From Bdellovibrionia bacterium (lineage in GTDB: Bacteria > Bdellovibrionota > Bdellovibrionia > Bdellovibrionales > JAGQZY01), in assembly GCA_030424715.1 (NCBI GenBank), contig JAUHWH010000002.1, positions 335,080 through 399,079 of the forward strand: DNA of 64,000 nt, given 5' to 3'. Made by a program: the position numbers and the translations under genes. Of this stretch, positions 1 to 64,000 are shown piece after piece (the first letter of the stretch is position 1; each line of letters opens with the position of its first letter). Under the pieces are notes generated by a model that saw only the letters and a list, made by a program, of their open reading frames with translations, was not told the DNA's origin and made no database searches.

Positions 1-114
1 TTGGGTGCTTTTAAGAAACTTTTCATTCTCGTTGTTCATCTCGATCTTGTATCACAAAACCACGCAGCGAGAAAGAATTAGCAGAGGTCTGTTCTTTTGT
101 GCTAAAATATTATC

Positions 115-546
115 ATGAAGAAAAGCTTCCAATGGACTGAAGACGGTCGAGAACAGCTGGAAATCACCCTTGAAATCGAGGACTCTGCGATCACCCATGT
201 GGATATGAAATGCGTGGGTTGCCTGCCATTTCTTGAAATGAGTCAGAGCATGAAAACCAAACTCAATGGCAGCATCGCCGACCTCACAGCCCCCACCGGC
301 ACGGATCATGCCTCCATGATTTGGCGCCAGATCATTTCTGAAATTCAAGAAGAATGGCAGCTGCCAGTTCCTCAAGAGGAATTGTGTCACTGCCGTAAGG
401 TCTCCACCCAACGGGTCGATCGGGCTGTGGTTTTTGGTGCCCACACTATCGATGAGGTTCGCAAGCGCACATCAGCCAACACCGGCTGCGGAACTTGCAA
501 AGACGACCTGATGCAAATTATCAACCACCGCCTTAAAGTCGGATGA
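115..546 (+). CDS. Bfd-like [2Fe-2S]-binding protein
   Basis: This 143-residue protein has a C-terminal BFD-like [2Fe-2S] domain. Four cysteines fit the family spacing: C91 and C93 (CHC), then C125 and C128 (GCGTC) about 32 residues later. In other proteins this module passes electrons or assists iron-sulfur work. The N-terminal half carries a further C33/C36 pair in VDMKCVGC, faintly like NifU-N/TSCPB domains; that part is inference. The stop overlaps the start of the glyoxalase II gene by four bases (ATGA), so the two are co-translated. No clear Shine-Dalgarno precedes the ATG, which follows an AT-rich stretch closely, so a short-leader mRNA is possible. The electron partner is unknown. Confidence 0.75.
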   Translation: MKKSFQWTEDGREQLEITLEIEDSAITHVDMKCVGCLPFLEMSQSMKTKLNGSIADLTAPTGTDHASMIWRQIISEIQEEWQLPVPQEELCHCRKVSTQRVDRAVVFGAHTIDEVRKRTSANTGCGTCKDDLMQIINHRLKVG

Positions 547-1340
547 AAAAATTTTATCGTCACGACATCGCCAACCTTGTGATCTTGCAAACCCCGACGC
601 TGTGGCAAACCTATAGAAATTATAATTATATTGTTAGCCAAGGCGGCCGCGCCACAGTGATTGACCCCGGTGAGCTGGCGCCCATCCAAGCCACGATAGC
701 CCACCATGGGCTGCAGGTGGAGAAGATACTTTTAACTCACCACCACCCAGACCACACCAACGCCACTGAAGCGCTGGCCCGCCAATGGAATTGCGAAGTG
801 ATTGGCTACCGGGGTGACCAACACCGTCTGCCTCCCCTGACCGTAACTTACGAAGCACAAGCGCTTGTCGATATCGCGGGTTACTCTTTTCAAGTGATGC
901 ACCTACCGGGGCACACCCTTGGCTTGTGTGCTCTTTACTGTGAAGAACTTAAAATGTTGTTTTCCAATGATTTAATATTTTCTTTAGGATGTGGAAGAGT
1001 CTTTGAGGGCACCCCCAAACAAATGCAAGAGAGCCTGAAGAGAGTGCGCGATCTGCCGGACGACACTGTCATTTTTTCTTCTCACGAGTACACTCTTGCC
1101 AACCTTGAGTTTGGTTTGTCTTTATTTCCCAATGACCCCGCCCTTAATGATGTTCGCAAGTCGATCATTGCGAAAACGAAAAATGAACAACCAACGGTTC
1201 CTATGACCTTGGGCTTTGAAAAAGTCCACAACCCTTTTCTACGCTGGGATGACATCGAGATTCGTAAAGTTCTTGGGCTGGGTGATGCCGAGGATTGGCA
1301 AGTCTTCGCTGAAATTCGATCCCGCAAAGACAGTCACTAG
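543..1340 (+). CDS. gloB: Hydroxyacylglutathione hydrolase (glyoxalase II), metallo-beta-lactamase fold
   Basis: This 265-residue cytosolic hydrolase should cleave S-lactoylglutathione to lactate and glutathione, the second step of methylglyoxal detoxification. The metal motif THHHPDH lies at residues 65-71, followed by HLPGH, a bridging Asp in SNDLIF, and a late His in SSHEYT. The stretch CGRVFEGTP and the C-terminal NPFLRW are typical of GloB rather than of generic MBL proteins, and the length fits the family. The start overlaps the [2Fe-2S] gene (ATGA), a pairing that could link the hydrolase to an iron-sulfur partner. No glyoxalase I gene is present in this window. Confidence 0.85.
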   Translation: MKKFYRHDIANLVILQTPTLWQTYRNYNYIVSQGGRATVIDPGELAPIQATIAHHGLQVEKILLTHHHPDHTNATEALARQWNCEVIGYRGDQHRLPPLTVTYEAQALVDIAGYSFQVMHLPGHTLGLCALYCEELKMLFSNDLIFSLGCGRVFEGTPKQMQESLKRVRDLPDDTVIFSSHEYTLANLEFGLSLFPNDPALNDVRKSIIAKTKNEQPTVPMTLGFEKVHNPFLRWDDIEIRKVLGLGDAEDWQVFAEIRSRKDSH

Positions 1341-1398
1341 CCATCCCCACCACACGACTCAAGAATGCACCCGTTGAAAAGTTGGAGGGACCGCTATC

Positions 1399-1770
1399 TC
1401 ATGCCTTCGAAGAATCTTCGGCTTTGTGATTTTGACCGCGAAAGGTTTCCGCCGGGTATTTTAGAGCGTTCTTCGACATTTTATTTTGAAAGCTTTCACT
1501 GAGGTCAAAATTGTACCTCTCGGCCATACGTAAAATAAAAAAGAACACATCCGACATCTCTTCGGCAATGGCTTGCCTCTGGGTCTCGTCGACCATCATG
1601 GCCTCGACTTGCTTGTCACTTTGAAATCGAAAAGGCTCTAACAGTTCAGCGGCTTCGGTGACGGCCCCAATCGCCAAATCTTTTGCAGAATGGAAGGGGT
1701 CCCACTCGCGTTCTGAGCAAAAATCAGCGACCTGCTTTTTTAATTGATTGATTGTTGTCTGTTCATCCAT
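1399..1770 (-). CDS. MazG-like nucleotide pyrophosphohydrolase (dCTPase-type)
   Basis: A compact 123-residue all-alpha NTP pyrophosphatase of the MazG-like/RS21-C6 group, which hydrolyses non-canonical or excess dNTPs to the monophosphate. The metal-binding helices are visible as EAAELLEPF and, about 30 residues on, EEMSDVFFF, giving the ExxE...ExxD arrangement. The family tail KYP-AETFRG is present near the C-terminus. The single-domain length matches this group rather than the two-domain MazG. It lies just downstream of cysQ on the same strand, about 70 bp away, so co-transcription is possible. An upstream AAGGAG (seen as ctcctt at 1776-1781 on the plus strand) supports the start. Confidence 0.85.
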   Translation of the reverse strand: MDEQTTINQLKKQVADFCSEREWDPFHSAKDLAIGAVTEAAELLEPFRFQSDKQVEAMMVDETQRQAIAEEMSDVFFFILRMAERYNFDLSESFQNKMSKNALKYPAETFRGQNHKAEDSSKA

Positions 1771-1843
1771 CAGCGCTCCTTCTTAAAACATAAAACAAAA
1801 GGTCACAAAAAAAGACCTCTGTCCGATCAAAGCCAGTCAAACT

Positions 1844-2728
1844 TCAAGCCCCTTCATCTCTGGGACCTGCCGACTCTGTTGATTTCTTTTTCGGCCGAGG
1901 GTGCTTTTTTAAAAAATCAATCACCCGCTCTATCTGAGAGCTGTGACACGCGATGGTCCCTCGGTTCAAATAGTTAGCTTTGCCATAAGCCATGGGCTTT
2001 AGGGTGTGAGCTTCGTAGAGCACACAGCCAGCCTCTTCAAGAATCACTTGTGCGGCCGCAGTATCCCACTCTGATGTTGGGCCAAATCGCATATAAAGAT
2101 CGACGTCACCTTTGGCGATATCGCAGAACTTGAGGGCTGAGCCTTTTTCTAGGATGGTTCCAATATTCAACTCTGAAACAATAAGGTCTTTCTCTGGACG
2201 CTTATGAAATCCACTGGAAAACACTGTCAAGGGACCCGTCACGCCCTTGTGTGCAATGGGTGAGTCATCGCAAAATGCCCCCTTGCCTTTTTCCGCCCAG
2301 AACATCTGCCCGGTGGTCGGATCGTAAATCGCACCAAAACAGGGAACACCCTGCCTAAGAAGCCCCACACACAGGGCAAATTCATTTTCGCCTCGGGCGA
2401 AGTACTTGGTGCCATCGAGAGGATCCACCAAAAAGTAGTCTTGATTGGGGTCTGGGGGCGTATTAGGTAAGGCCTCTTCCGACACCACCAAAAGACCGAG
2501 GGGTGCCAGAGCTTCCATCAGAAAATCACTGACGCGAAGGTCAGCCTCGGTGACAGGGCTCCCGTCGCCCTTGCGACGGGGCTTTCGCATTTCTGGGTCC
2601 AAACTGAGTTTCTTCAGTAATTCTCCTGCTTTGCGTGATATATCGAGAATGTCTTGTATCTTTTGTGATGAGCCCATTCCCCTAGGTACGGGATGCTCAG
2701 GCAAATGTGAAGTTTTTATTGTGGCCAC
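1844..2728 (-). CDS. cysQ: 3'(2'),5'-bisphosphate nucleotidase / inositol monophosphatase family
   Basis: A 294-residue Mg-dependent phosphatase of the IMPase superfamily. The signature DPLDGT is at residues 102-107, preceded by an acidic metal site (VVSEEALP), with the second signature WDTAAAQVILEEAG near the C-terminus. CysQ members remove the 3'-phosphate from PAP made during sulfate assimilation; other IMPases use inositol phosphates, so substrate choice is inferred from similarity. The longest frame uses GTG at 2728 without a clear ribosome site. An internal ATG at 2677 with AGGGGA immediately upstream is an alternative and would lose only 17 residues ahead of the fold. Confidence 0.8.
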   Translation of the reverse strand: MATIKTSHLPEHPVPRGMGSSQKIQDILDISRKAGELLKKLSLDPEMRKPRRKGDGSPVTEADLRVSDFLMEALAPLGLLVVSEEALPNTPPDPNQDYFLVDPLDGTKYFARGENEFALCVGLLRQGVPCFGAIYDPTTGQMFWAEKGKGAFCDDSPIAHKGVTGPLTVFSSGFHKRPEKDLIVSELNIGTILEKGSALKFCDIAKGDVDLYMRFGPTSEWDTAAAQVILEEAGCVLYEAHTLKPMAYGKANYLNRGTIACHSSQIERVIDFLKKHPRPKKKSTESAGPRDEGA

Positions 2729-2783
2729 CGATGGAGCGTGTTATATCACTTCTTTATTTGAACGACTCTAAAGGACTTAAATT

Positions 2784-2963
2784 ATGGCGAAAAAAGGAAA
2801 AGTCAGAATTATCACGCTCGAATGCACGGAAGCCCGTAAACTGGGCAAACCGCCTTCTCGCTACACCACTCGTAAGAACTTTCAAACTCATCCTGAAAGA
2901 CTAGAAAAGAAGAAGTACAACCCCTTCTTACAAAAGCATACCGTTCATAAAGAAATCAAATAA
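2784..2963 (+). CDS. rpmG: 50S ribosomal protein L33
   Basis: A 59-residue ribosomal protein that is easy to miss because of its length. It starts [14 protein letters not shown], continues through SRYTTRKN and ends [20 protein letters not shown], the L33 consensus. It binds 23S rRNA near the E site of the large subunit. Only one cysteine is present, so it is the zinc-independent (C-minus) form. AAGGAC at 2771-2776 sits seven bases before the ATG. It stands alone, divergent from cysQ, and is followed by a strong rho-independent terminator. Confidence 0.95.
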
Positions 2964-3013
2964 ACCTTTTGATATCTACAGGGCTTTGGCTTTCTGTGGC
3001 ACCAACGGGAATG

Positions 3014-3046
3014 AAAAAAGCCTCGCAAAATCTTGTGAGGCTTTTT
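3014..3046 (+). terminator. Rho-independent terminator after rpmG
   Basis: A ten-base-pair stem (aaaaagcctc at 3015-3024 with gaggcttttt at 3037-3046) and a T-run on the plus strand, about 50 bp after the rpmG stop. The A-run on the left arm means it could also work on the minus strand, but no minus-strand gene ends here. Confidence 0.8.
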
Positions 3047-3201
3047 GTATTTGGTCTATCAAAAAATGCTGTCCACCGACCGGGGTAGGACCGCTCCAAA
3101 AAGAGCCTTCTTCTTTTCTAAAGAACTCCCCGCCTGGATCATCTCACACTCAAACCGGTCGCGCCCTGTCGCATGAGTCTCGACGGGTCCTTGATCATCA
3201 C

Positions 3202-4500
3202 TTATAGCGTGGATGTCTCGACAGCCTCTTGCTCATCGTCTTCTTGGGCGAACTTCTCAGGGTTCACACGCATATCCTCAGCCTTCACATAGCTGATCCA
3301 TTGATTGGCCTGGCTCTCCACTTTCTTTGAAGCTTTTTTAGCTTCTATAAAAGAGGCTTTTGCAGAATCAAACTTTTTAAGATTAAAGCGCGCCACACCC
3401 AAAGCCATATGGATATGCTGTGGGTTTTTAATTTTACCCTTTGCCAGCCCTTGGCTGAGATACTTGTCGGCCTCTTTCCACTTTTCTTGCTCCAAATAAA
3501 TCCGACCCTGCTTGGCAAAGATCCGACCGTCTTCGGCCATTTTAGCGGAGGTATCATAGGCCACTAGGGCCTTGTCCATCTCTTCAGCTTGAGCCCAAGC
3601 ATCGCCTAGAATCTCATAATTTTTTTGAGTCTTTTTAACGGTCCCGTCAGCCAAGGCTGCTTCCAAGAGACGCGCCCCTTTTAACGGGATGCCGCCGTAG
3701 ATAAACAGACTGACAAGGTTCATAATCTCAGAATCTTGCTCAAGATAGTTGCCTTTATGGGCCAACTCCATGGTTGCTAGGGCTTTTTTGTTGTTATCTA
3801 AATTAAGATAGACCCCAGCTAGCTGCTTCCAGTACTTCTTCTTTTCAGGATAGAGACCGGCTAGTTTTTCTAAAAGTCGCCCGGCTTCTTTGAAGTTTTC
3901 TAGCTCGTAGTTCATGGCCACAGCAAACGAGAGCCAAGACTCTTTTGGTTTGGCCGACATATCGATGGCCTTTGTAACCAAAGCCAAAGCTTCTTTTTGC
4001 TTTTTCTTTTGCGCATAAATTGTCGCCTTCAACACGAACGCGTCAGCACTGGGCTCATCGGCGAGTGAGAACCATTCGTTGATACGAGTCAAAGCCAGGT
4101 CGTATTTTTCTTGAGCCACGAGAACTTGCGAGATTGTGTACAAAGTCGACATGGTAGGATTGTAAGGGAGCGAACCGAGGTCCACAGCCTCTTGTAGGTA
4201 CTTTAGAGCTTTCGGATAGTTTTCTTTTTGGGCGTAAGCGAAACCGAGGGCCTGCAAAACCTGAGCTTTCTCATGGGGCCGCTTTTCCGTGGAGGCCAAA
4301 AGTCGGTCCAAGACTTCTATGGCATCGGACAACTTGTCTTTGGCCATTAAGCTATGAGCCCTGGAGAGCCTTCGGTGTGTGCCCTTGGATGTGAGAGCCG
4401 CTCGACGATTTTTTAAGTCACTTTTACTGATTGCAGCCATCGAAAAACTGACTGAAAGAGTTGTCGTTACCAAAACCAAGGTTTTTAAAAACGATCCCAT
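3202..4500 (-). CDS. Secreted tetratricopeptide-repeat protein of the TonB operon
   Basis: A 432-residue protein with an N-terminal signal peptide (about residues 1-22, MGSFLKTLVLVTTT then an Ala-rich cleavage region) followed by tandem TPR helices, for example SDAIEVLDRLL, PKALKYLQEAV and KEALALVTKAI, and an acidic tail. The open frame extends upstream to 4668, but the ATG at 4500 has AGGGGA six bases ahead and restores the signal peptide, so the shorter form is preferred. It is the last gene of a DUF3450-ttpC-exbB-exbD-tonB-TPR set. In Vibrio TonB2 clusters a TPR protein holds the same place, which suggests a periplasmic scaffold for the energy transducer; that role is inferred. Confidence 0.8.
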   Translation of the reverse strand: MGSFLKTLVLVTTTLSVSFSMAAISKSDLKNRRAALTSKGTHRRLSRAHSLMAKDKLSDAIEVLDRLLASTEKRPHEKAQVLQALGFAYAQKENYPKALKYLQEAVDLGSLPYNPTMSTLYTISQVLVAQEKYDLALTRINEWFSLADEPSADAFVLKATIYAQKKKQKEALALVTKAIDMSAKPKESWLSFAVAMNYELENFKEAGRLLEKLAGLYPEKKKYWKQLAGVYLNLDNNKKALATMELAHKGNYLEQDSEIMNLVSLFIYGGIPLKGARLLEAALADGTVKKTQKNYEILGDAWAQAEEMDKALVAYDTSAKMAEDGRIFAKQGRIYLEQEKWKEADKYLSQGLAKGKIKNPQHIHMALGVARFNLKKFDSAKASFIEAKKASKKVESQANQWISYVKAEDMRVNPEKFAQEDDEQEAVETSTL

Positions 4501-4667
4501 GTGTTCCCCTTTGCACGTACCATGGCTCCGCTCGGCTAGTGCCGTTGCGGACATGCCACTTCTTTCTGGTGTACCAAACTCAACGCTTTCTGTCATTAAA
4601 GTGGACACCCATGAACATTTTTCATGGACAACCCTCACGACAAAGCCGAGAGCCCCCAATTTTTCCA

Positions 4668-5333
4668 CTACTCCAGTTTGAACTCGAGCTGTACCTTTTC
4701 ACCCGTTTGGGCAACAGCTTTGCCGTCTTCCATCTTCGGGCGGTACTTCCACTTCAACAACGCTCGTTTGGCGGCCATATCAAAAATTCGCTTGGGCTTC
4801 GCCTGAATGATCTTCACGTTGTTCACAGTCCCCATCGCAGTGATGTCAAAGGAGAGCTGAACCCACCCTTGAATGCCCTGCATGGCTGCCTTTCTAGGAT
4901 ACTGAGGCTCAATCCGCACGATGGGAGTCACGCCACTACCGCCACCCCCGCCACCTGGGCCGAGATAAGGGCCATTGCCCTTTAATGAGGTGCTCAGTTT
5001 AGGAAGGTTCATTTTCATTTGGGGCTTATTGGGTTGATCGGCTGCCACCGACAACTTTTGTGGCGGAGGCGGCTTTTTCGGCTCAGGAGGCTTCTTGGGC
5101 AGTTGGCGCTTTCGTTCTTGCACCATGCTTTCTTTTTTTATTCGCACGAACTCAATAAAGTTTTCGGAATCGTCAGACTTGTTCAGGTTTTGCCCGCCAG
5201 AGATCAGTTGGGACATCAAATAAAACAAGGATAAAGTCACAAGAAGACCGGAGGCTCCCGCAGAGAGAACCTTGTTGGTCTTAAACAGTCCACCGACCTT
5301 TTTTACAATGGGATTGTTACTCAAAGCACCCAT
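4668..5333 (-). CDS. tonB: TonB-family energy transducer
   Basis: TonB carries proton-motive energy from the ExbB/ExbD motor to outer-membrane receptors. This 221-residue version has a short cytoplasmic part, one membrane helix (LLVTLSLFYLMSQLI), a Pro/Lys-rich spacer (KKPPEPKKPPPPQK), a glycine run, and a C-terminal TonB domain containing EPQYPRKAAMQGIQGWV and the late KWKYRP. The ATG at 5333 begins eight bases past the exbD stop; an ATG at 5387 inside exbD would add 18 residues and is less likely. The short length and position after exbD resemble TonB2 rather than classical TonB. Its probable clients are the two neighbouring receptors. Confidence 0.9.
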   Translation of the reverse strand: MGALSNNPIVKKVGGLFKTNKVLSAGASGLLVTLSLFYLMSQLISGGQNLNKSDDSENFIEFVRIKKESMVQERKRQLPKKPPEPKKPPPPQKLSVAADQPNKPQMKMNLPKLSTSLKGNGPYLGPGGGGGGSGVTPIVRIEPQYPRKAAMQGIQGWVQLSFDITAMGTVNNVKIIQAKPKRIFDMAAKRALLKWKYRPKMEDGKAVAQTGEKVQLEFKLE

Positions 5334-5340
5334 CGCGATC

Positions 5341-5748
5341 TTATTCCCCCACACCAGGAGAAGCGGCGACTGAGATGCTTTCAACACCGGCTAAGCGCAC
5401 TTGGTCCATCACCTGAACCAGAACACCGGTCTCAGACAATTTATCCGCCTGAATAACAACAGTACCCTCAGGGCTCTCTGCATGTAGCCTTTCAATGTTG
5501 GCTCGCACCGAGCGGATATCCACCCGTCGCTTTTGAATCCAAATTTCACCATTTTGGGCAATCCCAACAAGGATCGAGGCTCGTTCCTTTTTCTTTGCGG
5601 TGGAGGCCGACGGACGATTGACGTCCAACCCGGACTCCTTCACAAAAGAAGTGGTCACAATAAAGAAAATCAGCATGATAAAGACCACATCGAGCATGGG
5701 TGTTAAATCGATACCCGCGTCTTCTTCTTGATTTCGTCTACGTCTCAT
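5341..5748 (-). CDS. exbD: ExbD/TolR biopolymer transport protein
   Basis: A 135-residue inner-membrane protein with one N-terminal helix and a periplasmic domain. The family signature IDLTPMLDVVFIMLIFFIV is at about residues 14-32, including the membrane Asp (D22) that carries protons in this family. It pairs with ExbB in the motor that drives TonB. It is ten bases downstream of exbB and just upstream of tonB. The final glycine-rich residues are unremarkable. Confidence 0.92.
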   Translation of the reverse strand: MRRRRNQEEDAGIDLTPMLDVVFIMLIFFIVTTSFVKESGLDVNRPSASTAKKKERASILVGIAQNGEIWIQKRRVDIRSVRANIERLHAESPEGTVVIQADKLSETGVLVQVMDQVRLAGVESISVAASPGVGE

Positions 5749-5757
5749 AATTATTCC

Positions 5758-6279
5758 TCAGCTTAATGGAAGCGCATCGGCCAGTTTTTGTTTCTCTTTC
5801 TTAGCTTTCGACTCTAAAAGGCTCCCAAAATAGAGCCCCGACAAAGCCGCAACCATCCCGGACATCGTCGGTATGGTCGCCATGGAAATACCAGAAGCCA
5901 TCAGTCGCGCGTTTCCAGTTCCTGTTGCCGCCATCACGTCAAACACAGCAATCATCCCTGTGACAGTTCCCAAAAGTCCCATCAACGGGCACATAGCCAC
6001 TAGCATTTTTATCACCGAAATATTTTGATTCAGTTTCGTGGTCATCTTTGAGATATGGGCTTGTCGCACTTTATGGGCGTACCAAGAAGAACGCTCGGCA
6101 CGGGCCAACCACTGGTCCACCACCGACTTGCGGTCCACTGGAAATTCGTTTTTAAGGTACATGAATCTCTCGATAATCAAGCCCCACAACAAAACCAGGG
6201 TGAAGAAAATAAGCCAAAGCACATTTCCGCCACGCTCTAAAAAATCTCGAATCACATCGATTGCATCAATCACAAACAT
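5758..6279 (-). CDS. exbB: ExbB/TolQ/MotA proton-channel protein
   Basis: A 173-residue ExbB-type subunit with three predicted membrane segments (VLWLIFFTLVLLWGLI near 20-35; MLVAMCPLMGLLGTVTGMI; MSGMVAALSGLYFGSLL). The family core PLMGLLGTVTGMI is intact. It should form the pentameric channel around ExbD that powers TonB. It lies five bases after the larger ExbB-like gene, so the operon encodes two ExbB-domain proteins, as in Vibrio TonB2 loci where TtpC and ExbB2 coexist. Confidence 0.9.
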   Translation of the reverse strand: MFVIDAIDVIRDFLERGGNVLWLIFFTLVLLWGLIIERFMYLKNEFPVDRKSVVDQWLARAERSSWYAHKVRQAHISKMTTKLNQNISVIKMLVAMCPLMGLLGTVTGMIAVFDVMAATGTGNARLMASGISMATIPTMSGMVAALSGLYFGSLLESKAKKEKQKLADALPLS

Positions 6280-6284
6280 TGTGG

Positions 6285-7619
6285 TTAGGCCTTACCTTTT
6301 TCGGCTCGACCTGCAATTAACCCAGCACTTTCTTCTTCTAGGATCTGAACCAAAGCCTTAGATTTATTAGCCACCACATTGTGAAGGAGTAAAAGTGGAA
6401 TCGCACATACCAAACCAAGAACTGTTGTGATCAGAGCTTGCGAGATACCACCAGCCATAAGCTTAGGGTCGCCCGTTCCGAACAAAGTGATGGATTGAAA
6501 GGTTGCGATCATACCAGTCACCGTACCAAGGAGACCAAGCAAGGGTGCTACGGCCGCTAAAATCTTAACGGTACCAATGCCTTTTTCCAAAGGGGGCGTA
6601 CTTTTAAGAATGGCCTCGTCCATCTTCAACTCGAGAGTTTCTAGGTCGGCCGATTTATTGGATTCGTAAGCCAACATGATTTTTCCAAGGGCGTTATCAT
6701 CAGAGGCTGTTTTGTTGTTCATCTGAGCCATGATTTTATCACCCTCAGTTTTCAAAGTCTTAATACGTTCACCGACCAAGCCGATACCTAAAAACAGAAG
6801 GGCGATAATCACATAACCAACCAAGCCACCTTGCTGAATTCTTTCGAAAAAACTAGGCGCTCGAACCAACATCGAAAGTAGAGAACCACGGGACGGGTCA
6901 ATGGCAAAGGCTTCGTAACCTTGTTTGGCTTCTTCAACATCGTCGATCATTCCGGTGTAGCGAGACGAAGGCTGTCGGCCGAGCTCCACAATCTGCCCTG
7001 TGGACGGCTGGTAGTTCAAATAGATACCATCACTAACGAGGTTAAAAGCCCCCACGCGAGTGACCATTTGCTCTTGCTTTTCGCCATCGGTACCCACAAC
7101 CGTCGTTTTAAAGCGGGTGGTTTTGCCGGTTTCTGTCATCTCTCGCTGCATTTCGAACCAGAGCCTTTCTAACTTAGCAATGTTCGGCAGGCTTTTGCTC
7201 TCGGCCAGATCAGCTGCGAAATCTTCTCGCCCTTTAATCTGAGCGGAAACAACGGAATTTTCCATTTGCCCCTTCAGGTCACCAGCCACTTGACGAACAA
7301 CTCCAAACATCTCACCAAGAGTTCCCATGGCGATGTTAAGGGCTTCTTCAATAGTGCCAAGTTTCTTTTCGTTTTGGTCGAACTTAACCATTAAACGAGC
7401 GGTCTCTTTCTCAAGAGCATTTAGCTCGGCTTGGGCTTTCCTTAGGAGAGCCTGTTGTTTGTTTTTCTCGCGAAGAAACTCGGCTTCACGAGCTTTGAAT
7501 TCTTTAGTTTGAGTCACAGCCTCTTGCTGAACTTTTTGTAAAAGCTCATCAAGGGTGGCAGCTGAGCTCAATTGCGGAACGACTAATAGAGTGAGTAGAA
7601 AAGACTTAAAGAGTTTCAA
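6285..7619 (-). CDS. TtpC-like protein: periplasmic coiled coil fused to an ExbB domain
   Basis: A 444-residue protein with a signal-like N-terminus (MKLFKSFLLTLLVVPQLSSA), a long charged coiled coil at roughly 20-110 (EAEFLREKNKQQALLRKAQ), a beta-rich periplasmic middle (LNYQPSTGQIVELGRQ), then membrane helices and an ExbB core (AVAPLLGLLGTVTGMIATF) in the last 180 residues. This is the architecture of Vibrio TtpC, an extra component required by TonB2 systems. The start overlaps the end of the DUF3450 gene by 14 bases. The gene symbol is withheld because orthology is inferred from architecture and order. Confidence 0.85.
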   Translation of the reverse strand: MKLFKSFLLTLLVVPQLSSAATLDELLQKVQQEAVTQTKEFKAREAEFLREKNKQQALLRKAQAELNALEKETARLMVKFDQNEKKLGTIEEALNIAMGTLGEMFGVVRQVAGDLKGQMENSVVSAQIKGREDFAADLAESKSLPNIAKLERLWFEMQREMTETGKTTRFKTTVVGTDGEKQEQMVTRVGAFNLVSDGIYLNYQPSTGQIVELGRQPSSRYTGMIDDVEEAKQGYEAFAIDPSRGSLLSMLVRAPSFFERIQQGGLVGYVIIALLFLGIGLVGERIKTLKTEGDKIMAQMNNKTASDDNALGKIMLAYESNKSADLETLELKMDEAILKSTPPLEKGIGTVKILAAVAPLLGLLGTVTGMIATFQSITLFGTGDPKLMAGGISQALITTVLGLVCAIPLLLLHNVVANKSKALVQILEEESAGLIAGRAEKGKA

Positions 7620-8433
7620 CTTGGACCTCCTCAGGAGCAGGAACGGGTAATGTCATTAGGTTCGGGGCCGACTGTTTACGAGCCATCTTAAGCCCCTCTT
7701 GAATCGACTTGCGGTAGCTACTAGAAAGCTCTTCCCACTTCCGTTCTTTTTGATTCCAAAACCCTTGCTGTTTACCATCGAGAGTTTGGTAAGCCAGGCT
7801 GATACGTCCCACTCGTAAAAAGTCGACGGTCAGTTCTTTACCATCGACTGTTTGTAAACCGCGATAGGCTTCGATGGTTCGACCGTACTCATTTTCAATT
7901 TGATAAGCTTCGATGACACGACGGAATTTTTCTGACGTCGAGATTTTGGCTTTATCCATAGTTTCTTTGATTTGAGTCAATCGACGGCTGCGCTCTTCTG
8001 GTAGAAAAGGCACGTCCAATTTAATAAACTCTTCCATGTTAGAGATCATGCGCAACATGAGAGGGAAAATCTCTTTGTTGGTGTTTTTGATCTCTTCGAT
8101 TTGGTTTGTCATGGAGACCATTTCAGATTCTTGAGAGTCGATCAGCTTTCTGAGCTGCTCGTTGTAGACCTTGGTGTTCTCAATTTTACGGAGACTGGCC
8201 CGGTACTCATCAATGATGGTCTTGGTCTGATCCGCCGTTTTCGACACCCGGTCTTGGGAGGCTTTCGCGGCGTTATCCACCTTGATCTGCTCACCTTGGG
8301 TGGCTTTGAGTTTCTTCTCTTGTGCGTTGGCTTTTTCTAATGTTCCAAAAAAGGCCAGCACAAACATGGCGGCAAAAGCAAAGATTGCCAGCCTTAACGT
8401 TTTTAGCATTTGTTTTTTCTGTAAACTGTTCAT
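7606..8433 (-). CDS. DUF3450 periplasmic coiled-coil protein, first gene of the TonB2-like operon
   Basis: A 275-residue protein with a signal peptide (LRLAIFAFAAMFVLAFF then ANAQ) and long helical segments, including RKLIDSQESEMVSMTNQIEEI, followed by the conserved-looking LDVPFLPEERSRR and a beta-rich end (VGRISLAYQTLDGKQQGFW). This matches DUF3450, a family normally found directly upstream of ttpC in TonB2 clusters. The ATG at 8433 has GAGGGG four bases upstream; an earlier in-frame start at 8475 lacks a ribosome site. It probably acts with the TtpC-like protein in the periplasm; the exact role is unknown. Confidence 0.8.
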   Translation of the reverse strand: MNSLQKKQMLKTLRLAIFAFAAMFVLAFFGTLEKANAQEKKLKATQGEQIKVDNAAKASQDRVSKTADQTKTIIDEYRASLRKIENTKVYNEQLRKLIDSQESEMVSMTNQIEEIKNTNKEIFPLMLRMISNMEEFIKLDVPFLPEERSRRLTQIKETMDKAKISTSEKFRRVIEAYQIENEYGRTIEAYRGLQTVDGKELTVDFLRVGRISLAYQTLDGKQQGFWNQKERKWEELSSSYRKSIQEGLKMARKQSAPNLMTLPVPAPEEVQVETL

Positions 8434-8461
8434 AATACCCCTCGAAAATACACAGTCTGGA

Positions 8462-8491
8462 ATCCTACCCTCCAAAGGTCTAGGAAATCAA
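8462..8491 (-). promoter_or_regulatory. Candidate sigma70 promoter for the TonB2-like operon
   Basis: On the minus strand TTGATT (8486-8491) and TAGGAT (8462-8467) are separated by 18 bp and lie about 30 bp ahead of the DUF3450 start. Both boxes match the consensus only partly. No Fur-box-like palindrome was recognised next to it. Confidence 0.4.
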
Positions 8492-8593
8492 GTTTTTGAA
8501 ACAGGTTCTAAAAAAAAGAAGAAACCTAAAGAATTACGGTGTTTTATATCGCTCTTTTGTTGAGCACCCTTCTGGCAAAGAGCATTAAAACCA

Positions 8594-8628
8594 AAAAAGC
8601 CACCGGTCATTGGACGCAGTGGCTTTTT
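8594..8628 (-). terminator. Rho-independent terminator after the first TonB-dependent receptor
   Basis: A ten-base-pair stem (aaaaagccac at 8594-8603 with gtggcttttt at 8619-8628) located 27 bp past the receptor stop codon. Read on the minus strand it ends in a T-run, so it closes the receptor transcript before the TonB operon promoter. Confidence 0.75.
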
Positions 8629-8654
8629 GAATACAGTCAAAAACGAAAGATTTT

Positions 8655-11327
8655 TTAGAAATCCTGCCGGTAGGTCACTCCCACAGTCCGACCAAAAGGG
8701 TCATAGATCGCTGTATCGAGGTAACCGTTGGATTGGTACTCTTTGTATTGGGGACGGTTGGTATCGAAAATGTTTCGCACCATCAAAGCAAAAGTACCAT
8801 CCCAAGGTGCCACGTATTGGGCGCGTAGATCCAGCTCGGTTTGGTCTCGGGTCTTTCCGGCCGCTCCAGGATCAGAATCCTGCTCACTGTAGTTGGTTTC
8901 ACCAATTGTTCGTACCGTCGCTGTGTACTCCCAACTGCGGTTACCCATTCCAAGAATCACATTGTTTCTCCAATGCGGAATGCCTGCAAACCCGACTCGG
9001 TTTTCAAGAGGCAGGCCCGGAATAGGCTCCACCAAATACTGCAGCAACAACGAGTGATTCACTTGCGCCGTCAGCTTCCACTCACCGAAAACAGGTAAAG
9101 AGTAGTCGAGTTTAAAATCAAGGCCCTCAACGTCTACGGATGCCAAGTTCACGTTCGGATTGAGCAATGAAGCGACTTCTGAAGTTGCGGTGGGTCGGTT
9201 GACCACGATACCTAAGTTGGTCAAAGCCGCCGCTGACAACAGCTGTTCCGCCCGAAAAATATCTCGTGTGCTCGCTTGCCCCACTTGGTTCTCTTGTGTG
9301 GTTTTCCAGTAATCCACAACAAAAGAAAAGTTACGAGCCAACTGTAAAACAGTTCCAAAGTTGATGGACTGGGTGGTTTCTTCACGCAGATTTCGGTTCC
9401 CTCCCGAGATTTCACGAATTTGGTAAAAAGTATTGGATATTGGATCTTGCGCGAAAGGGAACGAAGTTACCTGAGAGCGATAGAGGTCCGTCAAAGAAGG
9501 CGCCCGAAAACCCGTCCCCCAGGTGCCTCGAAACAACAGGGCATTAAAGGGCTTGTATCGGAAACCAAATTTTGGATTCACTGTGGAACCGAAATCACTG
9601 TAGTTATCGAAACGACCGGCGGCCTGCATTTCGAAACCGGTAAAAGCAGGCAAGGCAAACTCAACATAACCCGACTGAAAGTCGCGGCGCCCCTTACCTG
9701 TACTAGAGGTTCCTCCACCCCACTGCTCTTGGGCTCCGGTGATGGGATCTGTTGTTTGTTCAAACGTCTGCCAAGCATTGGAAGCACCCACGGCTAATGC
9801 CAGAGGACCCGCAGGCAGATCCATGAGTTCACCGGTGGCGGATACATTGATGGTGGTCATGGATGAGTCAATTTGATCGAGTGGCTTGTAGCGCGCGCCC
9901 GGAATCGCATCAAGATTCGCTTTGCTACCCGGGGCAGCAAAAGGGTTAAAGGCTGCCGGGTTACCCTGAGCCGTTTGAAATAAAACCTTTTTATTGGCGT
10001 ATCCGGCAATCCCCTCATTGGTGGTGGTGGAAGCGCCGTGGGAAACCGAGGTTTTCCACTCCCAAGAATCCCAAAAGTAACCTTCGGCTCCCGTTTGAAG
10101 ATTGAAACTGTCGGTTTTCACTTCGCTGATTCGAGGCCCCGCCTCTTCGACCAAGCGATAGCGAACTTGAGTCAAATTACCAGTTGGAGTCAGACCCCAA
10201 GCCGTCGCTGTGGCAGCGGTGATGGTAGTGTCTAATCCACCCGTACTGGTGGCGTTTTCAAAACGATCCGGTGGAGGTGCCAGTTGGTTTTTCACATAAC
10301 GATTGGTGTAAACACCGCGAGCAAAAAGTTTAATGCTTTCTGTGAGATCGTAGTCACCGGTCAAGAGAGCCGATATTTGCTCAATCTTCGGCGTGATTTG
10401 GGAGTATTCGGAATAATCGAAGCGACAAATGCCATTGTCGGAGCGGCCAGCCGGGCAAGGATCAGCCGTCGATCCTGCCTGAGGTCCGTTGGTCGGATCA
10501 TACCAAGTTCCGGGACTACCGAAAGAGGACTGCGCGTCCAATCTTGGACGGGCGTAATCGTAATCACGACTCCAGGTCTCTTGGTTATTACGATATTGGA
10601 GAACGCCAAGGAAAGAACCTTTGGTAAAAGTCTTTCCATAACTTCCCTTGATATCAAGCCGATTGCCTCCAAATTTTTCAGGAGCCATATAGCCCAGCTC
10701 AAGGCTGGCGCCGTCGTAGTTTTTCTTGGTGATAATGTTAATCACACCACCTAAGGCATCCGACCCGTAAATGGCTGAGGCGCCATCTTTTACGATTTCG
10801 ATCCGCTCGACCGCAGCCATTGGCACCAGTGACAAATCCACTGAGCTTGAACCACCAATCGTTGGTAGACGGCCGCCGTCTAAGAGGACCAAAATACGCT
10901 CAGAACCAAAACCACGCAAAGAAGTTGTTGAAGCTCCAGTGCCCGCCCCACCAGTAAGGGCGGTTTCTCGGGTTCCACCAAAACTGGCCACGGTGGTTTC
11001 GCGAAGGACATCACCGACGTTGTTGAACCCTGATCGTGTTAAATACTCTCGATCGAGTGTCAGCAACGGCGAGGGTCCTTCGACGTCAATACGTTTGATG
11101 TGGGACCCGGTGACTTCGATTTTTTCCACCCGACCACTGCTCTGGGGGGCGGGCTGAGCCTCGGCCTCCGCAGTAGCCTCTTCGGTGTCCGGAGCCTGAT
11201 CACTATCAGATGCTTGATCTGAGCTTTGCTCGGTGCTCGCGGTGTTGGCTTGATCAGCATCGTCTTGTGCCCACCCCATTAACGGACAGAAAAACAAAGC
11301 CACTATAAGTGTCCCTAATTTAATCAT
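8655..11327 (-). CDS. TonB-dependent outer-membrane receptor (paralogue A)
   Basis: An 890-residue receptor with a signal peptide (MIKLGTLIVALFFCPLMGWA), a Gln/Asp/Glu-rich low-complexity segment to about 60, a TonB-box-like KIEVTGSHIKR, a plug domain (LRGFGSERILVLLDGGR, VERIEIVKDGASAIYGSDA, GGVINIITKK) and a long beta-barrel. It ends in a terminal Phe (GVTYRQDF), as expected for Bam-dependent insertion. The VEGPSP stretch after the TonB box and the overall plan recur in the receptor at 12336, so the two are paralogues. The ligand cannot be told from sequence. It lies beside the TonB2-like motor operon, its likely power source. Confidence 0.9.
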   Translation of the reverse strand: MIKLGTLIVALFFCPLMGWAQDDADQANTASTEQSSDQASDSDQAPDTEEATAEAEAQPAPQSSGRVEKIEVTGSHIKRIDVEGPSPLLTLDREYLTRSGFNNVGDVLRETTVASFGGTRETALTGGAGTGASTTSLRGFGSERILVLLDGGRLPTIGGSSSVDLSLVPMAAVERIEIVKDGASAIYGSDALGGVINIITKKNYDGASLELGYMAPEKFGGNRLDIKGSYGKTFTKGSFLGVLQYRNNQETWSRDYDYARPRLDAQSSFGSPGTWYDPTNGPQAGSTADPCPAGRSDNGICRFDYSEYSQITPKIEQISALLTGDYDLTESIKLFARGVYTNRYVKNQLAPPPDRFENATSTGGLDTTITAATATAWGLTPTGNLTQVRYRLVEEAGPRISEVKTDSFNLQTGAEGYFWDSWEWKTSVSHGASTTTNEGIAGYANKKVLFQTAQGNPAAFNPFAAPGSKANLDAIPGARYKPLDQIDSSMTTINVSATGELMDLPAGPLALAVGASNAWQTFEQTTDPITGAQEQWGGGTSSTGKGRRDFQSGYVEFALPAFTGFEMQAAGRFDNYSDFGSTVNPKFGFRYKPFNALLFRGTWGTGFRAPSLTDLYRSQVTSFPFAQDPISNTFYQIREISGGNRNLREETTQSINFGTVLQLARNFSFVVDYWKTTQENQVGQASTRDIFRAEQLLSAAALTNLGIVVNRPTATSEVASLLNPNVNLASVDVEGLDFKLDYSLPVFGEWKLTAQVNHSLLLQYLVEPIPGLPLENRVGFAGIPHWRNNVILGMGNRSWEYTATVRTIGETNYSEQDSDPGAAGKTRDQTELDLRAQYVAPWDGTFALMVRNIFDTNRPQYKEYQSNGYLDTAIYDPFGRTVGVTYRQDF

Positions 11328-11564
11328 ATGTAACTACCCCACAGAAAAATGATGAATCCCTGACATGTTCTTGAGACACGCCAGCGCAAATTTCTAGCGA
11401 TCCAGTGGAATCCACACAACTAAAAAACACTGATACCTGGCGTTATTGACCGCGCTAAGGTCACAGGTTCTGGCAATGCCAAGTGTATTGCGAAAAAAAC
11501 CAAGACCTGCATTGACCGCTGTTACCTCCTTAAAGTATCGCTGTCGCAGATCAAGGAGCTGGTT

Positions 11565-12104
11565 ATGCTTAAAAAAATATCACTCATGTTTTTCTTTTCC
11601 GTGCTGCTGAGTTCGTTTGCACACTCCATGTTTATTTTTTCACCATCCATCACCTATCTTACTCAAAAGCAAAATGATGGAACCAATCCAGAGAGCAACG
11701 CAAAGCTCACCCTTATTGATTTACGCCTCGGCCATGTCATGGATTTTGGCTTATACCTGGGCGGTCTTTATTCCATTCACGATCACAACACAGTCGCCAA
11801 TTCATCAGACTCTTATTTTGGTCCCAGTATCGGCTATTACAACTCGGGATTTTTCGTAGTCGGGACTTTCTATGTCTTTGGAGAACGGGACCTGACCAAC
11901 GGAACAGGAAAATACACCGACGTGAGTGGTTATCAAGTGGACATCTCCTACTCGGTGCCAGTCGCAGAGGGTATTCTCGTCGGCCCTCAATTGACCTTGC
12001 ACAATATTGAGTTTTCTGACTTTCAAATCGCCGGTAGCTCAAACCCCACCAGCTACAGCTTTTCAAGCGTGTCGCCATACTTCAATGTGACTTTTTTGTT
12101 TTAG
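11565..12104 (+). CDS. Small outer-membrane beta-barrel protein
   Basis: A 179-residue protein with a signal peptide (KISLMFFFSVLLSSFAHS) and alternating beta-strands rich in Gly and aromatics (YLGGLYSIHDH, GPSIGYYNSGFFVVGTFYV, YQVDISYSV) that ends in VTFLF, a C-terminal Phe barrel signal. The size suggests an eight-stranded barrel. The gene is divergent from receptor A and upstream of receptor B; the 237-bp space before it likely holds both promoters. AAGGAG lies eight bases before the ATG. No specific family was recognised. Confidence 0.65.
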   Translation: MLKKISLMFFFSVLLSSFAHSMFIFSPSITYLTQKQNDGTNPESNAKLTLIDLRLGHVMDFGLYLGGLYSIHDHNTVANSSDSYFGPSIGYYNSGFFVVGTFYVFGERDLTNGTGKYTDVSGYQVDISYSVPVAEGILVGPQLTLHNIEFSDFQIAGSSNPTSYSFSSVSPYFNVTFLF

Positions 12105-12335
12105 GCGTCCTAAAAACTTAGCATCACCACGACCCCATCCAAAGATGGCTTGGGGCCAATGGCTCTGAAAAGCAATACAGCAGCGGCAGGCGTGGCCAAC
12201 TGCCCCATTGACACAACTTTAACAATTCTCCTTCGGCTTTTGCTTTACCCCAGACACAGCATCTTATAAGGTGCGGCGGCATCTACAGGTGAGGGGACCA
12301 ACAATCACCGGATGAACTCGAACGGGAGATAGGGC

Positions 12336-15002
12336 ATGGCTTTTAAGGGATTCGTATTTTCAGGACTCATGGTGTTCTCATTGTTTGCTGGCGCGCAGTC
12401 AGACTCTGATGTGGTCGAAGCCGACGAAATCAAACAGCAGCGAGAGGCCCAACTCACTGTCGAAGAGAGCTCTCTGAAGAATGATGATTCTCAACCCAGT
12501 CAAACATCAGGACAATCGGTCGAGCGCATTGAAGTGACGGGGTCCTACGTTCGTCGGATTGACGTCGAAGGTCCCAGCCCAGTCGTTACTATTCAAAAAG
12601 AAGACTTTGAAAAAGCGGGTGTGGACACGGTGAGCGACTATCTTCGTGAAAGCGCCATGTTCACCGGCTCATCGGATTCTGGTAACCGTGATGGTTACTT
12701 TCGTTTTCGTGGCCAGCACGCGGGCAGCACTTTGGTTTTAATCAATGGCATGCGACTCCCCCAACTGGGTGGAGACCAACGGGGCTTCTACACTGGGGTG
12801 GAAGCTATCCCCACCAACGTGATTGAGCGAGTGGAAGTGGTGAAAGATGGGAGCTCCGCTCTCTATGGGTCCGACGCCATGGCCGGGGTGATGAACTTTA
12901 TCACCAAGAAAGATTACGACGGCGCCGAGTACGCCACCCGCATTAACGTGCCAGAGATCAACGCCGGGATACAACAAAACCACACCCTCTCGTTTGGTAA
13001 AAGCTACGCCCGCGGCGGCTGGTTCGCCAGCACCCAGTTTGTGGAACAGCGAGGCTATACCGAGCAAGATGCAGGGAACTTTTATCAGGACCGTTCATTG
13101 GTTAATGGGCGCTCCTCTGAAAACACGGTCTCTTTTTTTGATTCCGCCACTGGTGGCGATGGCACTGAAGTTGATGCCCCCGGTAGCTGCCCCGGAGATG
13201 CCTCTGGGAGAGATTGCGACACTGACTACCGCAATGTCGATTATGTGCGGGACTCTCGTCAAAACATCGGAACTCTGGTTTCAGGCCAGTATGAAGTGAA
13301 CTCAGACATTACTGTCTCGATGGTCGGAATGTACAACCGTCGACAACGGACCGAAAGAGGCCGCCCGCGCTTTATCAACCTTGGCGAACAAGCTGGTAAC
13401 GAACGCCTTCTGGTTTCAAGCCTCGGTTCTCCCACTCTACAAGCCGCCGCCGATGGCAAAAGCTATGTTGAGCTTAAGTCTTTACCCATGGATGAAATTG
13501 GCCCTCGTAACATCGACATTCTGCAAAACGCCTACTCCGCACAAGCAAAAGTCGCGGGATACTATCTAGACACCTGGAGATGGGACATTAGCGGGAGCTA
13601 TGCCTACACTCTCGAAGAGCAGTTTCACAACAATGGCCTGGTCACCGAAGCCGGCGTGACCAATGCCTTGCAGAGTGGATGGAACCCTTTGAGCGTTGGT
13701 CCCTCAAACAGCGGCGCTCTCAACGGGGCCCAGATTCAAGGGACCGAAGCCTACGAAGCATCTATGTCCACCGTGCGGATGCTCACGACCGGTGAGCTGC
13801 TCGACATGAATGACGTCTACGGGACAGGTGGCCCAGTCTCCGTCGCAGTGGGTGTGGAGGCGCAATACGAGACCACCAATGACGCCCATGATGAGATCTT
13901 GATTGGCCAAGTGGCCAACCAAAACTTTTTCCCGAACCAAGGCGGCAGTCGCTCGGTGAACTCCATGTTTACGGAATTTGTCCTCTACCCTCTCAATGCG
14001 GTAGAGGTTCAGTTGGCCGGACGTATGGACTCTTACTCTGATTTTGGAGAGACCTTCAATCCGAAAGTTTCCGTGGGATATCGCCCCTCCAACAAAGTTT
14101 TGTTGCGTTCATCATGGGGCACCAACTTTAAAGCGCCCAGTGTGCGTAACTTGATCGAACGGGATCAGGTGGGTTACGAGCGCCTGCAGTTTTGTGATCA
14201 CTCTGACAAGGACGGCTGCAAGCGTAACTTTGCGCCGGTCACCCGATACCGGGTCGACGAGCTTCGCCCCGAGCGCGGTGTGAACTACAACTTTGGAACC
14301 GTTATTCAGCCCAACAGAAAATGGACCTTTACCATTGATCAATGGAACTTCGAGGGCAGTGAAACATTCTCTCGCCTCAGCTCAGGTGCCTACAGCAATA
14401 TCTACAATGGCTTGCTGAACCGAGCCCCTGGATCAGTTGATACAAAATTTAACGAAATTGGGGTTGAGTTCGACCGCGACGCCGATGGCAACCCCATCAA
14501 TGTTCGAATTCCGGCAGTGGTGAATTTGGGTGAAAAAACCATTCGTGGCTTGGACATCAACGTGGCCTTTAACAGCCCCATTCGCCTGTTTGGTCGCGTG
14601 CTCAGGGCTAATGCCAACATGGAGCACACCCATATGCTTCTTTATGAAGAGCAAACGGCTGAGGTTCTCGAACCCTTCTTTCGGCGTGATCTCGAATGGA
14701 AAAACACCATGAGCTTTGGCTTTTCAACCAAACGTCACTCTTACCGCTGGGCGGCACGCACCCTGGCCGGAGACACCGACACCGATGCCTCCATTCGGAC
14801 CCATACTGAGTATGACTTTAACTACAACTACGACCTGCCTTTTTGGACGGCGCAGCTGTCGTTTGGAGTAAAAAACCTATTGAACACGCGGCCGCCTGTG
14901 GATCGTGGACGCAACTTCGTGGACTTCACCGACGGATACAACAGTTACGCTTTTCAGGCGCTTGGGCGACGCTACTACGTGGGCTACAGTCACACCTTCT
15001 GA
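12336..15002 (+). CDS. TonB-dependent outer-membrane receptor (paralogue B)
   Basis: An 888-residue receptor with a signal peptide (MAFKGFVFSGLMVFSLFAGA), a charged leader, TonB-box-like ERIEVTGSYVRR, plug motifs (FRFRGQHAGSTLVLINGMR, VIERVEVVKDGSSALYGSDA, GVMNFITKK) and a barrel ending YYVGYSHTF. An internal Cys-containing loop (PGSCPGDASGRDCDTDY) matches a similar CPAGRSDNGIC loop in paralogue A, which suggests a shared extracellular disulfide loop. GGGAGATAGGGC precedes the ATG. The ligand is unknown. Confidence 0.9.
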   Translation: MAFKGFVFSGLMVFSLFAGAQSDSDVVEADEIKQQREAQLTVEESSLKNDDSQPSQTSGQSVERIEVTGSYVRRIDVEGPSPVVTIQKEDFEKAGVDTVSDYLRESAMFTGSSDSGNRDGYFRFRGQHAGSTLVLINGMRLPQLGGDQRGFYTGVEAIPTNVIERVEVVKDGSSALYGSDAMAGVMNFITKKDYDGAEYATRINVPEINAGIQQNHTLSFGKSYARGGWFASTQFVEQRGYTEQDAGNFYQDRSLVNGRSSENTVSFFDSATGGDGTEVDAPGSCPGDASGRDCDTDYRNVDYVRDSRQNIGTLVSGQYEVNSDITVSMVGMYNRRQRTERGRPRFINLGEQAGNERLLVSSLGSPTLQAAADGKSYVELKSLPMDEIGPRNIDILQNAYSAQAKVAGYYLDTWRWDISGSYAYTLEEQFHNNGLVTEAGVTNALQSGWNPLSVGPSNSGALNGAQIQGTEAYEASMSTVRMLTTGELLDMNDVYGTGGPVSVAVGVEAQYETTNDAHDEILIGQVANQNFFPNQGGSRSVNSMFTEFVLYPLNAVEVQLAGRMDSYSDFGETFNPKVSVGYRPSNKVLLRSSWGTNFKAPSVRNLIERDQVGYERLQFCDHSDKDGCKRNFAPVTRYRVDELRPERGVNYNFGTVIQPNRKWTFTIDQWNFEGSETFSRLSSGAYSNIYNGLLNRAPGSVDTKFNEIGVEFDRDADGNPINVRIPAVVNLGEKTIRGLDINVAFNSPIRLFGRVLRANANMEHTHMLLYEEQTAEVLEPFFRRDLEWKNTMSFGFSTKRHSYRWAARTLAGDTDTDASIRTHTEYDFNYNYDLPFWTAQLSFGVKNLLNTRPPVDRGRNFVDFTDGYNSYAFQALGRRYYVGYSHTF

Positions 15003-15276
15003 ATCCGCGAAGTCATTGAACCAAGTAAGGCATTATTAAAACGAGAATTCTTTTTTTCCAATAGAAGTCTCTATCAATTCCCCACCTTTTTTTGCCGAGA
15101 GACTCAAAAACCGACTCTATCAATATAATAAATTTTCAAAAAGTGTTTAGGTTGTTGTCGAAAGCCACTGTTCGGTTTTGAAGTCGGCATTTTTTGTTTC
15201 AAAAAGAGACTTTCCTTTAGTGCGCCCTACTTTGGTCCGAAGACCTTAGTAAGACTATTCACGAGAGGGAAGCACC

Positions 15277-15684
15277 ATGAATCACACGCACAGTCGTTCG
15301 TCTTCTTTGGGTTTTGTACCGACCCACCTAATAACCGCTATTTTTCTTTTGCTGATGGGCTCACAAGCTCTCGGCATCGGAGCCGACAAATGTCCAAAAG
15401 CCGGCGACCACTCGCTGAGCGCGGTTCATTACCAACTGTTCGCCTCTTATCAAACCAGCTTCGATGGCTATGAGATGCCCTGCTCCATGCAGTGTTTTGA
15501 TAAAACACAGTGCATGCATCGCTGTCAGAGTAAAAAAGCTAACGCAGCTCTCGCCAAACAGTTTTCAAAATTGCTAAACGAGAAGCAGCTCAGCCATTGT
15601 CAGAGCTATACCCAGGTTTGTCTCAAGCAATGTGACGCCGATGATCCAGGCTGCCAAAAAGCCTGCCAGGGCACCAACGGCTAA
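15277..15684 (+). CDS. Small cysteine-rich secreted protein, unknown function
   Basis: A 135-residue protein with a long N-terminal region and a hydrophobic export segment (LITAIFLLLMGSQALG, about 20-35), leaving a mature domain of about 100 residues with ten or so cysteines in CxxxC spacing: CSMQC, CMHRC, CLKQC and CQKAC. Such spacing suggests paired helices stapled by disulfides. GAGAGGGAAGC precedes the ATG. It stands alone after receptor B. No family was recognised, so no function is offered. Confidence 0.65.
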   Translation: MNHTHSRSSSLGFVPTHLITAIFLLLMGSQALGIGADKCPKAGDHSLSAVHYQLFASYQTSFDGYEMPCSMQCFDKTQCMHRCQSKKANAALAKQFSKLLNEKQLSHCQSYTQVCLKQCDADDPGCQKACQGTNG

Positions 15685-15758
15685 CAAACACACCTCTTCA
15701 CAACGGAGAGCTATCCTACTAAGAGGTTGAACAACCAACCCTCTCAAGTCACGAATGC

Positions 15759-16637
15759 TTAAAGCTTGGGTGGGAATGGGGTGGACGATTCGACTTTTTG
15801 TATTTCGCCCTTGTATGGGAACTCCAGGCTCTGGGCATGGAGCATCAGGCGCGGTGCCGATTTTTTGTTGCCGTACACGGAATCTCCAAGGATAGGAAAC
15901 CCCTTGTGGGCCAACTGCACTCGCAGCTGATGGGTGCGACCAGTTTTTGGCCGACAAAGGATCTTGTGCCCCAACCCAGGCAGCGTCTCCACCCGTTGGA
16001 ATTCACTGATTGCCTCATCACCACTGTCCGAAACCTTAAAAAAGAACTTCAGCTTGCTGGTGGAGCCACGCTTGATGAAGTCCTTTTGACGCCACTTTTC
16101 CGGGGGTGAGGTTTCGCCCTCTTCTACCAGCGCGATGTACTGCTTCTGTATTTTTCGGTGCTTAAAAAGGTCGGCGATTTCTTTGTTGGCACTTCTTTGT
16201 TTCGTCATCAAAACCAAACCGGAAGTGCCACGGTCCAACCGGTGGTGGAGACCCACATAGGGCAAGCCTTGGGGAAAGTCTTTCTGCTGGATAAAATACA
16301 GGCGCACTTGATCGTAAAGATTGTCTTCAAAAGCTTTTAATGTCTTTTGGGTGGGCAAATCGGTTGGCTTATCCAGGATGAGCCAATCTTTGGCCTCTTT
16401 GGTGATCTGAAGGTCGACCGGCGGCGCTTTCCGCGACACCAAAAGAACACGGGAGCGTGGCCGGATGCTTTTGTTCATTGATGGCATCATCCGATCATTG
16501 ACATACACGGCCCAATCTTTGATCGACTCGTGAGCCATATTGATATTGGCTGTCTTCAAACCGTGGGCAACGATATCTTTCAGCGGCGTCGCATAATCGG
16601 AACTCTTAAATTCTATAAAAAAAACCGGACGATTCAC
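15759..16637 (-). CDS. RluA-family RNA pseudouridine synthase
   Basis: A 292-residue enzyme that should isomerise uridine to pseudouridine in rRNA or tRNA. The catalytic motif HHRLDRGTSGLVLMTK holds the essential Asp (HRLDRGTSG), and the conserved GRTHQLRVQLAHKGFPILGDSVYG is near the C-terminus. The N-terminus (YVNDRMMPSMNKSIRPRSRV) resembles an S4-like RNA-binding element. The GTG start overlaps the stop of the prolyl oligopeptidase gene by one base (TAGTG), so the two are co-translated. The target uridine cannot be assigned. Confidence 0.85.
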   Translation of the reverse strand: MNRPVFFIEFKSSDYATPLKDIVAHGLKTANINMAHESIKDWAVYVNDRMMPSMNKSIRPRSRVLLVSRKAPPVDLQITKEAKDWLILDKPTDLPTQKTLKAFEDNLYDQVRLYFIQQKDFPQGLPYVGLHHRLDRGTSGLVLMTKQRSANKEIADLFKHRKIQKQYIALVEEGETSPPEKWRQKDFIKRGSTSKLKFFFKVSDSGDEAISEFQRVETLPGLGHKILCRPKTGRTHQLRVQLAHKGFPILGDSVYGNKKSAPRLMLHAQSLEFPYKGEIQKVESSTPFPPKL

Positions 16638-18739
16638 TATTGAATCGTCTTGTACAAAAATTCGTAGGACAGCGCACGCATGCGAGCTTTTTGCTTAAGG
16701 TTCGCACTGGCGGCATGACCGCCCTCGGTGTTTTCGTAGTAGCGGATATTTTTATGGCCCTGACTCATCATTTTCGCGGCCATTTTACGCGCATGACCGG
16801 GATGCACGCGGTCGTCTTTGGTTGAGGTCATCAAAAACAGCTCTGGGTAATCCTCGTCTTTCGATACATTATGGTAAGGCGAGTATCCTAAGAGATAGTT
16901 TTTCATGTCCGACTTTTTAGGATCACCGTACTCCCCGACCCAAGAGGCACCGGCTAATAATTGTGAGTAACGAATCATGTCTAACAGGGGCACATGGCAA
17001 AGAACCGCTTTAAAAAGATCCGGGCGACGGGTCATCACGGCACCGACCAGTAGACCACCATTGCTCCCGCCCTGTATTGCCAACTTCTCTTTGGTGGTGG
17101 TGCCCCGCTTGATGAGGTCTTCACCAACGGCGATAAAGTCGTCGTAGGCTTTGTGACGTTTGGTTTTTAAGGCGGACTGATGCCACTTGGGTCCAAACTC
17201 ACCACCGCCACGGATATTGGCCATGACATAGAGTCCCCCATTTTCGAGCCACAGCTTACCCACCACGGGTTTGTAGCGTGGAGTGAGAGAGATCTCAAAG
17301 CCCCCATAGCCGTAAAGCAAGGTGGGCGCTTTGCCGGACTCAATCACATCCGAGCGACCAATCAGAAAGTATGGCACTTGAGTGCCGTCTTTACTGGTGG
17401 CCCAAACCTGCTTCACCGTCATTCCCTTACTTGAGAACTTCGAGGGTAAGGACTTGAGCTTTTGGTTGGCTTGGCTTTTCGCCGAATGCAAATACAGAGC
17501 ATCCGGGCTCAAAAAACCAGTCAGGGTAAAAAAGAAGTCACTTTTGTAAGGACTCACCGATGACAAGGTCACATGGGCGTTGTCCTTCACCGGGATCAGC
17601 TTCGCTTTGGCAAATCCATCACGCTCCCAACCCACGGCAAAAATCTTACCGGTGACACTCTCCAGGGCGTTGATCAAAACTTTATCTTTTGAAATGGCAA
17701 TCCTTAAAATAGAGCTCTTGGCGTCGGGTGCAAATAGACTTTGCACATCAGAAGCTTGAACTTTCTTATTTTTGACCACGCGACGAGCAACAGCGATGAG
17801 GCTGCCGGAGGGATAGACCTTTTCGTCGACGGTCCAATCCTTGCGAAGTTCCACTATAAAATGGTTTTTAAAAAGCCCATGAATCTCTGCACTATCCTGC
17901 AATGGAATGGATAAACTTTTTCCGTTCTCATAGACGAACATAGACTTGGTGAAAAAAGTCTCCCAACGACCGAGTAAAGCGGTTTTCCCGCTATCATCCA
18001 CAAAAGTTTGGGCAAACCCGCCCATATCTGTTTTCTTGGCTTCCAGGACCAACTTTGCCTGGGACAGCGGCGTGCCACGCTTCCAAACTTTCACCAAGCG
18101 AGGATACCCTGACTCTGTTAGTGACTCGGCCCCCTCATTGGTGGCAACAAAGATATGATTGCCATCGAGCCAATCCACCCACGATTTGGCTTCTCGCAAG
18201 TAAAAACCTTTTTTTACAAAGGCCTTTCTCTTCGTATCGAATTCACGAACCTCAACGGCGTCTTTGCCACCGCGAGACAAGCGCAGCAAACAACGTTGGT
18301 ATTGCGGAGGCCGACAGTTGGCCCCTTTAAAAACCCAGTTCTCTTTCTCTTTTTTAGAGAGACGATCGAGGTCTAAGACAGTCTCCCAACGTGGCCGCTT
18401 CCGCTTATAGGAATTTAGAGTGGTTCGTCTCCAGAGGCCTCGAACATGTTTGTCATCTTGCCAAAAGTTGTAAAGATAGTCCCCTTTGATGTCCACAAAC
18501 GGAATTTTGTCCTTCGCCTGTAGAATTTCAAGGGCGTTTTTTTCTAGGGATTTGTATCGATCAGAGGCTGTGATCTCTTGTAAGGTTTTTTCGTTCTGCT
18601 TCTTTACCCAGGAGAGAGCTTTCTCCCCTTCAACATTTTCTAGCCAGAGATGGGGATCATTCTGACCATCGAGTCGGACTTGATGACCAGCACAAGAAAC
18701 CAAAATGAGTAAAATAAGAACTCGCCCAACGATAGTCAC
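16637..18739 (-). CDS. Prolyl oligopeptidase family serine peptidase (S9A), lipoprotein
   Basis: A 700-residue peptidase with an N-terminal beta-propeller and C-terminal alpha/beta-hydrolase domain. The nucleophile is Ser559 in GGSNGGLL, with Asp642/643 in DDRVHPGH and His675 in EGGHAAS. The leader ends in LVSC (Cys16), a lipobox, so it is probably anchored to a membrane facing the periplasm or the outside. S9A enzymes cut short peptides after proline. It is followed by the overlapping RluA gene. The start has GGAGG nearby (seen as cctcctc at 18745-18751). Confidence 0.88.
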   Translation of the reverse strand: MTIVGRVLILLILVSCAGHQVRLDGQNDPHLWLENVEGEKALSWVKKQNEKTLQEITASDRYKSLEKNALEILQAKDKIPFVDIKGDYLYNFWQDDKHVRGLWRRTTLNSYKRKRPRWETVLDLDRLSKKEKENWVFKGANCRPPQYQRCLLRLSRGGKDAVEVREFDTKRKAFVKKGFYLREAKSWVDWLDGNHIFVATNEGAESLTESGYPRLVKVWKRGTPLSQAKLVLEAKKTDMGGFAQTFVDDSGKTALLGRWETFFTKSMFVYENGKSLSIPLQDSAEIHGLFKNHFIVELRKDWTVDEKVYPSGSLIAVARRVVKNKKVQASDVQSLFAPDAKSSILRIAISKDKVLINALESVTGKIFAVGWERDGFAKAKLIPVKDNAHVTLSSVSPYKSDFFFTLTGFLSPDALYLHSAKSQANQKLKSLPSKFSSKGMTVKQVWATSKDGTQVPYFLIGRSDVIESGKAPTLLYGYGGFEISLTPRYKPVVGKLWLENGGLYVMANIRGGGEFGPKWHQSALKTKRHKAYDDFIAVGEDLIKRGTTTKEKLAIQGGSNGGLLVGAVMTRRPDLFKAVLCHVPLLDMIRYSQLLAGASWVGEYGDPKKSDMKNYLLGYSPYHNVSKDEDYPELFLMTSTKDDRVHPGHARKMAAKMMSQGHKNIRYYENTEGGHAASANLKQKARMRALSYEFLYKTIQ

Positions 18740-18814
18740 AACGGACCTCCTCTAAAAAAGGCCATTGCAGAAAAATGCTCCGGCTTTTCACTAAAGGCTT
18801 CTTTTTAATGGGTC

Positions 18815-20698
18815 TTATTGCTTTTGACTAGTAATATATTGATAAGCTTTTTTGAAGGCACTGGAAAAGCCGCTTTCACGGTCGGCCACCATATCGACGT
18901 AAATGTCGGGTTCTACACCAGAATCTTCCAGGTATTCACCGCTAGAAGAAATCATCAGGGACTCTGTTAGAGCCATACCCATCTTGCTAATGGGCGATAA
19001 ACCATGCTGAACGACATTGCCGCCGCCCCCCATGGTGCGCTGACCGATGATCTGCCCCATTTCGTTCTCTTGAAAAATACTGGCAAAAATATCACACATG
19101 GACACACACATCTCATTGACCAACAAAGCCACCTTCACGTCATCGGCAACGCCGAAACCGGGGTTCTGCAAAAAGAAGGGATCCATCACCGTGACTGAAA
19201 AAGGACTGGATAGGGTTTTACCGGCATCCAAGTCAGCAACAAGCTGAGCGGCCACTTTGCCCGAAATAGCCTTTTGGTAATCACTCTCTGAAAAGGCCGC
19301 CTGGGATTTAAAAGAGTTGATCCAGTTATTGTTCAGACGCACCTGCATCGACGGGTAAGCGATCGGTTTACGACGCAACATATTCACCATGCGCAGCCCG
19401 TGAATAAGAGAGCCTCCGGTGTTGTCAATCATATCAATGATGACACTTTTAATTCCCTTGTCCTCAATGGCGGTAATGGCACGATACCACTCCGTCAAAA
19501 TTTTATCTTCTGAGGGAAAGTTTTTTAGTTGGATGTAGGCGTAAGTCCCACCCTCGTCTGTGGTGATCATTTGCGCTTTAAAAAGCGGACGAGTCATAAG
19601 ATCTGTCACTTGTTCCGATTGTGGCAACACCCGATTTTTCAAGGCCAATGACAGAGCTCGGTCTTTATCCAAATCACCATCGAATAACAACCGCATCAAA
19701 GGGTTGAACTTGGCCCACTGATAGCCGGTCATCGCAATCCATTTCAAACGATTGCCGACGAAGGCCAGGGGCGTATCAAAACTGTTGATGAGTTCTTTGA
19801 CATCCTGATAACCAAGAAAGGCTTGCGCCAATGAATTCTGGCTCAGTCCCATCAAAGACGTCGGGCGAACACCCGTTTCAAAATCCGCAACCACATCGTC
19901 CATGGACTGAAATTCTTTACCTGGCAACGACTTGCTGGCAAGAGTGTCGCCCTGGGGAATGACCTCAGGTTTTGCCTCCGGTGGATTTTGCTTGAGCTGA
20001 AAGGCTAACATGTCTTGCTTGATCCAGGGCAACACGATGGTGAAGACCATGGAACCCCGAGCCACCACAAGTTCAATTTCATCTTTCTCAGGCAAAGCCA
20101 TATCAATGGATGTTCGAACACCAAACCGAAAAGCAGCCTGGGTGAGACTGGTTTCATCTTGCCCCACGTTGATATAAGGCACGATTTCTTGCATCAGATA
20201 ATCTTTCACTGGCTGACCGTCGATCCTGATAATAAGGTCATTTGGCACCAAAGGAGCGCCACTATTATCGGAGCCCTTTAACTGTTGGATGATTTTTAAA
20301 GCGTTGACCGGCGCACCGTCCACTTTGGTCTTCGTGCGCATGGTGATGAATCCCAAGTGGGCCACCTGGGCGTACTCAGGCAACAATCCGTTATTCATCT
20401 GTTGCGCGCCCACGTGGGCATCTTTAAATGTATGGATGCATTTTTGAAACAGAGCGAGAAAGGCCTGGTTGTCCATCTCCTCTTGAGCCATGGCCACGCA
20501 GTCGCTTTCGACCTGAGAGATTTCCACCCCATAGTTCGTTTTTTTGAGCTCGGCTGGGGCGTAGTTGTGATGAAACACAGAGAAGGCCCACTCCATGTCA
20601 ATCTTGCGTTCTTTCTCAGACAGTTGGTTGACCGGTAACCCACAAGCCGAAACCAACAACAGCACCATTAGCCCACTGGCATTCACAAGACTCTTCAT
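18815..20698 (-). CDS. S41 (C-terminal-processing) family peptidase, lipoprotein
   Basis: A 627-residue secreted protease. The leader ends LLLVSAC with Cys19 as the lipid anchor. A PDZ-like part is suggested by APLVPNDLIIRIDGQPVKDYL at about 150-175. The S41 core follows: KSVIIDMIDNTGGSLIHGLRM, then NEMCVSMCDIFASIF with the probable catalytic Ser between two cysteines, and GQRTMGGGGNVVQHGLSP. The longest frame starts at 20734, but the ATG at 20698 with GGGGGG just upstream starts the signal peptide. Members degrade exported proteins or peptides. The Cys pair around the active Ser is not usual. Confidence 0.82.
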   Translation of the reverse strand: MKSLVNASGLMVLLLVSACGLPVNQLSEKERKIDMEWAFSVFHHNYAPAELKKTNYGVEISQVESDCVAMAQEEMDNQAFLALFQKCIHTFKDAHVGAQQMNNGLLPEYAQVAHLGFITMRTKTKVDGAPVNALKIIQQLKGSDNSGAPLVPNDLIIRIDGQPVKDYLMQEIVPYINVGQDETSLTQAAFRFGVRTSIDMALPEKDEIELVVARGSMVFTIVLPWIKQDMLAFQLKQNPPEAKPEVIPQGDTLASKSLPGKEFQSMDDVVADFETGVRPTSLMGLSQNSLAQAFLGYQDVKELINSFDTPLAFVGNRLKWIAMTGYQWAKFNPLMRLLFDGDLDKDRALSLALKNRVLPQSEQVTDLMTRPLFKAQMITTDEGGTYAYIQLKNFPSEDKILTEWYRAITAIEDKGIKSVIIDMIDNTGGSLIHGLRMVNMLRRKPIAYPSMQVRLNNNWINSFKSQAAFSESDYQKAISGKVAAQLVADLDAGKTLSSPFSVTVMDPFFLQNPGFGVADDVKVALLVNEMCVSMCDIFASIFQENEMGQIIGQRTMGGGGNVVQHGLSPISKMGMALTESLMISSSGEYLEDSGVEPDIYVDMVADRESGFSSAFKKAYQYITSQKQ

Positions 20699-20924
20699 AT
20701 TCCCCCCGGAATTGTAAAACCTTCTTAGTCCCATTAAGAAAGTCTGACAAAAATTACAGATCCTTGTAAAAATGACAAGGCTTTTCTATAGAGGAGACCA
20801 GGGGATCGGGGGCCAAGGAAAGGCTCAATTCTGTCAAAGAAGTCAGACAAATAGCCGCAATCTCAGCAAACTCGATTCAGCAGAAAACCGGACCGCCATA
20901 GTAATTATTGATATCTGGTTTCAT

Positions 20925-22418
20925 TTAGCTTTTCTGATTTTGCGCTTCTTGCTCCAAAAAGTGGCTAAGAGCCTGCACCACCTGGCCCGAACCACCACTG
21001 GTGGCAAAGGGGCCTTTGGCACTGTCCATCCAGGCATAAATATCAAAATGGGCCCACGGTACGCCGTCGGTGAACTTTTCTAGAAACAAGGCGGCCGTGA
21101 CGGCGCCTCCGTAACCGTCCGTGCAATTCACCATGTCCGCGACGTCTGATTTTAGGCGACTTTTTTCTCCAGGGACGAGGGGCATCCGCCAGCAAACATC
21201 ACCCCGACTCTGACCAGAGCGCAACAAACACTCCGCAAGATTGTCACTATTACTAAACAGCCCTGGGGTCAGCCCTCCCAGCCCCACCTTGATGGCTCCA
21301 GTTAGGGTGGCGACGTCGATAACCATCTGTGGTTTTTTCTCGGTCGCGACGGTCAAAGAGTCTGCCAACACCAAGCGGCCCTCGGCGTCGGTATTGTGAA
21401 TCTCTACTGTCTTACCACTGCGAGAGGTGATCACATCCCCGGGACGAAACGACTCTGTACCCACCGCGTTTTCTGCAATGGCAAAGTAGAAGTCGCAGTT
21501 GAGCTCTAAGCGAGACTGTACCACCCAGTGGGCAAGGCCAGCGACAGAAGCCGAACCACCCATGTCTTTTTTCATATTGCGCATTCCGGCCGCCGGCTTA
21601 ATATCCAGCCCCCCGGCGTCAAATGTGATGCCCTTACCAACAAAGGCTATCGGCTTCTCTTTACCGCCGCCACGATATTCAACATGCACCATTTGTGGTT
21701 CTTGTGAAGCTGCTTGCCCCACCGCCAGATGCAGCCCCATTTTTTCTTTTTTAAGGCGAGCGGCGTCCCACACTGTCACCTTGGTTTTTGCGTTCTTGCT
21801 GAAGTGAGCCTGCAAAAGCTTGACATAGCTCTGGGGCTGCAAAAGGTTCGGTGGTAAATCCACTAAGAAGCGCGCCAAGTTTACCGACTCACCCAGAACG
21901 GCCGCTTGTGCCATCAGTTGCTTGGCACTTTTTAAAGAGCTGGTGATTTTTGTTTTGAAGTTTAGCGGTTTCGCTTTCGGCCAAACATTTTTAAACCGAT
22001 ACTGCGCCATCTCTAGCCCCACACAGGCCCCTAAGAACTCATCTTCACTTTCGCCTACATGCTCCATAGAGAAGGACTTGGGTTCTCCAGCAATAATTTG
22101 TCGAAAGCAGGTTCCCACCAAGTCTCGAGCCATAGCATAGGGAGAAGGACAAAAGAGACCGTAGTGATCTTTTGGATCCACGACCTGACACTGCAAGACC
22201 CAATACTCAGTGTTGCCACTGACCCATTTCACCATTGAACTTTTTTGTTTGAGTTGTGCTTTTTCCGAGGAAGAAGCGGTTTTTAGAAACCCAGCGGGAA
22301 CTTTGGCGTTGCGTCCCACCAAGAGCATCTTGACGACCAATCCCGATTCAGTACCTTTTAACTTCTCGATCTTACTTAACCATGGCAAAGCCTTGGCGTA
22401 ATTTTTTAGCTCAGTCAT
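20925..22418 (-). CDS. pepA: Leucyl aminopeptidase (M17 family)
   Basis: A 497-residue cytosolic aminopeptidase that releases N-terminal residues from peptides using two metal ions. The signature NTDAEGRLVLADSL is present, with upstream metal and catalytic residues in VGKGITFDAGGLDIKPA and KKDMGGSASVAG. The length matches the family. AAGGAG is well placed before the ATG at 22418. It sits among exported peptidases, consistent with a peptide-rich diet: extracellular cleavage followed by internal hydrolysis. That link is inference. Confidence 0.9.
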   Translation of the reverse strand: MTELKNYAKALPWLSKIEKLKGTESGLVVKMLLVGRNAKVPAGFLKTASSSEKAQLKQKSSMVKWVSGNTEYWVLQCQVVDPKDHYGLFCPSPYAMARDLVGTCFRQIIAGEPKSFSMEHVGESEDEFLGACVGLEMAQYRFKNVWPKAKPLNFKTKITSSLKSAKQLMAQAAVLGESVNLARFLVDLPPNLLQPQSYVKLLQAHFSKNAKTKVTVWDAARLKKEKMGLHLAVGQAASQEPQMVHVEYRGGGKEKPIAFVGKGITFDAGGLDIKPAAGMRNMKKDMGGSASVAGLAHWVVQSRLELNCDFYFAIAENAVGTESFRPGDVITSRSGKTVEIHNTDAEGRLVLADSLTVATEKKPQMVIDVATLTGAIKVGLGGLTPGLFSNSDNLAECLLRSGQSRGDVCWRMPLVPGEKSRLKSDVADMVNCTDGYGGAVTAALFLEKFTDGVPWAHFDIYAWMDSAKGPFATSGGSGQVVQALSHFLEQEAQNQKS

Positions 22419-22486
22419 CTCGGGCGTCTCCTTATGTAGAGCCGGAGTCTACACAAGACACGCCCGCGCAAGCAAGCTCTTCAGAT

Positions 22487-22804
22487 TCACTTCACTCTGC
22501 GCAAAGCCGCTTTCGTCCCGACAATAGAGACCAGTGTCTTTTCAGACTGCAAAAAGACTCTCTCTTCAAACACCAAAAAAGGACCTCGGTAAACCTGTAC
22601 CTGGATGTGGGACACCCTTTGATCAAAGTGCAAGATTCCGGAGCCCAAAACTCCCGAATCGAAACCGTCCACCCAAAGACGAGTCTCCTGATCAGGATTT
22701 AAGAAAAAGACTTGTTTACCGCGCCGAATATCAAAATGGCTAAAGCCGGCGCGATGGCGTTGCGTGAGACTTAAAATAGCGAGACTGAGAATCAGTTCAA
22801 TCAA
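22487..22804 (-). CDS. Hypothetical 105-residue protein with TTG start
   Basis: The frame opens with TTG preceded by a very strong GGGGAGGAAG, four bases away, which is the main reason for calling it. The product has a hydrophobic N-terminus (MIELILSLAILSL) and a beta-rich rest (GSGILHFDQRVSHIQVQVYRG, VFEERVFLQ). It lies upstream of pepA on the same strand, 68 bp away. No family was recognised. It could be a small membrane-tethered protein or an over-called frame. Confidence 0.45.
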   Translation of the reverse strand: MIELILSLAILSLTQRHRAGFSHFDIRRGKQVFFLNPDQETRLWVDGFDSGVLGSGILHFDQRVSHIQVQVYRGPFLVFEERVFLQSEKTLVSIVGTKAALRRVK

Positions 22805-22876
22805 TGGCTTCCTCCCCGTTTGAGCCCATTGGGTCCGAGGAAGCTAACAGCTATCCCAGGAAAAGGCAGACATTTT

Positions 22877-22902
22877 ACAAAGACCTAGACTTAGGTCTTT
22901 GT
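22877..22902. repeat. Perfect 11-bp inverted repeat with a 4-bp loop
   Basis: acaaagaccta (22877-22887) pairs perfectly with taggtctttgt (22892-22902), and a further T-A pair extends it. No T-run follows on either strand, so a simple terminator is unlikely. It lies between two divergent genes (start at 22804 on minus, start at 23024 on plus), where a dimeric regulator could bind. Confidence 0.6.
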
Positions 22903-23023
22903 AGCTAAAATGCCCAGCCGTTGAGCAGCTAACCGTAACCAATCAGAAAAATGCCATGGATCTCCCAGTGACATCTCCCCTGCAAAGAGGCTATATTGTG
23001 CCCGTTTTCAAGGAGCCGATCTT

Positions 23024-23926
23024 ATGAATATGGTGATTTCGTTTTTGCATTTTTTGCTAAGCTCTCCCCTTTTCGCCGCGTCGATTTATGTCGCACCAGT
23101 TCAGGGAACCAATATGTCGGAGCAGCAAAGTCAGACTCTGCGTGAGCTGATCAAGGTCGAAGTTCAAAACAACAACGACAACCGCATTGCCGTCAATTTG
23201 GATGACGCGGACTTTTTTATCCAAACAAAAGTCATTCACTTTAAAAGTTACACGCTGTCCATGACACGCTGGCAGGGCAACAAACGAGTGAGCTCTGGCC
23301 AGTGGAAAGCAGACACCCTCGGAAATCTCGAGGGCCAACTGGCCACGGCTGTTAACGAGATTCTTAATGGTAAAGACAACCCCCAATCCGCGGTCTTGTT
23401 TGAAAACAAAAAAAGTCTTGGCGAACGAGCCGCTGAAAAAAAGCGTCGATCTAATTTCGAACGTGTCGAAGCCCGCCGACAAGTGGTTGTGGGCTTTGGG
23501 CCCGCCTTTTTCGACAAAATGAATGCCGCCGAGTCGGGCTTGGGATTTCAAGCCGGCTACGTTTGGAACATTGACGACCATTTTGACCTTGGCTTGCAAA
23601 CGGACTTCGCTATTTCTACAAAGTACTCAGACGCTCATATGTTCAGTGGTAAGATTATTACTAATTATTATTTTTCTACCAGTGACGTAAGCCCCTTCCT
23701 CGGCGCCGGCTTTGGTTATGGTTTCGCCAGCCTGCATGATTCCAACACCCCCTCCATCACTGACGGTGGCGCCAGTGGCTTTGCCATGAGTTTACAAGGG
23801 GGAGTGAAGTTTTTTAGAACTTCCACCGTCAACTTTATGATTTCTGGAGAGTACACGCGGATTTTTGACCAGGCCTCACTGGGACAACCGGGTGTGTTCT
23901 TTTTAAAGGTCGGCCTTCTCTACTAA
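23024..23926 (+). CDS. Exported protein with C-terminal outer-membrane-barrel-like domain
   Basis: A 300-residue protein with a signal peptide (MVISFLHFLLSSPLFAA). Residues about 20-115 form a soluble domain (IYVAPVQGTNMSEQQSQTLRE; FFIQTKVIHFKSYTLS), somewhat like periplasmic domains that build on GNA1162/CsgG-like folds, though this is weak. A Lys/Arg-rich hinge follows, then alternating glycine/aromatic strands (GFQAGYVWNIDDHFDLGLQ, FLGAGFGYGFASLHD) ending FFLKVGLLY. It is divergent from the 22487 gene and ends before a 270-bp gap. Function unknown. Confidence 0.65.
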   Translation: MNMVISFLHFLLSSPLFAASIYVAPVQGTNMSEQQSQTLRELIKVEVQNNNDNRIAVNLDDADFFIQTKVIHFKSYTLSMTRWQGNKRVSSGQWKADTLGNLEGQLATAVNEILNGKDNPQSAVLFENKKSLGERAAEKKRRSNFERVEARRQVVVGFGPAFFDKMNAAESGLGFQAGYVWNIDDHFDLGLQTDFAISTKYSDAHMFSGKIITNYYFSTSDVSPFLGAGFGYGFASLHDSNTPSITDGGASGFAMSLQGGVKFFRTSTVNFMISGEYTRIFDQASLGQPGVFFLKVGLLY

Positions 23927-24198
23927 TATTTCTACGAGGTGTTCCTAGAGGGTTTCTCCACAGGGGGTACCAACTGATATCCCCAGCCCACCTGTTTCCA
24001 ACCGATCTCTTCAGCCCGCCTGTCCTCACGGGGTCTACCAAATGCCTTGATCCGATGGGCCCGCCGGCCCCCAGAGGGCCTCTGCATCAAATACCGCGAA
24101 AAGACATAAACAAAGAGTTTTCGAAGAAGCCACTGCCCATGAGTCCTGTGGCGGGATTGTCTGTTTTCTAAATTGATCTGCCGTACATGGAACAGAGA

Positions 24199-24966
24199 TT
24201 ATTTTTTGTTTTGTTGGGTGAGTTCCCACAGTTTAAAATAACGGAGCATCCAGCCCACGCCATCAAAAATGGCAGCAAACAGTCCAGCGATACCATCGCG
24301 AAAGCCCCCCTTAAAAAGCCAACGCCTGATGAACCGACTTTGTGGCTTGATAAACACGAACTTGCAAGTGTTTGAAAACGAAGGGCGTACGCCTCGATCA
24401 AAAAGATGTTGCGCTTCAAAGCTCGAATAGAAGTCCATTTTTTTGATAAACTGTGAAATCGTTAAATAGGGATAATGCAGCATGGGGTGCTTGAGCATTT
24501 CCACCGGCCCCTCAATTTTTAAGGACTCGTGAACATGCTTGTTCGGAAACTTGCCCTTTCCCTTTTTAAACAATCGCAACTGGTGATCCGGGTACTGTCC
24601 ACCGTGCTGCAACCAAACATTAAAAAAATGATTACGCCTCGGCAACTTAAAAGCAGAAGCCCGGGTGGTGGCAATTTTTTGAGTCACTTCGTCACGCAGC
24701 TCAGGACCAAAACGCTCGTCCGGGTCGACATAGAAGATCCAATCACCCTCGGCTTGCTCCATGGCGTAGGATTTGTTTACGTTGAGGTTCATATTGTTTT
24801 CGCGACGAAAAACTCGACAGCCTAACGACTCTGCCAACTCGAAAGAACCATCTTCGCTTTCGCAGTCCACGTATATCACTTCGTGGGCCCACTCCAAAAG
24901 AGCCGGCAGCAACTGCTTTAAATGATCCACTTCATTTCGTCCGATGCAGGTCACAGAAAGTTTCAT
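24199..24966 (-). CDS. Family 2 glycosyltransferase (WaaE/KdtX-like)
   Basis: A 255-residue GT-A glycosyltransferase acting at the cytoplasmic face on lipid-linked or LPS-core acceptors. The N-terminus LSVTCIGRNEVDHLKQLLPAL binds the nucleotide, the metal motif is DWIFYVDPDERF, and HVHESLKIEG occurs in LPS-core GT2 enzymes of the WaaE type. A hydrophobic C-terminus (FRDGIAGLFAAIFDGVGWMLRYFKL) may touch the membrane. The gene starts nine bases after the tyrS stop, so it should share that transcript. Confidence 0.8.
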   Translation of the reverse strand: MKLSVTCIGRNEVDHLKQLLPALLEWAHEVIYVDCESEDGSFELAESLGCRVFRRENNMNLNVNKSYAMEQAEGDWIFYVDPDERFGPELRDEVTQKIATTRASAFKLPRRNHFFNVWLQHGGQYPDHQLRLFKKGKGKFPNKHVHESLKIEGPVEMLKHPMLHYPYLTISQFIKKMDFYSSFEAQHLFDRGVRPSFSNTCKFVFIKPQSRFIRRWLFKGGFRDGIAGLFAAIFDGVGWMLRYFKLWELTQQNKK

Positions 24967-24975
24967 TACGGACCC

Positions 24976-26256
24976 CTATACAACCTTGACTAGGCAATAG
25001 TTCTTTTTACCCCGCCGAAGAATCAGTAAAGAGGAGTGGAGAAAAGGCCACTCTTCAGAGCTCAATGTTTCACCGCTGAACTTGTTGTTATTGAGATAAA
25101 TCGCCCCCGCCTTAATATCTTTGCGAGCGGCCCCTTTTGAGGAGCACAATCCCGAGCGAACCAATAGATCGACGAGATCCATCCCTTGCATGTCAGCCAC
25201 CGGAAGCTCCAATGAAGGGGCATCACTAAACACATCCATCAGGGTTTTTGAATCCAGAGAATTGAAGTCTCCGGAAAACAGAGCTTCGGCCGCTTTTTTT
25301 GCCTTATTGAGCTCCTCAGCGCCATGAATCAAAAGTGTCAGCTCTTCCGCCAGCGCCAATTGTGCCTCTCGTTTATGGGGCTCGGCTTTAAAGCGAGCCT
25401 CTGAGGCCTTGATGTCATCTAAACTTTTAAGACTGAAGAGATAGAGCAGTTTGACGACTTCGTCATCCGGCAAGCGCACGAAAAACTGATAAAACTGGTA
25501 GGGGCTGGTGCGTTCGGGATCGAGCCATACATTACCGGCCTCGGTCTTTCCAAACTTGCTGCCGTCAGATTTGGTGACCAAAGGAAAGGTCATACCAAAA
25601 ACAGAGTCTTTATTTTGATCATTACCCTGCATGCGACGGATGAGATCGACGCCGGCGGTGATGTTCCCCCACTGATCCGACCCACCAATTTGAAGCTGGC
25701 AGGACATCTCTTTATGGAGATGATAGAAATCGTAAGACTGCAGAAGCATATAAGAAAATTCTGTGTAGGAGATCCCTTGATCGCGACTTTCGATCCGTGA
25801 TTTGACTGAGTCTTTTGCCAGCATGGCGTTGACTGAAAAATGTTTGCCTACGTCGCGCAAAAAATCAATGTAGCCAAAAGGACCCATCCAATCCAAATTG
25901 TTAACCATAACAGCGCTGCTGGGACCCGTGAAGTTTAGAACCTTTTTGGCATCGGCGAAAATGCCCTCAGCATTATTCAAGATGGTGTCTGGGGTCAGGA
26001 GATTGCGCTCTTTGCTTTTGCCGCTGGGATCACCAATCATTCCGGTGGCTCCGCCCAGAAGCAAGATAGGCTTGTGCCCCTTTTCTTGCAGGCGGCGCAT
26101 GGTGATAAGCGGCAGCAGAGAGCCGATATGTAAGCAATCGGAGGTCGGATCCACACCGCAGTAAAATGTCGTTGGAGTTTCAAGCACTTGCTCGAGTCGC
26201 TCGGATGTCTCTTGATAGATCAAGCCACGCTCTTTAAGCTCGTTGTAGAGCATCAT
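24976..26256 (-). CDS. tyrS: Tyrosyl-tRNA synthetase
   Basis: A 426-residue class Ic synthetase that charges tRNA-Tyr. The HIGH-type motif HIGSLL is at 43-48 and the KMSKS loop is KFGKT. Tyrosine-pocket residues are visible in FYCGVDPTSDCLHIG and LQIGGSDQWGNITAG. The C-terminal part has the S4 RNA-binding fold (DLLVRSGLCSSKGAARKDIKAGAIYLNN). GGAGGCG precedes the ATG. It is divergent from infA, with about 87 bp between the starts, and leads an operon with the glycosyltransferase. Confidence 0.95.
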   Translation of the reverse strand: MMLYNELKERGLIYQETSERLEQVLETPTTFYCGVDPTSDCLHIGSLLPLITMRRLQEKGHKPILLLGGATGMIGDPSGKSKERNLLTPDTILNNAEGIFADAKKVLNFTGPSSAVMVNNLDWMGPFGYIDFLRDVGKHFSVNAMLAKDSVKSRIESRDQGISYTEFSYMLLQSYDFYHLHKEMSCQLQIGGSDQWGNITAGVDLIRRMQGNDQNKDSVFGMTFPLVTKSDGSKFGKTEAGNVWLDPERTSPYQFYQFFVRLPDDEVVKLLYLFSLKSLDDIKASEARFKAEPHKREAQLALAEELTLLIHGAEELNKAKKAAEALFSGDFNSLDSKTLMDVFSDAPSLELPVADMQGMDLVDLLVRSGLCSSKGAARKDIKAGAIYLNNNKFSGETLSSEEWPFLHSSLLILRRGKKNYCLVKVV

Positions 26257-26295
26257 TCGCCTCCTGAAGATTGCCCAAAACCTTAACCTTACCTA

Positions 26296-26323
26296 TTGAT
26301 TTTTACAAGAAAATCAGTAATAT
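26296..26323 (+). promoter_or_regulatory. Sigma70-type promoter of infA
   Basis: TTGATT (26296-26301), a 16-bp spacer, and TAATAT (26318-26323) lie about 20 bp before the ATG. The initiation site would be near 26330, leaving a very short leader that still contains AGGGAG. Confidence 0.55.
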
Positions 26324-26343
26324 GGCCAGAAACAGGGAGTATT

Positions 26344-26565
26344 ATGGCAAAAGATGACCTCATTCAAATTGATGGGACCGTTAAAGATGTGACCGGTGGC
26401 GGTAACTATAAAATTGAATTAGAGAATGGGGTGGATATCTCAGCCAGACTTTGTGGGAAGATGAAGCGCTTTAAAATTCGCGTGATTGTCGGAGACCGGG
26501 TCACCGTTGGCGTTTCTCCATACGATCCCACCCATGGTTTGATCACTTTCCGTCATAAGGGCTAG
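26344..26565 (+). CDS. infA: Translation initiation factor IF-1
   Basis: A 73-residue single OB-fold protein that occupies the ribosomal A site during initiation with IF-2 and IF-3. The sequence has the family pattern GTVKDVTGGGNYKIELENG, GKMKRFKIRVIVGDRVTV and SPYDPTHGLITFRHK. The frame is open upstream to 26296, but the ATG at 26344 with AGGGAG five bases ahead gives the standard length. It stands alone with its own promoter and terminator. Confidence 0.95.
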   Translation: MAKDDLIQIDGTVKDVTGGGNYKIELENGVDISARLCGKMKRFKIRVIVGDRVTVGVSPYDPTHGLITFRHKG

Positions 26566-26587
26566 CCAGCATTGACTAAGCCCTGAT

Positions 26588-26618
26588 TGCCGCCGCTTTT
26601 TGGGCGGCAGCCTCTTTA
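26588..26618 (+). terminator. Probable terminator after infA
   Basis: A seven-base-pair GC stem (tgccgcc at 26588-26594 with ggcggca at 26603-26609) 22 bp after the infA stop, followed by a pyrimidine-rich tail with only short T-runs. Moderately strong. Confidence 0.55.
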
Positions 26619-26794
26619 AGCTTTCCTTTTCACCCTCACAAATCCTCTTATCAATCGAATCGATATCCCATGGTAGATCGACTCTCTTCGCCGTTGGGTC
26701 CCGAATGGCTTCATGCTGGTTGTTTTTTAATACTCAAAGCTGACACCCCTGGCAAACTAAGGTAAATCACTCTTGCTTGTGAGGGGGGACCGAA

Positions 26795-28207
26795 TTGACG
26801 GCTCATATTCAATTGTTCATCTGTGTATTTTTATTGGGCCTCAGCCGCCCGACGACGGCAGCACCCTCTCTCCCTTTTAGCACTTTTTCCAGCCAATACC
26901 TAAAGAAGCATTCAGACACGTTACGAGCCCGCCGCGACCTATCTGCAGCGGAACGGAACAAAGTCCGCATGACGGATCAATGGCAATCACGACTGACAGC
27001 CACCCCTCGCCTTAGCTTTGAAGAACAAAGCTTTGGCAATATCCCCACCCCAATTTCCAATCGAGTTAGTAATATCGACGGTCAGTTCACCCAGTCCATG
27101 CCCACCGGAACCACCTTTGAGATCAGTGGGCAAAAGTTTTTAGAATTGCAAAACCCCATTGGACAAGCCCTGGATCGTCGCTACTCCGCAAGGATTTCAC
27201 AAGATCTTTTCAGAAACGCCTTTGGTAAAAGTCAGTCGGCACGAGCCAACAAAGGCCGCAACGACTACGAAGTTTCAAAACTACAATTTCGCCAAGCCAT
27301 CGCCAATTCGTGCGAACAGGCCTTCACACTTTACACAGACGCTTACATCCAACAAGAGGTGGCCGAGCTGCTGCGATCCCAGTTTGAAGACGCAAAAAAA
27401 GCCGTCGCCATTTCAAGAAAGCTTTTCAAAAACAAACTTATCAACAAAGTGGACAAACTGACCTCGGAAAGTGACTTTATCGACACCCAACTACAGGTGC
27501 AGCAGGCCGAACAAAAGCTACTCAACGTCAAACGACAGATCCAGGCTTTTCTTGATGATTCAAACACAGGCCCGTTTAGCCTGAAGGACCCGTCGCCCTA
27601 TCTGCAAAAGCTGCCGCCGCCCTCCGCACCAGAAACCCTCAACGAGGTCATCGTCGACAAACGGATTGTCAGCCAAGATTACGAAATGGAACGAACCAAG
27701 TCGGAGCGCTGGACCGATATTCAATTGGGGCTCGAAGTGGGAGAGACCTATGGACGGACCAGTTTTACCGGCGGCTTACCCGTCAGGTTTCAAGAGGAGT
27801 ATTTGCGGGCCCAAGTCACCTTTGGCTTTGACCTGATTAACAACACCGAGAATGCTGAACTTAAAAATGCGATCTACCAAAAAAATAGTCTGGTGAGGGA
27901 GCAATTGGTTTTAGAGAAAACCCAAAAGATGCGGGTCCAAAGCCTCCTTGAAATGAACGAACTGTTAAAGAGCCAAGTCGAGAGCAGCCAACGGCAAGTT
28001 CGACTGTTAGAGCAAAAAATGAAAATTGCCTTTGGCCAAATGAAACGGGCCCGCCTGGATTTTCAAAACTATTTATTGCATCGCAACGCCTATCTAAATC
28101 AACAGCAGAGTTATCTCAATTTAAAAAAAGACCTTTGGCTCAACCAGTTCGCTCTTCAGAAAGAGTATGCCCACACCACCCCCGCCCTTTGTGAGACGCC
28201 ATCATGA
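26795..28207 (+). CDS. TolC-like outer-membrane efflux protein
   Basis: A 470-residue outer-membrane factor with a signal peptide (LFICVFLLGLSRPTTA) and the TolC/OEP plan of two repeated long helical hairpins: EVAELLRSQFEDAKKAVAISRKLF in the first and QSLLEMNELLKSQVESSQRQVRLLEQK in the second. It should form the trimeric duct that carries substrates out for the RND pump encoded next, whose start overlaps this stop (ATGA). The gene begins with TTG at 26795 behind a strong GAGGGGGG. Its partner adaptor is not encoded here. Confidence 0.8.
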   Translation: MTAHIQLFICVFLLGLSRPTTAAPSLPFSTFSSQYLKKHSDTLRARRDLSAAERNKVRMTDQWQSRLTATPRLSFEEQSFGNIPTPISNRVSNIDGQFTQSMPTGTTFEISGQKFLELQNPIGQALDRRYSARISQDLFRNAFGKSQSARANKGRNDYEVSKLQFRQAIANSCEQAFTLYTDAYIQQEVAELLRSQFEDAKKAVAISRKLFKNKLINKVDKLTSESDFIDTQLQVQQAEQKLLNVKRQIQAFLDDSNTGPFSLKDPSPYLQKLPPPSAPETLNEVIVDKRIVSQDYEMERTKSERWTDIQLGLEVGETYGRTSFTGGLPVRFQEEYLRAQVTFGFDLINNTENAELKNAIYQKNSLVREQLVLEKTQKMRVQSLLEMNELLKSQVESSQRQVRLLEQKMKIAFGQMKRARLDFQNYLLHRNAYLNQQQSYLNLKKDLWLNQFALQKEYAHTTPALCETPS

Positions 28208-31200
28208 ATATAATCATCCAGTACTTCGTGCAACGCTCTTTCGTGGTCAACCTGATCTCAGCATTCATTATTATCGCCGGCTTCACTCTTGGATCCATGA
28301 TCAAACGAGACACCATCCCGCCCTTCGAGTTTAAAATGGTCAACCTGGGCATCAGCCTGCCAGGGGCCTCTGCCACAGAAGTTGAAAAGTATTTGGCCTA
28401 CCCTGTAGAGGAAGTCCTACAAGGCCTGCCCCATGCTAAAGAAATGGAGACCACCTCAAGCGATGGTCGCTTGAGTGCCACCATTTATTTTAGCGCTGGT
28501 CATGACTTGATGAACGAGTCTGTTGAGATGATCCGGAGCCGCGTCAACGGCATCGCCTGGCAGCTGCCGGAATCGGCTCGAGACATCGTGGTCGAGCAAA
28601 ATAAAGTGAACGAAATTTTTCACATGGGCATCGCCCTTGAAGGATTTAATGAAACCAATGTCTTGCACCGACGCCTCGCCAAAAAGCTGGCTAACGAAAT
28701 TCAGGCTGTCCCCGGTATCATTCGTGTTTCGGAGCAAATGAATCGCCAGAATATTTACGTCAAGATCAACTCTGAAGCCATTGCTAAAAATGAAATTTCA
28801 ATCGCTGAGGTACGGGCAAAGATACGGGAGGCCCTCAGCTACGCTCCCATAGGAAAGGTTGACTTTGATGAGCAAACTTTCTCCGTTGAGGTGGAACGGC
28901 CAGCCGAAGCCATTTCCACATTCGAAAATCTGGCCATTCGTGGCAACAACACCGGAGACATCCTTTACCTAAAAGATCTTGCAAAGATCTCTCTTGAGAT
29001 CGACGAGATCAAAGAGCATCACCGCTACAACGGCAAGCCGGTGATTAACTTATACACTCGCAAAGACATTGTCTCTGACTCTATTGCGCTCAAAGGGAAG
29101 GTTACTGATGTTCTCTCCACATTTAACAAAAACCTACCCGAGGGACTGTCCGCCAGCGTTTTTATCGATGGCCCCAAGTTTATTGAAACCCAACTCAACA
29201 CCCTGAAAAACAACGGAATCTTTGGGCTGATCTTGGTTCTGCTTATCCTCACCCTGTTCTTCAACTGGAAGGTGGCCTTAGCCGCCTCTTTTGGAATACC
29301 CATCGCCTATTGTGGAACGCTGGTAGCCCTTTTTCTTTTTGGAATATCCATCGACATCATCTCTGTGGTGGGAATGATCCTCGTGTTGGGGATCCTGGTG
29401 GATGACGCCATCATTATCGCGGAACGCTACATCGAAAACCTAGAGGGAGGCCTCCGCCCCAAAGAGGCTGCTACGGAATCCAGCCGCGACCTAATATTAC
29501 CAGTCACCGGCACCATCTTAACCACCGTCTTCGCCTTTACTCCCATGATTTTAATTGAAAGTGAGATTGCGGTCGTTTTTTACGCAATCCCCATAGTGAT
29601 CATCACCTCTTTAGCCATGAGTTGGTTTGAATCGTTTTTTATCCTCCCCAACCATATGCAGCACTTTATTAAGAATGCCCCTACATCGAAAGGTGACAGT
29701 GGGCTTTTTGAGAAAACCAAAAAACTGTACAAAAGAGTGCTCGCGGGCATCTTGCGGTTTCGCTACGTGGCGGTGGTTTTTCTGGTCGCATTTTTTGTGG
29801 GCTCCGGCTGGATCGCCAAGAATAAGATTCAACAACAGTTTTGGTTTGGCGCCTCGCAAGAGCGCATCGCGGTCAAAGTCACCCTGAAAAACAGTGTCTC
29901 CCTGGCAAACACCGAACAGGTGATTAAACCCATCGAAGACTATCTCTTGGGTCTTCCAAAAGATAAGTTTCAAGCCGTGGCGACAAGCATCGGTCAAATG
30001 TGGACTCACGGTCGTAACTACACCGGCTACCGCTATGCCAAGGTCATGCTTCATATCAACGAAGACATCACCCACCCGTCGAAAATAAAACGGGAGTACA
30101 CCAAGCAAATCAAAGAGCACTTCGAAGCCAACACCCCGGATAGCATCGAAAAAATCCAGGTGGGTCATGAGATGAATGACCAAGATGAGAAAAAACAACA
30201 GCAAGTCTCTATCGACGTGACCGGCAACGAGGACGTTGAGTATCTCGAGCTAAAAGAGACCATCTTAAAAAAAATGCAGCAAGAAAAACATGATCTCGAG
30301 CTGGTTAAAGAAGTGAACGAATTCGACGAAAAGTGGGTCTTCACCCCTGACACGAAAAAATTGGCTCAGCATCAAATGAGCCTGTCGAATATCACTTCAC
30401 AGCTACGGTCATTTTTTGTTCCCCACGAGTTGATGCAAATGCGAATGAACGGTGAGCCTAAGTGGATCTACACCCAAGTGCAAAGAGACAAGGTGGTTAC
30501 CAAGAGTGAACTGAATAAAATGAGTGTTCTGAACAGCCTCGGCCTCACGGTGCCCCTGCAACATCTCGGCTCTTGGTCGAAGAAAAAGCAACTGGCACGC
30601 ATTCAGCACAAAGATGGCAAACGCATGTTCAGCTTCGACCTCGCCTTTGACCCCAGTGACGAGATGAACATCACCCTTGCCAAACAGCAAGCCCAGCAGG
30701 TGGTCGACACTCTAACCAGCGAGTTTCCGACCTACACCGTAAAATTGCGGGATGCCGACCGAGCCGAGGCCAACAGTCGGGCTTGGGCTATTAAAGTCGC
30801 CCTACTGTGCATTGCTTTGGTGATGTTCACCTTGGCCTTAATCTTGGGTTCTCTGAGTCTACCACTTATTGTGGGGCTGCCCATCCCCTTTGGCTTAATG
30901 GGTATTGTGTGGGCCTTGTACCTGCACGATATGCCCATGGGGATCATGTCTCTAATAGGCCTGATTGGTACCGTTGGTGTGTCGGTCAATGACTCGTTGA
31001 TTATGGTGGACCAGATCATGAAACGTGGTCGCAAGCAAAATGGCCTGACTCGCGATTTGATCATCGAAGGTGCTGCCAGCCGGTTGCGAGCCATCATTTT
31101 AACCACTGTGACCACATTGGGTGGCGTCTTTCCTATGGCTTACGGACTGGGCGGCGAGTCGGGATTCACCGAACCCCTCGCCTTTTCATTAGGATGGGGT

Positions 31201-31482
31201 CTGTTTTTCTCCACCTTCCTCACACTGTTCGCCCTACCCGCTTTTATGGAAATCCGCCGCGACATCGGCATCGGCTTTGAACGTTTGAAAATCAAAATGG
31301 GATTGGCACAAAGTTCAGCAAACGATACTGGCAAAAGTTCAGCGCGTTTCGTCGAGCACAATGAGAGTGACACTGCGATTGATCACGCGACTGTTCTCTC
31401 CACTAAAAGCTCTTCGCAAAAAGTAGACAACCTACAAAACGGTACAACCAACAGTACCAACGAGCCGGATATCCATATTTAG
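28204..31482 (+). CDS. RND efflux transporter (AcrB/HAE family)
   Basis: A 1092-residue inner-membrane proton antiporter with the full RND layout: helix 1, first periplasmic domain, helices 2-6 with GILVDDAIIIAERYI near 395-410 (the DD pair carries protons), second periplasmic domain from about 560, and the final helices with GTVGVSVNDSLIMVDQI. It pumps small molecules or lipids out through TolC. The first periplasmic loop starts PGASATEVEKYLAYPVEE, the usual docking region. A polar tail of about 60 residues, rich in Ser, Thr and Asn, follows the last helix and is not typical. No periplasmic adaptor gene lies beside it. Confidence 0.88.
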   Translation: MNIIIQYFVQRSFVVNLISAFIIIAGFTLGSMIKRDTIPPFEFKMVNLGISLPGASATEVEKYLAYPVEEVLQGLPHAKEMETTSSDGRLSATIYFSAGHDLMNESVEMIRSRVNGIAWQLPESARDIVVEQNKVNEIFHMGIALEGFNETNVLHRRLAKKLANEIQAVPGIIRVSEQMNRQNIYVKINSEAIAKNEISIAEVRAKIREALSYAPIGKVDFDEQTFSVEVERPAEAISTFENLAIRGNNTGDILYLKDLAKISLEIDEIKEHHRYNGKPVINLYTRKDIVSDSIALKGKVTDVLSTFNKNLPEGLSASVFIDGPKFIETQLNTLKNNGIFGLILVLLILTLFFNWKVALAASFGIPIAYCGTLVALFLFGISIDIISVVGMILVLGILVDDAIIIAERYIENLEGGLRPKEAATESSRDLILPVTGTILTTVFAFTPMILIESEIAVVFYAIPIVIITSLAMSWFESFFILPNHMQHFIKNAPTSKGDSGLFEKTKKLYKRVLAGILRFRYVAVVFLVAFFVGSGWIAKNKIQQQFWFGASQERIAVKVTLKNSVSLANTEQVIKPIEDYLLGLPKDKFQAVATSIGQMWTHGRNYTGYRYAKVMLHINEDITHPSKIKREYTKQIKEHFEANTPDSIEKIQVGHEMNDQDEKKQQQVSIDVTGNEDVEYLELKETILKKMQQEKHDLELVKEVNEFDEKWVFTPDTKKLAQHQMSLSNITSQLRSFFVPHELMQMRMNGEPKWIYTQVQRDKVVTKSELNKMSVLNSLGLTVPLQHLGSWSKKKQLARIQHKDGKRMFSFDLAFDPSDEMNITLAKQQAQQVVDTLTSEFPTYTVKLRDADRAEANSRAWAIKVALLCIALVMFTLALILGSLSLPLIVGLPIPFGLMGIVWALYLHDMPMGIMSLIGLIGTVGVSVNDSLIMVDQIMKRGRKQNGLTRDLIIEGAASRLRAIILTTVTTLGGVFPMAYGLGGESGFTEPLAFSLGWGLFFSTFLTLFALPAFMEIRRDIGIGFERLKIKMGLAQSSANDTGKSSARFVEHNESDTAIDHATVLSTKSSSQKVDNLQNGTTNSTNEPDIHI

Positions 31483-31497
31483 AAAGCCGAACTTACC

Positions 31498-31576
31498 ACT
31501 GTAGACTGTAGACTGTAGACTGTAGACTGTAGACTGTAGACTGTAGACTGTAGACTGTAGACTGTAGACTGTAGAC
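31498..31576. repeat. Array of about 11 copies of the 7-bp unit actgtag
   Basis: Seventy-nine bases of perfect head-to-tail repeats lie between two convergent genes, 16 bp after the RND stop and 16 bp before the end of the opposite gene. No interruption or variant unit is visible. A second, unrelated 7-bp array is at 38652. Confidence 0.95.
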
Positions 31577-31591
31577 ATTAATTATACCGAG

Positions 31592-32173
31592 CTAGAGTTC
31601 CATACGGTCAATGGAATCTAAAAAATCATCAAAGAAAGAACGCCCCTGATCAAGTGAGTCTTGTGCCGCTCGCGCGATATTGGCGATGGTGGGATCTTGG
31701 GCGCGACGGATAATCCGCCCCAAGTCTTTGTACAAGGTTTCTCGGTCGGACTGCGCACTCATCAGTTCGCGCAAGGCCACCACCTTCGCTGCTCCCAACT
31801 TCATTTGCAAAGATTCAAAACGAGTATGGGGCGGAACCTCTACACTATGGGCTTTAAAAACATCAGGCGCTGTAATCACGGCAAGCAGTTGCTTGCGAGA
31901 CACCGGGTTTTGCTTTAACGCCTCTTGGACTCTAGCGATCTCTTGTCGAGCTTTGGCCTCCATGGTCTCTTGGGGAGCGCCCGAGGCAACGGTGTCAACT
32001 TTTGCAGACACCACCTGAGGAGACGGCTCGGGCGAGGCTTGGGCCACTTGGCGCGAAACCTCTTTGTGCTCGAGCATCCCTGACTCCTCCTCTGGCAATG
32101 AAGCTTTTGGTAGCCAGTAAACCGAAGCCGCAATAACCACAAAGAGAAAACCTAAAGTCTTAAAGTTTTTCAC
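31592..32173 (-). CDS. Hypothetical membrane-anchored protein
   Basis: A roughly 193-residue protein with a single N-terminal hydrophobic segment (FLFVVIAASVYWL), a Pro/Ser-rich linker, and a helical C-terminal half (ALRELMSAQSDRETLYKDLGRIIRRA, SFFDDFLDSIDRMEL). The GTG at 32173 begins two bases after the stop of the upstream metalloprotease-like gene, with GAGG about 12 bases ahead; the frame stays open to 32218 with an ATG that overlaps that gene. Tight spacing suggests one operon and a related job. No domain family was recognised. Confidence 0.6.
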   Translation of the reverse strand: MKNFKTLGFLFVVIAASVYWLPKASLPEEESGMLEHKEVSRQVAQASPEPSPQVVSAKVDTVASGAPQETMEAKARQEIARVQEALKQNPVSRKQLLAVITAPDVFKAHSVEVPPHTRFESLQMKLGAAKVVALRELMSAQSDRETLYKDLGRIIRRAQDPTIANIARAAQDSLDQGRSFFDDFLDSIDRMEL

Positions 32174-32175
32174 CC

Positions 32176-33573
32176 TTAAAACACCTCGGGCAGGCTGATC
32201 GGTGTTGCACTGATCCACCCTTGATTGGGCATGGGCAAGTTCAAAGCACTGATCCGCAAAATATTGTTTTGAAATTGGATCAACCCCAAGGTGCCATCAT
32301 TCAACAGAGCATACTGCTCGCCATTAAAGCCAAATGAGTCCACGATTGTGTCGGCTCCTTGAGCAATTTTCATATCCAACTTCTCAAAGCGAACCTCATC
32401 AGAGCTTTTGCTTTGGCAAGTGTAACGAAACATATCGCCATTCTCAGCCAGCAAAATTGACTCGCGCTGTTCGTCTTTCTCGTCGGTGGATAGGCTCATA
32501 ATCGTGACGAATTGGCCTCTTGAATCGAGATTCGTTGCCGCCAGCTTCAAGGAGTCTCGGTTGCATAGGCTGAGCAAAGAGTTTCCTTTTAGTAATCCGC
32601 CAGTGGCAAAATAGGAAATGGCCTTATACTGCGCCCGATCCTCAGGAGATTCCGTGTTGTAGTGCTTCGCATACAGCCCAGGGTTCTCCACCGACACAAA
32701 AAGGTTTTTATCTGTACGATACGCCTCCGATTGCGCATCGACCGGGTAGACCGTTAAATTGTTAGAGCTATTAATAACGATAGAAGGTTCCGGCAAGGTC
32801 GCCACGGGTTCAACGCCATCACGAAGGTTCCAAGAATAGACCTCGCTTTGATCGTTACTCAGTATTATGGAGTTGCTCAGCTTGACCTTGGGGACTGAAT
32901 TAAATTTATTGAAGGCCATATAAACAGCTTCGGCCTCGAGCATAGGCTTTTCATTGACACTGGTCTCGGTCGCGCGAGCCATACCAACCAATGTCTGTAC
33001 ACTGATCGCATAGGATCCTCGTTTTGTGATCTCGTTGTCGCAAGCACCGCCGTTGCCTTTCTCATTCCCTTGAGAACAGGTGACGTGGCGATGCCCATCA
33101 AAGTGTCGCACTTCGTGCATCATGGTCGATGCTTGGCTGGAAACCGTTTGCTCAAAAAACAGTTGGCACAGGTTGATCTTGCCTTGTCCAAAAAACGGCT
33201 GCACGTAGGCCACGACGTTTTGGGGACAATTGGACTGAATTATAAACTCATCAGCGCGCTTGGTGAAATAGGCCCACCAGTCTTTGTCGGTGATGGCTTT
33301 ATAGGTCAACGCATCGTCAGCATCGTAGTTCGGCTCGTCCGGTGCCAAGGTCATGAGCACCCGCAACGAATTGGCAATCGCAAACCATTGCTCACCCATA
33401 TCTTGCGTGCAGTATTCCGACTGCTTAGTCAAAAAGCGATTGAACTGCGAAAAGTCCTTTGCGATCTTCTCGAGGTCGCCATGACTGATACAGGTCACCT
33501 CGGTTTGTGCGTTAGCATTGACCGAGAACAACAAAGTTAATAGAAAAACGATTTTACAAAACAACCCATCCAT
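32176..33573 (-). CDS. Secreted protein with HEVRH zinc-metallopeptidase-like motif
   Basis: A 465-residue exported protein with a signal peptide (KIVFLLTLLFSVNANA). The motif MHEVRHFDGHRH contains HExxH (HEVRH), and LEAEAVYMAFNKF about 60 residues later offers a possible third ligand Glu, as in gluzincins. Several cysteines in the N-terminal half suggest disulfides. The C-terminal 250 residues are strand-rich with repeated blocks (YSWNLRDGVEPVATLPEPS), perhaps a propeller. The ATG at 33573 follows GGGGGG; the frame is open to 33612. Peptidase activity is inferred from the motif only. Confidence 0.65.
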   Translation of the reverse strand: MDGLFCKIVFLLTLLFSVNANAQTEVTCISHGDLEKIAKDFSQFNRFLTKQSEYCTQDMGEQWFAIANSLRVLMTLAPDEPNYDADDALTYKAITDKDWWAYFTKRADEFIIQSNCPQNVVAYVQPFFGQGKINLCQLFFEQTVSSQASTMMHEVRHFDGHRHVTCSQGNEKGNGGACDNEITKRGSYAISVQTLVGMARATETSVNEKPMLEAEAVYMAFNKFNSVPKVKLSNSIILSNDQSEVYSWNLRDGVEPVATLPEPSIVINSSNNLTVYPVDAQSEAYRTDKNLFVSVENPGLYAKHYNTESPEDRAQYKAISYFATGGLLKGNSLLSLCNRDSLKLAATNLDSRGQFVTIMSLSTDEKDEQRESILLAENGDMFRYTCQSKSSDEVRFEKLDMKIAQGADTIVDSFGFNGEQYALLNDGTLGLIQFQNNILRISALNLPMPNQGWISATPISLPEVF

Positions 33574-33711
33574 AGAGCCCCCCAGGCTTTCGTCGAGCGA
33601 TCCTTCACTCATTAGGAATTCTTAAGGAGAACCATTAGAGAGTCAAATGGGTTTTACTGCCCACTCGGCGTTGCGGCAAAATTTAAGATTCTGACAGCGA
33701 TGTCACGAAAA

Positions 33712-34920
33712 TTACGGTGCGGTAACGGGCTCGTATTCGGGATAGAGCTCTTGCACAAACCCCCGGTCATAAGAGGTGACGTAAGAAACGTTACTATAAG
33801 ACATCACAGAATGATTGCCATCAAAGACATGATGTAAGCCCAACACATGGCCCATTTCATGGGTGAGGGTTTCAGAGTAAGCGGATTGAACGTCCGCGTG
33901 ACCATAAAACAGAGAATCGTCCATTTTATAAGTTCCATCACTCCAGGCCTCATTCCACTCGGCTTCAAGTACAAAAATATCGGCATCAACAATCTCAGAC
34001 CTGTGAAAGTCAGGGATGGCTGGCACAAAGGCAGCGGCCATCATCTTGTCGTACACCTTGACCCAGTCTTTGACGTGAAAAATGGTTTGGGTGTTCAAGT
34101 CACTAAAAGGAGGGCAAGGCGTTTTCACTTCTTGAGAAGTGAGGCTCAGGCGCTTACGCAATGGAGTTTTCCAGGCCGCGACCGCTTTGGTAGCGAGATC
34201 TTTGTAGTGCGACAGAGTGCCTTGGGTGCAAATTTTCATATTCAAGGGACGCTCCTGGCTCCAGGCCATCTTCACCCCTGGACCAAAAAGAAAGTTGTAG
34301 GCAGAGGAAAGGGTTTGGGTCAGAACATTGGTCTCTTTGACAGCAGTGAAATAGTAAGCCAATAAAAAAGAGCGGTCCTCAATCTTAAAGCTAAAAAGAA
34401 CCGAGAACGCGTCTTGTCCTTGCTTTATGGAGTAGTGGTGCACGCGAAATTCAGGCAGTCGAAAACTAAGGTCTTCACGTGTGGAGCCGATGTTATCCAA
34501 AAAAAGTTTTTGTCCGGAACGTTTGAACTGTAAAATAACGTCTTCATTGTTCACCGAAGCAAATACAACCGAGCCTCCATCGGCGACGGGCTGACTATCC
34601 ATTTTAAATCTCGTCAGCTGCGTTTTGACCTCGGTGGTTGCTTCAGCGGTAGGGGCGGCATTTTTTGACTCGGCGTCGACCATATCAGCAACTCGCTCTT
34701 GTGGTTCCGTAGCGAATCCGACTTTGTAAATCAACCACTCACGATCGGACGCAAACAAGCTGGCAGGAAGGCCACTTTCATCGCCCGCCGTGTTGGCCAC
34801 AAAGGTCAACGGGTCCCCTTTTACCGGAATTTGGATCGACTGAGCTTGAGTTCCTTTGTCACTTGAGCACCCAACAAGAACGCTCGCCACCGCTACGGCT
34901 AAAAACAATAAGACTCGCAC
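33712..34920 (-). CDS. Matrixin-like metzincin zinc metalloprotease, lipoprotein
   Basis: A 402-residue protein with a lipoprotein leader (LLFLAVAVASVLVGC). Near the C-terminus is the complete metzincin site HEMGHVLGLHH, followed by SVMSYSN, which supplies the Met-turn. This fits M10-type matrixins that cut matrix or surface proteins. The N-terminal 200 residues are beta-rich and unassigned. The GTG at 34920 has GGAGG seven bases upstream, whereas the frame opens at 34998 without a good site. It could serve in extracellular digestion. Confidence 0.82.
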   Translation of the reverse strand: MRVLLFLAVAVASVLVGCSSDKGTQAQSIQIPVKGDPLTFVANTAGDESGLPASLFASDREWLIYKVGFATEPQERVADMVDAESKNAAPTAEATTEVKTQLTRFKMDSQPVADGGSVVFASVNNEDVILQFKRSGQKLFLDNIGSTREDLSFRLPEFRVHHYSIKQGQDAFSVLFSFKIEDRSFLLAYYFTAVKETNVLTQTLSSAYNFLFGPGVKMAWSQERPLNMKICTQGTLSHYKDLATKAVAAWKTPLRKRLSLTSQEVKTPCPPFSDLNTQTIFHVKDWVKVYDKMMAAAFVPAIPDFHRSEIVDADIFVLEAEWNEAWSDGTYKMDDSLFYGHADVQSAYSETLTHEMGHVLGLHHVFDGNHSVMSYSNVSYVTSYDRGFVQELYPEYEPVTAP

Positions 34921-35332
34921 AATCGGACCTCCATAGTAAAAAATACCAGGCTCCAAGATGCAGCAATCCATTGAAATTCCAAAGAAAATGTTGGTCACTC
35001 TGTAAAAAAAACCAACCTGTCAAAAAGAAAGACAGCACCGCTAACAACTTAAATATATTAGAAAATACGCCGCAGCCCCACTGAAACTGTCTGCACTTGT
35101 GAACCCTCCATGGTCTAAAAATGACGGCTCGCTTCCGCGCGACGAGGGCCTCACCCAAACCGAAGAGAGCGGCCAAAAATCAAATACTTTCTAGGGTTTT
35201 GCATCAGACTGAGACGCTTTTTATTGTAATTTCTGAAGATTAAAAAAAAAATACGAAAGTCGAGGTTTTTACTCAAGAGTTCACCAGAACAGACCGATAT
35301 GAGACGTATCATATTAAATGGTGGGGGATACT

Positions 35333-36925
35333 ATGAAAAAAATGGGGATGGTTTCTTTAGGTGCCTTGATGGCTCTCAGTGTTTTGATTTTTCAAAACTG
35401 TGGTGACGGATTTAAGGCAACAGAAATCGGGAGCAGCAGTTTGCTGAGTAATGGCGGCCCAAATTCAGGACTCAACTGTAGTTCCGTGACAACCTTCGTG
35501 GACTGCCAACCGGGCGTGACTCTACCTCTTAATATTCTCCCCAACGGGTGCCCAGAGTTACAGTGTAATTTTGTACAACCGCCCATCGGCACACCCACCT
35601 GCGCGGACACAACGATCACATGTGCAGGCAACCAAAGAAAAGTAATAGATATAGTTAACGCCTGCCCGGTTGAGCGTTGTGAGAACATCAGCGGTGGAGG
35701 CGATGGCGGTTCCGGTGGAGGCGATGGCGGTTCCGGCGGAGGCGATGGTGGCTCCGGTGGAGGAGACGGTGGCTCTGGCGGAGGCGATGGTGGCTCCGGT
35801 GGAGGAGACGGTGGTTCCGGTGGAGGCGATGGCGGCTCTGGTGGTGGCGATACCCTTCCTCCGGATCGCATGGACATTCAGTATTTCCAAGCCAACGGCG
35901 CTGAAAACATCACTTTTGTGCTTGCTGGTTACCCCAAGATGGGTGTCTCAGCAAACCAAGTGAGCCAGCTTTGTGCGGTAGCTTTGGATAATCTCCACAA
36001 CGACGTGGCTGCTCGGGTCGCTTCAATAAAATGTCTACTTGGTGGATCTGTCGTTGAGACGTTGAACTTACCAGCGGCACCTATGAGCTTTTTCCGCAGA
36101 AGCGGATCACACAATTCACTTCAATCCACCTCCCGACCAACGGCACGGCATATCCGACAGTGGGAATTTCGAAACACCTCTACCCCTCCTGATCACTATC
36201 TTATTTGGGGAGACGAGTTGGTCGAATCCACCAATAGCGAACCCGAAGCATGTTTTTCGGACATTCCCATGTCCTACGTCAATGGCCTCGCAAGTGCCGA
36301 CCGCGCATCCTTTGATGCTCTATTCAAAGATTGTGACCAAACTGGCGGCGGCGATGATGGCTCCGGTGGCGGTGATGATGGCTCCGGCGGCGGAGACGAT
36401 GGCGCCTGTGGTCCCGGCGATCCTGCGTTTGAACTGGTCAACACTATCTTCGACCGGCATTTCGACCGCCCCGCCGAGCCGGGTAACTGGTGGTGTGGTC
36501 AATATGAGTCACGAACAAATGACACCACTTTTGAAGTGGATATCTTGTCGGGAACCCAAATCGAAGACAGAACTGAACTTGATAAACCAGAGAACAAAGA
36601 CAGAAAAATTGCCGCTATCAATTTTTGGATTAACAACACAACCTCTGGAAGACCAGACAGTCTGCTATTAGATGAAAGCGAAAAATTTGTTTTTGGAATC
36701 TACGAATATTGGTTCAGTAGACGACCAGATGCTGCTGGCCTATTGCATTGGGCAGACAAACAAGATAATGAGGCACTAAGCGATGATCAGATCACATGCC
36801 ATATCGTTGGCAGTGCCGCTAACGAAGCAGATAGAGCTTCCGTAAGAGCTCCTAATCGTAAGACCGAGTACCTCAACAAGTGTAATCCGGATCCAGAACC
36901 CACTTGGTTGAACCAAACGAACTGA
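35333..36925 (+). CDS. Repeat-linker lipoprotein with C-terminal DUF4214-like domain
   Basis: A 530-residue lipoprotein whose leader ends in VLIFQNCGDGF, a form frequent in Bdellovibrio-group lipoproteins. Order of parts: a Cys-rich region to about 115 (paired CADTTITCAGNQ and CPVERC), a linker of seven GGGDGGS units, a central domain to about 335, a second linker of three GGGDDG(S) units, and a C-terminal part with YEYWFSRRPDAAGLLHWAD, the core pattern of DUF4214, a domain of surface proteins. GGGGGA precedes the ATG at 35333. Probably surface-exposed; the ligand is unknown. Confidence 0.7.
   Translation: MKKMGMVSLGALMALSVLIFQNCGDGFKATEIGSSSLLSNGGPNSGLNCSSVTTFVDCQPGVTLPLNILPNGCPELQCNFVQPPIGTPTCADTTITCAGNQRKVIDIVNACPVERCENISGGGDGGSGGGDGGSGGGDGGSGGGDGGSGGGDGGSGGGDGGSGGGDGGSGGGDTLPPDRMDIQYFQANGAENITFVLAGYPKMGVSANQVSQLCAVALDNLHNDVAARVASIKCLLGGSVVETLNLPAAPMSFFRRSGSHNSLQSTSRPTARHIRQWEFRNTSTPPDHYLIWGDELVESTNSEPEACFSDIPMSYVNGLASADRASFDALFKDCDQTGGGDDGSGGGDDGSGGGDDGACGPGDPAFELVNTIFDRHFDRPAEPGNWWCGQYESRTNDTTFEVDILSGTQIEDRTELDKPENKDRKIAAINFWINNTTSGRPDSLLLDESEKFVFGIYEYWFSRRPDAAGLLHWADKQDNEALSDDQITCHIVGSAANEADRASVRAPNRKTEYLNKCNPDPEPTWLNQTN
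35693..35851 (+). repeat. In-frame 21-bp tandem repeat encoding GGGDGGS
   Basis: About 7.6 copies with synonymous differences between units (ggt/ggc/gga, tcc/tct). A shorter related array (GGGDDGS type) is at 36344-36403. The unit length is a multiple of three, so changes in copy number would only lengthen the linker. Confidence 0.9.
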
Positions 36926-37277
36926 GCCAATCGGGGCTTTGATGGCCCCGGTGGATCGTTGTTGTGAGCTGGCAACTTCGTGATTGTAAAAAAAAGCGGA
37001 GGTCCTGCCCAAGAGTAGGACCTTTTTATTTGTGGAAGACCCAAGCAACAATGCTGCAAACAAGCGAGCTTCGCCCACTGTCTTACGGGCGCCTCACCCA
37101 TTTCACTTTCTTTCTTAATATAAATTAAAGAACAATTTTTGCAAAAACTACCTAGTATCACTAGGCTTTCTTCTGAGATCTCGACAAAAATCGGCAAATC
37201 TGTCAGTAGATTTCACTTTCTTTGGGTAAAAAGATTGGTACTTAGGACTTCAATCTTATGTTTCCTAGGGGGGAATA
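36926..37277. other. 352-bp intergenic stretch without a gene
   Basis: It holds a GC hairpin at 36932-36950 (cggggc with gccccg), the terminator at 37000-37028, and an AT-rich promoter-like region ahead of 37278. The open frames on the minus strand have no family likeness. Confidence 0.5.
37000..37028 (+). terminator. Terminator after the repeat-linker lipoprotein
   Basis: A stem of aggtcct (37000-37006) with aggacct (37017-37023), followed by TTTTATTT. It is 75 bp after the stop codon. Confidence 0.7.
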
Positions 37278-37664
37278 ATGAAAGCAATTCTATTAGTCGT
37301 TTTATCAACTCTTATGCTGTCGCCAGCTTTGGCCTTTGAGCAAACCGATCTTGATAAGATCAATGCCTATGAGCAGCTGCTTGATGTCCCAAGCTTTGAT
37401 GCCGAAGGCTTTGAGGGCGGAGATATCTTAAACAAAAACTTTTTTGGCAAACGCCAATTTGTTTGCGTCGCCAAAAACCGCAGAGGACGACAGTTTCACA
37501 CCCAAGGCCGCAATCGCCAAAACGTGCGTCGCCGGGCCATGCGCCAATGTCGTCGCAACAGTCGTCGCCCGCGCACTTGTCAAATCGTCCGCTGCAAACG
37601 ACGTGGTGGAAAACTGAATGATCTTATCGATTTGATCGACCTTATCGACCAGCTCAAAGGGTAA
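37278..37664 (+). CDS. Small Arg- and Cys-rich secreted protein
   Basis: A 128-residue protein with a signal peptide cleaved after about residue 19 (LSPALA). The mature part starts acidic (to about 50) and turns strongly basic: FVCVAKNRRGRQFHTQG, then VRRRAMRQCRRNSRRPRTC, with cysteines at 63, 91, 101 and 106. The C-x-A-x-N-x-x-G plus A-x-x-x-C pattern recalls small DUF4189-like domains, a weak resemblance. The last residues repeat LIDLIDLID. CTAGGGGGGAA precedes the ATG and a hairpin terminator follows. Binding of an acidic surface or nucleic acid is possible but not shown. Confidence 0.65.
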   Translation: MKAILLVVLSTLMLSPALAFEQTDLDKINAYEQLLDVPSFDAEGFEGGDILNKNFFGKRQFVCVAKNRRGRQFHTQGRNRQNVRRRAMRQCRRNSRRPRTCQIVRCKRRGGKLNDLIDLIDLIDQLKG

Positions 37665-37972
37665 TCGAAAAAAGAAATACTAAAAGCGAAGTCTCAGATG
37701 AGGCTTCGCTTTCTTAAACTCGCTCCCTTCCAGCTTTTTTTTCTGAAACAAGACGTAGAATACACTTAGCTACCGGAACGAGGTGCCTTAGTGTACACGA
37801 GAGCTGTTGGGTTAAAATTATGGTCAGAGCTCACTTAAAGTGCGGTAGTTTAGATTAGTTATAGATGCTTGAATACAATGGGCACAAAAAGCTTGCCGTC
37901 GATCAGGTGAAACCCAAACACTGAGCTGAACTCCAAGAAGTGTTCGGCAAATCGGCTGTCTACTAGCTCCAG
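37665..37972. other. 308-bp intergenic stretch
   Basis: Only the terminator at 37683-37715 is recognisable. The remainder shows no convincing frame, RNA or repeat. Confidence 0.5.
37683..37715 (+). terminator. Terminator after the Arg/Cys-rich gene
   Basis: The outer stem aaagcgaag (37683-37691) pairs with cttcgcttt (37704-37712), with an inner ctc/gag pairing, then a short T-run. It lies 19 bp after the stop codon. Confidence 0.75.
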
Positions 37973-38395
37973 CTACTGAGTCGCGATTGCTTTTTCAATT
38001 CTCTCAATCCGATCATTATTGATTGTCATAGAATCAAGCATCATTTTGTTTTGTTGGAGCATCTCTTCAAATAAAGCCTGAGTTCGGTGAATCTTTGAAC
38101 TCTGATCTTCGACGGTCGACACAAGCTTATCAACACTCGCCCTGACTTGATTGATACTGGCATTCACTTCATTGAACCTAGCATCCACCTCATTGAACCT
38201 AGCATCCACCTCGTTGAACCTAGCATCCACCTCGTTGAACCTAGCATCCACCTTGTTGAATCTAGCGTCCACACTCTTGAACTGAGACTTCATTTCAGCT
38301 CGCAACGAAGAAATGTCTGATTTTAACTCACTTCTAGTTTCATCAACCAGCTTGTGCGTCGCTGGCAAGTTTTCAAAATCTTTTGAATCGCCCAT
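37973..38395 (-). CDS. Heptad-repeat coiled-coil protein
   Basis: A 140-residue cytosolic protein that is almost wholly helical. Five VDARFN(E/K) heptads run from about 45 to 80 and give a regular a/d pattern of Val and Phe, so a parallel oligomeric coiled coil is likely. Flanks are also coiled (SELKSDISSLRAEMKSQ; KIHRTQALFEEMLQQNK). There is no signal peptide. The ATG at 38395 has GGAGAC 11 bases ahead; a TTG at 38422 is an alternative. Similar repeat proteins are widespread but of unknown function. Confidence 0.65.
   Translation of the reverse strand: MGDSKDFENLPATHKLVDETRSELKSDISSLRAEMKSQFKSVDARFNKVDARFNEVDARFNEVDARFNEVDARFNEVNASINQVRASVDKLVSTVEDQSSKIHRTQALFEEMLQQNKMMLDSMTINNDRIERIEKAIATQ
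38168..38272 (-). repeat. Five 21-bp tandem repeats encoding the VDARFNE heptads
   Basis: The units are nearly identical at DNA level, with single changes in the outer copies, which points to recent copy-number change. Each unit equals one heptad, so gain or loss keeps both frame and coil register. Confidence 0.9.
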
Positions 38396-38725
38396 GGGTT
38401 CTTTGTCTCCTATTTCGATCAAACATTCAACAATTTCATTGTATTTTCACGGTAGAGCTTCTGGCCCCCTCATATGAACTAACTTGTTTCACAAGCTGAA
38501 TTTCAGAAAGTTCAATTTCACCGACAGTCCCCACTGATAAAGCCAACAGAAAGTATGAGATGGATTCTGTCACCAGATGGCCAGCTAGGTGCCTCTCGAT
38601 TGGAGACAGTGCCTGAGCCTTTGGTTGGTGATGCGCTCTCACAGATACACGAAATCAGAAATCAGAAATCAGAAATCAGAAATCAGAAATCAGAAATCAG
38701 AAATCAGAAATCAGTCTATTTAGAA
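38396..38725. other. 330-bp intergenic stretch carrying a 7-bp repeat array
   Basis: Apart from the aaatcag array (38652-38714) no gene is supported. A 68-codon minus-strand frame at 38436-38642 lacks a ribosome site and family likeness. Confidence 0.5.
38652..38714. repeat. Nine perfect copies of the 7-bp unit aaatcag
   Basis: Sixty-three bases of perfect tandem repeat ending 11 bp before the 3' end of the thioesterase gene. It has the same period as the array at 31498 but an unrelated unit. Confidence 0.95.
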
Positions 38726-39166
38726 CTAAAGAATTTTAAAGTCGTTCGTGCGAGGCACAAGGTCAATTTTTTCGCGAAGTTCTTGTGGTGGCGCCGAAAC
38801 TTTTCTTTGCGACAAATCAAACCAAGCGCCTGCAATATCAATGGTCGCGGCCAACTTATTGTCTGACTTGCGAAAGATTTCGTGATGCATGGTCCACTTG
38901 TGCCCGGACTCACTCACCCCCGACACGCGCACGTTCACAATCACCTTATCGTTCGGACGAACCTCACTAAAGTAATGAATGTTTTCATTAAATAATACCG
39001 GCCCCATCTTGAGTTTGGCAAAGGCGCTCATGCCGAACCCAAAAGACTCTAGGTAGCTGATTCGAGTCGCGGCACAGAGATCAGCATAGGCGGAGTGCCG
39101 CATGTGCTGATTGGGGTCGAGGTCAGACCAGCGGACGTGATACTCTTGGCTATAAACTTCACTCAT
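38726..39166 (-). CDS. Hotdog-fold acyl-CoA thioesterase (4HBT/YbgC-like)
   Basis: A 146-residue hotdog protein. The N-terminal YHVRWSDLDPNQHMRHSAYADL is the 4HBT/YbgC motif, with the catalytic Asp within the DLDPNQH segment, followed by the long helix residues YLESFGFG and strands such as VIVNVRVSGVSESGHKW. Family members cleave acyl-CoA or acyl-ACP thioesters. It lies 17 bp after the rhodanese-like gene's opposite end on the same strand, upstream of it, so it should lead that transcript or share its promoter. Confidence 0.8.
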   Translation of the reverse strand: MSEVYSQEYHVRWSDLDPNQHMRHSAYADLCAATRISYLESFGFGMSAFAKLKMGPVLFNENIHYFSEVRPNDKVIVNVRVSGVSESGHKWTMHHEIFRKSDNKLAATIDIAGAWFDLSQRKVSAPPQELREKIDLVPRTNDFKIL

Positions 39167-39183
39167 TGGCTAAAATCCTTTCG

Positions 39184-39972
39184 CTACAGAACGCAGGGCT
39201 GGCGCCCTTGGTCTTTCAAGAAAAGAGCCACCCCAAAAGCGAACAAGTTACCAGGGCTGTACACCCTTGGTTTTATGGTCTTGGGCCAGGGTCTCTTTTT
39301 TATTTTTAAGTCCGAGGCAAAAATGGTGTCGATGGCTAAGGCTTTTGGACCTTTGGCTTTTGCCATTAAAACGATATCGGCCTTAGCCATTCGCTCCTGA
39401 GCAGACAACTCGCTCAGAGCCGACTTAGCCGTTCCATCACATGAAAAATCATACTGTAAAGGCTTCTCCCACAGTGGCGCGTTGGCGATCTTTGGCAGAT
39501 GGCGGGCCACCATGGCTTGCTTTGCTTGCTTGGCACTCATAAAACTGATTCTCTCGACGCCGAGACTGAGCAAGGTGCTGGCTAATAAAAATTCTTCTCC
39601 TTGGCCGCTTAAGCCATTGCCAAGAATCACCACCTGAGTGAGGGGCTCGACACCGTGGAGGGCCAAAAGCTTTTGCAGTTCTTGTCGTTTTTTATCCAGC
39701 TTGTCGCCGCGATAAGGTCGCAAATCCCAGTCTTTCCAGTAAGCAAAGAAACTGCGTGGTACCCGTGACATCTCATGATCAAAACGGGATCGCACATCGA
39801 CAATCACCGCTCTTTTGAGAGTCACCTCTTTGCCGTATTCAATTTTTGAAAAGACCCGTTTTTCTATACTCCTGTCGATCTCCACCACCTGGGTGGGCGT
39901 TTGACAAGCCGTCAATAGGCTCGACAATACGAGCCCAAAGACTATAAGAAAATTGCTTGATGACACTCTCAT
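39184..39972 (-). CDS. Rhodanese-like lipoprotein, probably lacking the catalytic Cys
   Basis: A 262-residue protein with a lipoprotein leader (LVLSSLLTAC). Its core resembles a rhodanese domain: VIVDVRSRFDHEMSRVPRS corresponds to the first conserved element, and VVILGNGLSGQGEEFLLASTLLSLG to the active loop. In active enzymes a Cys starts that loop; here the place is taken by Asn/Gly, so sulfur transfer is unlikely and a binding role is more plausible. The C-terminal 80 residues are basic and unassigned. The ATG at 39972 is chosen because it starts the leader; the frame opens at 39996. Confidence 0.6.
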   Translation of the reverse strand: MRVSSSNFLIVFGLVLSSLLTACQTPTQVVEIDRSIEKRVFSKIEYGKEVTLKRAVIVDVRSRFDHEMSRVPRSFFAYWKDWDLRPYRGDKLDKKRQELQKLLALHGVEPLTQVVILGNGLSGQGEEFLLASTLLSLGVERISFMSAKQAKQAMVARHLPKIANAPLWEKPLQYDFSCDGTAKSALSELSAQERMAKADIVLMAKAKGPKALAIDTIFASDLKIKKRPWPKTIKPRVYSPGNLFAFGVALFLKDQGRQPCVL

Positions 39973-39999
39973 CTCTGCGGCCTTTCCCCAAGGCAAAGC

Positions 40000-41484
40000 C
40001 TAGGGGTTGTTTTTGTGCTTCATGGTGGGAAACAACAAAATGTCGCGAATGCTTGCACAGTCGGTCAGGAGCATAACAATGCGCTCCACCCCAATACCCA
40101 CACCACCCGTCGGAGGCATCCCTACATCGATAGCATGCATAAAATCATGATCCATGGGCTGGGCCTCTTCGTCCACCACCCGCTTGGCCTCTTGCTGCTT
40201 TAGACGACTGAGTTGATCTTCGGGGTCGTTCAACTCGCTATATGAGTTACCGATCTCCATGGCGGCACAGATGGGCTCAAAGCGCTCCACCAAACCTTTT
40301 TTCTCACGATGCATTTTTGTCAGCGGAGAAACTTCAACTGGAAAATCCATCACGAAGGTGGGCTGGATCAATTCACTCTCGGCCGAAAGCTCAAAAAGTT
40401 CCATGACCATTTCACCATGGCTTTTGGCTTTCTCCATGTCAGAGCCCAAAGCTTTTGCTTTTTCAAACAGTTCTTGATCACTGGCACTTTCTGGGTCAAT
40501 CCCAGCGTATTCACGAACTCCATCGTAGACCGACAGGCGCCGCCAAGGCGGTGTAAAGTCGATCTCCTGCCCCTGATACTGCACTTTTGTGTCACCAGTA
40601 ATGGTGCGGGCAAGATGAGCCACCAATTCTTCGAATTGGTTCATTTGGTCATTATAGTCGGTGTAGGCCTCATACCATTCCAGCATGGTGAACTCTGGGT
40701 TGTGAGAACGGTCAATGCCTTCGTTACGAAAGTTCTTGCCCACTTCGTAAACTTTTTCAAAACCGCCAACAATCAAGCGCTTGAGATAAAGCTCGGGACT
40801 GATTTTTAAATACAGCTTCATATCAAGGGCGCGATGATGGGTGGTGAACGGAAAAGCTGCGGCTCCACCATACACCGGTTGCAACGTTGGTGTTTCGACT
40901 TCTAGAAAGCCACGATTGTTTAAAAACGAGCGAATTTCAGAAATAATTTTCGAACGGGTTTCAAAAACCTTACGGCTCTTCGGGTCCATGATTAGGTCGA
41001 GATGACGGTGGCGGTATTTCAGCTCCACATCTTGAATGCCATGATACTTCTCTGGCAAAGGCTCTAATGTTTTGCAAAGAATCTCGAACTTCTGAGTATG
41101 CAGAGAGAGCTCGCCCTTTTTACTTTTAAAAACAAAGCCCTCGATACCAATAATATCACCAATGTCGATGTTGTCGTAAGAGATGAGATCGTTTTCTTCG
41201 AGCTCCGCTTTTCGTAAATAACATTGCAGACTGCCCGACTGATCTTGAATATTGAAAAATGCCGCTTTACCCATGGGCCGCTTGGTCATCAGACGACCGG
41301 CAATACGAAACACCGCGCCCTCTTTTTTTTCACCCGCCTCAAGGTCGCCAAATTCTGTTTTGATTTCGTCGATGTGAGCGGTGCGCTTGTAGTTATGGGG
41401 AAAAGGGTCAATCCCTTTTTCTCGCAAGGTTTTTAACTTCGATCGTTTTTCCGCACGAATGGGGTTTTCGATGTTTTCGCTCAT
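40000..41484 (-). CDS. lysS: Lysyl-tRNA synthetase, class II
   Basis: A 494-residue class IIb synthetase charging tRNA-Lys. An N-terminal OB-fold (IAGRLMTKRPMGKAAFFNIQD) binds the anticodon. Motif 1 is near FETRSKIISEIRSFLNNRGFLEVETP, motif 2 contains FRNEGIDRSHNPEFTMLEWYEAY, and motif 3 is GVGIGVERIVMLLTD. Length and motif order are standard. The start overlaps the aldolase stop by four bases (ATGA), so it follows fbaB in an operon. Confidence 0.95.
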   Translation of the reverse strand: MSENIENPIRAEKRSKLKTLREKGIDPFPHNYKRTAHIDEIKTEFGDLEAGEKKEGAVFRIAGRLMTKRPMGKAAFFNIQDQSGSLQCYLRKAELEENDLISYDNIDIGDIIGIEGFVFKSKKGELSLHTQKFEILCKTLEPLPEKYHGIQDVELKYRHRHLDLIMDPKSRKVFETRSKIISEIRSFLNNRGFLEVETPTLQPVYGGAAAFPFTTHHRALDMKLYLKISPELYLKRLIVGGFEKVYEVGKNFRNEGIDRSHNPEFTMLEWYEAYTDYNDQMNQFEELVAHLARTITGDTKVQYQGQEIDFTPPWRRLSVYDGVREYAGIDPESASDQELFEKAKALGSDMEKAKSHGEMVMELFELSAESELIQPTFVMDFPVEVSPLTKMHREKKGLVERFEPICAAMEIGNSYSELNDPEDQLSRLKQQEAKRVVDEEAQPMDHDFMHAIDVGMPPTGGVGIGVERIVMLLTDCASIRDILLFPTMKHKNNP

Positions 41485-42404
41485 TGAGAGTTCCCAACGT
41501 AGAGATCCATCACAGCGTGCAACAGCTCAATGGCTTCATTTTTCGGACGTTGAAAAGCGTTGCGTCCCATGATGCTACCGAAAGCTCCGCCCTGGGCGAG
41601 ATCTTTGACTTCAGCCAAAACATCTTCGGTGCCCTTCGCGGCCCCACCACTAAAAATCACCACACGCTTGCCGTTAAAGCAAGACTCCACCACATGCTTG
41701 GCGCGGTCTGAAAGCTTGGAGACTTGAATACCTTGAGCCTCATACACCTTGCGTGCCTCGTCTTGCTCAATGTGGGCGGTCGGTGGCTTCACCTTAATAA
41801 AGTGAGCTCCCAACTGGGCGGCAATTTGGGCGGCGTAGGCAATAACATCGATCGCGGTTTCCCCCTCTTTCGAGAGTTGCTCACCCCGAGCATAGGACCA
41901 AATCACCACAAGCAAGCCGGCCTCTTTGGCACGGCGAGAGGCTTCGGCGATCTCTTCGTACATCTGCTTTCGCATGCTGCTACCGGGATAGATGGTAAAG
42001 CCAATACCCACACACCCCAAACGCAAAGCATCGTCGACAGACGAGGTCACGGCAGAGCAAGGCGCATTGTTAGAAAACAAAGTGTCTGAATTATTTACTT
42101 TTAGGATCAAAGGAATGTCACCAGCGTAATCGCGGGCCACGGCTTCGATAAATCCAAGAGGAGCGGCATAGGCACTGCAACCCGACTCAACGGCAAGGGA
42201 CGCGTGATAGGCCGGATCATAGCCATTGGGATTTTTTGCAAAACTGCGGGCGGGTCCATGTTCAAAACCTTGATCCACTGGCAGGATAACAACTTTACCT
42301 GTTCCAGCGAGTCGGCCATGGTTGAGCACTCGGGCCATGTTGGTTAAAACTCCGGGGTTATCGGCTCCGTACCAGCTGAGGATCTCTCTTACTCTAGGCG
42401 TCAT
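41481..42404 (-). CDS. fbaB: Class I fructose-bisphosphate aldolase (DhnA/FbaB type)
   Basis: A 307-residue Schiff-base aldolase of the DhnA group, cleaving fructose-1,6-bisphosphate to triose phosphates. Family blocks are VILPVDQGFEHGP near residue 40, GFTIYPGS, the phosphate-binding VVIFSGGAAKG and IMGRNAFQRP. The Schiff-base Lys is likely the one in HFIKVKPPT. The frame opens at 42437, but the ATG at 42404 with GGAGTGGAG upstream gives the usual N-terminus. A long inverted repeat lies about 90 bp upstream. Confidence 0.88.
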   Translation of the reverse strand: MTPRVREILSWYGADNPGVLTNMARVLNHGRLAGTGKVVILPVDQGFEHGPARSFAKNPNGYDPAYHASLAVESGCSAYAAPLGFIEAVARDYAGDIPLILKVNNSDTLFSNNAPCSAVTSSVDDALRLGCVGIGFTIYPGSSMRKQMYEEIAEASRRAKEAGLLVVIWSYARGEQLSKEGETAIDVIAYAAQIAAQLGAHFIKVKPPTAHIEQDEARKVYEAQGIQVSKLSDRAKHVVESCFNGKRVVIFSGGAAKGTEDVLAEVKDLAQGGAFGSIMGRNAFQRPKNEAIELLHAVMDLYVGNSQ

Positions 42405-42492
42405 TCGCTCCACTCCTTTATACATTTTTGGGGCCACAGACTATGCACAACTGGGGGTGAAATCAAGACTTTATCGGAGGGTGGAGACCGGT

Positions 42493-42617
42493 GCGCCTTG
42501 TTTTACCGCAATTAGGAAAGCCCTGCTTTTCGGACAGTCCTCGCCTTTGAAATCCCTTTGGGATTTCTGGCTGCGGGACTCAATCAGGGCTTTCCTAATT
42601 GCGGTAAAACAAGGCGC
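42493..42617. repeat. 125-bp element with perfect 33-bp inverted repeats
   Basis: The left arm (42493-42525, starting gcgccttgttttaccgc) and right arm (42585-42617) are perfectly complementary over 33 bp. Inside, gaaatccc (42549-42556) pairs with gggatttc (42560-42567), and the remaining interior pairs imperfectly, so the whole can fold as one long hairpin. It encodes no protein and lies between DUF366 and fbaB. It looks like a small non-autonomous mobile or repeat element; no clear target-site duplication was seen. Confidence 0.9.
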
Positions 42618-42724
42618 TCCTCAGTGTTTGCTAAGACGTTTGTAGCCTTGGGGCTTTTTGCTCGACACTGCCGTTGTTCTTTGAACTTGGTGGGTTCTCA
42701 GATGTCTCATGGAGGGTCGCTTTG

Positions 42725-43285
42725 TTAGAAGCTGCGGACTTTTACCATGGCTCTTTTTAGGCTTAGGACTTCGCTTTTTACCGCGTCCATAAATGAAAAG
42801 GCGAAGGTTTCGGTGTCGGTGATGCCAAAGTCTTTGAGGGCGGCGGTTTTTACTGGGGTGCCTTCGTTGGTCACATTAAAAGCAAAATGGATGAGAGATG
42901 AGGTTTGGGTGCAGGTGGCAATGCTGATATTGAGTTTGTTTTCGCCCCAGTACACGTCGTCGCCGGTGCGGTGAAGGGTGCCATTGACCTTGCCATGCTT
43001 GTGCACCTGAAGAATTAAAATTTCACCCATCAGACGCTGTAAAGCGACCGCACTGCTGAGCGGAAATTGAAAAAGTTCGATCACAAAATGTAGCATCTGA
43101 TCGGCCTCGATTTTTGATGCGGCTCGAATGTCTTCGCCGTCAACCATGTGTTCTAAGGGCACATTACAAGCGCCTTGCCAGCCTACGATCGAGTCTCCCA
43201 AAACACCATGTTCAAGATAGTTATAGAGAGGAGCCAATTGCTGTCCGTCATATTTTTGTTCTGATTCTAGCCAAAGCGTGTGCAC
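42725..43285 (-). CDS. DUF366-family protein adjacent to queC
   Basis: A 186-residue protein resembling DUF366 by recall of the pattern GVLGDSIVGWQGACNVPLEHMVD, LHFVIELF, then LNISIATCTQTSSLIHFAFNVTNEGTPVKT and a late KVRSF end. The fold is thought to be biotin/lipoate-ligase-like, and its activity is not established to my knowledge. It starts exactly at the last base of queC (one-base overlap), which ties it to 7-deazaguanine metabolism by context only. Confidence 0.65.
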   Translation of the reverse strand: MHTLWLESEQKYDGQQLAPLYNYLEHGVLGDSIVGWQGACNVPLEHMVDGEDIRAASKIEADQMLHFVIELFQFPLSSAVALQRLMGEILILQVHKHGKVNGTLHRTGDDVYWGENKLNISIATCTQTSSLIHFAFNVTNEGTPVKTAALKDFGITDTETFAFSFMDAVKSEVLSLKRAMVKVRSF

Positions 43286-43962
43286 TATGAGTCTTCCTTT
43301 TGATGGGTTATGGATTTCTTTGCTCGAAAAAAACGCTGGCAGGATTCACATGCGCCACATAAAGCCTCACCGGCATAGTAGCACGACCAAATGTGATCAA
43401 GGTCGCAACCCCAACCGACGAGATCTTGCATGATCTGCTCTTTGTTCATGAACTGAGAGAAACAATGGATCTGCACCCCATTACGAGTGGAAAGTTTGAG
43501 ACAAGCGTTCATTTTTTCAATGTAGTCGACACTGTTATCCGGGAACGTCGCGGCCTCTTCAGCATTGAACCCTGGTACAATCAAGGAGGCTCCCAGCTTT
43601 TCAGCCCAGCAGGCGGCCACATTCAAAAACACCCCATTGCGGTTTGAGACCCAAACACTTTTTGCGGATTCTTCAGAGGCTTGCTGGCTCTCGATATCGA
43701 CCCGGTCTGTGGGGATGGCCTTGTCGGCATCGGTGAGCGAGCTGGTGTCTCCCAGAAAAACACCTTTAATATCAATGACTTCTAGAGGTATGTTTAACTC
43801 ACTACAAAAGTATTGGGCGGCGTCTTTCTCGTTACTCCAAGATTTTTGACCATAATCAAAACTCAAAGCCATCACCTGGTTGGGCCACTTTTTTATGGAT
43901 GCGTAAAGGTTGTGAACGGAGTCGAGCCCTCCCGATAGGAGAACAACAGCTTTTAAAGACAT
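43285..43962 (-). CDS. queC: 7-cyano-7-deazaguanine synthase
   Basis: A 225-residue PP-loop ATPase that converts 7-carboxy-7-deazaguanine to preQ0, an intermediate of queuosine. The PP-loop SGGLDS is at 10-15, followed by LSFDYGQKS. A C-terminal zinc site is formed by C-Y-Y-A-G-E-A-L-C-G-A-C-E-S-C. Length is standard. No queD, queE or queF is in the window; tgt and queA are about 10 kb away. Confidence 0.92.
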   Translation of the reverse strand: MSLKAVVLLSGGLDSVHNLYASIKKWPNQVMALSFDYGQKSWSNEKDAAQYFCSELNIPLEVIDIKGVFLGDTSSLTDADKAIPTDRVDIESQQASEESAKSVWVSNRNGVFLNVAACWAEKLGASLIVPGFNAEEAATFPDNSVDYIEKMNACLKLSTRNGVQIHCFSQFMNKEQIMQDLVGWGCDLDHIWSCYYAGEALCGACESCQRFFRAKKSITHQKEDS

Positions 43963-44062
43963 ATCCTGGGTTTAACGGGGGTGACTCAAAAGCTCAAGCT
44001 CAATTTAGGACGACGACAGCTTTTCTCTAGACTCACCACCTCTTTCACCCTACCCTCATGAT

Positions 44063-44644
44063 ATGAGTCAAAAGATAAGTGGTTTCAGGGAGTTCGTGAA
44101 AGCGGCTTTGCGTGACCCAAAAAATGTTTCCACTATTTTCCCCAGCCTCAAGTACCTCGCCCTTTCTCTGATAGAACAATCGGGGATGAAGGAGGGCCAC
44201 AACGTGTTGGAGCTCGGCTGTGGCAGCGGCGCCATCACGAAACACATCTTAGCGAAACAGGACTCTTTAGCCGCCTACGTTGGGGTGGAGATCGATAAAC
44301 AGTTGGTACAGTTTTTACGGACCTCCTACCCAGGCACGCAATTCTTAGATGCTTCAGCCGATGATCTCAAGGCCTCGGTCGCAGATGCCAGTATCGATAC
44401 GGTGATCTGCTCTCTGCCCTGGACGCTCTTTCCTCAAGAACTACAAGAATCCATCATCAAAGAAATTCTACGGGTGCTCAAGCCCGGTGGCCAGTTCACC
44501 ACTTTTCTGTGTCTCCACTCTTTGACCTATCCTGGGGCGCCGAGAATCAAAAAACTGTTCTCACAGCACTTTTCAAAATTTGAAAAGCGAGTCACCATCA
44601 CTCGCAACATCCCCCCCGCCAATGTCTATTGGGGCCAGAAGTAA
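44063..44644 (+). CDS. PmtA-like SAM-dependent methyltransferase
   Basis: A 193-residue class I methyltransferase. The SAM motif is NVLELGCGSGAITKHIL (about 48-64), an acidic residue follows at VGVEID, and the later VICSLPWTLFPQE and NIPPANVYW match the pattern of small phospholipid N-methyltransferases (PmtA) and related lipid enzymes. The substrate, perhaps phosphatidylethanolamine, is inferred. It is the only plus-strand gene in this stretch and converges with the transglutaminase-like gene, with a three-base gap. Confidence 0.72.
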   Translation: MSQKISGFREFVKAALRDPKNVSTIFPSLKYLALSLIEQSGMKEGHNVLELGCGSGAITKHILAKQDSLAAYVGVEIDKQLVQFLRTSYPGTQFLDASADDLKASVADASIDTVICSLPWTLFPQELQESIIKEILRVLKPGGQFTTFLCLHSLTYPGAPRIKKLFSQHFSKFEKRVTITRNIPPANVYWGQK

Positions 44645-44647
44645 AAA

Positions 44648-46642
44648 TCACCTTATACTTTTAAGGATCTTTCCCAGGGATTCGCCTTTTTGAAGTCCAT
44701 AGCGGGTGGCGAGGTAGTTTTTGCGAAAGCTCTCGAGGGGAGCTTGCCGAGTTGGGTCCTCCTTTTGGGCCCTGATTAAAAAATCACTGGGGCCTTCAAA
44801 AGATTTTTTCTGAATGCCCTTTTTCTCAAGCAGAGTTTGCAGCTTAAGGTAAGCCCTTTGGGTCGAGTCATCGCCGGCCGCGAACAAAGGATTCTTCGAT
44901 CGCAGCCACAGAAAAAACAGGACTAGTACCAGAATAGAAACTCCAAACAAAACCAGCGGATGGAGGTTTCCTAAACCTAACTTTGCAAAAAAATCTTTTT
45001 GCCCCTGCTGATCATACTTCAACAGAAACAAGTTCCATTGGGTGGCTAGGGCATCGGCCGCAAAAAAGCCCTGTTGCCACCAGCCGCGATCGTAGCCAGA
45101 CAGAAAACCCTCGCTTTGGGCCAAGGCCCGTTGGTCGTCGGTGAGCGAGTGGAACACCTCCCCGCCAAGCTCAAAACGTAAAGGGGCGACGAGGGTGGTT
45201 GGATCAAATCGCAACCATTGTTCTTGGGTGTCGGACCAAATTTCAGTCCAAGCATGGGCGTCTTTACTACTGACTCTGTAGTAGTCGCTAAGCTTGTTGC
45301 GTCGCCCCCCATGAAAGCCCACAACCACCCTTGATGGAACATCCGCCAGTCGCATCAACGCCGCGAAGCTCACCGCAAAGTGTTCACAAAACCCCACTCG
45401 CTTTTCAAACAAGAACTCGGCCAACTCTTGAGTCTTTAGGCGCCCCGGGCTTAGTGTGTAGCGAAATTGTGTACTGTAAAACTGCATCAAGCGCTGGGCT
45501 TTTTCTTCGTTTGTGGGTTGTCCTTTTGAGACCTCCTGCACCAGCGATCGCACACGAGGATCGGTCGCCTCCGAAGGAGTCTGTAAATAGAGGGCGCGTT
45601 GGTCGGCGAATAGAGAAGCCCCTTGAGAAGCTCGTAGCGAAGGCGAACCGCCCAACACGGATTGGGCTTCATAAAGAAGTTTCTGGTCAGGAGCTTTCGT
45701 AAAGCGAAAGAGGGAGCCCTCGGTTTGGCGAACCCGTCGCTGCCATTGGGAGTGACGGGGCTCAACCCAGACTCCCCGATCCAAAGTGAAGATCCAATCA
45801 TTAAACACCGGCTGCACCAAGATCTCATAGGCAATGCTCGATACGCTAGTGCCCGCGAGTGGACGAAGTCGGTTCTTTTTAAACTCTCGGGTCAGCCATT
45901 TCATGTTTTGATTTTCGGTCAGTACGCCCCCACGCCAGTAGCGTTGAGTGAGAGCGGGGGCCTCGCCCTTAAAGCGGGCGTGAAAGGCTAGCTGATCGGT
46001 CTGGGCCAACCGAGTCAAACTCCCAGGCTCAAGAGTGTTGCTAAAACCGTCCAGAGCCCCTTGCCTCGAAGGCGCACTTAGAAAACCAGTGGAAAAGCGA
46101 GGGAACACAAAAAACAACAAGACCATGACAGGTGCCACTTGCAAAACAAGTTTCGAACCGGTTTTTAGCAAAGTCCAAATATCAAAGCGAACCTGGGCCC
46201 CGTTGTGCAGCTGCACCAACAGCGCGGTTGTAATCACCAAATCAAAACCTGCAAACAGAGTGATGCCTAAAGATTGTGACTCAAAGAAGCGCGCTAACAG
46301 AAGCATAAAATTAAGAAACAGGAGGACCATGGCGTCACGATAGTCGACCCGATCAATCAGCTTTAACGACACGGCACAGATCAAAAGAGCTGAGCCCGAC
46401 TCAAGCCCCAATATCTGTCCGTAATTCTCGTAGACTAAATAGCTGAGAGCCATTACCAAGACAGCTTTCACAAAGTCATTGGGCAAGCGCACTTTTTGGT
46501 ACTCATAAAGCAACCGCCACACCAAGCAAAACCCACCCACAACTATCGTAGGCACGGAGTGGTCATTCCAATGGGGCAGCAGATTCAACGCCACTAAAAA
46601 AATCAGACTGAGATGGAAAAACCGATTGGGTTGTGGATTCAT
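44648..46642 (-). CDS. TgpA-like membrane transglutaminase-domain protein (DUF3488)
   Basis: A 664-residue inner-membrane protein: five or six N-terminal helices to about 190, a periplasmic transglutaminase-like domain with the Cys-His-Asp set (KRVGFCEHFAVSF, DAHAWTEIW, RFDPTTL), a last helix (LVLFGVSILVLVLFFLWL near 575) and a helical cytosolic tail. This is the TgpA/DUF3488 architecture. It is the last of a trio whose starts overlap stops: MoxR, DUF58, TgpA. The trio is widespread but its job is poorly known. Confidence 0.85.
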   Translation of the reverse strand: MNPQPNRFFHLSLIFLVALNLLPHWNDHSVPTIVVGGFCLVWRLLYEYQKVRLPNDFVKAVLVMALSYLVYENYGQILGLESGSALLICAVSLKLIDRVDYRDAMVLLFLNFMLLLARFFESQSLGITLFAGFDLVITTALLVQLHNGAQVRFDIWTLLKTGSKLVLQVAPVMVLLFFVFPRFSTGFLSAPSRQGALDGFSNTLEPGSLTRLAQTDQLAFHARFKGEAPALTQRYWRGGVLTENQNMKWLTREFKKNRLRPLAGTSVSSIAYEILVQPVFNDWIFTLDRGVWVEPRHSQWQRRVRQTEGSLFRFTKAPDQKLLYEAQSVLGGSPSLRASQGASLFADQRALYLQTPSEATDPRVRSLVQEVSKGQPTNEEKAQRLMQFYSTQFRYTLSPGRLKTQELAEFLFEKRVGFCEHFAVSFAALMRLADVPSRVVVGFHGGRRNKLSDYYRVSSKDAHAWTEIWSDTQEQWLRFDPTTLVAPLRFELGGEVFHSLTDDQRALAQSEGFLSGYDRGWWQQGFFAADALATQWNLFLLKYDQQGQKDFFAKLGLGNLHPLVLFGVSILVLVLFFLWLRSKNPLFAAGDDSTQRAYLKLQTLLEKKGIQKKSFEGPSDFLIRAQKEDPTRQAPLESFRKNYLATRYGLQKGESLGKILKSIR

Positions 46643-47544
46643 ATTCGCCCTCGGGCCTGGGCCAACAGTTGCAGACAGTAAAGCTTGTGGTTCTCACCCG
46701 AGCCCAGCGGCGCCCCTTGCCCCGGCAGTCGAAGACCATAAACCACTGTCCCGGCCTCGCACTGATGAACCCAACGAGAGAGCTGGTGCATTTTTTGCCT
46801 ATGATCACCCTGGGCTTGGGCATAGTCGATCCACAGGGTTTCGCGATGACCATCATCAAATTTTTTAGTCAAGAGCGGTCGTCCACGAGCATAGGCCTTC
46901 CAGTCGATATGCTTTTGAGAATCTCCCTGAATATATTTTTTATGCTCAGAAAAATCATGACCGCCCAGCTGCACGCGGTGTCCTTCTCCCGACCCTCGAT
47001 CATCCACGGCTTGCAACGTCTGCTCCCCCTCGGGCTTTGGATAGATGGCGTAATCCACGGGGAAATCAAAAGTGCGCCAAGTGTAAAAAAAACCAAAAGG
47101 ATAACGGCCCGAGACCTTTATCTTCTTTACGCTCTTCAAGCCCCAGTCGCCCGTTTTGAAAGTAAAAAAATGGGGATGCAGAGAATTTTTATGGATGCGA
47201 TCAACAACTGTATCAATGACGTCCTCGTTGTCTTTGCATTGCACTCGCAGCTGATTGTGTCCCTCTGGATTGCTACTTTTAAGCCATATCATCCCCCGCC
47301 CTTCACTATCACTTGGAGAAAGAAACAGAGTCATCTTTTCAATGGAGAGCGCCTTGATGTTGGCATGGGTCTGCACCATGCCGATTAAAAAAAGGGCGAC
47401 TAGAAAAAAACACAACACGAAGGCCAGATTGTTATTGTATATCGCCCCGCCAGTCAGGCTGACAAAAATACCCAGGCCATACATCAACCCATACTGGGTG
47501 GGAATAATATAGATCTTTTCGCCTTTCTTAAAAATTTTTCTCAA
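46639..47544 (-). CDS. DUF58 domain membrane protein
   Basis: A 301-residue protein with two N-terminal helices (YGLMYGLGIFVSLTGGAIY; LAFVLCFFLVALFLIGMV) and a C-terminal DUF58 core of the VWA-like kind (QGDSQKHIDWKAYARGRPLLTKKF). The RxGxxxxHDFSEHKKYIQGDS element corresponds to the family's R-Y-x-x-GD pattern. It overlaps both neighbours by four bases (ATGA), so all three are co-translated. In such loci MoxR acts as a chaperone-like ATPase on DUF58 or VWA partners. Confidence 0.85.
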   Translation of the reverse strand: MRKIFKKGEKIYIIPTQYGLMYGLGIFVSLTGGAIYNNNLAFVLCFFLVALFLIGMVQTHANIKALSIEKMTLFLSPSDSEGRGMIWLKSSNPEGHNQLRVQCKDNEDVIDTVVDRIHKNSLHPHFFTFKTGDWGLKSVKKIKVSGRYPFGFFYTWRTFDFPVDYAIYPKPEGEQTLQAVDDRGSGEGHRVQLGGHDFSEHKKYIQGDSQKHIDWKAYARGRPLLTKKFDDGHRETLWIDYAQAQGDHRQKMHQLSRWVHQCEAGTVVYGLRLPGQGAPLGSGENHKLYCLQLLAQARGRI

Positions 47545-48473
47545 GGAATCGGCACCGAATGGATGATCTCTTGCGCCAACTGCTCGGCACTTTTATCGGC
47601 AAGGTCTTGGTGATGACGCAAACGATGATTCATAACTGCGACGCCTACGGCTTGATAGTCCTCAGGGATCACAAAGGGACGCCCCTCCAAAAAAGCATAA
47701 GCTTTGGCCGCTTTGTTAAAATCACGGGCGGCGCGAGGCGATAGTCCCCATGATAAGGTGCGGCTTTTCTCGACAATGTCTTGCAAATAATCGAGAGCGG
47801 AGTCGGAGACCGTAACTCCAGCGACCGCCTCGATCATCTCAACAACCTCGTGCGGTGTGAACACGGGCTGTAGCTCTTGGATCCATTGATTTCGATCTCG
47901 ACCACTCAAAATGGACTTTTCCGCTTCACGGCTGGGGAACCCCAACTGCAACTTCATCAAGAATCGATCCAACTGCGATTCTGGCAGGGGAAAAGTACCG
48001 ATATTCTCTTGGGGATTTTGCGTGGCCACCAAAAAGAAGGGTTGCGGCAAATCATAGGACTGCCCATCCATGGAGACTCGGCTCTCTTCCATAGCTTGCA
48101 GGCAGGCACTTTGGGTTTTGGGGGTTGCCCGATTGAGCTCATCGGCTAACAAGAAGTTGGCAAACAAGGGGCCTTTGTGAAACTCGAAACTCTGAGTGTT
48201 CTTATTAAAAATAGAGGTCCCAAGAATATCGGCCGGCAACAGATCGTTGGTGAACTGGATACGCTGCTCTTGGAGCCCAAGGAGCTTCGACAGGGTTTTA
48301 ACCAAACTGGTCTTGCCCATCCCCGGTCGATCCTCTAACAAAAAATGTCCGCCCGCCAACAGGCAGGTGACACCGAGTTTGACCACCGACTCTTTATCGA
48401 CGATCACCTCACCGGCACGCTCCAGCAGGGTTTGCACTTTACGAGACGACTCTTCTAAAAACTTTTTATCCAT
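47541..48473 (-). CDS. MoxR-family AAA+ ATPase
   Basis: A 310-residue ATPase with Walker A DRPGMGKTS (48-56), Walker B LLADELNRA, sensor-1 at FLVATQNP, and the MoxR C-terminal domain (GLSPRAARDFNKAAKAYAFLEGRPFVIPEDYQ). MoxR proteins help assemble or activate complexes with DUF58 or VWA partners. It heads the trio with DUF58 and TgpA. Eleven bases separate it from the recJ stop, so the transcript could continue from recJ. Confidence 0.88.
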   Translation of the reverse strand: MDKKFLEESSRKVQTLLERAGEVIVDKESVVKLGVTCLLAGGHFLLEDRPGMGKTSLVKTLSKLLGLQEQRIQFTNDLLPADILGTSIFNKNTQSFEFHKGPLFANFLLADELNRATPKTQSACLQAMEESRVSMDGQSYDLPQPFFLVATQNPQENIGTFPLPESQLDRFLMKLQLGFPSREAEKSILSGRDRNQWIQELQPVFTPHEVVEMIEAVAGVTVSDSALDYLQDIVEKSRTLSWGLSPRAARDFNKAAKAYAFLEGRPFVIPEDYQAVGVAVMNHRLRHHQDLADKSAEQLAQEIIHSVPIP

Positions 48474-48484
48474 GGATGACTGCC

Positions 48485-50191
48485 TTAGTACTCAATTTTG
48501 AGATCACGAATAAAGGTCTGTAAACTCTCTTGCCCCATATAAAAGTTAATGGAGGGCTCGACAATGACACTCACTCTTTTTGAGGTGAGCTGACGCTTCT
48601 CTTCGATATTATCTGCAAAGAACCACAGCCCGTCAATTTTGTTGCCATCAATATCTTTGAGGACCAATTTGAGATGTTTTTCTTTCAAAACGCGAGTCGA
48701 CGCCACAAAGAGATGATCCATTCGTATTAAGGGAATGGGAAAGCCCACTCCATAAGGCTCCAACTTTTTAAACCAATGTTTGAACTGGTCATCGAGCTCG
48801 GCAAGTTCAGCCTTGAGGTCATAGGTCATTACCTTTTTGACAGGCTTTCGATCGGCATAAAACTCGGCAAGCTTGCTGTTGAAGGCCTCGGCGTTAGCGA
48901 GCTCTAGCTCGAAACCCGCCGCCTGATGGTGGCCACCAAATTGGTTGAGGGTCGCTTTGCAATACTCAAAAGCCTCAAGGAGACTTTCGCCTTTCGGGGC
49001 TCGAGCGCTGCCCACAATTTTATCTTCAATGACAGACCCAACAAAACTGGGCACATCGTGGTTTTGCGAGGCGCGCATCGCAAGCAGCCCAACAATCCCT
49101 TTGTAAAAACTCTCATTGTACTCAAACACAAACTTGAGAGGCGTCTTTGCAACAAGCACACTCTGTAGTTGATCCTCGGCTTCTTTTTGAATTTCGGTGC
49201 GTTTTTTTTGGGCCAATAAGGTTTGGCGGACCAGACTTTCCGCCTCTTTCGCGTCAGTGACTAAAAATAAATCTAAGGCCTGAACCTCCGAGTTCATTCG
49301 CCCCAAAGCATTCAACTTAGGAGCCAGCTGGATACTCACATCCGATGAGGTCAAACCCTTACCAAACAGATTCAATTCACCCATCAGGTGCCTCAAGCCT
49401 CCTCGATCGGTGCGCGCCAATTGTAGAAGACCATGTTGCACCAACGGCCGATTGTCCTCGATCAGTGGCACCATGTCGGTGAGAGTTCCAATGGCAAAAC
49501 AATCCAATAACTTTTTCGGATCAAAAGACTTTTTAAGAAGGCCACGGTCGGTCATGGCTCGTCTTAGCGCCAACACCAAATAAAAGGCCACTCCTGTGCC
49601 ACACAAATGCCCCAAGCCAGAGGGGCAACCCGGCTGATTCGGATTAACAATGGCATGGGCCGCTGGCAGCTCGGCCTTGGCTTGATGATGATCCGTAATA
49701 ATAAAATCAACATCATAAGAGCCAGCCAAATCAACGGCGTCTACGTCGGTAATACCCACATCAACGGTTACAAACAAAGAGATCCCGTGATTGGTAATAA
49801 AGTCTTCGATGATATCGGGGTGAACCCCGTAGCCATCGTCAAAGCGATTAGGCTGGAACGAGAGCAGGTTTTCGAAACCACAATGCTGGAGACCGCGGAT
49901 GAGCAGCGCTAAACCGGGTGTGCCATCCATATCAAAATCGGCGTAGAGGCAAACCTTTTCTTTCCGCTCGTAAGCTTGGATAAGACGGTCCACGGCCAGG
50001 TCCATGTCTTTCAGAGACGATGGGTTTTTGAGGTTTTTTAAACTGTATTCTGAAAAACTTTGGAAGCTCGCGTAGTCCGGAAAACCTCGGGAGGCCATCC
50101 AGCGGCGCACCACTAGAGGGATCTCTTCGGGCCATTGCGAAAGAGCGGAGGGGGTCTCTTGAGAAGGGAGACCACTGGCCTCCCAAAGCAC
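48485..50191 (-). CDS. recJ: Single-stranded-DNA-specific exonuclease RecJ
   Basis: A 568-residue DHH-family 5'-3' exonuclease used in recombination and mismatch repair. Motif I is ADFDMDG (84-90) with its aspartates, motif III is TDHHQ, and the DHHA1 domain ends in FGGHHQAAGFEL; an OB-fold-like part follows. The GTG at 50191 is used; GGGGGAG lies rather far upstream, so the exact start is unsure. It lies between secF and the MoxR trio on the same strand. Confidence 0.88.
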   Translation of the reverse strand: MLWEASGLPSQETPSALSQWPEEIPLVVRRWMASRGFPDYASFQSFSEYSLKNLKNPSSLKDMDLAVDRLIQAYERKEKVCLYADFDMDGTPGLALLIRGLQHCGFENLLSFQPNRFDDGYGVHPDIIEDFITNHGISLFVTVDVGITDVDAVDLAGSYDVDFIITDHHQAKAELPAAHAIVNPNQPGCPSGLGHLCGTGVAFYLVLALRRAMTDRGLLKKSFDPKKLLDCFAIGTLTDMVPLIEDNRPLVQHGLLQLARTDRGGLRHLMGELNLFGKGLTSSDVSIQLAPKLNALGRMNSEVQALDLFLVTDAKEAESLVRQTLLAQKKRTEIQKEAEDQLQSVLVAKTPLKFVFEYNESFYKGIVGLLAMRASQNHDVPSFVGSVIEDKIVGSARAPKGESLLEAFEYCKATLNQFGGHHQAAGFELELANAEAFNSKLAEFYADRKPVKKVMTYDLKAELAELDDQFKHWFKKLEPYGVGFPIPLIRMDHLFVASTRVLKEKHLKLVLKDIDGNKIDGLWFFADNIEEKRQLTSKRVSVIVEPSINFYMGQESLQTFIRDLKIEY

Positions 50192-50233
50192 ATCTTGCTG
50201 AATAGTCTCCCCCTCAAAAACCTGAGATCGCTG

Positions 50234-51181
50234 TTAAGCCGTGGCTCCCCACTGCTTGCTCAAACGCTCGGTCAACATCACCAACGGTGAAGCTACATAT
50301 ATAGACGAATAGGTTCCAACGACCACACCAATACCAAGAGTGAAAGCCAGATCTTCGATCACGCCACCGGCAAAGGTGTAAAGGGCAATAACCGCCAACA
50401 GAGTTGTCACAGACGTTAGAATCGTTCGACTGAGAACATCATTCACCGATCGGTTGATAATAAAATTGAGGTCTTTACCCTTAAAAACATGTTCGTTCTC
50501 ACGAATACGGTCAAAGTTGACGATGGTATCGTTGAGTGAGTAACCGATGATTGTCAAAATGGCCGCTAGAATCTGTACGTTCACCTCTTTGCCAAGCAAA
50601 GAGAAAATACCCAATGTGATAATGGCATCGTGGAACAGGCAGATGACCGCACCGGGGGCGTATTTGTAATCAAAACGAAGGCCGACATAGATAAGAATCA
50701 TAATCAAACTATATAGAATCGCCAAAATTCCCTTGGTTTTTAGTTCAGCACCGACCTGGGGACCCACGGAGTCCACCCGACGAATGGATGATGAATCTAA
50801 AGAGAACTCCTTGATTAGGCCAGAGGTCACGAGCTTAATACGCTCGTTGTTTTTCTCGTTCACTTCTTTTTCGTCAGCGCCATCGGCCATTTGCATACGA
50901 ATGAGAACTTCGTTTTCGGCGCCAAGGGTCTGTACCATCACACTGCCTACCACAGTATCAAGATAGGAGCGAATTTTCGCAACCGGTGGTTCACTGGTAA
51001 ATTGCACTTGCACTTCGGTTCCACCGGCAAAATCGATACCGTATTTAAAACCTTGGCTTACAATGACTCCACAACAGAGAACAATAAGCACCAATGAAAC
51101 AATTGAAAACGCGGGAGCCACTTTCATAAAAGCAAAGCGCCCTGGATCGTTCATTCCTCTATTACCTTTTGCATTCGACAT
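50234..51181 (-). CDS. secF: Protein translocase subunit SecF
   Basis: A 315-residue inner-membrane protein that, with SecD and YajC, uses the proton gradient to pull proteins through SecYEG. Six helices are visible, with the family block GIDFAGGTEVQVQF early, and IGYSLNDTIVNFDRIREN in the membrane half containing the conserved Asp/Arg. It follows secD by 16 bases. Confidence 0.95.
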   Translation of the reverse strand: MSNAKGNRGMNDPGRFAFMKVAPAFSIVSLVLIVLCCGVIVSQGFKYGIDFAGGTEVQVQFTSEPPVAKIRSYLDTVVGSVMVQTLGAENEVLIRMQMADGADEKEVNEKNNERIKLVTSGLIKEFSLDSSSIRRVDSVGPQVGAELKTKGILAILYSLIMILIYVGLRFDYKYAPGAVICLFHDAIITLGIFSLLGKEVNVQILAAILTIIGYSLNDTIVNFDRIRENEHVFKGKDLNFIINRSVNDVLSRTILTSVTTLLAVIALYTFAGGVIEDLAFTLGIGVVVGTYSSIYVASPLVMLTERLSKQWGATA

Positions 51182-51197
51182 ATCTTTTTAGTCCTTA

Positions 51198-52919
51198 TTA
51201 TGGGGCGATGTTAAGTTTGAGTTTACCAACAACCAGATTCAGTATCGTGCGGGTGAAGAAAATCGCAGTGAACATCGACGTGATGATCCCCACCAAAAGA
51301 GTCACAGCAAAACCACGAATCGGACCGGTACCAAAATACATCAAAACAACACAAACAGCGGCCGTGGTGATGTTGGCATCGAGAATGGCCGTAAAGGCGC
51401 GAGCGTAACCCTCTTTAATGGCCCCGGCAAGGCCGGCTCCTTTGGCGATCTCCTCTTTGATACGCTCAAAGATAATCACGTTGGCATCAACCGCCATACC
51501 AATGGTCAATACGATACCCGCAACGCCTGGTAAGGTGAGTGTCGCTTTCAGAGACGTGAGAATCGCCAAGATCATTAAGATGTTAAAACCAAGGGCCACG
51601 TCGGCCAAAACTCCATAGCTGCGGTAGAAAACAATCATAAAGACAAAAACAAGAAGGCCGCCAATCAATCCAGCAAACTTGCCTTTTTCAATGGAGTCTT
51701 TACCGAGGGTCGGCCCCACGGTTCGTTCTTCCAATTGCTCGAGCTCAGCAGGCAAGGCTCCTGAGCGCAGTACCATTGCCGTTAGATTGGCATCGTCCAT
51801 GGTCTTTTGCCGGTCACCCGTGCCAGACATTTCGATGGAACCGCGGCCGCCAGTGATGGGCTCTTTTAAGCGAGGTGCTGATTGCACCACACCGTCAAGA
51901 ACGATGGCCATTTGTTTTTTTACGTGAGTTGTTGTCAATTCACCAAACTCTTTAGCCCCTTTGGCATCAAACGAAAACACCACAATAGGCTGTCCGATTT
52001 GATCGAGAGTCACCGCCGCGTCGTTAAGGGTTTCACCGCTCATCATGGCATCGGCCTGCAGAACATACGGAATTTTACCAGCCTCTAGAGTTTTGGCATT
52101 CTCGGCTTTTTGAAAGCGAACCACTCGATCTTTCGGCAATCTGTCTTTAAGGGCTTCATCCATTTTTTTGATGTAGTCCGAATACCGAAGGTTGTCTTTA
52201 CCAAGAGCAAAGCCCTGCTGGGCCTCAACTTCGCTGACCCAAGTCATAAGCTCTTCAAATTTAGCCGTGCCCTGCATAAACTCAGGGTCCCAGATCATAA
52301 AGGCCAATTTGGCCGTCTTGTTGATCAGCTCTTTGGCTTGATTAGAATCTTGAACACCAGGAAGCTGCACTAAAATACGACTGTCACTTTGGGCTGCGAT
52401 GGTGGGCTCTTTCACGCCGAACTCATCGATTCGATTGCGAATGGTCTCAATCGTACGATCAACAAGACTCTTTTTAAAGACCCTCATTTCAGCTTCGTAA
52501 AAGCGCGACTCGATAAAGGAGTCTTTAACTTCAAGGGTCTGAAAGTTCCGCCCTTGCCCGTAAGTGCTGTCTTCCATATAGGAAACCACTGCGTCTTTGT
52601 CCGCTGGGTTAAAATTCACCCGAACGCGGCCGGTTTTTGCGTCCAACAACTCGACTTCACCAAGAGTCACTTTCTTTTCTTTAAGGAGTTCTTGCTTCAT
52701 GGTGTAGCTCATCTTTTTGATGCGAGCCTCGACGGCGCTATCGACATCAATCCCGAGGACCAAGTGCAGCCCGCCCTGGATATCCAAACCATAAGACAGT
52801 TTGTCTTGGGTCGGCCACCAAAAGCCAGACGTGTTAACAAAGTTGGGCATGGTCCAGGCTAAACTAAGCCCCAAAACCACAAGAACAACGGCGATTCGTG
52901 CATTTAAACTTTCAAACAT
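51198..52919 (-). CDS. secD: Protein translocase subunit SecD
   Basis: A 573-residue protein with a first helix (IAVVLVVLGLSLAW), a large periplasmic part starting with YGLDIQGGLHLVLGIDVD and containing the P1 segment, then helices carrying GMAVDANVIIFERIKEE, the proton-relay motif. Partner of SecF in protein export. It lies directly after yajC (two-base gap) and before secF. Confidence 0.96.
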   Translation of the reverse strand: MFESLNARIAVVLVVLGLSLAWTMPNFVNTSGFWWPTQDKLSYGLDIQGGLHLVLGIDVDSAVEARIKKMSYTMKQELLKEKKVTLGEVELLDAKTGRVRVNFNPADKDAVVSYMEDSTYGQGRNFQTLEVKDSFIESRFYEAEMRVFKKSLVDRTIETIRNRIDEFGVKEPTIAAQSDSRILVQLPGVQDSNQAKELINKTAKLAFMIWDPEFMQGTAKFEELMTWVSEVEAQQGFALGKDNLRYSDYIKKMDEALKDRLPKDRVVRFQKAENAKTLEAGKIPYVLQADAMMSGETLNDAAVTLDQIGQPIVVFSFDAKGAKEFGELTTTHVKKQMAIVLDGVVQSAPRLKEPITGGRGSIEMSGTGDRQKTMDDANLTAMVLRSGALPAELEQLEERTVGPTLGKDSIEKGKFAGLIGGLLVFVFMIVFYRSYGVLADVALGFNILMILAILTSLKATLTLPGVAGIVLTIGMAVDANVIIFERIKEEIAKGAGLAGAIKEGYARAFTAILDANITTAAVCVVLMYFGTGPIRGFAVTLLVGIITSMFTAIFFTRTILNLVVGKLKLNIAP

Positions 52920-52921
52920 AC

Positions 52922-53263
52922 CTAGCCTTCTTTTACTGGCTGAGAAACATGAGCTTTTAACACTCGGATGCTTACGTCATCAGCGATTTCAAGTTTCACA
53001 TACTTTTCTGTGAGACCTTCAATGGTCCCGAAAATTCCACTGCTTGTCAAAACACGATCACCCTTCTTCAACGCTTTGAGGAATTCCTGTTGGGTTTTCT
53101 GCTTTTTGATTTGCGGCCTCATCATCAGGAAATAAAAGATGAAGACCATGGCGACGATGGGGACCATATTCATCATAAAACTGGGCTCCTCGGCCGCTTT
53201 TGCTTGGGCCAAGGCTATATTTGCGTAACTAACGATCAATAATAGGCTGAAAAGTCGACTCAC
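52922..53263 (-). CDS. yajC: YajC, preprotein translocase accessory subunit
   Basis: A 113-residue protein with a signal-like start, a helix (MNMVPIVAMVFIFYFLMMRPQ) and the family pattern RPQIKKQKTQQEFLKALKKGDRVLTSSGIFGTI. It joins SecDF at the translocon. GAGGAGG precedes the ATG. The gene lies between tgt and secD, the common queA-tgt-yajC-secD-secF order. Confidence 0.93.
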   Translation of the reverse strand: MSRLFSLLLIVSYANIALAQAKAAEEPSFMMNMVPIVAMVFIFYFLMMRPQIKKQKTQQEFLKALKKGDRVLTSSGIFGTIEGLTEKYVKLEIADDVSIRVLKAHVSQPVKEG

Positions 53264-53386
53264 GGACCCTCCTCATTAAAACAGCGAAGGAGAGGTATAC
53301 CCGTAAATCACCGTATTTACAAAAAGAGGGTGCCGCTACCGCTGAGCACCGTAAGTCCCGCCCTCCCCTATTGCTGCGACGCATTT

Positions 53387-55491
<2,105 letters not shown>

Positions 55492-55498
55492 TTCCGGG

Positions 55499-55527
55499 AA
55501 AATAGAGGCTACGACGCAAGATCACAA
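55499..55527 (-). promoter_or_regulatory. Candidate queA promoter for a leaderless transcript
   Basis: On the minus strand TTGTGA (55522-55527), a 17-bp spacer and TATTTT (55499-55504) precede the queA ATG at 55491, leaving seven bases between the -10 box and the start codon. Confidence 0.4.
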
Positions 55528-55529
55528 GC

Positions 55530-55557
55530 AAAAAAAGGGAGAGCACTTCGCTCTCCC
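55530..55557 (-). terminator. Strong intrinsic terminator on the minus strand upstream of queA
   Basis: The stem is gggagagc (55537-55544) with gctctccc (55550-55557) around a five-base loop, followed on the minus strand by seven T residues (55530-55536). It lies before queA, so it ends some other transcript coming from the 55.6-55.9 kb region. Confidence 0.75.
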
Positions 55558-55873
55558 TGTAAAGCCTCTTTAATAATCCATGGGCTTTGAACACAACACA
55601 CTTCAGCCTAGCACAAGAGGCTAAATTTGTTGGCTCGCGTGGCGCGCGAGCCAACCAATGGGGAATAAACAACACAACTCTTTGGAGGTCTCACGACCGG
55701 TCATCATGACCATAACGAGCCTCCATCCTAGAGACCCGGGGCACCTTCTCGGTGCTTATTAATTAGATACTTGAGACCCACGATCGGTTAGAGTTTTTTG
55801 TAATTAATGCACAGTTTCGAACTGAGCCCTCTGGGCCCCCAAAATCAAGACGCACCGTTGACTTTGGAGGAGG
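55530..55873 (-). ncRNA. Candidate structured non-coding RNA of about 340 nt
   Basis: Read on the minus strand, a possible -10 (TATAAA, 55880-55885) is followed by successive hairpins and ends in the terminator at 55530. Stems include gcacc/ggtgc (55741-55755), a long branched hairpin ggaggtctc (55684-55692) with gagcctcc (55717-55724) enclosing ggtca/tgacc (55699-55711), an 11-bp GC stem (55629-55639 with 55645-55655), and agcctctt/aagaggct (55563-55570 with 55615-55622). Two further gagaccc copies (55731, 55773) could compete for the ggtctc arm. It does not match RNase P RNA, tmRNA, SRP RNA or preQ1 aptamers that I can recognise. The 5' end is a guess. Confidence 0.4.
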
Positions 55874-55907
55874 CCCAAGTTTATAAAATGTCTTCGATTT
55901 TCCCAAT

Positions 55908-55946
55908 GCGCCAGTGTTGGAATTGGTAGACAAGCCAGCTTGAGGG
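55908..55946 (+). pseudogene. 5'-half tRNA-Leu remnant
   Basis: These 39 bases match the first 39 of the intact tRNA-Leu at 56124 in 36 positions, from the acceptor 5' strand through the D arm to the anticodon loop (cttgaggg), then diverge at once. It cannot form a tRNA. Confidence 0.85.
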
Positions 55947-55959
55947 CATTGCGCGACGA

Positions 55960-56003
55960 CTTTTCAGGGTTTTTTATTGTTACAAGCCTGTTACCCTGAA
56001 AAG
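55960..56003. repeat. Inverted repeat with 11-bp arms
   Basis: cttttcagggt (55960-55970) is complementary to accctgaaaag (55993-56003). A six-T run follows the left arm, and the loop holds two GTTAC motifs, the second sharing bases with the right arm. Confidence 0.75.
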
Positions 56004-56074
56004 ACAGGAACTTAGGAGCTTAAAAATTATTTTTGGGGCTCTCTAAAAAAATAGGCTGGTAACACTATTGTAAC
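55979..56074. promoter_or_regulatory. Four GTTAC motifs in two opposed pairs with 11-bp spacing
   Basis: GTTAC occurs at 55979-55983 and 55990-55994; its complement GTAAC at 56059-56063 and 56070-56074. Spacing within each pair is exactly 11 bp, one helical turn. Such opposed pairs suit a dimeric regulator or recombinase arm sites. No binder is known. Confidence 0.45.
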
Positions 56075-56078
56075 TAAA

Positions 56079-56102
56079 GAGTCTACCCGCTAAGGTAGAC
56101 TC
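56079..56102 (+). other. Hairpin directly upstream of tRNA-Leu
   Basis: gagtctacc (56079-56087) pairs perfectly with ggtagactc (56094-56102). A second, weaker stem tcacaa/ttgtga (56101-56106 with 56118-56123) fills the space to the tRNA 5' end. These may be part of the tRNA precursor leader. Confidence 0.5.
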
Positions 56103-56123
56103 ACAAGACCGAAGGCGTTGTGA

Positions 56124-56212
56124 GCGCCGGTGGTGGAATTGGTAGACACGCCAGCTTGAGGGGCTGGTCCTGAGTTCTCGGGGTGAAGGTTCAAGTCCTT
56201 TCCGGCGCACCA
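56124..56212 (+). tRNA. tRNA-Leu (anticodon GAG), with encoded CCA
   Basis: An 89-nt class II tRNA with acceptor gcgccgg/ccggcgc, discriminator A and genomic CCA. The D arm is ggtggaattggtaga-like, the anticodon stem ccagc/gctgg holds loop ttgaggg (anticodon GAG at 34-36), and a variable arm tcctgagttctcgggg and T loop ttcaagt follow. The integrase stop codon starts at the very next base, so the 3' end is the likely attachment site of the adjacent element. Confidence 0.95.
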
Positions 56213-57610
56213 TTAACCTAGCTTTCGGTTCTTATAAGATTCAAGACTTACCACAGACTCAGACAACTGGTTGACCTTCTCAGCCAGCTTGTTTCTGTCT
56301 ATTTGCTTCTCTCCTCCATAGTGAACCTGATTCACCACTTGGTTATGCCCCAAAATTGCACAACGTTCTTTCAATTCTAAACCGGCTTTCTCTGCTTCAG
56401 CATTAAAACCTCGTCTCATATCATGTCTTGTATAAGGGACTTTCACATCATGACGAGTCTTCACTCCCCCTTTATACTTACCATGCTTCGTTCCTCCACT
56501 CTCATCACTGGGAACGTCATACGAACGGGCTTCTACTAAACCAGCAGCCACAAAAAGGCCTCCCCAAGCTCCTCTAATATTATCCACTCTTCTAAAAACA
56601 GTGTTTCGCCTGCTTGATAGACCTCTATCAACCATGGTGAAAATAAAAGAGGCTTCAATGACTTCTTTTTTCATTATTCCCTTCTTATTTTTAATCAAAG
56701 TGTATCCTACCACTCGATGAACCTTCGCCCGTTCAATCAGTGGAATTAATAACTTGATCAAATTGTCAGATAAAGGAACAACTCGCTCTTTAGAAGTCTT
56801 TGGACTCCAGCCCAATTGATCCTTTGTTGGACAGTCCTCTTTATTTTGGACTCTCCAAATCTTTTGCTCAAGATCAATGTCGTCAACTTCTAAATGAAGA
56901 GCCTCGCCCATTCGGGCTCCCGTAGAAAAAAGAAAAAAGGCAAATTCTTTAATGGGAAACAAAAAGCGATGCTTGTAGTCTGCTGCCATTAGCTTCTCTA
57001 CAACATCAGGAGGTGTTGCCACTGTTCTTGCCCGTTTATCAACATCGACCCGAATGGGGTCCACCTCTAAACAAGGATTGGTCATAATCATTTTTCTTTT
57101 TCTTAACCATTTAAACAGTTGCTTCACCGCTTTTAATTTTCCCTTCGCAGTCACTTGGGAAATCTTTTTACACTTAACCAGCATCAATAAATGCTCACGA
57201 TATTTATAAACATGCTCTTCCTTAACTTTATAAACTAAGTCGATCTTCAGAGTTTCTTTGAAAAAAGTAAACTCTGATTTTAATTGCCAACTCATCGTTT
57301 TAAAGTAACTGCGAGAATGCTCGACTTCAATGGAAGCCAAATATCTTGCAATCGCCTCATCAATCGTATTGACCTTATTTGAAGACCTTTCCATTTTCTC
57401 AATCTCTTTAGGAGTGAAAAGACCTTTGGCAAGGTCAGCCGCTTTTAAGGCTGCATTTCTTTCCGCAACGGACTGTTTGTTAGCTGCAAAACAGTAAAAC
57501 CAAACATCACCTGGAAGCTTAAACTTCCAGTGCCACTTAGAACCCCGTTGATAAGTGTAAACCTTCGGACGGTAATTGTACGGTACTTCAATTTGAATTA
57601 ATTCATTCAT
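56213..57610 (-). CDS. int: Tyrosine recombinase/integrase of the tRNA-Leu element
   Basis: A 465-residue phage-type integrase. The catalytic set is Arg233 (STGARMGEAL), a Lys near 273, His396 and Arg399 (RHDMRR), His422 (LGHNQ) and Tyr431 (VHYGG). An N-terminal arm-binding part (residues 20-70) and SAM-like core-binding domain (80-180) precede. Its stop codon directly follows the tRNA CCA, the usual position for tRNA-targeting elements. It overlaps the excisionase-like gene by four bases. Confidence 0.92.
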   Translation of the reverse strand: MNELIQIEVPYNYRPKVYTYQRGSKWHWKFKLPGDVWFYCFAANKQSVAERNAALKAADLAKGLFTPKEIEKMERSSNKVNTIDEAIARYLASIEVEHSRSYFKTMSWQLKSEFTFFKETLKIDLVYKVKEEHVYKYREHLLMLVKCKKISQVTAKGKLKAVKQLFKWLRKRKMIMTNPCLEVDPIRVDVDKRARTVATPPDVVEKLMAADYKHRFLFPIKEFAFFLFSTGARMGEALHLEVDDIDLEQKIWRVQNKEDCPTKDQLGWSPKTSKERVVPLSDNLIKLLIPLIERAKVHRVVGYTLIKNKKGIMKKEVIEASFIFTMVDRGLSSRRNTVFRRVDNIRGAWGGLFVAAGLVEARSYDVPSDESGGTKHGKYKGGVKTRHDVKVPYTRHDMRRGFNAEAEKAGLELKERCAILGHNQVVNQVHYGGEKQIDRNKLAEKVNQLSESVVSLESYKNRKLG

Positions 57611-57873
57611 GATCTTCCTCCATGATCTCGGTAGCCCTGCTTTCTTGAAGATTGCAGAAAACTATCAAGATCGGTTTTTAAGAAGACCAAACCTTCTTTC
57701 GTAAAATCACAAAAGGTTAATTTTCTCGACCTCAGTGCGTGATAGCGAATACTATCCACACTGCACCTACAATAAAATGCCGCTTCTTTTTCGTTAAACA
57801 CATGATGGTTTAACGCAATTAGCTCTATTCCATTTTCAAAGAACCCATCCCTTTTGGGATCAAGCCGTTTCAT
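57607..57873 (-). CDS. Excisionase-like helix-turn-helix protein
   Basis: An 88-residue protein with a MerR/excisionase-type winged HTH: VFNEKEAAFYCRCSVDSIRYHALRSRKL, then FTKEGLVFLKTDLDSFL. Such proteins bend DNA at attachment sites and bias integrase towards excision. Its stop overlaps the int start (ATGA), so the two are made together, which supports a directionality-factor role. It could instead only regulate transcription. Confidence 0.75.
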   Translation of the reverse strand: MKRLDPKRDGFFENGIELIALNHHVFNEKEAAFYCRCSVDSIRYHALRSRKLTFCDFTKEGLVFLKTDLDSFLQSSRKQGYRDHGGRS

Positions 57874-57988
57874 AAAAACAGCTCTCTTATATTTATAGAA
57901 TGGGTGCCCTTTTGAAGCAATAAAATCTCAGTCCATTCAGTCGAATAAATGCAGAAAAAAAGTTCAAAAATGAACCCTAAAACTGCCA

Positions 57989-58348
57989 TCACTTATTCCC
58001 CTCTAAGATATGACTCTGGGGCTTTTCAGAGGACTTTGACGACCTTTTTTTTGACGATTTATCCCGCTTGCCATGAAGCTCAGCCACTCTTGCCACAAGC
58101 TCTTCTGGAGAGTCGGCTGTCTGGAGAAGGTGTTTTATATAACCCCTCTTGTCAAAAAGTCTTGATAACAACTCTTTTTTCTCGCGCTCAAAATACTTCT
58201 CTTCAAAACAACAAACAATTTGGCTGACAAGCTTTGATGGCGATACTTTTAAATAAGAGCTCTCCTCCTTAAGAGCTCTAAAAATTTGATTGATAACCTC
58301 AACGGCTTTTTCATCTAAGGAAATGCGACCTGATTTTAAGGCCTTCAT
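57989..58348 (-). CDS. Small basic protein, possible ribbon-helix-helix type
   Basis: A 119-residue protein with a helical N-terminal half (SLDEKAVEVINQIFRALKE; SPSKLVSQIVCCFEEKYFERE) and a Lys/Ser-rich tail (KRDKSSKKRSSKSSEK). The K-V-S-P-S-K-L-V-S motif resembles the helix-turn-helix part of ribbon-helix-helix accessory proteins of plasmid mobilisation, a weak likeness. It shares one base with the lipoprotein gene. Confidence 0.5.
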   Translation of the reverse strand: MKALKSGRISLDEKAVEVINQIFRALKEESSYLKVSPSKLVSQIVCCFEEKYFEREKKELLSRLFDKRGYIKHLLQTADSPEELVARVAELHGKRDKSSKKRSSKSSEKPQSHILEGNK

Positions 58349-58860
58349 TATCTTTTGGCCTTTCTTTTCTTCGGACGCCCTAGATTAAATTGTGGTGAGC
58401 CTTCAATCTTCCACACCTTGTGACCCTGGATCAAAGTTCTTCCGTCGTCTACCGTATGAGTCTCTACATAATCCTCTCGCACCGAAGGAGACGTCACAAA
58501 AGTATTATGTTTCTCAAAGTTCACATTCTCAAAACTGGTGGATATACCGTGAGACTCTAGGTTAAAGAGAGTTTCTCTTCTGACCTTTCGCTCCTTCTTA
58601 TCCATCACTTGATGAAGAATATATCCTGTCAAACCTCCAACAAGCAGACCAATGCCTGCTCCCTTTAATGTCATCTTCTTATGATCCTGACGAGCCATAC
58701 TGGAAACCGATACCGCACCCAAAGTGGCTCCGGTCCCTGCCCCCAAGAGCGTTGAACGCTCCACACTCGCACACCCAAAACTTCCTAAAACAAATGCACA
58801 CAACATGATTTTTTTAATACAAATAATTTTATACCTCCTAATATACCTACTGACTTTCAT
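58348..58860 (-). CDS. Glycine-zipper lipoprotein of the element
   Basis: A lipoprotein with leader IKKIMLCAFVLGSFGC and then a glycine-zipper segment (LLGAGTGATLGAVS; KGAGIGLLVGGLTGYIL), a pattern that packs helices in membranes and occurs in lysis-, exclusion- and T4SS-related lipoproteins. The C-terminal half is basic. The start is uncertain: the ATG at 58860 lacks a ribosome site, while an AGGAGG (58834-58839) sits six bases before an in-frame ATT at 58827 that would begin an ideal leader; ATG at 58806 would lose the positive residues. Confidence 0.6.
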   Translation of the reverse strand: MKVSRYIRRYKIICIKKIMLCAFVLGSFGCASVERSTLLGAGTGATLGAVSVSSMARQDHKKMTLKGAGIGLLVGGLTGYILHQVMDKKERKVRRETLFNLESHGISTSFENVNFEKHNTFVTSPSVREDYVETHTVDDGRTLIQGHKVWKIEGSPQFNLGRPKKRKAKR

Positions 58861-58994
58861 TACCGAAATAACGCTATGTAAACGAATACAAACAATTCTC
58901 AATACTTAGAACAAAAACGCTGAAAAAAAGCTGCTGACAATGGAACCACTTACGGAACTATCTTAGGCACCGCCGAGCAAAGAACAAAAAAAAC

Positions 58995-59765
58995 TTAAAC
59001 TCTTTTCTTGAATGGAACATTTAATTTTCCACCCATTGAATTTACAAAGGCCAATGAGTCTGTGCTTTGAAACAAGTCTTCCAAACTCAAAGTAAAAATT
59101 TTAGGATCTTCATCCCCTCGCACTTGACGATCCACTTGCAAGACATAATTTAAAACAGCGCGTGAATCAGACAAATAAAAGACAAAATCAACCGTCTCAC
59201 TTTTATAATATTCCCTGAAAAGGGGCGCATAACGAGCCTTCCCCTTGTCTGAAATCTCAAGTTCTATGGCTCCTGAATACACCTCTTCGTCAATACAAAT
59301 TTGAACAAAAGCGTCACTATTAAGACGCTTAATATCTGATAGGTCGTAACTACAAGCTCCAAAAAGGTCCGATTGAATCTCGTTTTCCATTAAATAATGA
59401 CGAACACATTCGATCGTCTGCATTTTTCTTTTAACGTCAATGAGCTCAAGGTCATGAAAGGGCTGGCAAGTTTTAAGCTCCATACGAGGCAACTCAAAAT
59501 TGTAAACAAAGCCCTTCTTCATAGCCTTCTTTGATACAAAATAGAGTGTTTTCGCACGTCCCTTAAAAATGCTTCCGCGCTCTAAGAACCCCTCTCTCAC
59601 AAGAGTTTTAAGCCGTCTGTTCACCACTTGCCTTGTTGCCCCGTTAAACAAGTCGCGAGCAATTTGCGAAGAAAGTGCTCCTTTCGTGGCAAAAAGATAA
59701 CGGCAAATCTTAATATCTCTTGGAGTTAAAGAAAACCGATGCTTTTTTTCTTGCAAGCACTTCAT
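58995..59765 (-). CDS. Replication-relaxation-like winged-helix protein
   Basis: A 256-residue protein with an N-terminal winged helix (SLTPRDIKICRYLFATKGALSSQIARDLF; VNRRLKTLVREGFLER) and a C-terminal domain of alternating strands and helices (SDAFVQICIDEEVYSGAIELEIS), the plan of the replication-relaxation family linked to plasmid replication or mobilisation. The E-L-E pair may belong to a nuclease-like core; that is a guess. Its start overlaps the FtsK-like stop by four bases. Confidence 0.65.
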   Translation of the reverse strand: MKCLQEKKHRFSLTPRDIKICRYLFATKGALSSQIARDLFNGATRQVVNRRLKTLVREGFLERGSIFKGRAKTLYFVSKKAMKKGFVYNFELPRMELKTCQPFHDLELIDVKRKMQTIECVRHYLMENEIQSDLFGACSYDLSDIKRLNSDAFVQICIDEEVYSGAIELEISDKGKARYAPLFREYYKSETVDFVFYLSDSRAVLNYVLQVDRQVRGDEDPKIFTLSLEDLFQSTDSLAFVNSMGGKLNVPFKKRV

Positions 59766-61249
59766 GACTTCACTTCCTGCTCAACCTTTTTGTTTAGGTT
59801 GGAAGTTTTGACCTGCTTGCGAACAATATCAGTGATCAATTTTTGAGCCAGAGGACTTTTGCCATTTTTAAAACGATCCGAAACCACCTTAAACCGCCTT
59901 TTTAGCTCATCAGCCCCCAAGAAAGGTGTTTGCACCTCAATAATATCGACACCACTTCTAAAAATAGCTCGTCCTTCAACTCGTGGAAGCTCACGGGCCA
60001 TTTTATTACCGACAACAAGCGAGGAGCCTTGAATGGATGGAACCTTAAAACAAAGACGCCCCTCCATATTCTCCTGAATATGGGTATCAATAGTGTCCTT
60101 TGTTACTTTCTGAGTTCCAAGCACCATAGAAATACCCGCCACACGAGCAAGCTTCATTATCTTTTCTGTCAATTCTGTGGCTTTCTTGGCGTGTTCCTTC
60201 TCAGTAGCTGACACTCTTGAGCCATAATAAAGAAGGGAACACTCATCAATAACAACAAGGATGGGGTCGCGTTTATGGCTTTCAAAGTTGATTGTCTCGC
60301 AACCTTTTTCTTCTATGACCTTAAAACGTTCAGTCATCTCCGCATGAACTTTTTCAAGAACTGCGGAGGCTTCAGAAATATCGCGCACAATTTTAGCGTT
60401 TGGAAGATCCTTAAAAGGGCGCATAATGATACCATCCTTTAAATCAATGCCAATAAGCTGTAAATTGGGTGTGTTCTCCAAAAGATTGAGCATCATCTGG
60501 CGCAAGAAATAAGACTTCCCCATCCCCGTTGCACCAGCAGTCAGCCAGTGAGGAACAGAGAAAATACTATTCTTAACAAGCCTGCCGTAAGTTTTCCCAA
60601 TGACGAACTCTCCAGGTTGATTGGCTTCACTGGCCACTTCACTGTAGGGAACTTTTTTGGAAAGTGGCTTATCATTTAAAAATAAGTCCACATACTTTGG
60701 CTCTTTTTGCTCCCAAATGGATTCAATTTGAGAGTTCACACTCGCCCTGATGTTACTTCTCTTTTTTTCAAAATCAGCTCTTGGCACTCCTTTTGTGTCA
60801 ATAACCACTTTTTTACGGCTCTGGTTAAGCACTTCTATGTCTTTAACCTTCGGGGAATCCCCCACGCCATTTTTTAGCCCGGCCATTTTTAAAGCCTGAT
60901 CAATGCGTTTGATGGTATCCACATTGGGATAAGCCAAAATAAAAACAGCCACAGCAAAGAGTAGGATTAAAAAGAAGCCAAGCTGATACACCCAGAACAT
61001 CCCAATATTGCGCACAAATTGTTGACTAAAAACATCGGGGAACGTTCCATGCAGATACCACATAGGAGTATTCTTAATGGACCAAACGCTAACAAGCGCA
61101 ACTCCAAATAAAATATTCACCCACGCCAAGCGGCTCAAATGAGGAAGCCTCTTGCCCGCATGGTATATATAGAAAACACTCTTTTTTCCAATAATTAAAA
61201 GCCCTTTGAAAAATTCTACGACAGCAACCTTGTCATTCTTCTTACTCAT
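59762..61249 (-). CDS. FtsK/SpoIIIE-type DNA translocase (conjugative coupling protein candidate)
   Basis: A 495-residue protein with two N-terminal membrane helices (about 42-58 and 87-107) and an FtsK/SpoIIIE motor: Walker A GATGMGKS at 239-246, Walker B LVVIDE at 331-336, and a later TQKVTKDTIDTHIQENMEGRLCFKV block typical of the FtsK group. No gamma domain for KOPS reading is seen. Its place in a secretion-gene operon suggests the coupling role of VirD4. Such FtsK-type coupling proteins are mainly known from Gram-positive elements (TcpA, ConQ). Confidence 0.8.
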   Translation of the reverse strand: MSKKNDKVAVVEFFKGLLIIGKKSVFYIYHAGKRLPHLSRLAWVNILFGVALVSVWSIKNTPMWYLHGTFPDVFSQQFVRNIGMFWVYQLGFFLILLFAVAVFILAYPNVDTIKRIDQALKMAGLKNGVGDSPKVKDIEVLNQSRKKVVIDTKGVPRADFEKKRSNIRASVNSQIESIWEQKEPKYVDLFLNDKPLSKKVPYSEVASEANQPGEFVIGKTYGRLVKNSIFSVPHWLTAGATGMGKSYFLRQMMLNLLENTPNLQLIGIDLKDGIIMRPFKDLPNAKIVRDISEASAVLEKVHAEMTERFKVIEEKGCETINFESHKRDPILVVIDECSLLYYGSRVSATEKEHAKKATELTEKIMKLARVAGISMVLGTQKVTKDTIDTHIQENMEGRLCFKVPSIQGSSLVVGNKMARELPRVEGRAIFRSGVDIIEVQTPFLGADELKRRFKVVSDRFKNGKSPLAQKLITDIVRKQVKTSNLNKKVEQEVKS

Positions 61250-62265
61250 TGTGGACTCACCCCTCCTTTTTTAAATGTTTTTGTTAATGTGATAATCAGC
61301 TCACGGCCTTGATTCAAAGTGACGTAAGCCCCCTCACTTTGAGCCTCCTGTAACTGAAAGGCTCCTTCGGTTTTTGAAAACTCCGAAATACCATTGAGCA
61401 TGGCGTTCTTAATCGTTGGTTTCTTGGTGACAGTTTGATTAAAGCCTTCTCCAAGAGCTTCCCTGTCCTGCAAAACATCACTGGCTCCTGAAACAAAGGC
61501 AAAACCGAGAGTGGCCCCCGCCCTATTGCCAAAAGCACTGTGATAGGAACCAATGAGTCCAGGTGAAAAGTCCTTAGCGTCCATGGCTGAGGCTTCTATC
61601 TTGATCTCATCCCCACTGGGGAGAATGCCGGTGTGGAACTGAATAAAGACCCTTTTGCCGAGACCAGGATAGTTCACCTGACCAAGGAGCACCGTATTTT
61701 TAGGCAACCCCACTCGGTCTTTAAATTTTCCACCAAAAGGCAAAAGAACGCGCACAAACTTATCTGAATGACGAGTGTCAACAGTTGATAATAGCTTCCC
61801 TACGAAGTTGGTTCCAACAGGCAGTGCCCGATCCCCTTGGGAATTGGCTCGCACTAAAACCTGTTTACCCGAATACTTAATTTTAGTGCCTCTTCTACGA
61901 GAACCAGTGGGATCACTCCCTGATAACCTTTTGCCATTCCTACGACCAACGCCCTTAACACCTTCGCCAGTATTTCCATCGTCAGGAAGGCTTGTATCCT
62001 CCCCCTCTTCACTGCCCGAAGCATAAGAGGTGTTATATGAGCTACCATCTTCCTCCGGTGAAGACACAAGACTCATAATAACCAGAACGCCTAAAAAGGT
62101 AGTAGATCCCCATAAAAGGACACCACCCAGATCAATAGACTTCTTTCCAGGATAAATTTTAAAGAATTTACCAGCGAGATACTTTTTAAAGGCAATAAAC
62201 CAATCAACAGGCTTATAGAGAAATTTTCCTACTTTTTTCAAAAATGACTTACATTTATCCATCAC
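61246..62265 (-). CDS. VirB10/TrbI-like T4SS protein
   Basis: A 339-residue protein with one N-terminal membrane helix (about 50-66), a flexible Gly/Ser/Glu-rich linker to about 120, and a C-terminal domain with the VirB10-like pattern LPVGTNFVGKL, VLLGQVNYPGLGKRVFIQF, GILPSGDEIKIEASAMDAKDFSPGLIGSYHS. VirB10 joins inner and outer membranes in type IV secretion. It overlaps both neighbours by four bases. The FtsK-like gene follows. Confidence 0.72.
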   Translation of the reverse strand: MMDKCKSFLKKVGKFLYKPVDWFIAFKKYLAGKFFKIYPGKKSIDLGGVLLWGSTTFLGVLVIMSLVSSPEEDGSSYNTSYASGSEEGEDTSLPDDGNTGEGVKGVGRRNGKRLSGSDPTGSRRRGTKIKYSGKQVLVRANSQGDRALPVGTNFVGKLLSTVDTRHSDKFVRVLLPFGGKFKDRVGLPKNTVLLGQVNYPGLGKRVFIQFHTGILPSGDEIKIEASAMDAKDFSPGLIGSYHSAFGNRAGATLGFAFVSGASDVLQDREALGEGFNQTVTKKPTIKNAMLNGISEFSKTEGAFQLQEAQSEGAYVTLNQGRELIITLTKTFKKGGVSPQ

Positions 62266-62978
62266 TGGTAAGACCTCTTTGAAATAATAATTTTCCCCGT
62301 CTTTTCACCAAAACGAGCATGCAACGTAAAATCAACAGGCTTTACTATTTTCAGAAACAGTCGATAACGATAGTTTTTAAAATTTCCAAAAATGGTGGGA
62401 TCTCGATAGACCACATCAAGGACTTTGAGTTTCTTCCCGCCCCTCGTGACCCACAGTTGATCAGACTTTGGCTTTTCACTCCTTTTTGGAAGAGCAAAGC
62501 TACCATCGACAACATAAACATCGTTAAACCTGTGGTAAAAAATGCTCGAAACAAAAATCTCCACATCCCCAGATTTAAAACTGCGACGTTGAAAAGACTT
62601 TAGTTTTTTAGCTTTCTTCTCTACCTTTTTAGTACGAGGAGGTTTCCAATAAACCTTAACCAAGTCATCATAATTTTGGCAATGACAGACTTTTAAAATA
62701 AAACCAAAGCGCCTCTGTCCACTATAAATAAACAAGTTACTCGAAACTCTTGATAATGGCTGAATGGTGACGTCATTGCCTGTGAACTCCACATTAAAAT
62801 AATTACTGTTCCCGCTAACGATTTTTTTTGGCTCGTCAGCAAACTGTAAAACTGTGGAGCGCCCCATAGCAAGAGTGATCACCTTCATTTGACTGGAGTC
62901 CATTTCAACAGTTCGGACTCTTGCCAGAGATGAAAAGCTAAAAAATATCATGCAAAGACAAAAAAGAAGCCTTTTCAC
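62262..62978 (-). CDS. VirB9/TraK-like T4SS protein
   Basis: A 238-residue exported protein (leader LLFCLCMIFFSFSSLA) with a beta-rich N-terminal domain, VTIQPLSRVSSNLFIYSGQRRFGFILKV, that matches the P-x-x-x-x-x-x-N-L-x-x-x-x-x-x-R pattern of VirB9/TrbG. A basic linker and a second beta domain follow (VYVVDGSFALPKR). VirB9 forms the outer ring with VirB10. A VirB7 lipoprotein partner was not found in the window; the glycine-zipper lipoprotein is a possible stand-in. Confidence 0.65.
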   Translation of the reverse strand: MKRLLFCLCMIFFSFSSLARVRTVEMDSSQMKVITLAMGRSTVLQFADEPKKIVSGNSNYFNVEFTGNDVTIQPLSRVSSNLFIYSGQRRFGFILKVCHCQNYDDLVKVYWKPPRTKKVEKKAKKLKSFQRRSFKSGDVEIFVSSIFYHRFNDVYVVDGSFALPKRSEKPKSDQLWVTRGGKKLKVLDVVYRDPTIFGNFKNYRYRLFLKIVKPVDFTLHARFGEKTGKIIISKRSYQ

Positions 62979-63568
62979 CTCTCAAACTCCGTAATCGAGT
63001 TGATATAAAGCCCCTTAAGGTTCCATTTATTAGGAGTGTCCGCTACGATTTCAAGATGAACTTCAAGAGGCCTCACCGCTTTAACCTTCTTTCCCACAGA
63101 AACCACCCGATCCATCTTAATTTCAACATGATCATCCTTAAGGACGATGCTTTGAATAACCACATTTTGAGCAATCTTATTTTTTTCTACAAAGTCTTTT
63201 GATTTCTCAAACTGACGGGTCATTTTCTTGAGCAAGCCATAGGTCACATAGGGTGAAACATTTCTCACCAAAGCCTCAATGTTGTAAGTCTTCCACTGGT
63301 ATCGTTGCAAAATAAAATTGCGAGCCGATTTTTCCACGTCTGCTTCGACAATTTCTGGACTTTGTCTTTTGCCGATAAAATAAAGACTTTCTGACTCAGT
63401 CAAAGCGACTACAAGTGTGTCCTTATTGAGCAAGTAAATACAGCTTACAACCAGTAAAAAGTTTGAGACCAAAAGAGCCAAGATGACTTTCCTTAAGTTT
63501 CTCATTAGTACATTAATGCGAACCCATTGATTAACGGGCTCTAAACTCTTATTTTCTAGATTAATCAT
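62975..63568 (-). CDS. VirB8/TraE-like T4SS protein
   Basis: A 197-residue protein with a short cytosolic segment, one helix (VILALLVSNFLLVVSCIYLL) and a periplasmic NTF2-like domain (EADVEKSARNFILQRYQWKTYN; VHLEIVADTPNKWNLKGLYI). This is the VirB8/TraE plan, an inner-membrane assembly factor. The ATG at 63568 with GAGG five bases ahead lies inside the end of the VirB6-like gene; the longer open frame to 63691 is less likely. Confidence 0.72.
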   Translation of the reverse strand: MINLENKSLEPVNQWVRINVLMRNLRKVILALLVSNFLLVVSCIYLLNKDTLVVALTESESLYFIGKRQSPEIVEADVEKSARNFILQRYQWKTYNIEALVRNVSPYVTYGLLKKMTRQFEKSKDFVEKNKIAQNVVIQSIVLKDDHVEIKMDRVVSVGKKVKAVRPLEVHLEIVADTPNKWNLKGLYINSITEFER

Positions 63569-64000
63569 TTTTACCTCTTCCCCCTTTGATTGATTGTTTT
63601 CCTGATTGAAAGCCCTGGCTGGAAATATCTCTTGAAACGCTTGCTGGCTTTCTTGCATTACTTGATGAAGCTCGATTGGCCTTAAATTCATTTACAGCAC
63701 GACCGGCTGAACGAACACCTTGGGCTGCCACTGACTTGCCTCGGTCTTTTGCAAACCTTCCGGCCTTCTTAATTTGATTCATAACGATTTTCTGGGAAGC
63801 CAACGCTGGAGCCGCAGCAAGACTGGCTGAGTAAGCTGCAAAATCTCCTGATAAAAAGGCTTTTGTCGCCACTGGAATAAACAGCATACTAGCACCAATA
63901 AAAAGATTGATGACTATCAGTAAAATGGCGTTATAATTATCACCATCAGCAATGGGCGCATGAGTGGTATACTTTAATAGAATGACACCGAGGATACTCC
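63561..64000 (-). CDS. VirB6/TrbL-like T4SS membrane protein, C-terminal part only
   Basis: The frame is open through the window's right edge, so the start is missing. The visible 145 or so residues hold two hydrophobic stretches (ILLIVINLFIGASMLFIPV and an Ala-rich segment) followed by a basic, Ser/Gly-rich tail (SSSNARKPASVSRDISSQG). This layout, several helices then a polar tail, is typical of VirB6/TrbL channel proteins, and the position before VirB8 agrees. Confidence 0.65.
   Translation of the reverse strand, partial: SILGVILLKYTTHAPIADGDNYNAILLIVINLFIGASMLFIPVATKAFLSGDFAAYSASLAAAPALASQKIVMNQIKKAGRFAKDRGKSVAAQGVRSAGRAVNEFKANRASSSNARKPASVSRDISSQGFQSGKQSIKGGRGKND

Follow-up and report, generated by a model that had tools for sequence, protein, structure and literature searches.

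Introduction

CsrA-binding small RNAs of the CsrB/RsmZ type combine hairpins, a terminator and repeated ANGGAN loops, and preQ1 riboswitches are located before queuosine genes. For Bdellovibrio bacteriovorus, one report describes the intergenic sRNAs APsRNA1-7 and merRNA, which are 98-655 nt long and have strong predicted structure, mapped starts and expression; merRNA contains a c-di-GMP riboswitch and is poorly conserved outside its lineage (PMC3627812). In the tRNA-dependent lysogeny of actinobacteriophages, integration uses a short core that does not reconstruct the tRNA, and the phage itself supplies a tRNA of that isotype (PMC10865867).

Here we describe a structured region beside queA in a genome of the Bdellovibrionia, within a window of 64,000 nt (the whole stretch of DNA that was analysed). 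We tentatively read this region as a short transcription unit, specific to the lineage and ended by a terminator of its own, giving an sRNA that possibly also carries a peptide, and assign this reading a probability of roughly 0.4. That the region gives a structured RNA is plausible but unproven, and its function is putative; a limited search, which does not prove absence, found no published record of this RNA.

Structure of the region upstream of queA

The region is flanked by a tRNA-Leu fragment on one side and by queA on the other. The features considered below are as follows, with P denoting pairing probability.

55528..55875, minus strand: putative short transcript, the structured region, about 345 nt; fold z -4.25 / -5.02; no homologue in the searches below
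54481..55491, minus strand: queA; Pfam Queuosine_synth
55529..55558, minus strand: intrinsic terminator AGGGAGAGC-GAAGT-GCTCTCCCT plus T7; stem of 9-10 bp
55563..55622, minus strand: AGCCTCTT/AAGAGGCT stem; P 0.49
55629..55655, minus strand: 11-bp hairpin GTTGGCTCGCG/CGCGAGCCAAC (55655-55645/55639-55629); P 0.94
55686..55779, minus strand: long-range helix GGGTCTCA/TGAGACCT (55779-55772/55693-55686), 8 bp; P 0.71
55716..55738, minus strand: hairpin CGGGTCTCTA/TGGAGGCTCG (55738-55729/55725-55716), 10 bp; P 0.94
55741..55755, minus strand: hairpin GCACC/GGTGC (55755-55751/55745-55741), 5 bp; P 1.0
55831..55878, minus strand: 5' hairpin TTGGGCCT...GGGCCCAG; P 0.80-0.94
55621..55713, minus strand: 30-aa ORF starting with ATG, preceded by GGAGG; no Pfam match
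55880..55906, minus strand: promoter-like TTGGGA-15-TATAAA; 9/12, not above chance

At least six stems are predicted in the minus strand between 55875 and 55528 (348 nt). The helix of the 5' hairpin (55867-55859/55847-55839) has 9 bp with P 0.94, and the AGCCTCTT/AAGAGGCT stem has as rivals a short AGCC/GGCT hairpin and the 5' end. The terminator hairpin (55558-55536) pairs with a probability of 0.98 and is followed by T7. The stems and the terminator with seven T residues that an earlier note on this DNA had described are thus present where it placed them, with helices of P 0.71-1.0. Its suggestion that extra gagaccc copies could give alternative folds fared less well: the 348 nt contain GGTCTC twice (55778, 55736) and GAGACC once (55692), and the predicted fold fits these copies into one structure, not two competing ones. 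It is quite improbable that the region represents a new structured RNA class, confined to the genus or family and expressed between tRNA-Leu(GAG) and queA, that pairs or binds protein through gagacc and the GC-rich stems.

The distance from the terminator to the start codon of queA is 38 bases, and this position, with a terminator in between, is what a cis-regulatory leader of queA (an attenuator or riboswitch) would occupy. However, the terminator with its P of 0.98 is constitutive in the model and the predicted ensemble contains no competing antiterminator, which makes it unlikely that the region switches queA. At E-values up to 5 the locus matched no riboswitch, preQ1 or other. We therefore regard a queA leader as very improbable.

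Based on the fold energy, the region is well structured. The minus strand from 55875 to 55528 folds at -128.7 kcal/mol (z -4.25), none of 100 shuffles was as stable, and a second shuffle set gave z -5.02. The plus strand of the same DNA reaches z -5.45, so the fold signal is not strand-specific. When the terminator is removed the score is -3.69, and when the 11-bp hairpin is removed as well it is -1.87, which means that these two elements together make up most of the signal; the stretch 55800-55680 alone gives z -3.4. Among 183 minus-strand tiles of 348 nt in the window, four have z below -4 (mean -0.78, sd 1.53), these tile scores being rough because only 20 shuffles were made per tile. The region folds well, yet it is no outlier sufficient to prove an RNA.

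These scores bear on the possibility that we are looking at a fast-evolving spacer devoid of RNA function, whose terminator merely halts stray transcription ahead of queA. A strand-symmetric fold that falls to z -1.9 without the two hairpins would suit such a spacer, as would the orientation of the upstream element genes (int and others), which point the same way, and the absence of conservation by BLASTN or covariance model reported below. The failure of all 100 shuffles to fold equally well and the z of -3.4 for 55800-55680 alone argue against it, and we consider a spacer rather unlikely.

Elsewhere in the window, a 39-nt inverted repeat (42490-42528 / 42582-42620), 95% complementary with its arms 53 nt apart, forms the most strongly folded tile (z -11.7). 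This repeat, at 42490-42620, is possibly a small mobile-element remnant.

Known RNA families and homologues

The earlier note had failed to place the region among known RNAs and had proposed an Infernal search against Rfam. With gathering scores, cmscan of the whole window against Rfam 15 found tRNA-Leu alone, and nothing at the structured region; when 54900-56500 was scanned permissively, at E-values up to 5, the only additions were weak matches on the tRNA or next to it. The region therefore matches no known family. The covariance models for RNase P, 6S, tmRNA and SRP RNA had no match at this locus. RNase P RNA (212.7 bits) and tmRNA (161.1 bits) lie elsewhere in the genome, as does 6S RNA (57.8 bits), each above its family cut-off.

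Searches for homologues gave a consistently negative picture. BLASTN of the region at E <= 0.001 against overlapping sets of 59 and 143 genomes matched its own genome only, and the short matches obtained in 103 of 140 genomes at E-values up to 1 were taken as chance. There was no match among plasmids. Seven phage records were matched, all inside bases 1-123 of the query, its queA-distal tRNA part. We also built a single-sequence covariance model, R1, from 55740-55560 (181 nt of the 3' half, terminator excluded). In 140 genomes at E-values up to 1, R1 found its own locus (237.8 bits) and two weak matches (E 0.12 and 0.19), one of which falls within a coding sequence, a long reading frame, of G001, the sole genome of the same genus. 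E-values of 0.0002 and 0.0004 for R1 came from a search of the two matching loci alone and carry no weight. Against 29 queA loci the model found nothing at E-values up to 10. Conservation of the structured RNA is thus not supported by BLASTN (143 genomes) or by the covariance model (140 genomes). In G001 there was no match for queA or tgt, and after the yajC-side match contig C100 continues for 205 bases and then ends, from which we conclude that the locus is missing from that assembly.

Promoters and coding potential

The unit that we favour would span roughly 345 nt between the native tRNA-Leu(GAG) and queA, would be read on the queA strand, and would be ended before queA by its own strong terminator. 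We infer its transcription, its start site and an RNA product. The sole candidate promoter is TTGGGA-15-TATAAA; in shuffled versions of the 651 nt that were searched, about 1.2 sites of this quality would be expected. The best candidate for queA itself, TTGTGA-17-TATTTT at 55527-55499, is weak (8/12), and a stricter scan of 55300-56300 listed none. The earlier note had argued from a separate queA promoter that the hairpins need not belong to a queA leader; with weak candidates and a 9/12 site at chance level, promoters do not establish this independence. Of its structured RNA candidate, the stems, the co-directional intrinsic terminator and the lack of an Rfam match held, while promoter independence and conservation did not.

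The region also contains a 30-aa ORF preceded by a Shine-Dalgarno sequence, so an mRNA is possible too: a structured 5' leader, the Shine-Dalgarno sequence, the ORF (55713-55621) and the terminator would together make the mRNA of a small protein. GGAGG lies 6 bases 5' of the ATG, and 101 of 5000 shuffles yielded an ATG ORF of at least 30 codons with a Shine-Dalgarno-like 5-mer. By eye, small ORFs with Shine-Dalgarno sequences also occupy the interval from tRNA-Leu to the pre-queA terminator in two relative loci (L006 and L008). On the other hand, the 30-aa peptide has no Pfam match and is unlike the L006 and L008 peptides by eye, and its Shine-Dalgarno sequence is buried in the 3' arm of the 10-bp CGGGTCTCTA/TGGAGGCTCG hairpin. 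We judge an mRNA for a small protein unlikely. For the short transcription unit that we prefer, the product would most likely be a structured, trans-acting sRNA from the intergenic region, or else an sRNA of dual type that also carries the 30-aa ORF.

The queA neighbourhood in related genomes

We compared the locus with 29 queA loci of relatives; nine distant loci from a QueA scan of genome contigs were left out of further use. A tRNA-Leu(GAG) divergent from queA was present in seven of the 29 (L005, L006, L008, L012, L019, L021 and L023), as counted in flanks of about 1.5 kb or less. Between this tRNA and queA, small ORFs were seen by eye in L006, L008 and L021, a secreted-protein gene lies on the opposite strand in L019, and L005 and L012 have no clear ORF by eye. 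A terminator on the queA strand upstream of queA was found in 7/30 loci (L006-L010, L014 and the window), this figure being the union of two finders that disagree (4/30 and 5/30 loci). A short unit ending at this point is therefore a known layout in the order; it recurs just before queA and its content is not conserved. In the same family, the queA-strand terminator of L010 comes after a protein gene by eye. L005, also of this family, shows by eye the same tRNA-Leu, a short gap and the terminator layout, and has AGGCTnAAGTGTGTTG in common with our locus; its similarity is within chance (score 30 vs a shuffle maximum of 33), and neither terminator finder reported it.

We also noticed, by eye, that several genomes of the order (L004, L006, L007 and L008) encode near queA a small protein of approximate sequence ALxDLxxLTxELxxLA, followed in L006 and L008 by a short membrane-like peptide. 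A family of small secreted proteins (L015, L019 and L042-L061) shares conserved AExCG and FC motifs. Of 140 genomes of the order, 17 have this family, and in two genomes (G037 and G028) it adjoins queA.

The last neighbour raises the possibility that the region is the decayed plus-strand gene of such a secreted protein. Its DNA alignment to the queA upstream region of L019 scores 48, which none of 12000 random segments equalled, and one plus-strand frame scores 51 against p19, with 6/12000 as good. The null was drawn from part of the window and from loci L004-L041, with L015 and L019 excluded; a first null was set aside because it contained loci picked for similarity. However, p19 gave nothing in the other five frames and p15 nothing in any of six, and six in-frame stops were counted by eye. 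The family profile, built from 22 ORF hits with identical ones merged, had no match here among its best 27 at E-values up to 25. For this reason we do not regard the region as a secreted-protein remnant: the DNA score is attractive, the profile speaks against a pseudogene, and we consider such an origin extremely improbable.

A split tRNA-Leu(GAG) beside the region

The tRNA-Leu fragment that borders the region belongs to an interrupted gene, and the structured region falls outside the element that interrupts it. The relevant features are as follows.

55908..55946, plus strand: interrupted native tRNA-Leu(GAG), 5' half; its final 7 bases (55940-55946) form the core at the left end of the element
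55940-56212, 56213-57610 and onward to G000:C8:419809-419866: parts of the element in the window and beyond
56124-56212: intact, diverged tRNA-Leu(GAG) of the element

The native tRNA faces queA, and its 3' half lies at G000:C8:419809-419866. Joined at their common TTGAGGG, the two halves give a complete tRNA-Leu(GAG), with the 7-bp core forming the anticodon loop in the ARAGORN drawing. One acceptor-stem pair differs between the joined tRNA (A-T) and the intact tRNA of the window (G-C). The element between the halves measures 28,790 bp and is of conjugative type; it carries its intact tRNA next to its integrase (a Phage_integrase protein) and also encodes FtsK/SpoIIIE, TrbI, sub-threshold CagX, TraC_F_IV and TraG P-loop proteins. 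This split-tRNA element is a clearer finding than the RNA itself.

At 55955-56010 and 56079-56102, the left end of the element contains an inverted repeat, CTTTTCAGGGT / ACCCTGAAAAG, seen by eye, and a GAGTCTACC hairpin. These features are possibly sites for the integrase or a regulator.

Comparison with known systems

If it is transcribed, the region would add one lineage-restricted small RNA or micro-protein to an order that has received little study, in an interval between tRNA-Leu(GAG) and queA whose content differs from relative to relative. By itself it alters no general picture. A conjugative-type element that disrupts an anticodon loop and supplies a substitute tRNA would mean that tRNA-dependent integration is not confined to phages, which is testable. 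Both marks of tRNA-dependent lysogeny described for phages are present, but in a conjugative-type element, and the arrangement appears by analogy to resemble the phage system (PMC10865867).

The position of the region ahead of a queuosine gene is that of preQ1 riboswitches, from which it differs in having no aptamer match and a terminator that is constitutive in the predicted ensemble. With the CsrB/RsmZ-type RNAs it shares hairpins, a terminator and one UAGGAUG loop, but it has only 4 GGA in 348 nt, no repeated ANGGAN loops by eye and no Rfam match; a CsrA sponge was considered by eye and ruled out by this GGA count. An intrinsic terminator with a U-tract, as looked for in intergenic bacterial sRNAs, is found in the region. 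The sRNAs of B. bacteriovorus differ in having mapped starts and expression, and merRNA in containing a c-di-GMP riboswitch (PMC3627812), which Rfam does not find in our region. It is like these sRNAs in its intergenic location, its size range, its predicted structure and its poor conservation, the last being stated there for merRNA.

Follow-up and report, generated by a model that had tools for sequence, protein, structure and literature searches.

Coupling proteins of the VirD4 family are assigned to all Gram-negative T4SSs in the relevant passages of a December 2025 review, which confine TcpA to some of the Gram-positive MPF_FA systems (PMC12857230). The papers that we found draw the same line in the parts consulted: Gram-positive systems have coupling proteins of the TcpA/FtsK type, and Gram-negative systems have VirD4. 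The TcpA protein of Clostridium perfringens pCW3 consists of two N-terminal TM segments followed by an FtsK motor; its plasmid is Gram-positive and is stated to use a MOBM relaxase (PMC12857230). Streptomyces TraB, which drives dsDNA conjugation, is also an FtsK-like motor; one paper describes it as working with no other known T4SS subunit (PMC12857230), another as needing no relaxase (PMC3158045).

Here we analysed a 64,000-nucleotide stretch of DNA, termed the window (C8:335080-399079), from a 3.13 Mb, 18-contig genome of the Bdellovibrionota. The window reaches into an integrated element that carries a Gram-negative-type T4SS with a TcpA-type motor. Since the review has every Gram-negative system coupled by a VirD4-family protein, this combination is a new variant relative to that rule. 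Our literature search covered parts of open-licence papers and found no description of this lineage in them; an earlier report elsewhere is possible.

An integrative element in a split tRNA-Leu gene

The boundaries and recombination genes of the element are as follows (window positions unless marked C8 or L003).

55908..55946, plus strand: 5′ half of the interrupted host tRNA-Leu(gag), with the attL core TTGAGGG at 55940-55946
56124..56212, plus strand: complete, element-borne tRNA-Leu(gag), found by ARAGORN between both halves of the broken host gene
56213..57610, minus strand: int, tyrosine recombinase (PF00589, 1.2e-12)
57607..57873, minus strand: xis-like small HTH protein (HTH_17, 0.023, under cut-off), overlapping the int start
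C8:419809-419864 (= L003:9810-9865): 3′ half of the same host tRNA-Leu, with the distal att at C8:419809, 28.8 kb away

The host 5′ half matched the intact tRNA-Leu at 36 of 39 bases, and a whole-genome search with GCCAGCTTGAGGG, allowing at most one mismatch, found it only in the complete tRNA-Leu (56124-56212) and at attL. The acceptor stems of the split halves pair perfectly (GCGCCAG/CTGGCGC), and the intact tRNA-Leu pairs with itself (GCGCCGG/CCGGCGC); its CCGGCGC is no partner for the GCGCCAG of the host 5′ half. When the flanks were joined by script at the common TTGAGGG, ARAGORN recognised a tRNA-Leu(gag), with the insertion point in the anticodon loop of the host gene. The pairing of the halves and the ARAGORN call on the joined flanks thus define an element of 28,790 bp (about 28.8 kb) that sits in the anticodon loop and brings a replacement tRNA; its operon runs on beyond window position 64000. 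The first-pass annotation had placed int and xis at a tRNA-Leu, and both genes are there, but the intact tRNA-Leu is carried by the element and it is the host gene that is split. The intact copy (56124-56212) was accordingly dropped as an integration target, as it lies inside the element and the split-gene reading fits the acceptor stems.

Two relatives likewise have an additional tRNA 5′ fragment next to a complete tRNA, of tRNA-Leu in L039 (residues 1-39) and of tRNA-Arg in L042 (residues 1-50). An empty site was sought in relatives and not found, as the flanks there did not match, and a second search was run without a positive control. Int keeps the catalytic R-HxxR-H-Y residues in the motifs ARMGE, HDMRR, LGHN and VHYGG, and the xis-like gene recurs ahead of int in relatives. 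The element combines an integrase, att sites, a relaxase candidate, a T4CP and VirB4-based mating-pair genes, the gene content of an ICE.

A VirB-type transfer operon with a two-gene virB4

From int to virB6, all genes in the window lie on the minus strand, intact and mostly overlapping, and virB6 alone leaves the window. The block is transcribed in the order 128-aa protein, virB2, virB3, virB4 (two genes), virB5-like, virB6, virB8-like, virB9 and virB10, followed by the FtsK-like gene, the winged-helix (MOBC-like) gene, the glycine-zipper and ribbon-helix-helix-like genes, xis and int. Its features within the window are:

57989..58348, minus strand: small ribbon-helix-helix-like protein (PF01402, 0.18 only), recurrent in the block
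58348..58902, minus strand: glycine-zipper lipoprotein-like protein (PF13441, 2.2e-5, under cut-off), recurrent in the block
58995..59765, minus strand: MOBC-type relaxase candidate of 256 aa, N-terminal winged helix plus PD-(D/E)XK
59762..61249, minus strand: TcpA-type (FtsK-like) coupling protein, two TM helices plus motor domain
61246..62265, minus strand: VirB10, TrbI family (PF03743, 2.5e-12, over cut-off)
62262..62978, minus strand: VirB9, CagX family (PF03524, 2.2e-5, under cut-off; TIGR02781, 1.5e-6), signal peptide-like N terminus
62975..63691, minus strand: VirB8-like, by position, one TM segment and synteny
63561..64000, minus strand: 3′ part of the VirB6-like gene (TrbL/VirB6), which extends to C8:399614; complete at L002:8641-9615

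The VirB6-like protein has six TM-like segments, and four of nine members of its family gave TrbL/VirB6 matches (best 4.7e-5). The virB2 gene was recognised by PF04956 (2.5e-7), virB3 was named by position, and VirB5 and VirB8 were named mainly so. VirB8-like is the weakest name, with a TraE match of 0.009 in one relative and no match in the PDB. The ribbon-helix-helix-like protein is possibly a relaxosome accessory or a regulator. Pfam and a Walker A scan found no VirB11 and left VirB4 and FtsK as the sole ATPases of the transfer block; F-type systems likewise do without VirB11 (PMC12857230).

In this element, virB4 is carried by two genes (TraC_F_IV, 2e-13, and P-loop_TraG, 3.5e-34). The first stops just past the Walker A helix, and the second restarts at an overlapping start codon, its Walker B half having ~10 extra unaligned residues at its start. 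The same site is split in L037, L038 and L039, which together with this element represent four genera, while other relatives encode one 800-aa chain. A sequencing error was rejected, the site being identical in four genomes, and since the split falls at one site with overlapping stop and start in four genera, it appears to be maintained; we take the split VirB4 to be an ATPase that is kept as two chains. The separation of Walker A from Walker B by two overlapping genes bears on how the VirB4 ATPase assembles. The two-piece virB4, together with the fact that neither excision nor an empty site was seen, could also point to a decayed or immobile remnant whose genes are kept while the element stays static, a reading made improbable by the open transfer and recombination ORFs, the retained catalytic motifs and the maintained split itself.

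The motor is closest to TcpA

The FtsK-like protein contained PF01580 (8.7e-18) with the Walker A motif GATGMGKS, the Walker B motif ILVVIDE and two N-terminal hydrophobic segments (38-56 and 81-113). A PDB search with a profile of 20 relatives matched pCW3 TcpA at 1e-57, against ~1e-33 for E. coli/Pseudomonas FtsK (1.7e-33), 1e-22 or weaker for T7SS EccC-type proteins and 0.053 for TrwB, the last in the Walker A region only. The VirD4 family profiles PF02534, PF12696 and PF10412 did not match the protein, and its AlphaFold model (mean pLDDT 84.9) found TcpA as the best Foldseek match (1.7e-28). By profile and fold, pCW3 TcpA ranks before chromosomal FtsK as the closest match to the protein, which shares the TM arrangement of TcpA; in contrast to pCW3, the element carries a VirB8/9/10 scaffold and a MOBC-type relaxase candidate in a diderm phylum.

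A tree placed the T4SS-linked FtsKs from this phylum in one clade (SH-aLRT 91), near Gram-positive TcpA/FtsK and apart from DptH and chromosomal FtsK, with long branches that leave the exact neighbour unsure. The host chromosome carries two true ftsK genes elsewhere, separate from the element gene. The reading as a chromosome-partition gene was rejected on the TcpA profile match, the tree and these separate host ftsKs. Relaxase-free dsDNA transfer of the TraB kind was also rejected, given the weak score of the TraB model on the protein (35.7 bits versus a cut-off of 800) and the presence of a relaxase candidate.

These results bear out the first-pass annotation, which had described a contiguous VirB6/8/9/10 operon with an FtsK/SpoIIIE motor, its Walker A motif and two membrane helices, and had proposed comparing the motor with FtsK, TcpA and T4CP profiles. 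It had also pointed beyond position 64000, where we found VirB4, VirB2, VirB3, VirB5 and the distal tRNA-Leu half. The complete element contains no VirD4 and the FtsK-like protein lies outside the partition clade, so that neither a VirD4 with a complete standard T4SS further along nor a partition-type FtsK, the outcomes set against a hybrid system, was encountered. The one TraG/TraD-type (PF12696) gene of the genome belongs to another element, at C8:42257.

A MOBC-type relaxase candidate beside the motor

The gene next to the motor had been called replication-relaxation-like. The gene is real, and Replic_Relax was found in seven of nine relatives (best 7.5e-8), but the label fell short, as hhalign of its family with six MOBC-type proteins gave a probability of 99.1 and an E value of 1.7e-18, with H, D, ExE and K in register. 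The PD-(D/E)XK residues are H104, D151, E168, E170 and K174. In tblastn the candidate gave a match on a MOBC-typed plasmid of Carboxydocella (E 1e-6), and the protein matched there in turn matches annotated MobC proteins. The AF2 model (pLDDT 88) matched winged helices in Foldseek and, weakly, FokI (6e-3). The annotated mobC of an Enterobacter plasmid served as the MOBC reference, as the CloDF13 record showed no mobC in its annotation or long ORFs.

The candidate resembles MOBC relaxases (MobC of CloDF13-like plasmids, TraX of pAD1) in its winged helix, its PD-(D/E)XK domain and the adjacent coupling-protein gene. TraX has a PD-(D/E)XK domain plus an N-terminal winged helix in the passage describing it (PMC12857230) and is likened here from this published make-up, the sequence comparison having used other MOBC-type proteins. 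The MOBC genes inspected mostly adjoin VirD4-type genes, whereas in this element the neighbour is TcpA-type. We regard the MOBC-like protein as a candidate relaxase that would nick DNA. MOBC relaxases bind direct repeats at a distance from nic; three intergenic stretches inspected for an oriT contained no convincing repeat array.

Adjacent FtsK and Replic_Relax genes also occur in Bacillota plasmids and prophages, but those pairs have no VirB8/9/10 scaffold in the stretches read, and their motors are only 25-33% identical. Two Bacillus plasmid records have such a pair next to phage genes, so the MOBC-like protein may serve chiefly in replication.

Motor exchange across the phylum

At E ≤ 1e-20, 73 of the 369 genomes of the phylum contained relatives of the FtsK-like protein; these genomes belong to 58 of 182 genera, and many of the relatives lie on MAG contigs. 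Two short peptide patterns, scanned against species genomes, found close relatives almost only in Bdellovibrionota-type records. One Nomurabacteria-labelled contig was nearly identical to a Bdellovibrionales contig, possibly through mis-binning.

We compared gene order in ~100 loci, some of them one place fetched twice. Directly after virB10, untruncated VirB-type loci carried a TcpA-type or a VirD4-type gene, never both there; in L055, an opposite-strand VirD4 was located past two integrases. The 77 non-redundant VirB4 loci of the phylum comprised 47 TcpA-type and 24 VirD4-type loci, and six that run off the stretch read. In the VirB4 tree, VirD4-type loci formed one clade (SH-aLRT 100) and TcpA-type loci fell in two clades, except for one long-branched row, L125. 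A VirB4-based search blind to FtsK recovered the motor within 15 kb in 34 of 47 relatives (at least 44% identity), the remaining 13 not having been viewed one by one. We infer that the exchange ran from VirD4 to TcpA; an F-type outgroup did not fix the root of the VirB4 tree.

Both motors occur within the host genome. Its second element, at C8:about 25-45 kb, has a VirD4-type gene (PF12696, 1.8e-12), and this sister ICE and relatives share with the present element the block p128-virB2-3-4-5-6-8-9-10, the glycine-zipper, MOBC-like and ribbon-helix-helix genes and int. They differ in their VirD4-family coupling protein and in the order VirD4-glycine zipper-MOBC rather than FtsK-MOBC-glycine zipper. 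The TcpA-MOBC pair was also found beside an F-type scaffold with TraF, TraE, TraK, TrbI and TraC relatives, and the motors of these loci nested within the same T4SS-linked FtsK clade. The Gram-positive range stated for TcpA, which concerns distribution rather than mechanism, does not hold: in Bdellovibrionota the motor accompanies both VirB-like and F-like scaffolds, and the lineage breaks the VirD4 rule in many genomes. The first-pass suggestion that the conjugative system is a hybrid, in a Bdellovibrionota lineage little described so far, is thereby supported, with a TcpA-like motor on a VirB scaffold that is widespread in the phylum.

Other FtsK matches on Gram-negative plasmids were considered as precedent and rejected, as none of those opened was T4SS-linked: three alphaproteobacterial FtsKs and one cyanobacterial FtsK look phosphorothioation-associated (Dnd/Dpt-type), and a Bacteroides one resembles chromosomal FtsK.

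Proposed transfer mechanism

Taking these observations together, we consider it likely that the element is an ICE whose VirB channel is fed by a TcpA-type motor together with a MOBC-type relaxase. Gene content, homology, synteny, the exclusion with VirD4 at one locus position and the att halves are established directly; from them we infer that the apparatus assembles, transfers DNA and docks the motor at the place of VirD4. Int and Xis would excise the element from the split tRNA-Leu gene, the element-borne tRNA-Leu presumably supplying the host while its own gene is interrupted, and the MOBC-type relaxase would bind and cut an oriT. The motor, anchored by its two TM helices and hexameric by analogy, would fill the role of VirD4 in sister elements, recruiting the DNA-relaxase complex and pumping it into a VirB2-10 channel powered by the two-piece VirB4 without VirB11.

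Alternatively, the FtsK-like protein could serve in partition or replication and not as the coupling protein, with VirD4 borrowed by the T4SS from the second ICE of the host. The other element does have a VirD4-type gene and a related scaffold, and the FtsK/replication-relaxation pairs of the two Bacillus plasmid records lie without T4SS genes in the stretch read. We nevertheless hold this to be quite unlikely, as the FtsK gene occupies the VirD4 position right after virB10, the two never occur together there, and the FtsK-T4SS association persists across deep VirB4 branches. Export of proteins, for example to prey or competitors, with the motor as substrate receptor would suit a predatory phylum and a cargo with a large S74-domain fibre-like protein, but is very improbable in view of the linked MOBC-type relaxase, int, xis and att sites, the FtsK/TcpA-type DNA motor and the different tRNA genes that relatives adjoin.

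Homologous channels with either motor, even within one genome, amount to a natural swap experiment, in which the influence of the coupling protein on DNA strandedness, docking or relaxase choice can be tested directly. The FtsK-like nature of TcpA has prompted others to suggest dsDNA for pCW3, as a passage of the review relates (PMC12857230). That the FtsK/TcpA motor moves dsDNA through a Gram-negative VirB channel is a tentative and rather unlikely idea; if true, one secretion lineage would include elements exporting ssDNA (VirD4) and others exporting dsDNA (TcpA).

Upstream of the transfer block lie genes for a histidine kinase, a GNAT protein, an OppA-like solute-binding protein, a sigma-54 response regulator and an XRE regulator, and the fibre-like S74-domain protein of this cargo is 1559 aa long. 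The solute-binding protein, kinase and regulator recurrently adjoin the block, which suggests that transfer may be signal-controlled.

Insertion site and cargo of the element

The putative ICE interrupts a host tRNA gene and itself bears a complete replacement, tRNA-Leu(gag), a copy on which the host may depend. The features discussed here, with L002 and L003 denoting stretches of the host contig C8 that reach past the window end, are:

Window 55908-56212 and C8:419809-419864: broken host tRNA gene and the element's complete replacement tRNA
L002:10309-12779 (C8:400308-402778): split virB4, two overlapping genes
L002:14715-18202: OppA-like solute-binding protein and histidine kinase
L003:3-926: regulator
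L003:2432-7111: cargo, a 1559-aa phage-fibre-like protein with a C-terminal Peptidase_S74 chaperone domain

A similar tRNA arrangement was found in two relatives (L039:18284-18538 and L042:7303-7508). One relative of the element adjoins a tmRNA gene (L101:14822-15221), and others adjoin tRNA-Arg and tRNA-Glu/Lys (L042, L051, L105).

Recurrent features of the transfer block

The break in virB4 precisely separates Walker A from Walker B, as it does in the related loci L037, L038 and L039, four genera in all. In another relative, L125, virB4 is also broken, apparently elsewhere, ahead of Walker A. The OppA-like protein and histidine kinase recurrently lie next to the transfer block (also L037, L038, L039 and L047), often joined by a sigma-54 regulator. 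Enterococcal plasmids sense peptide pheromones via OppA-like proteins, and the recurrent set is reminiscent of this.

Related genes on plasmids and in other lineages

The Bdellovibrio sp. HAGR004 plasmid pBdHAGR1 (L058), recorded as non-mobilizable, has VirB4- and VirB10-like genes. At 9602-11235 it also carries a Replic_Relax/MOBC-like gene (3.5e-8), and the very next gene encodes an ATPase that weakly resembles HerA (DUF87, 0.0075); this ATPase is possibly a third coupling-protein type beside VirD4 and TcpA. FtsK and replication-relaxation genes also lie side by side in Bacillota plasmids and plasmid-prophages (L179, L180, L182, L183). A contig labelled Candidatus Nomurabacteria (L104) encodes an FtsK nearly identical to one from Bdellovibrionales, and its label probably reflects mis-binning.
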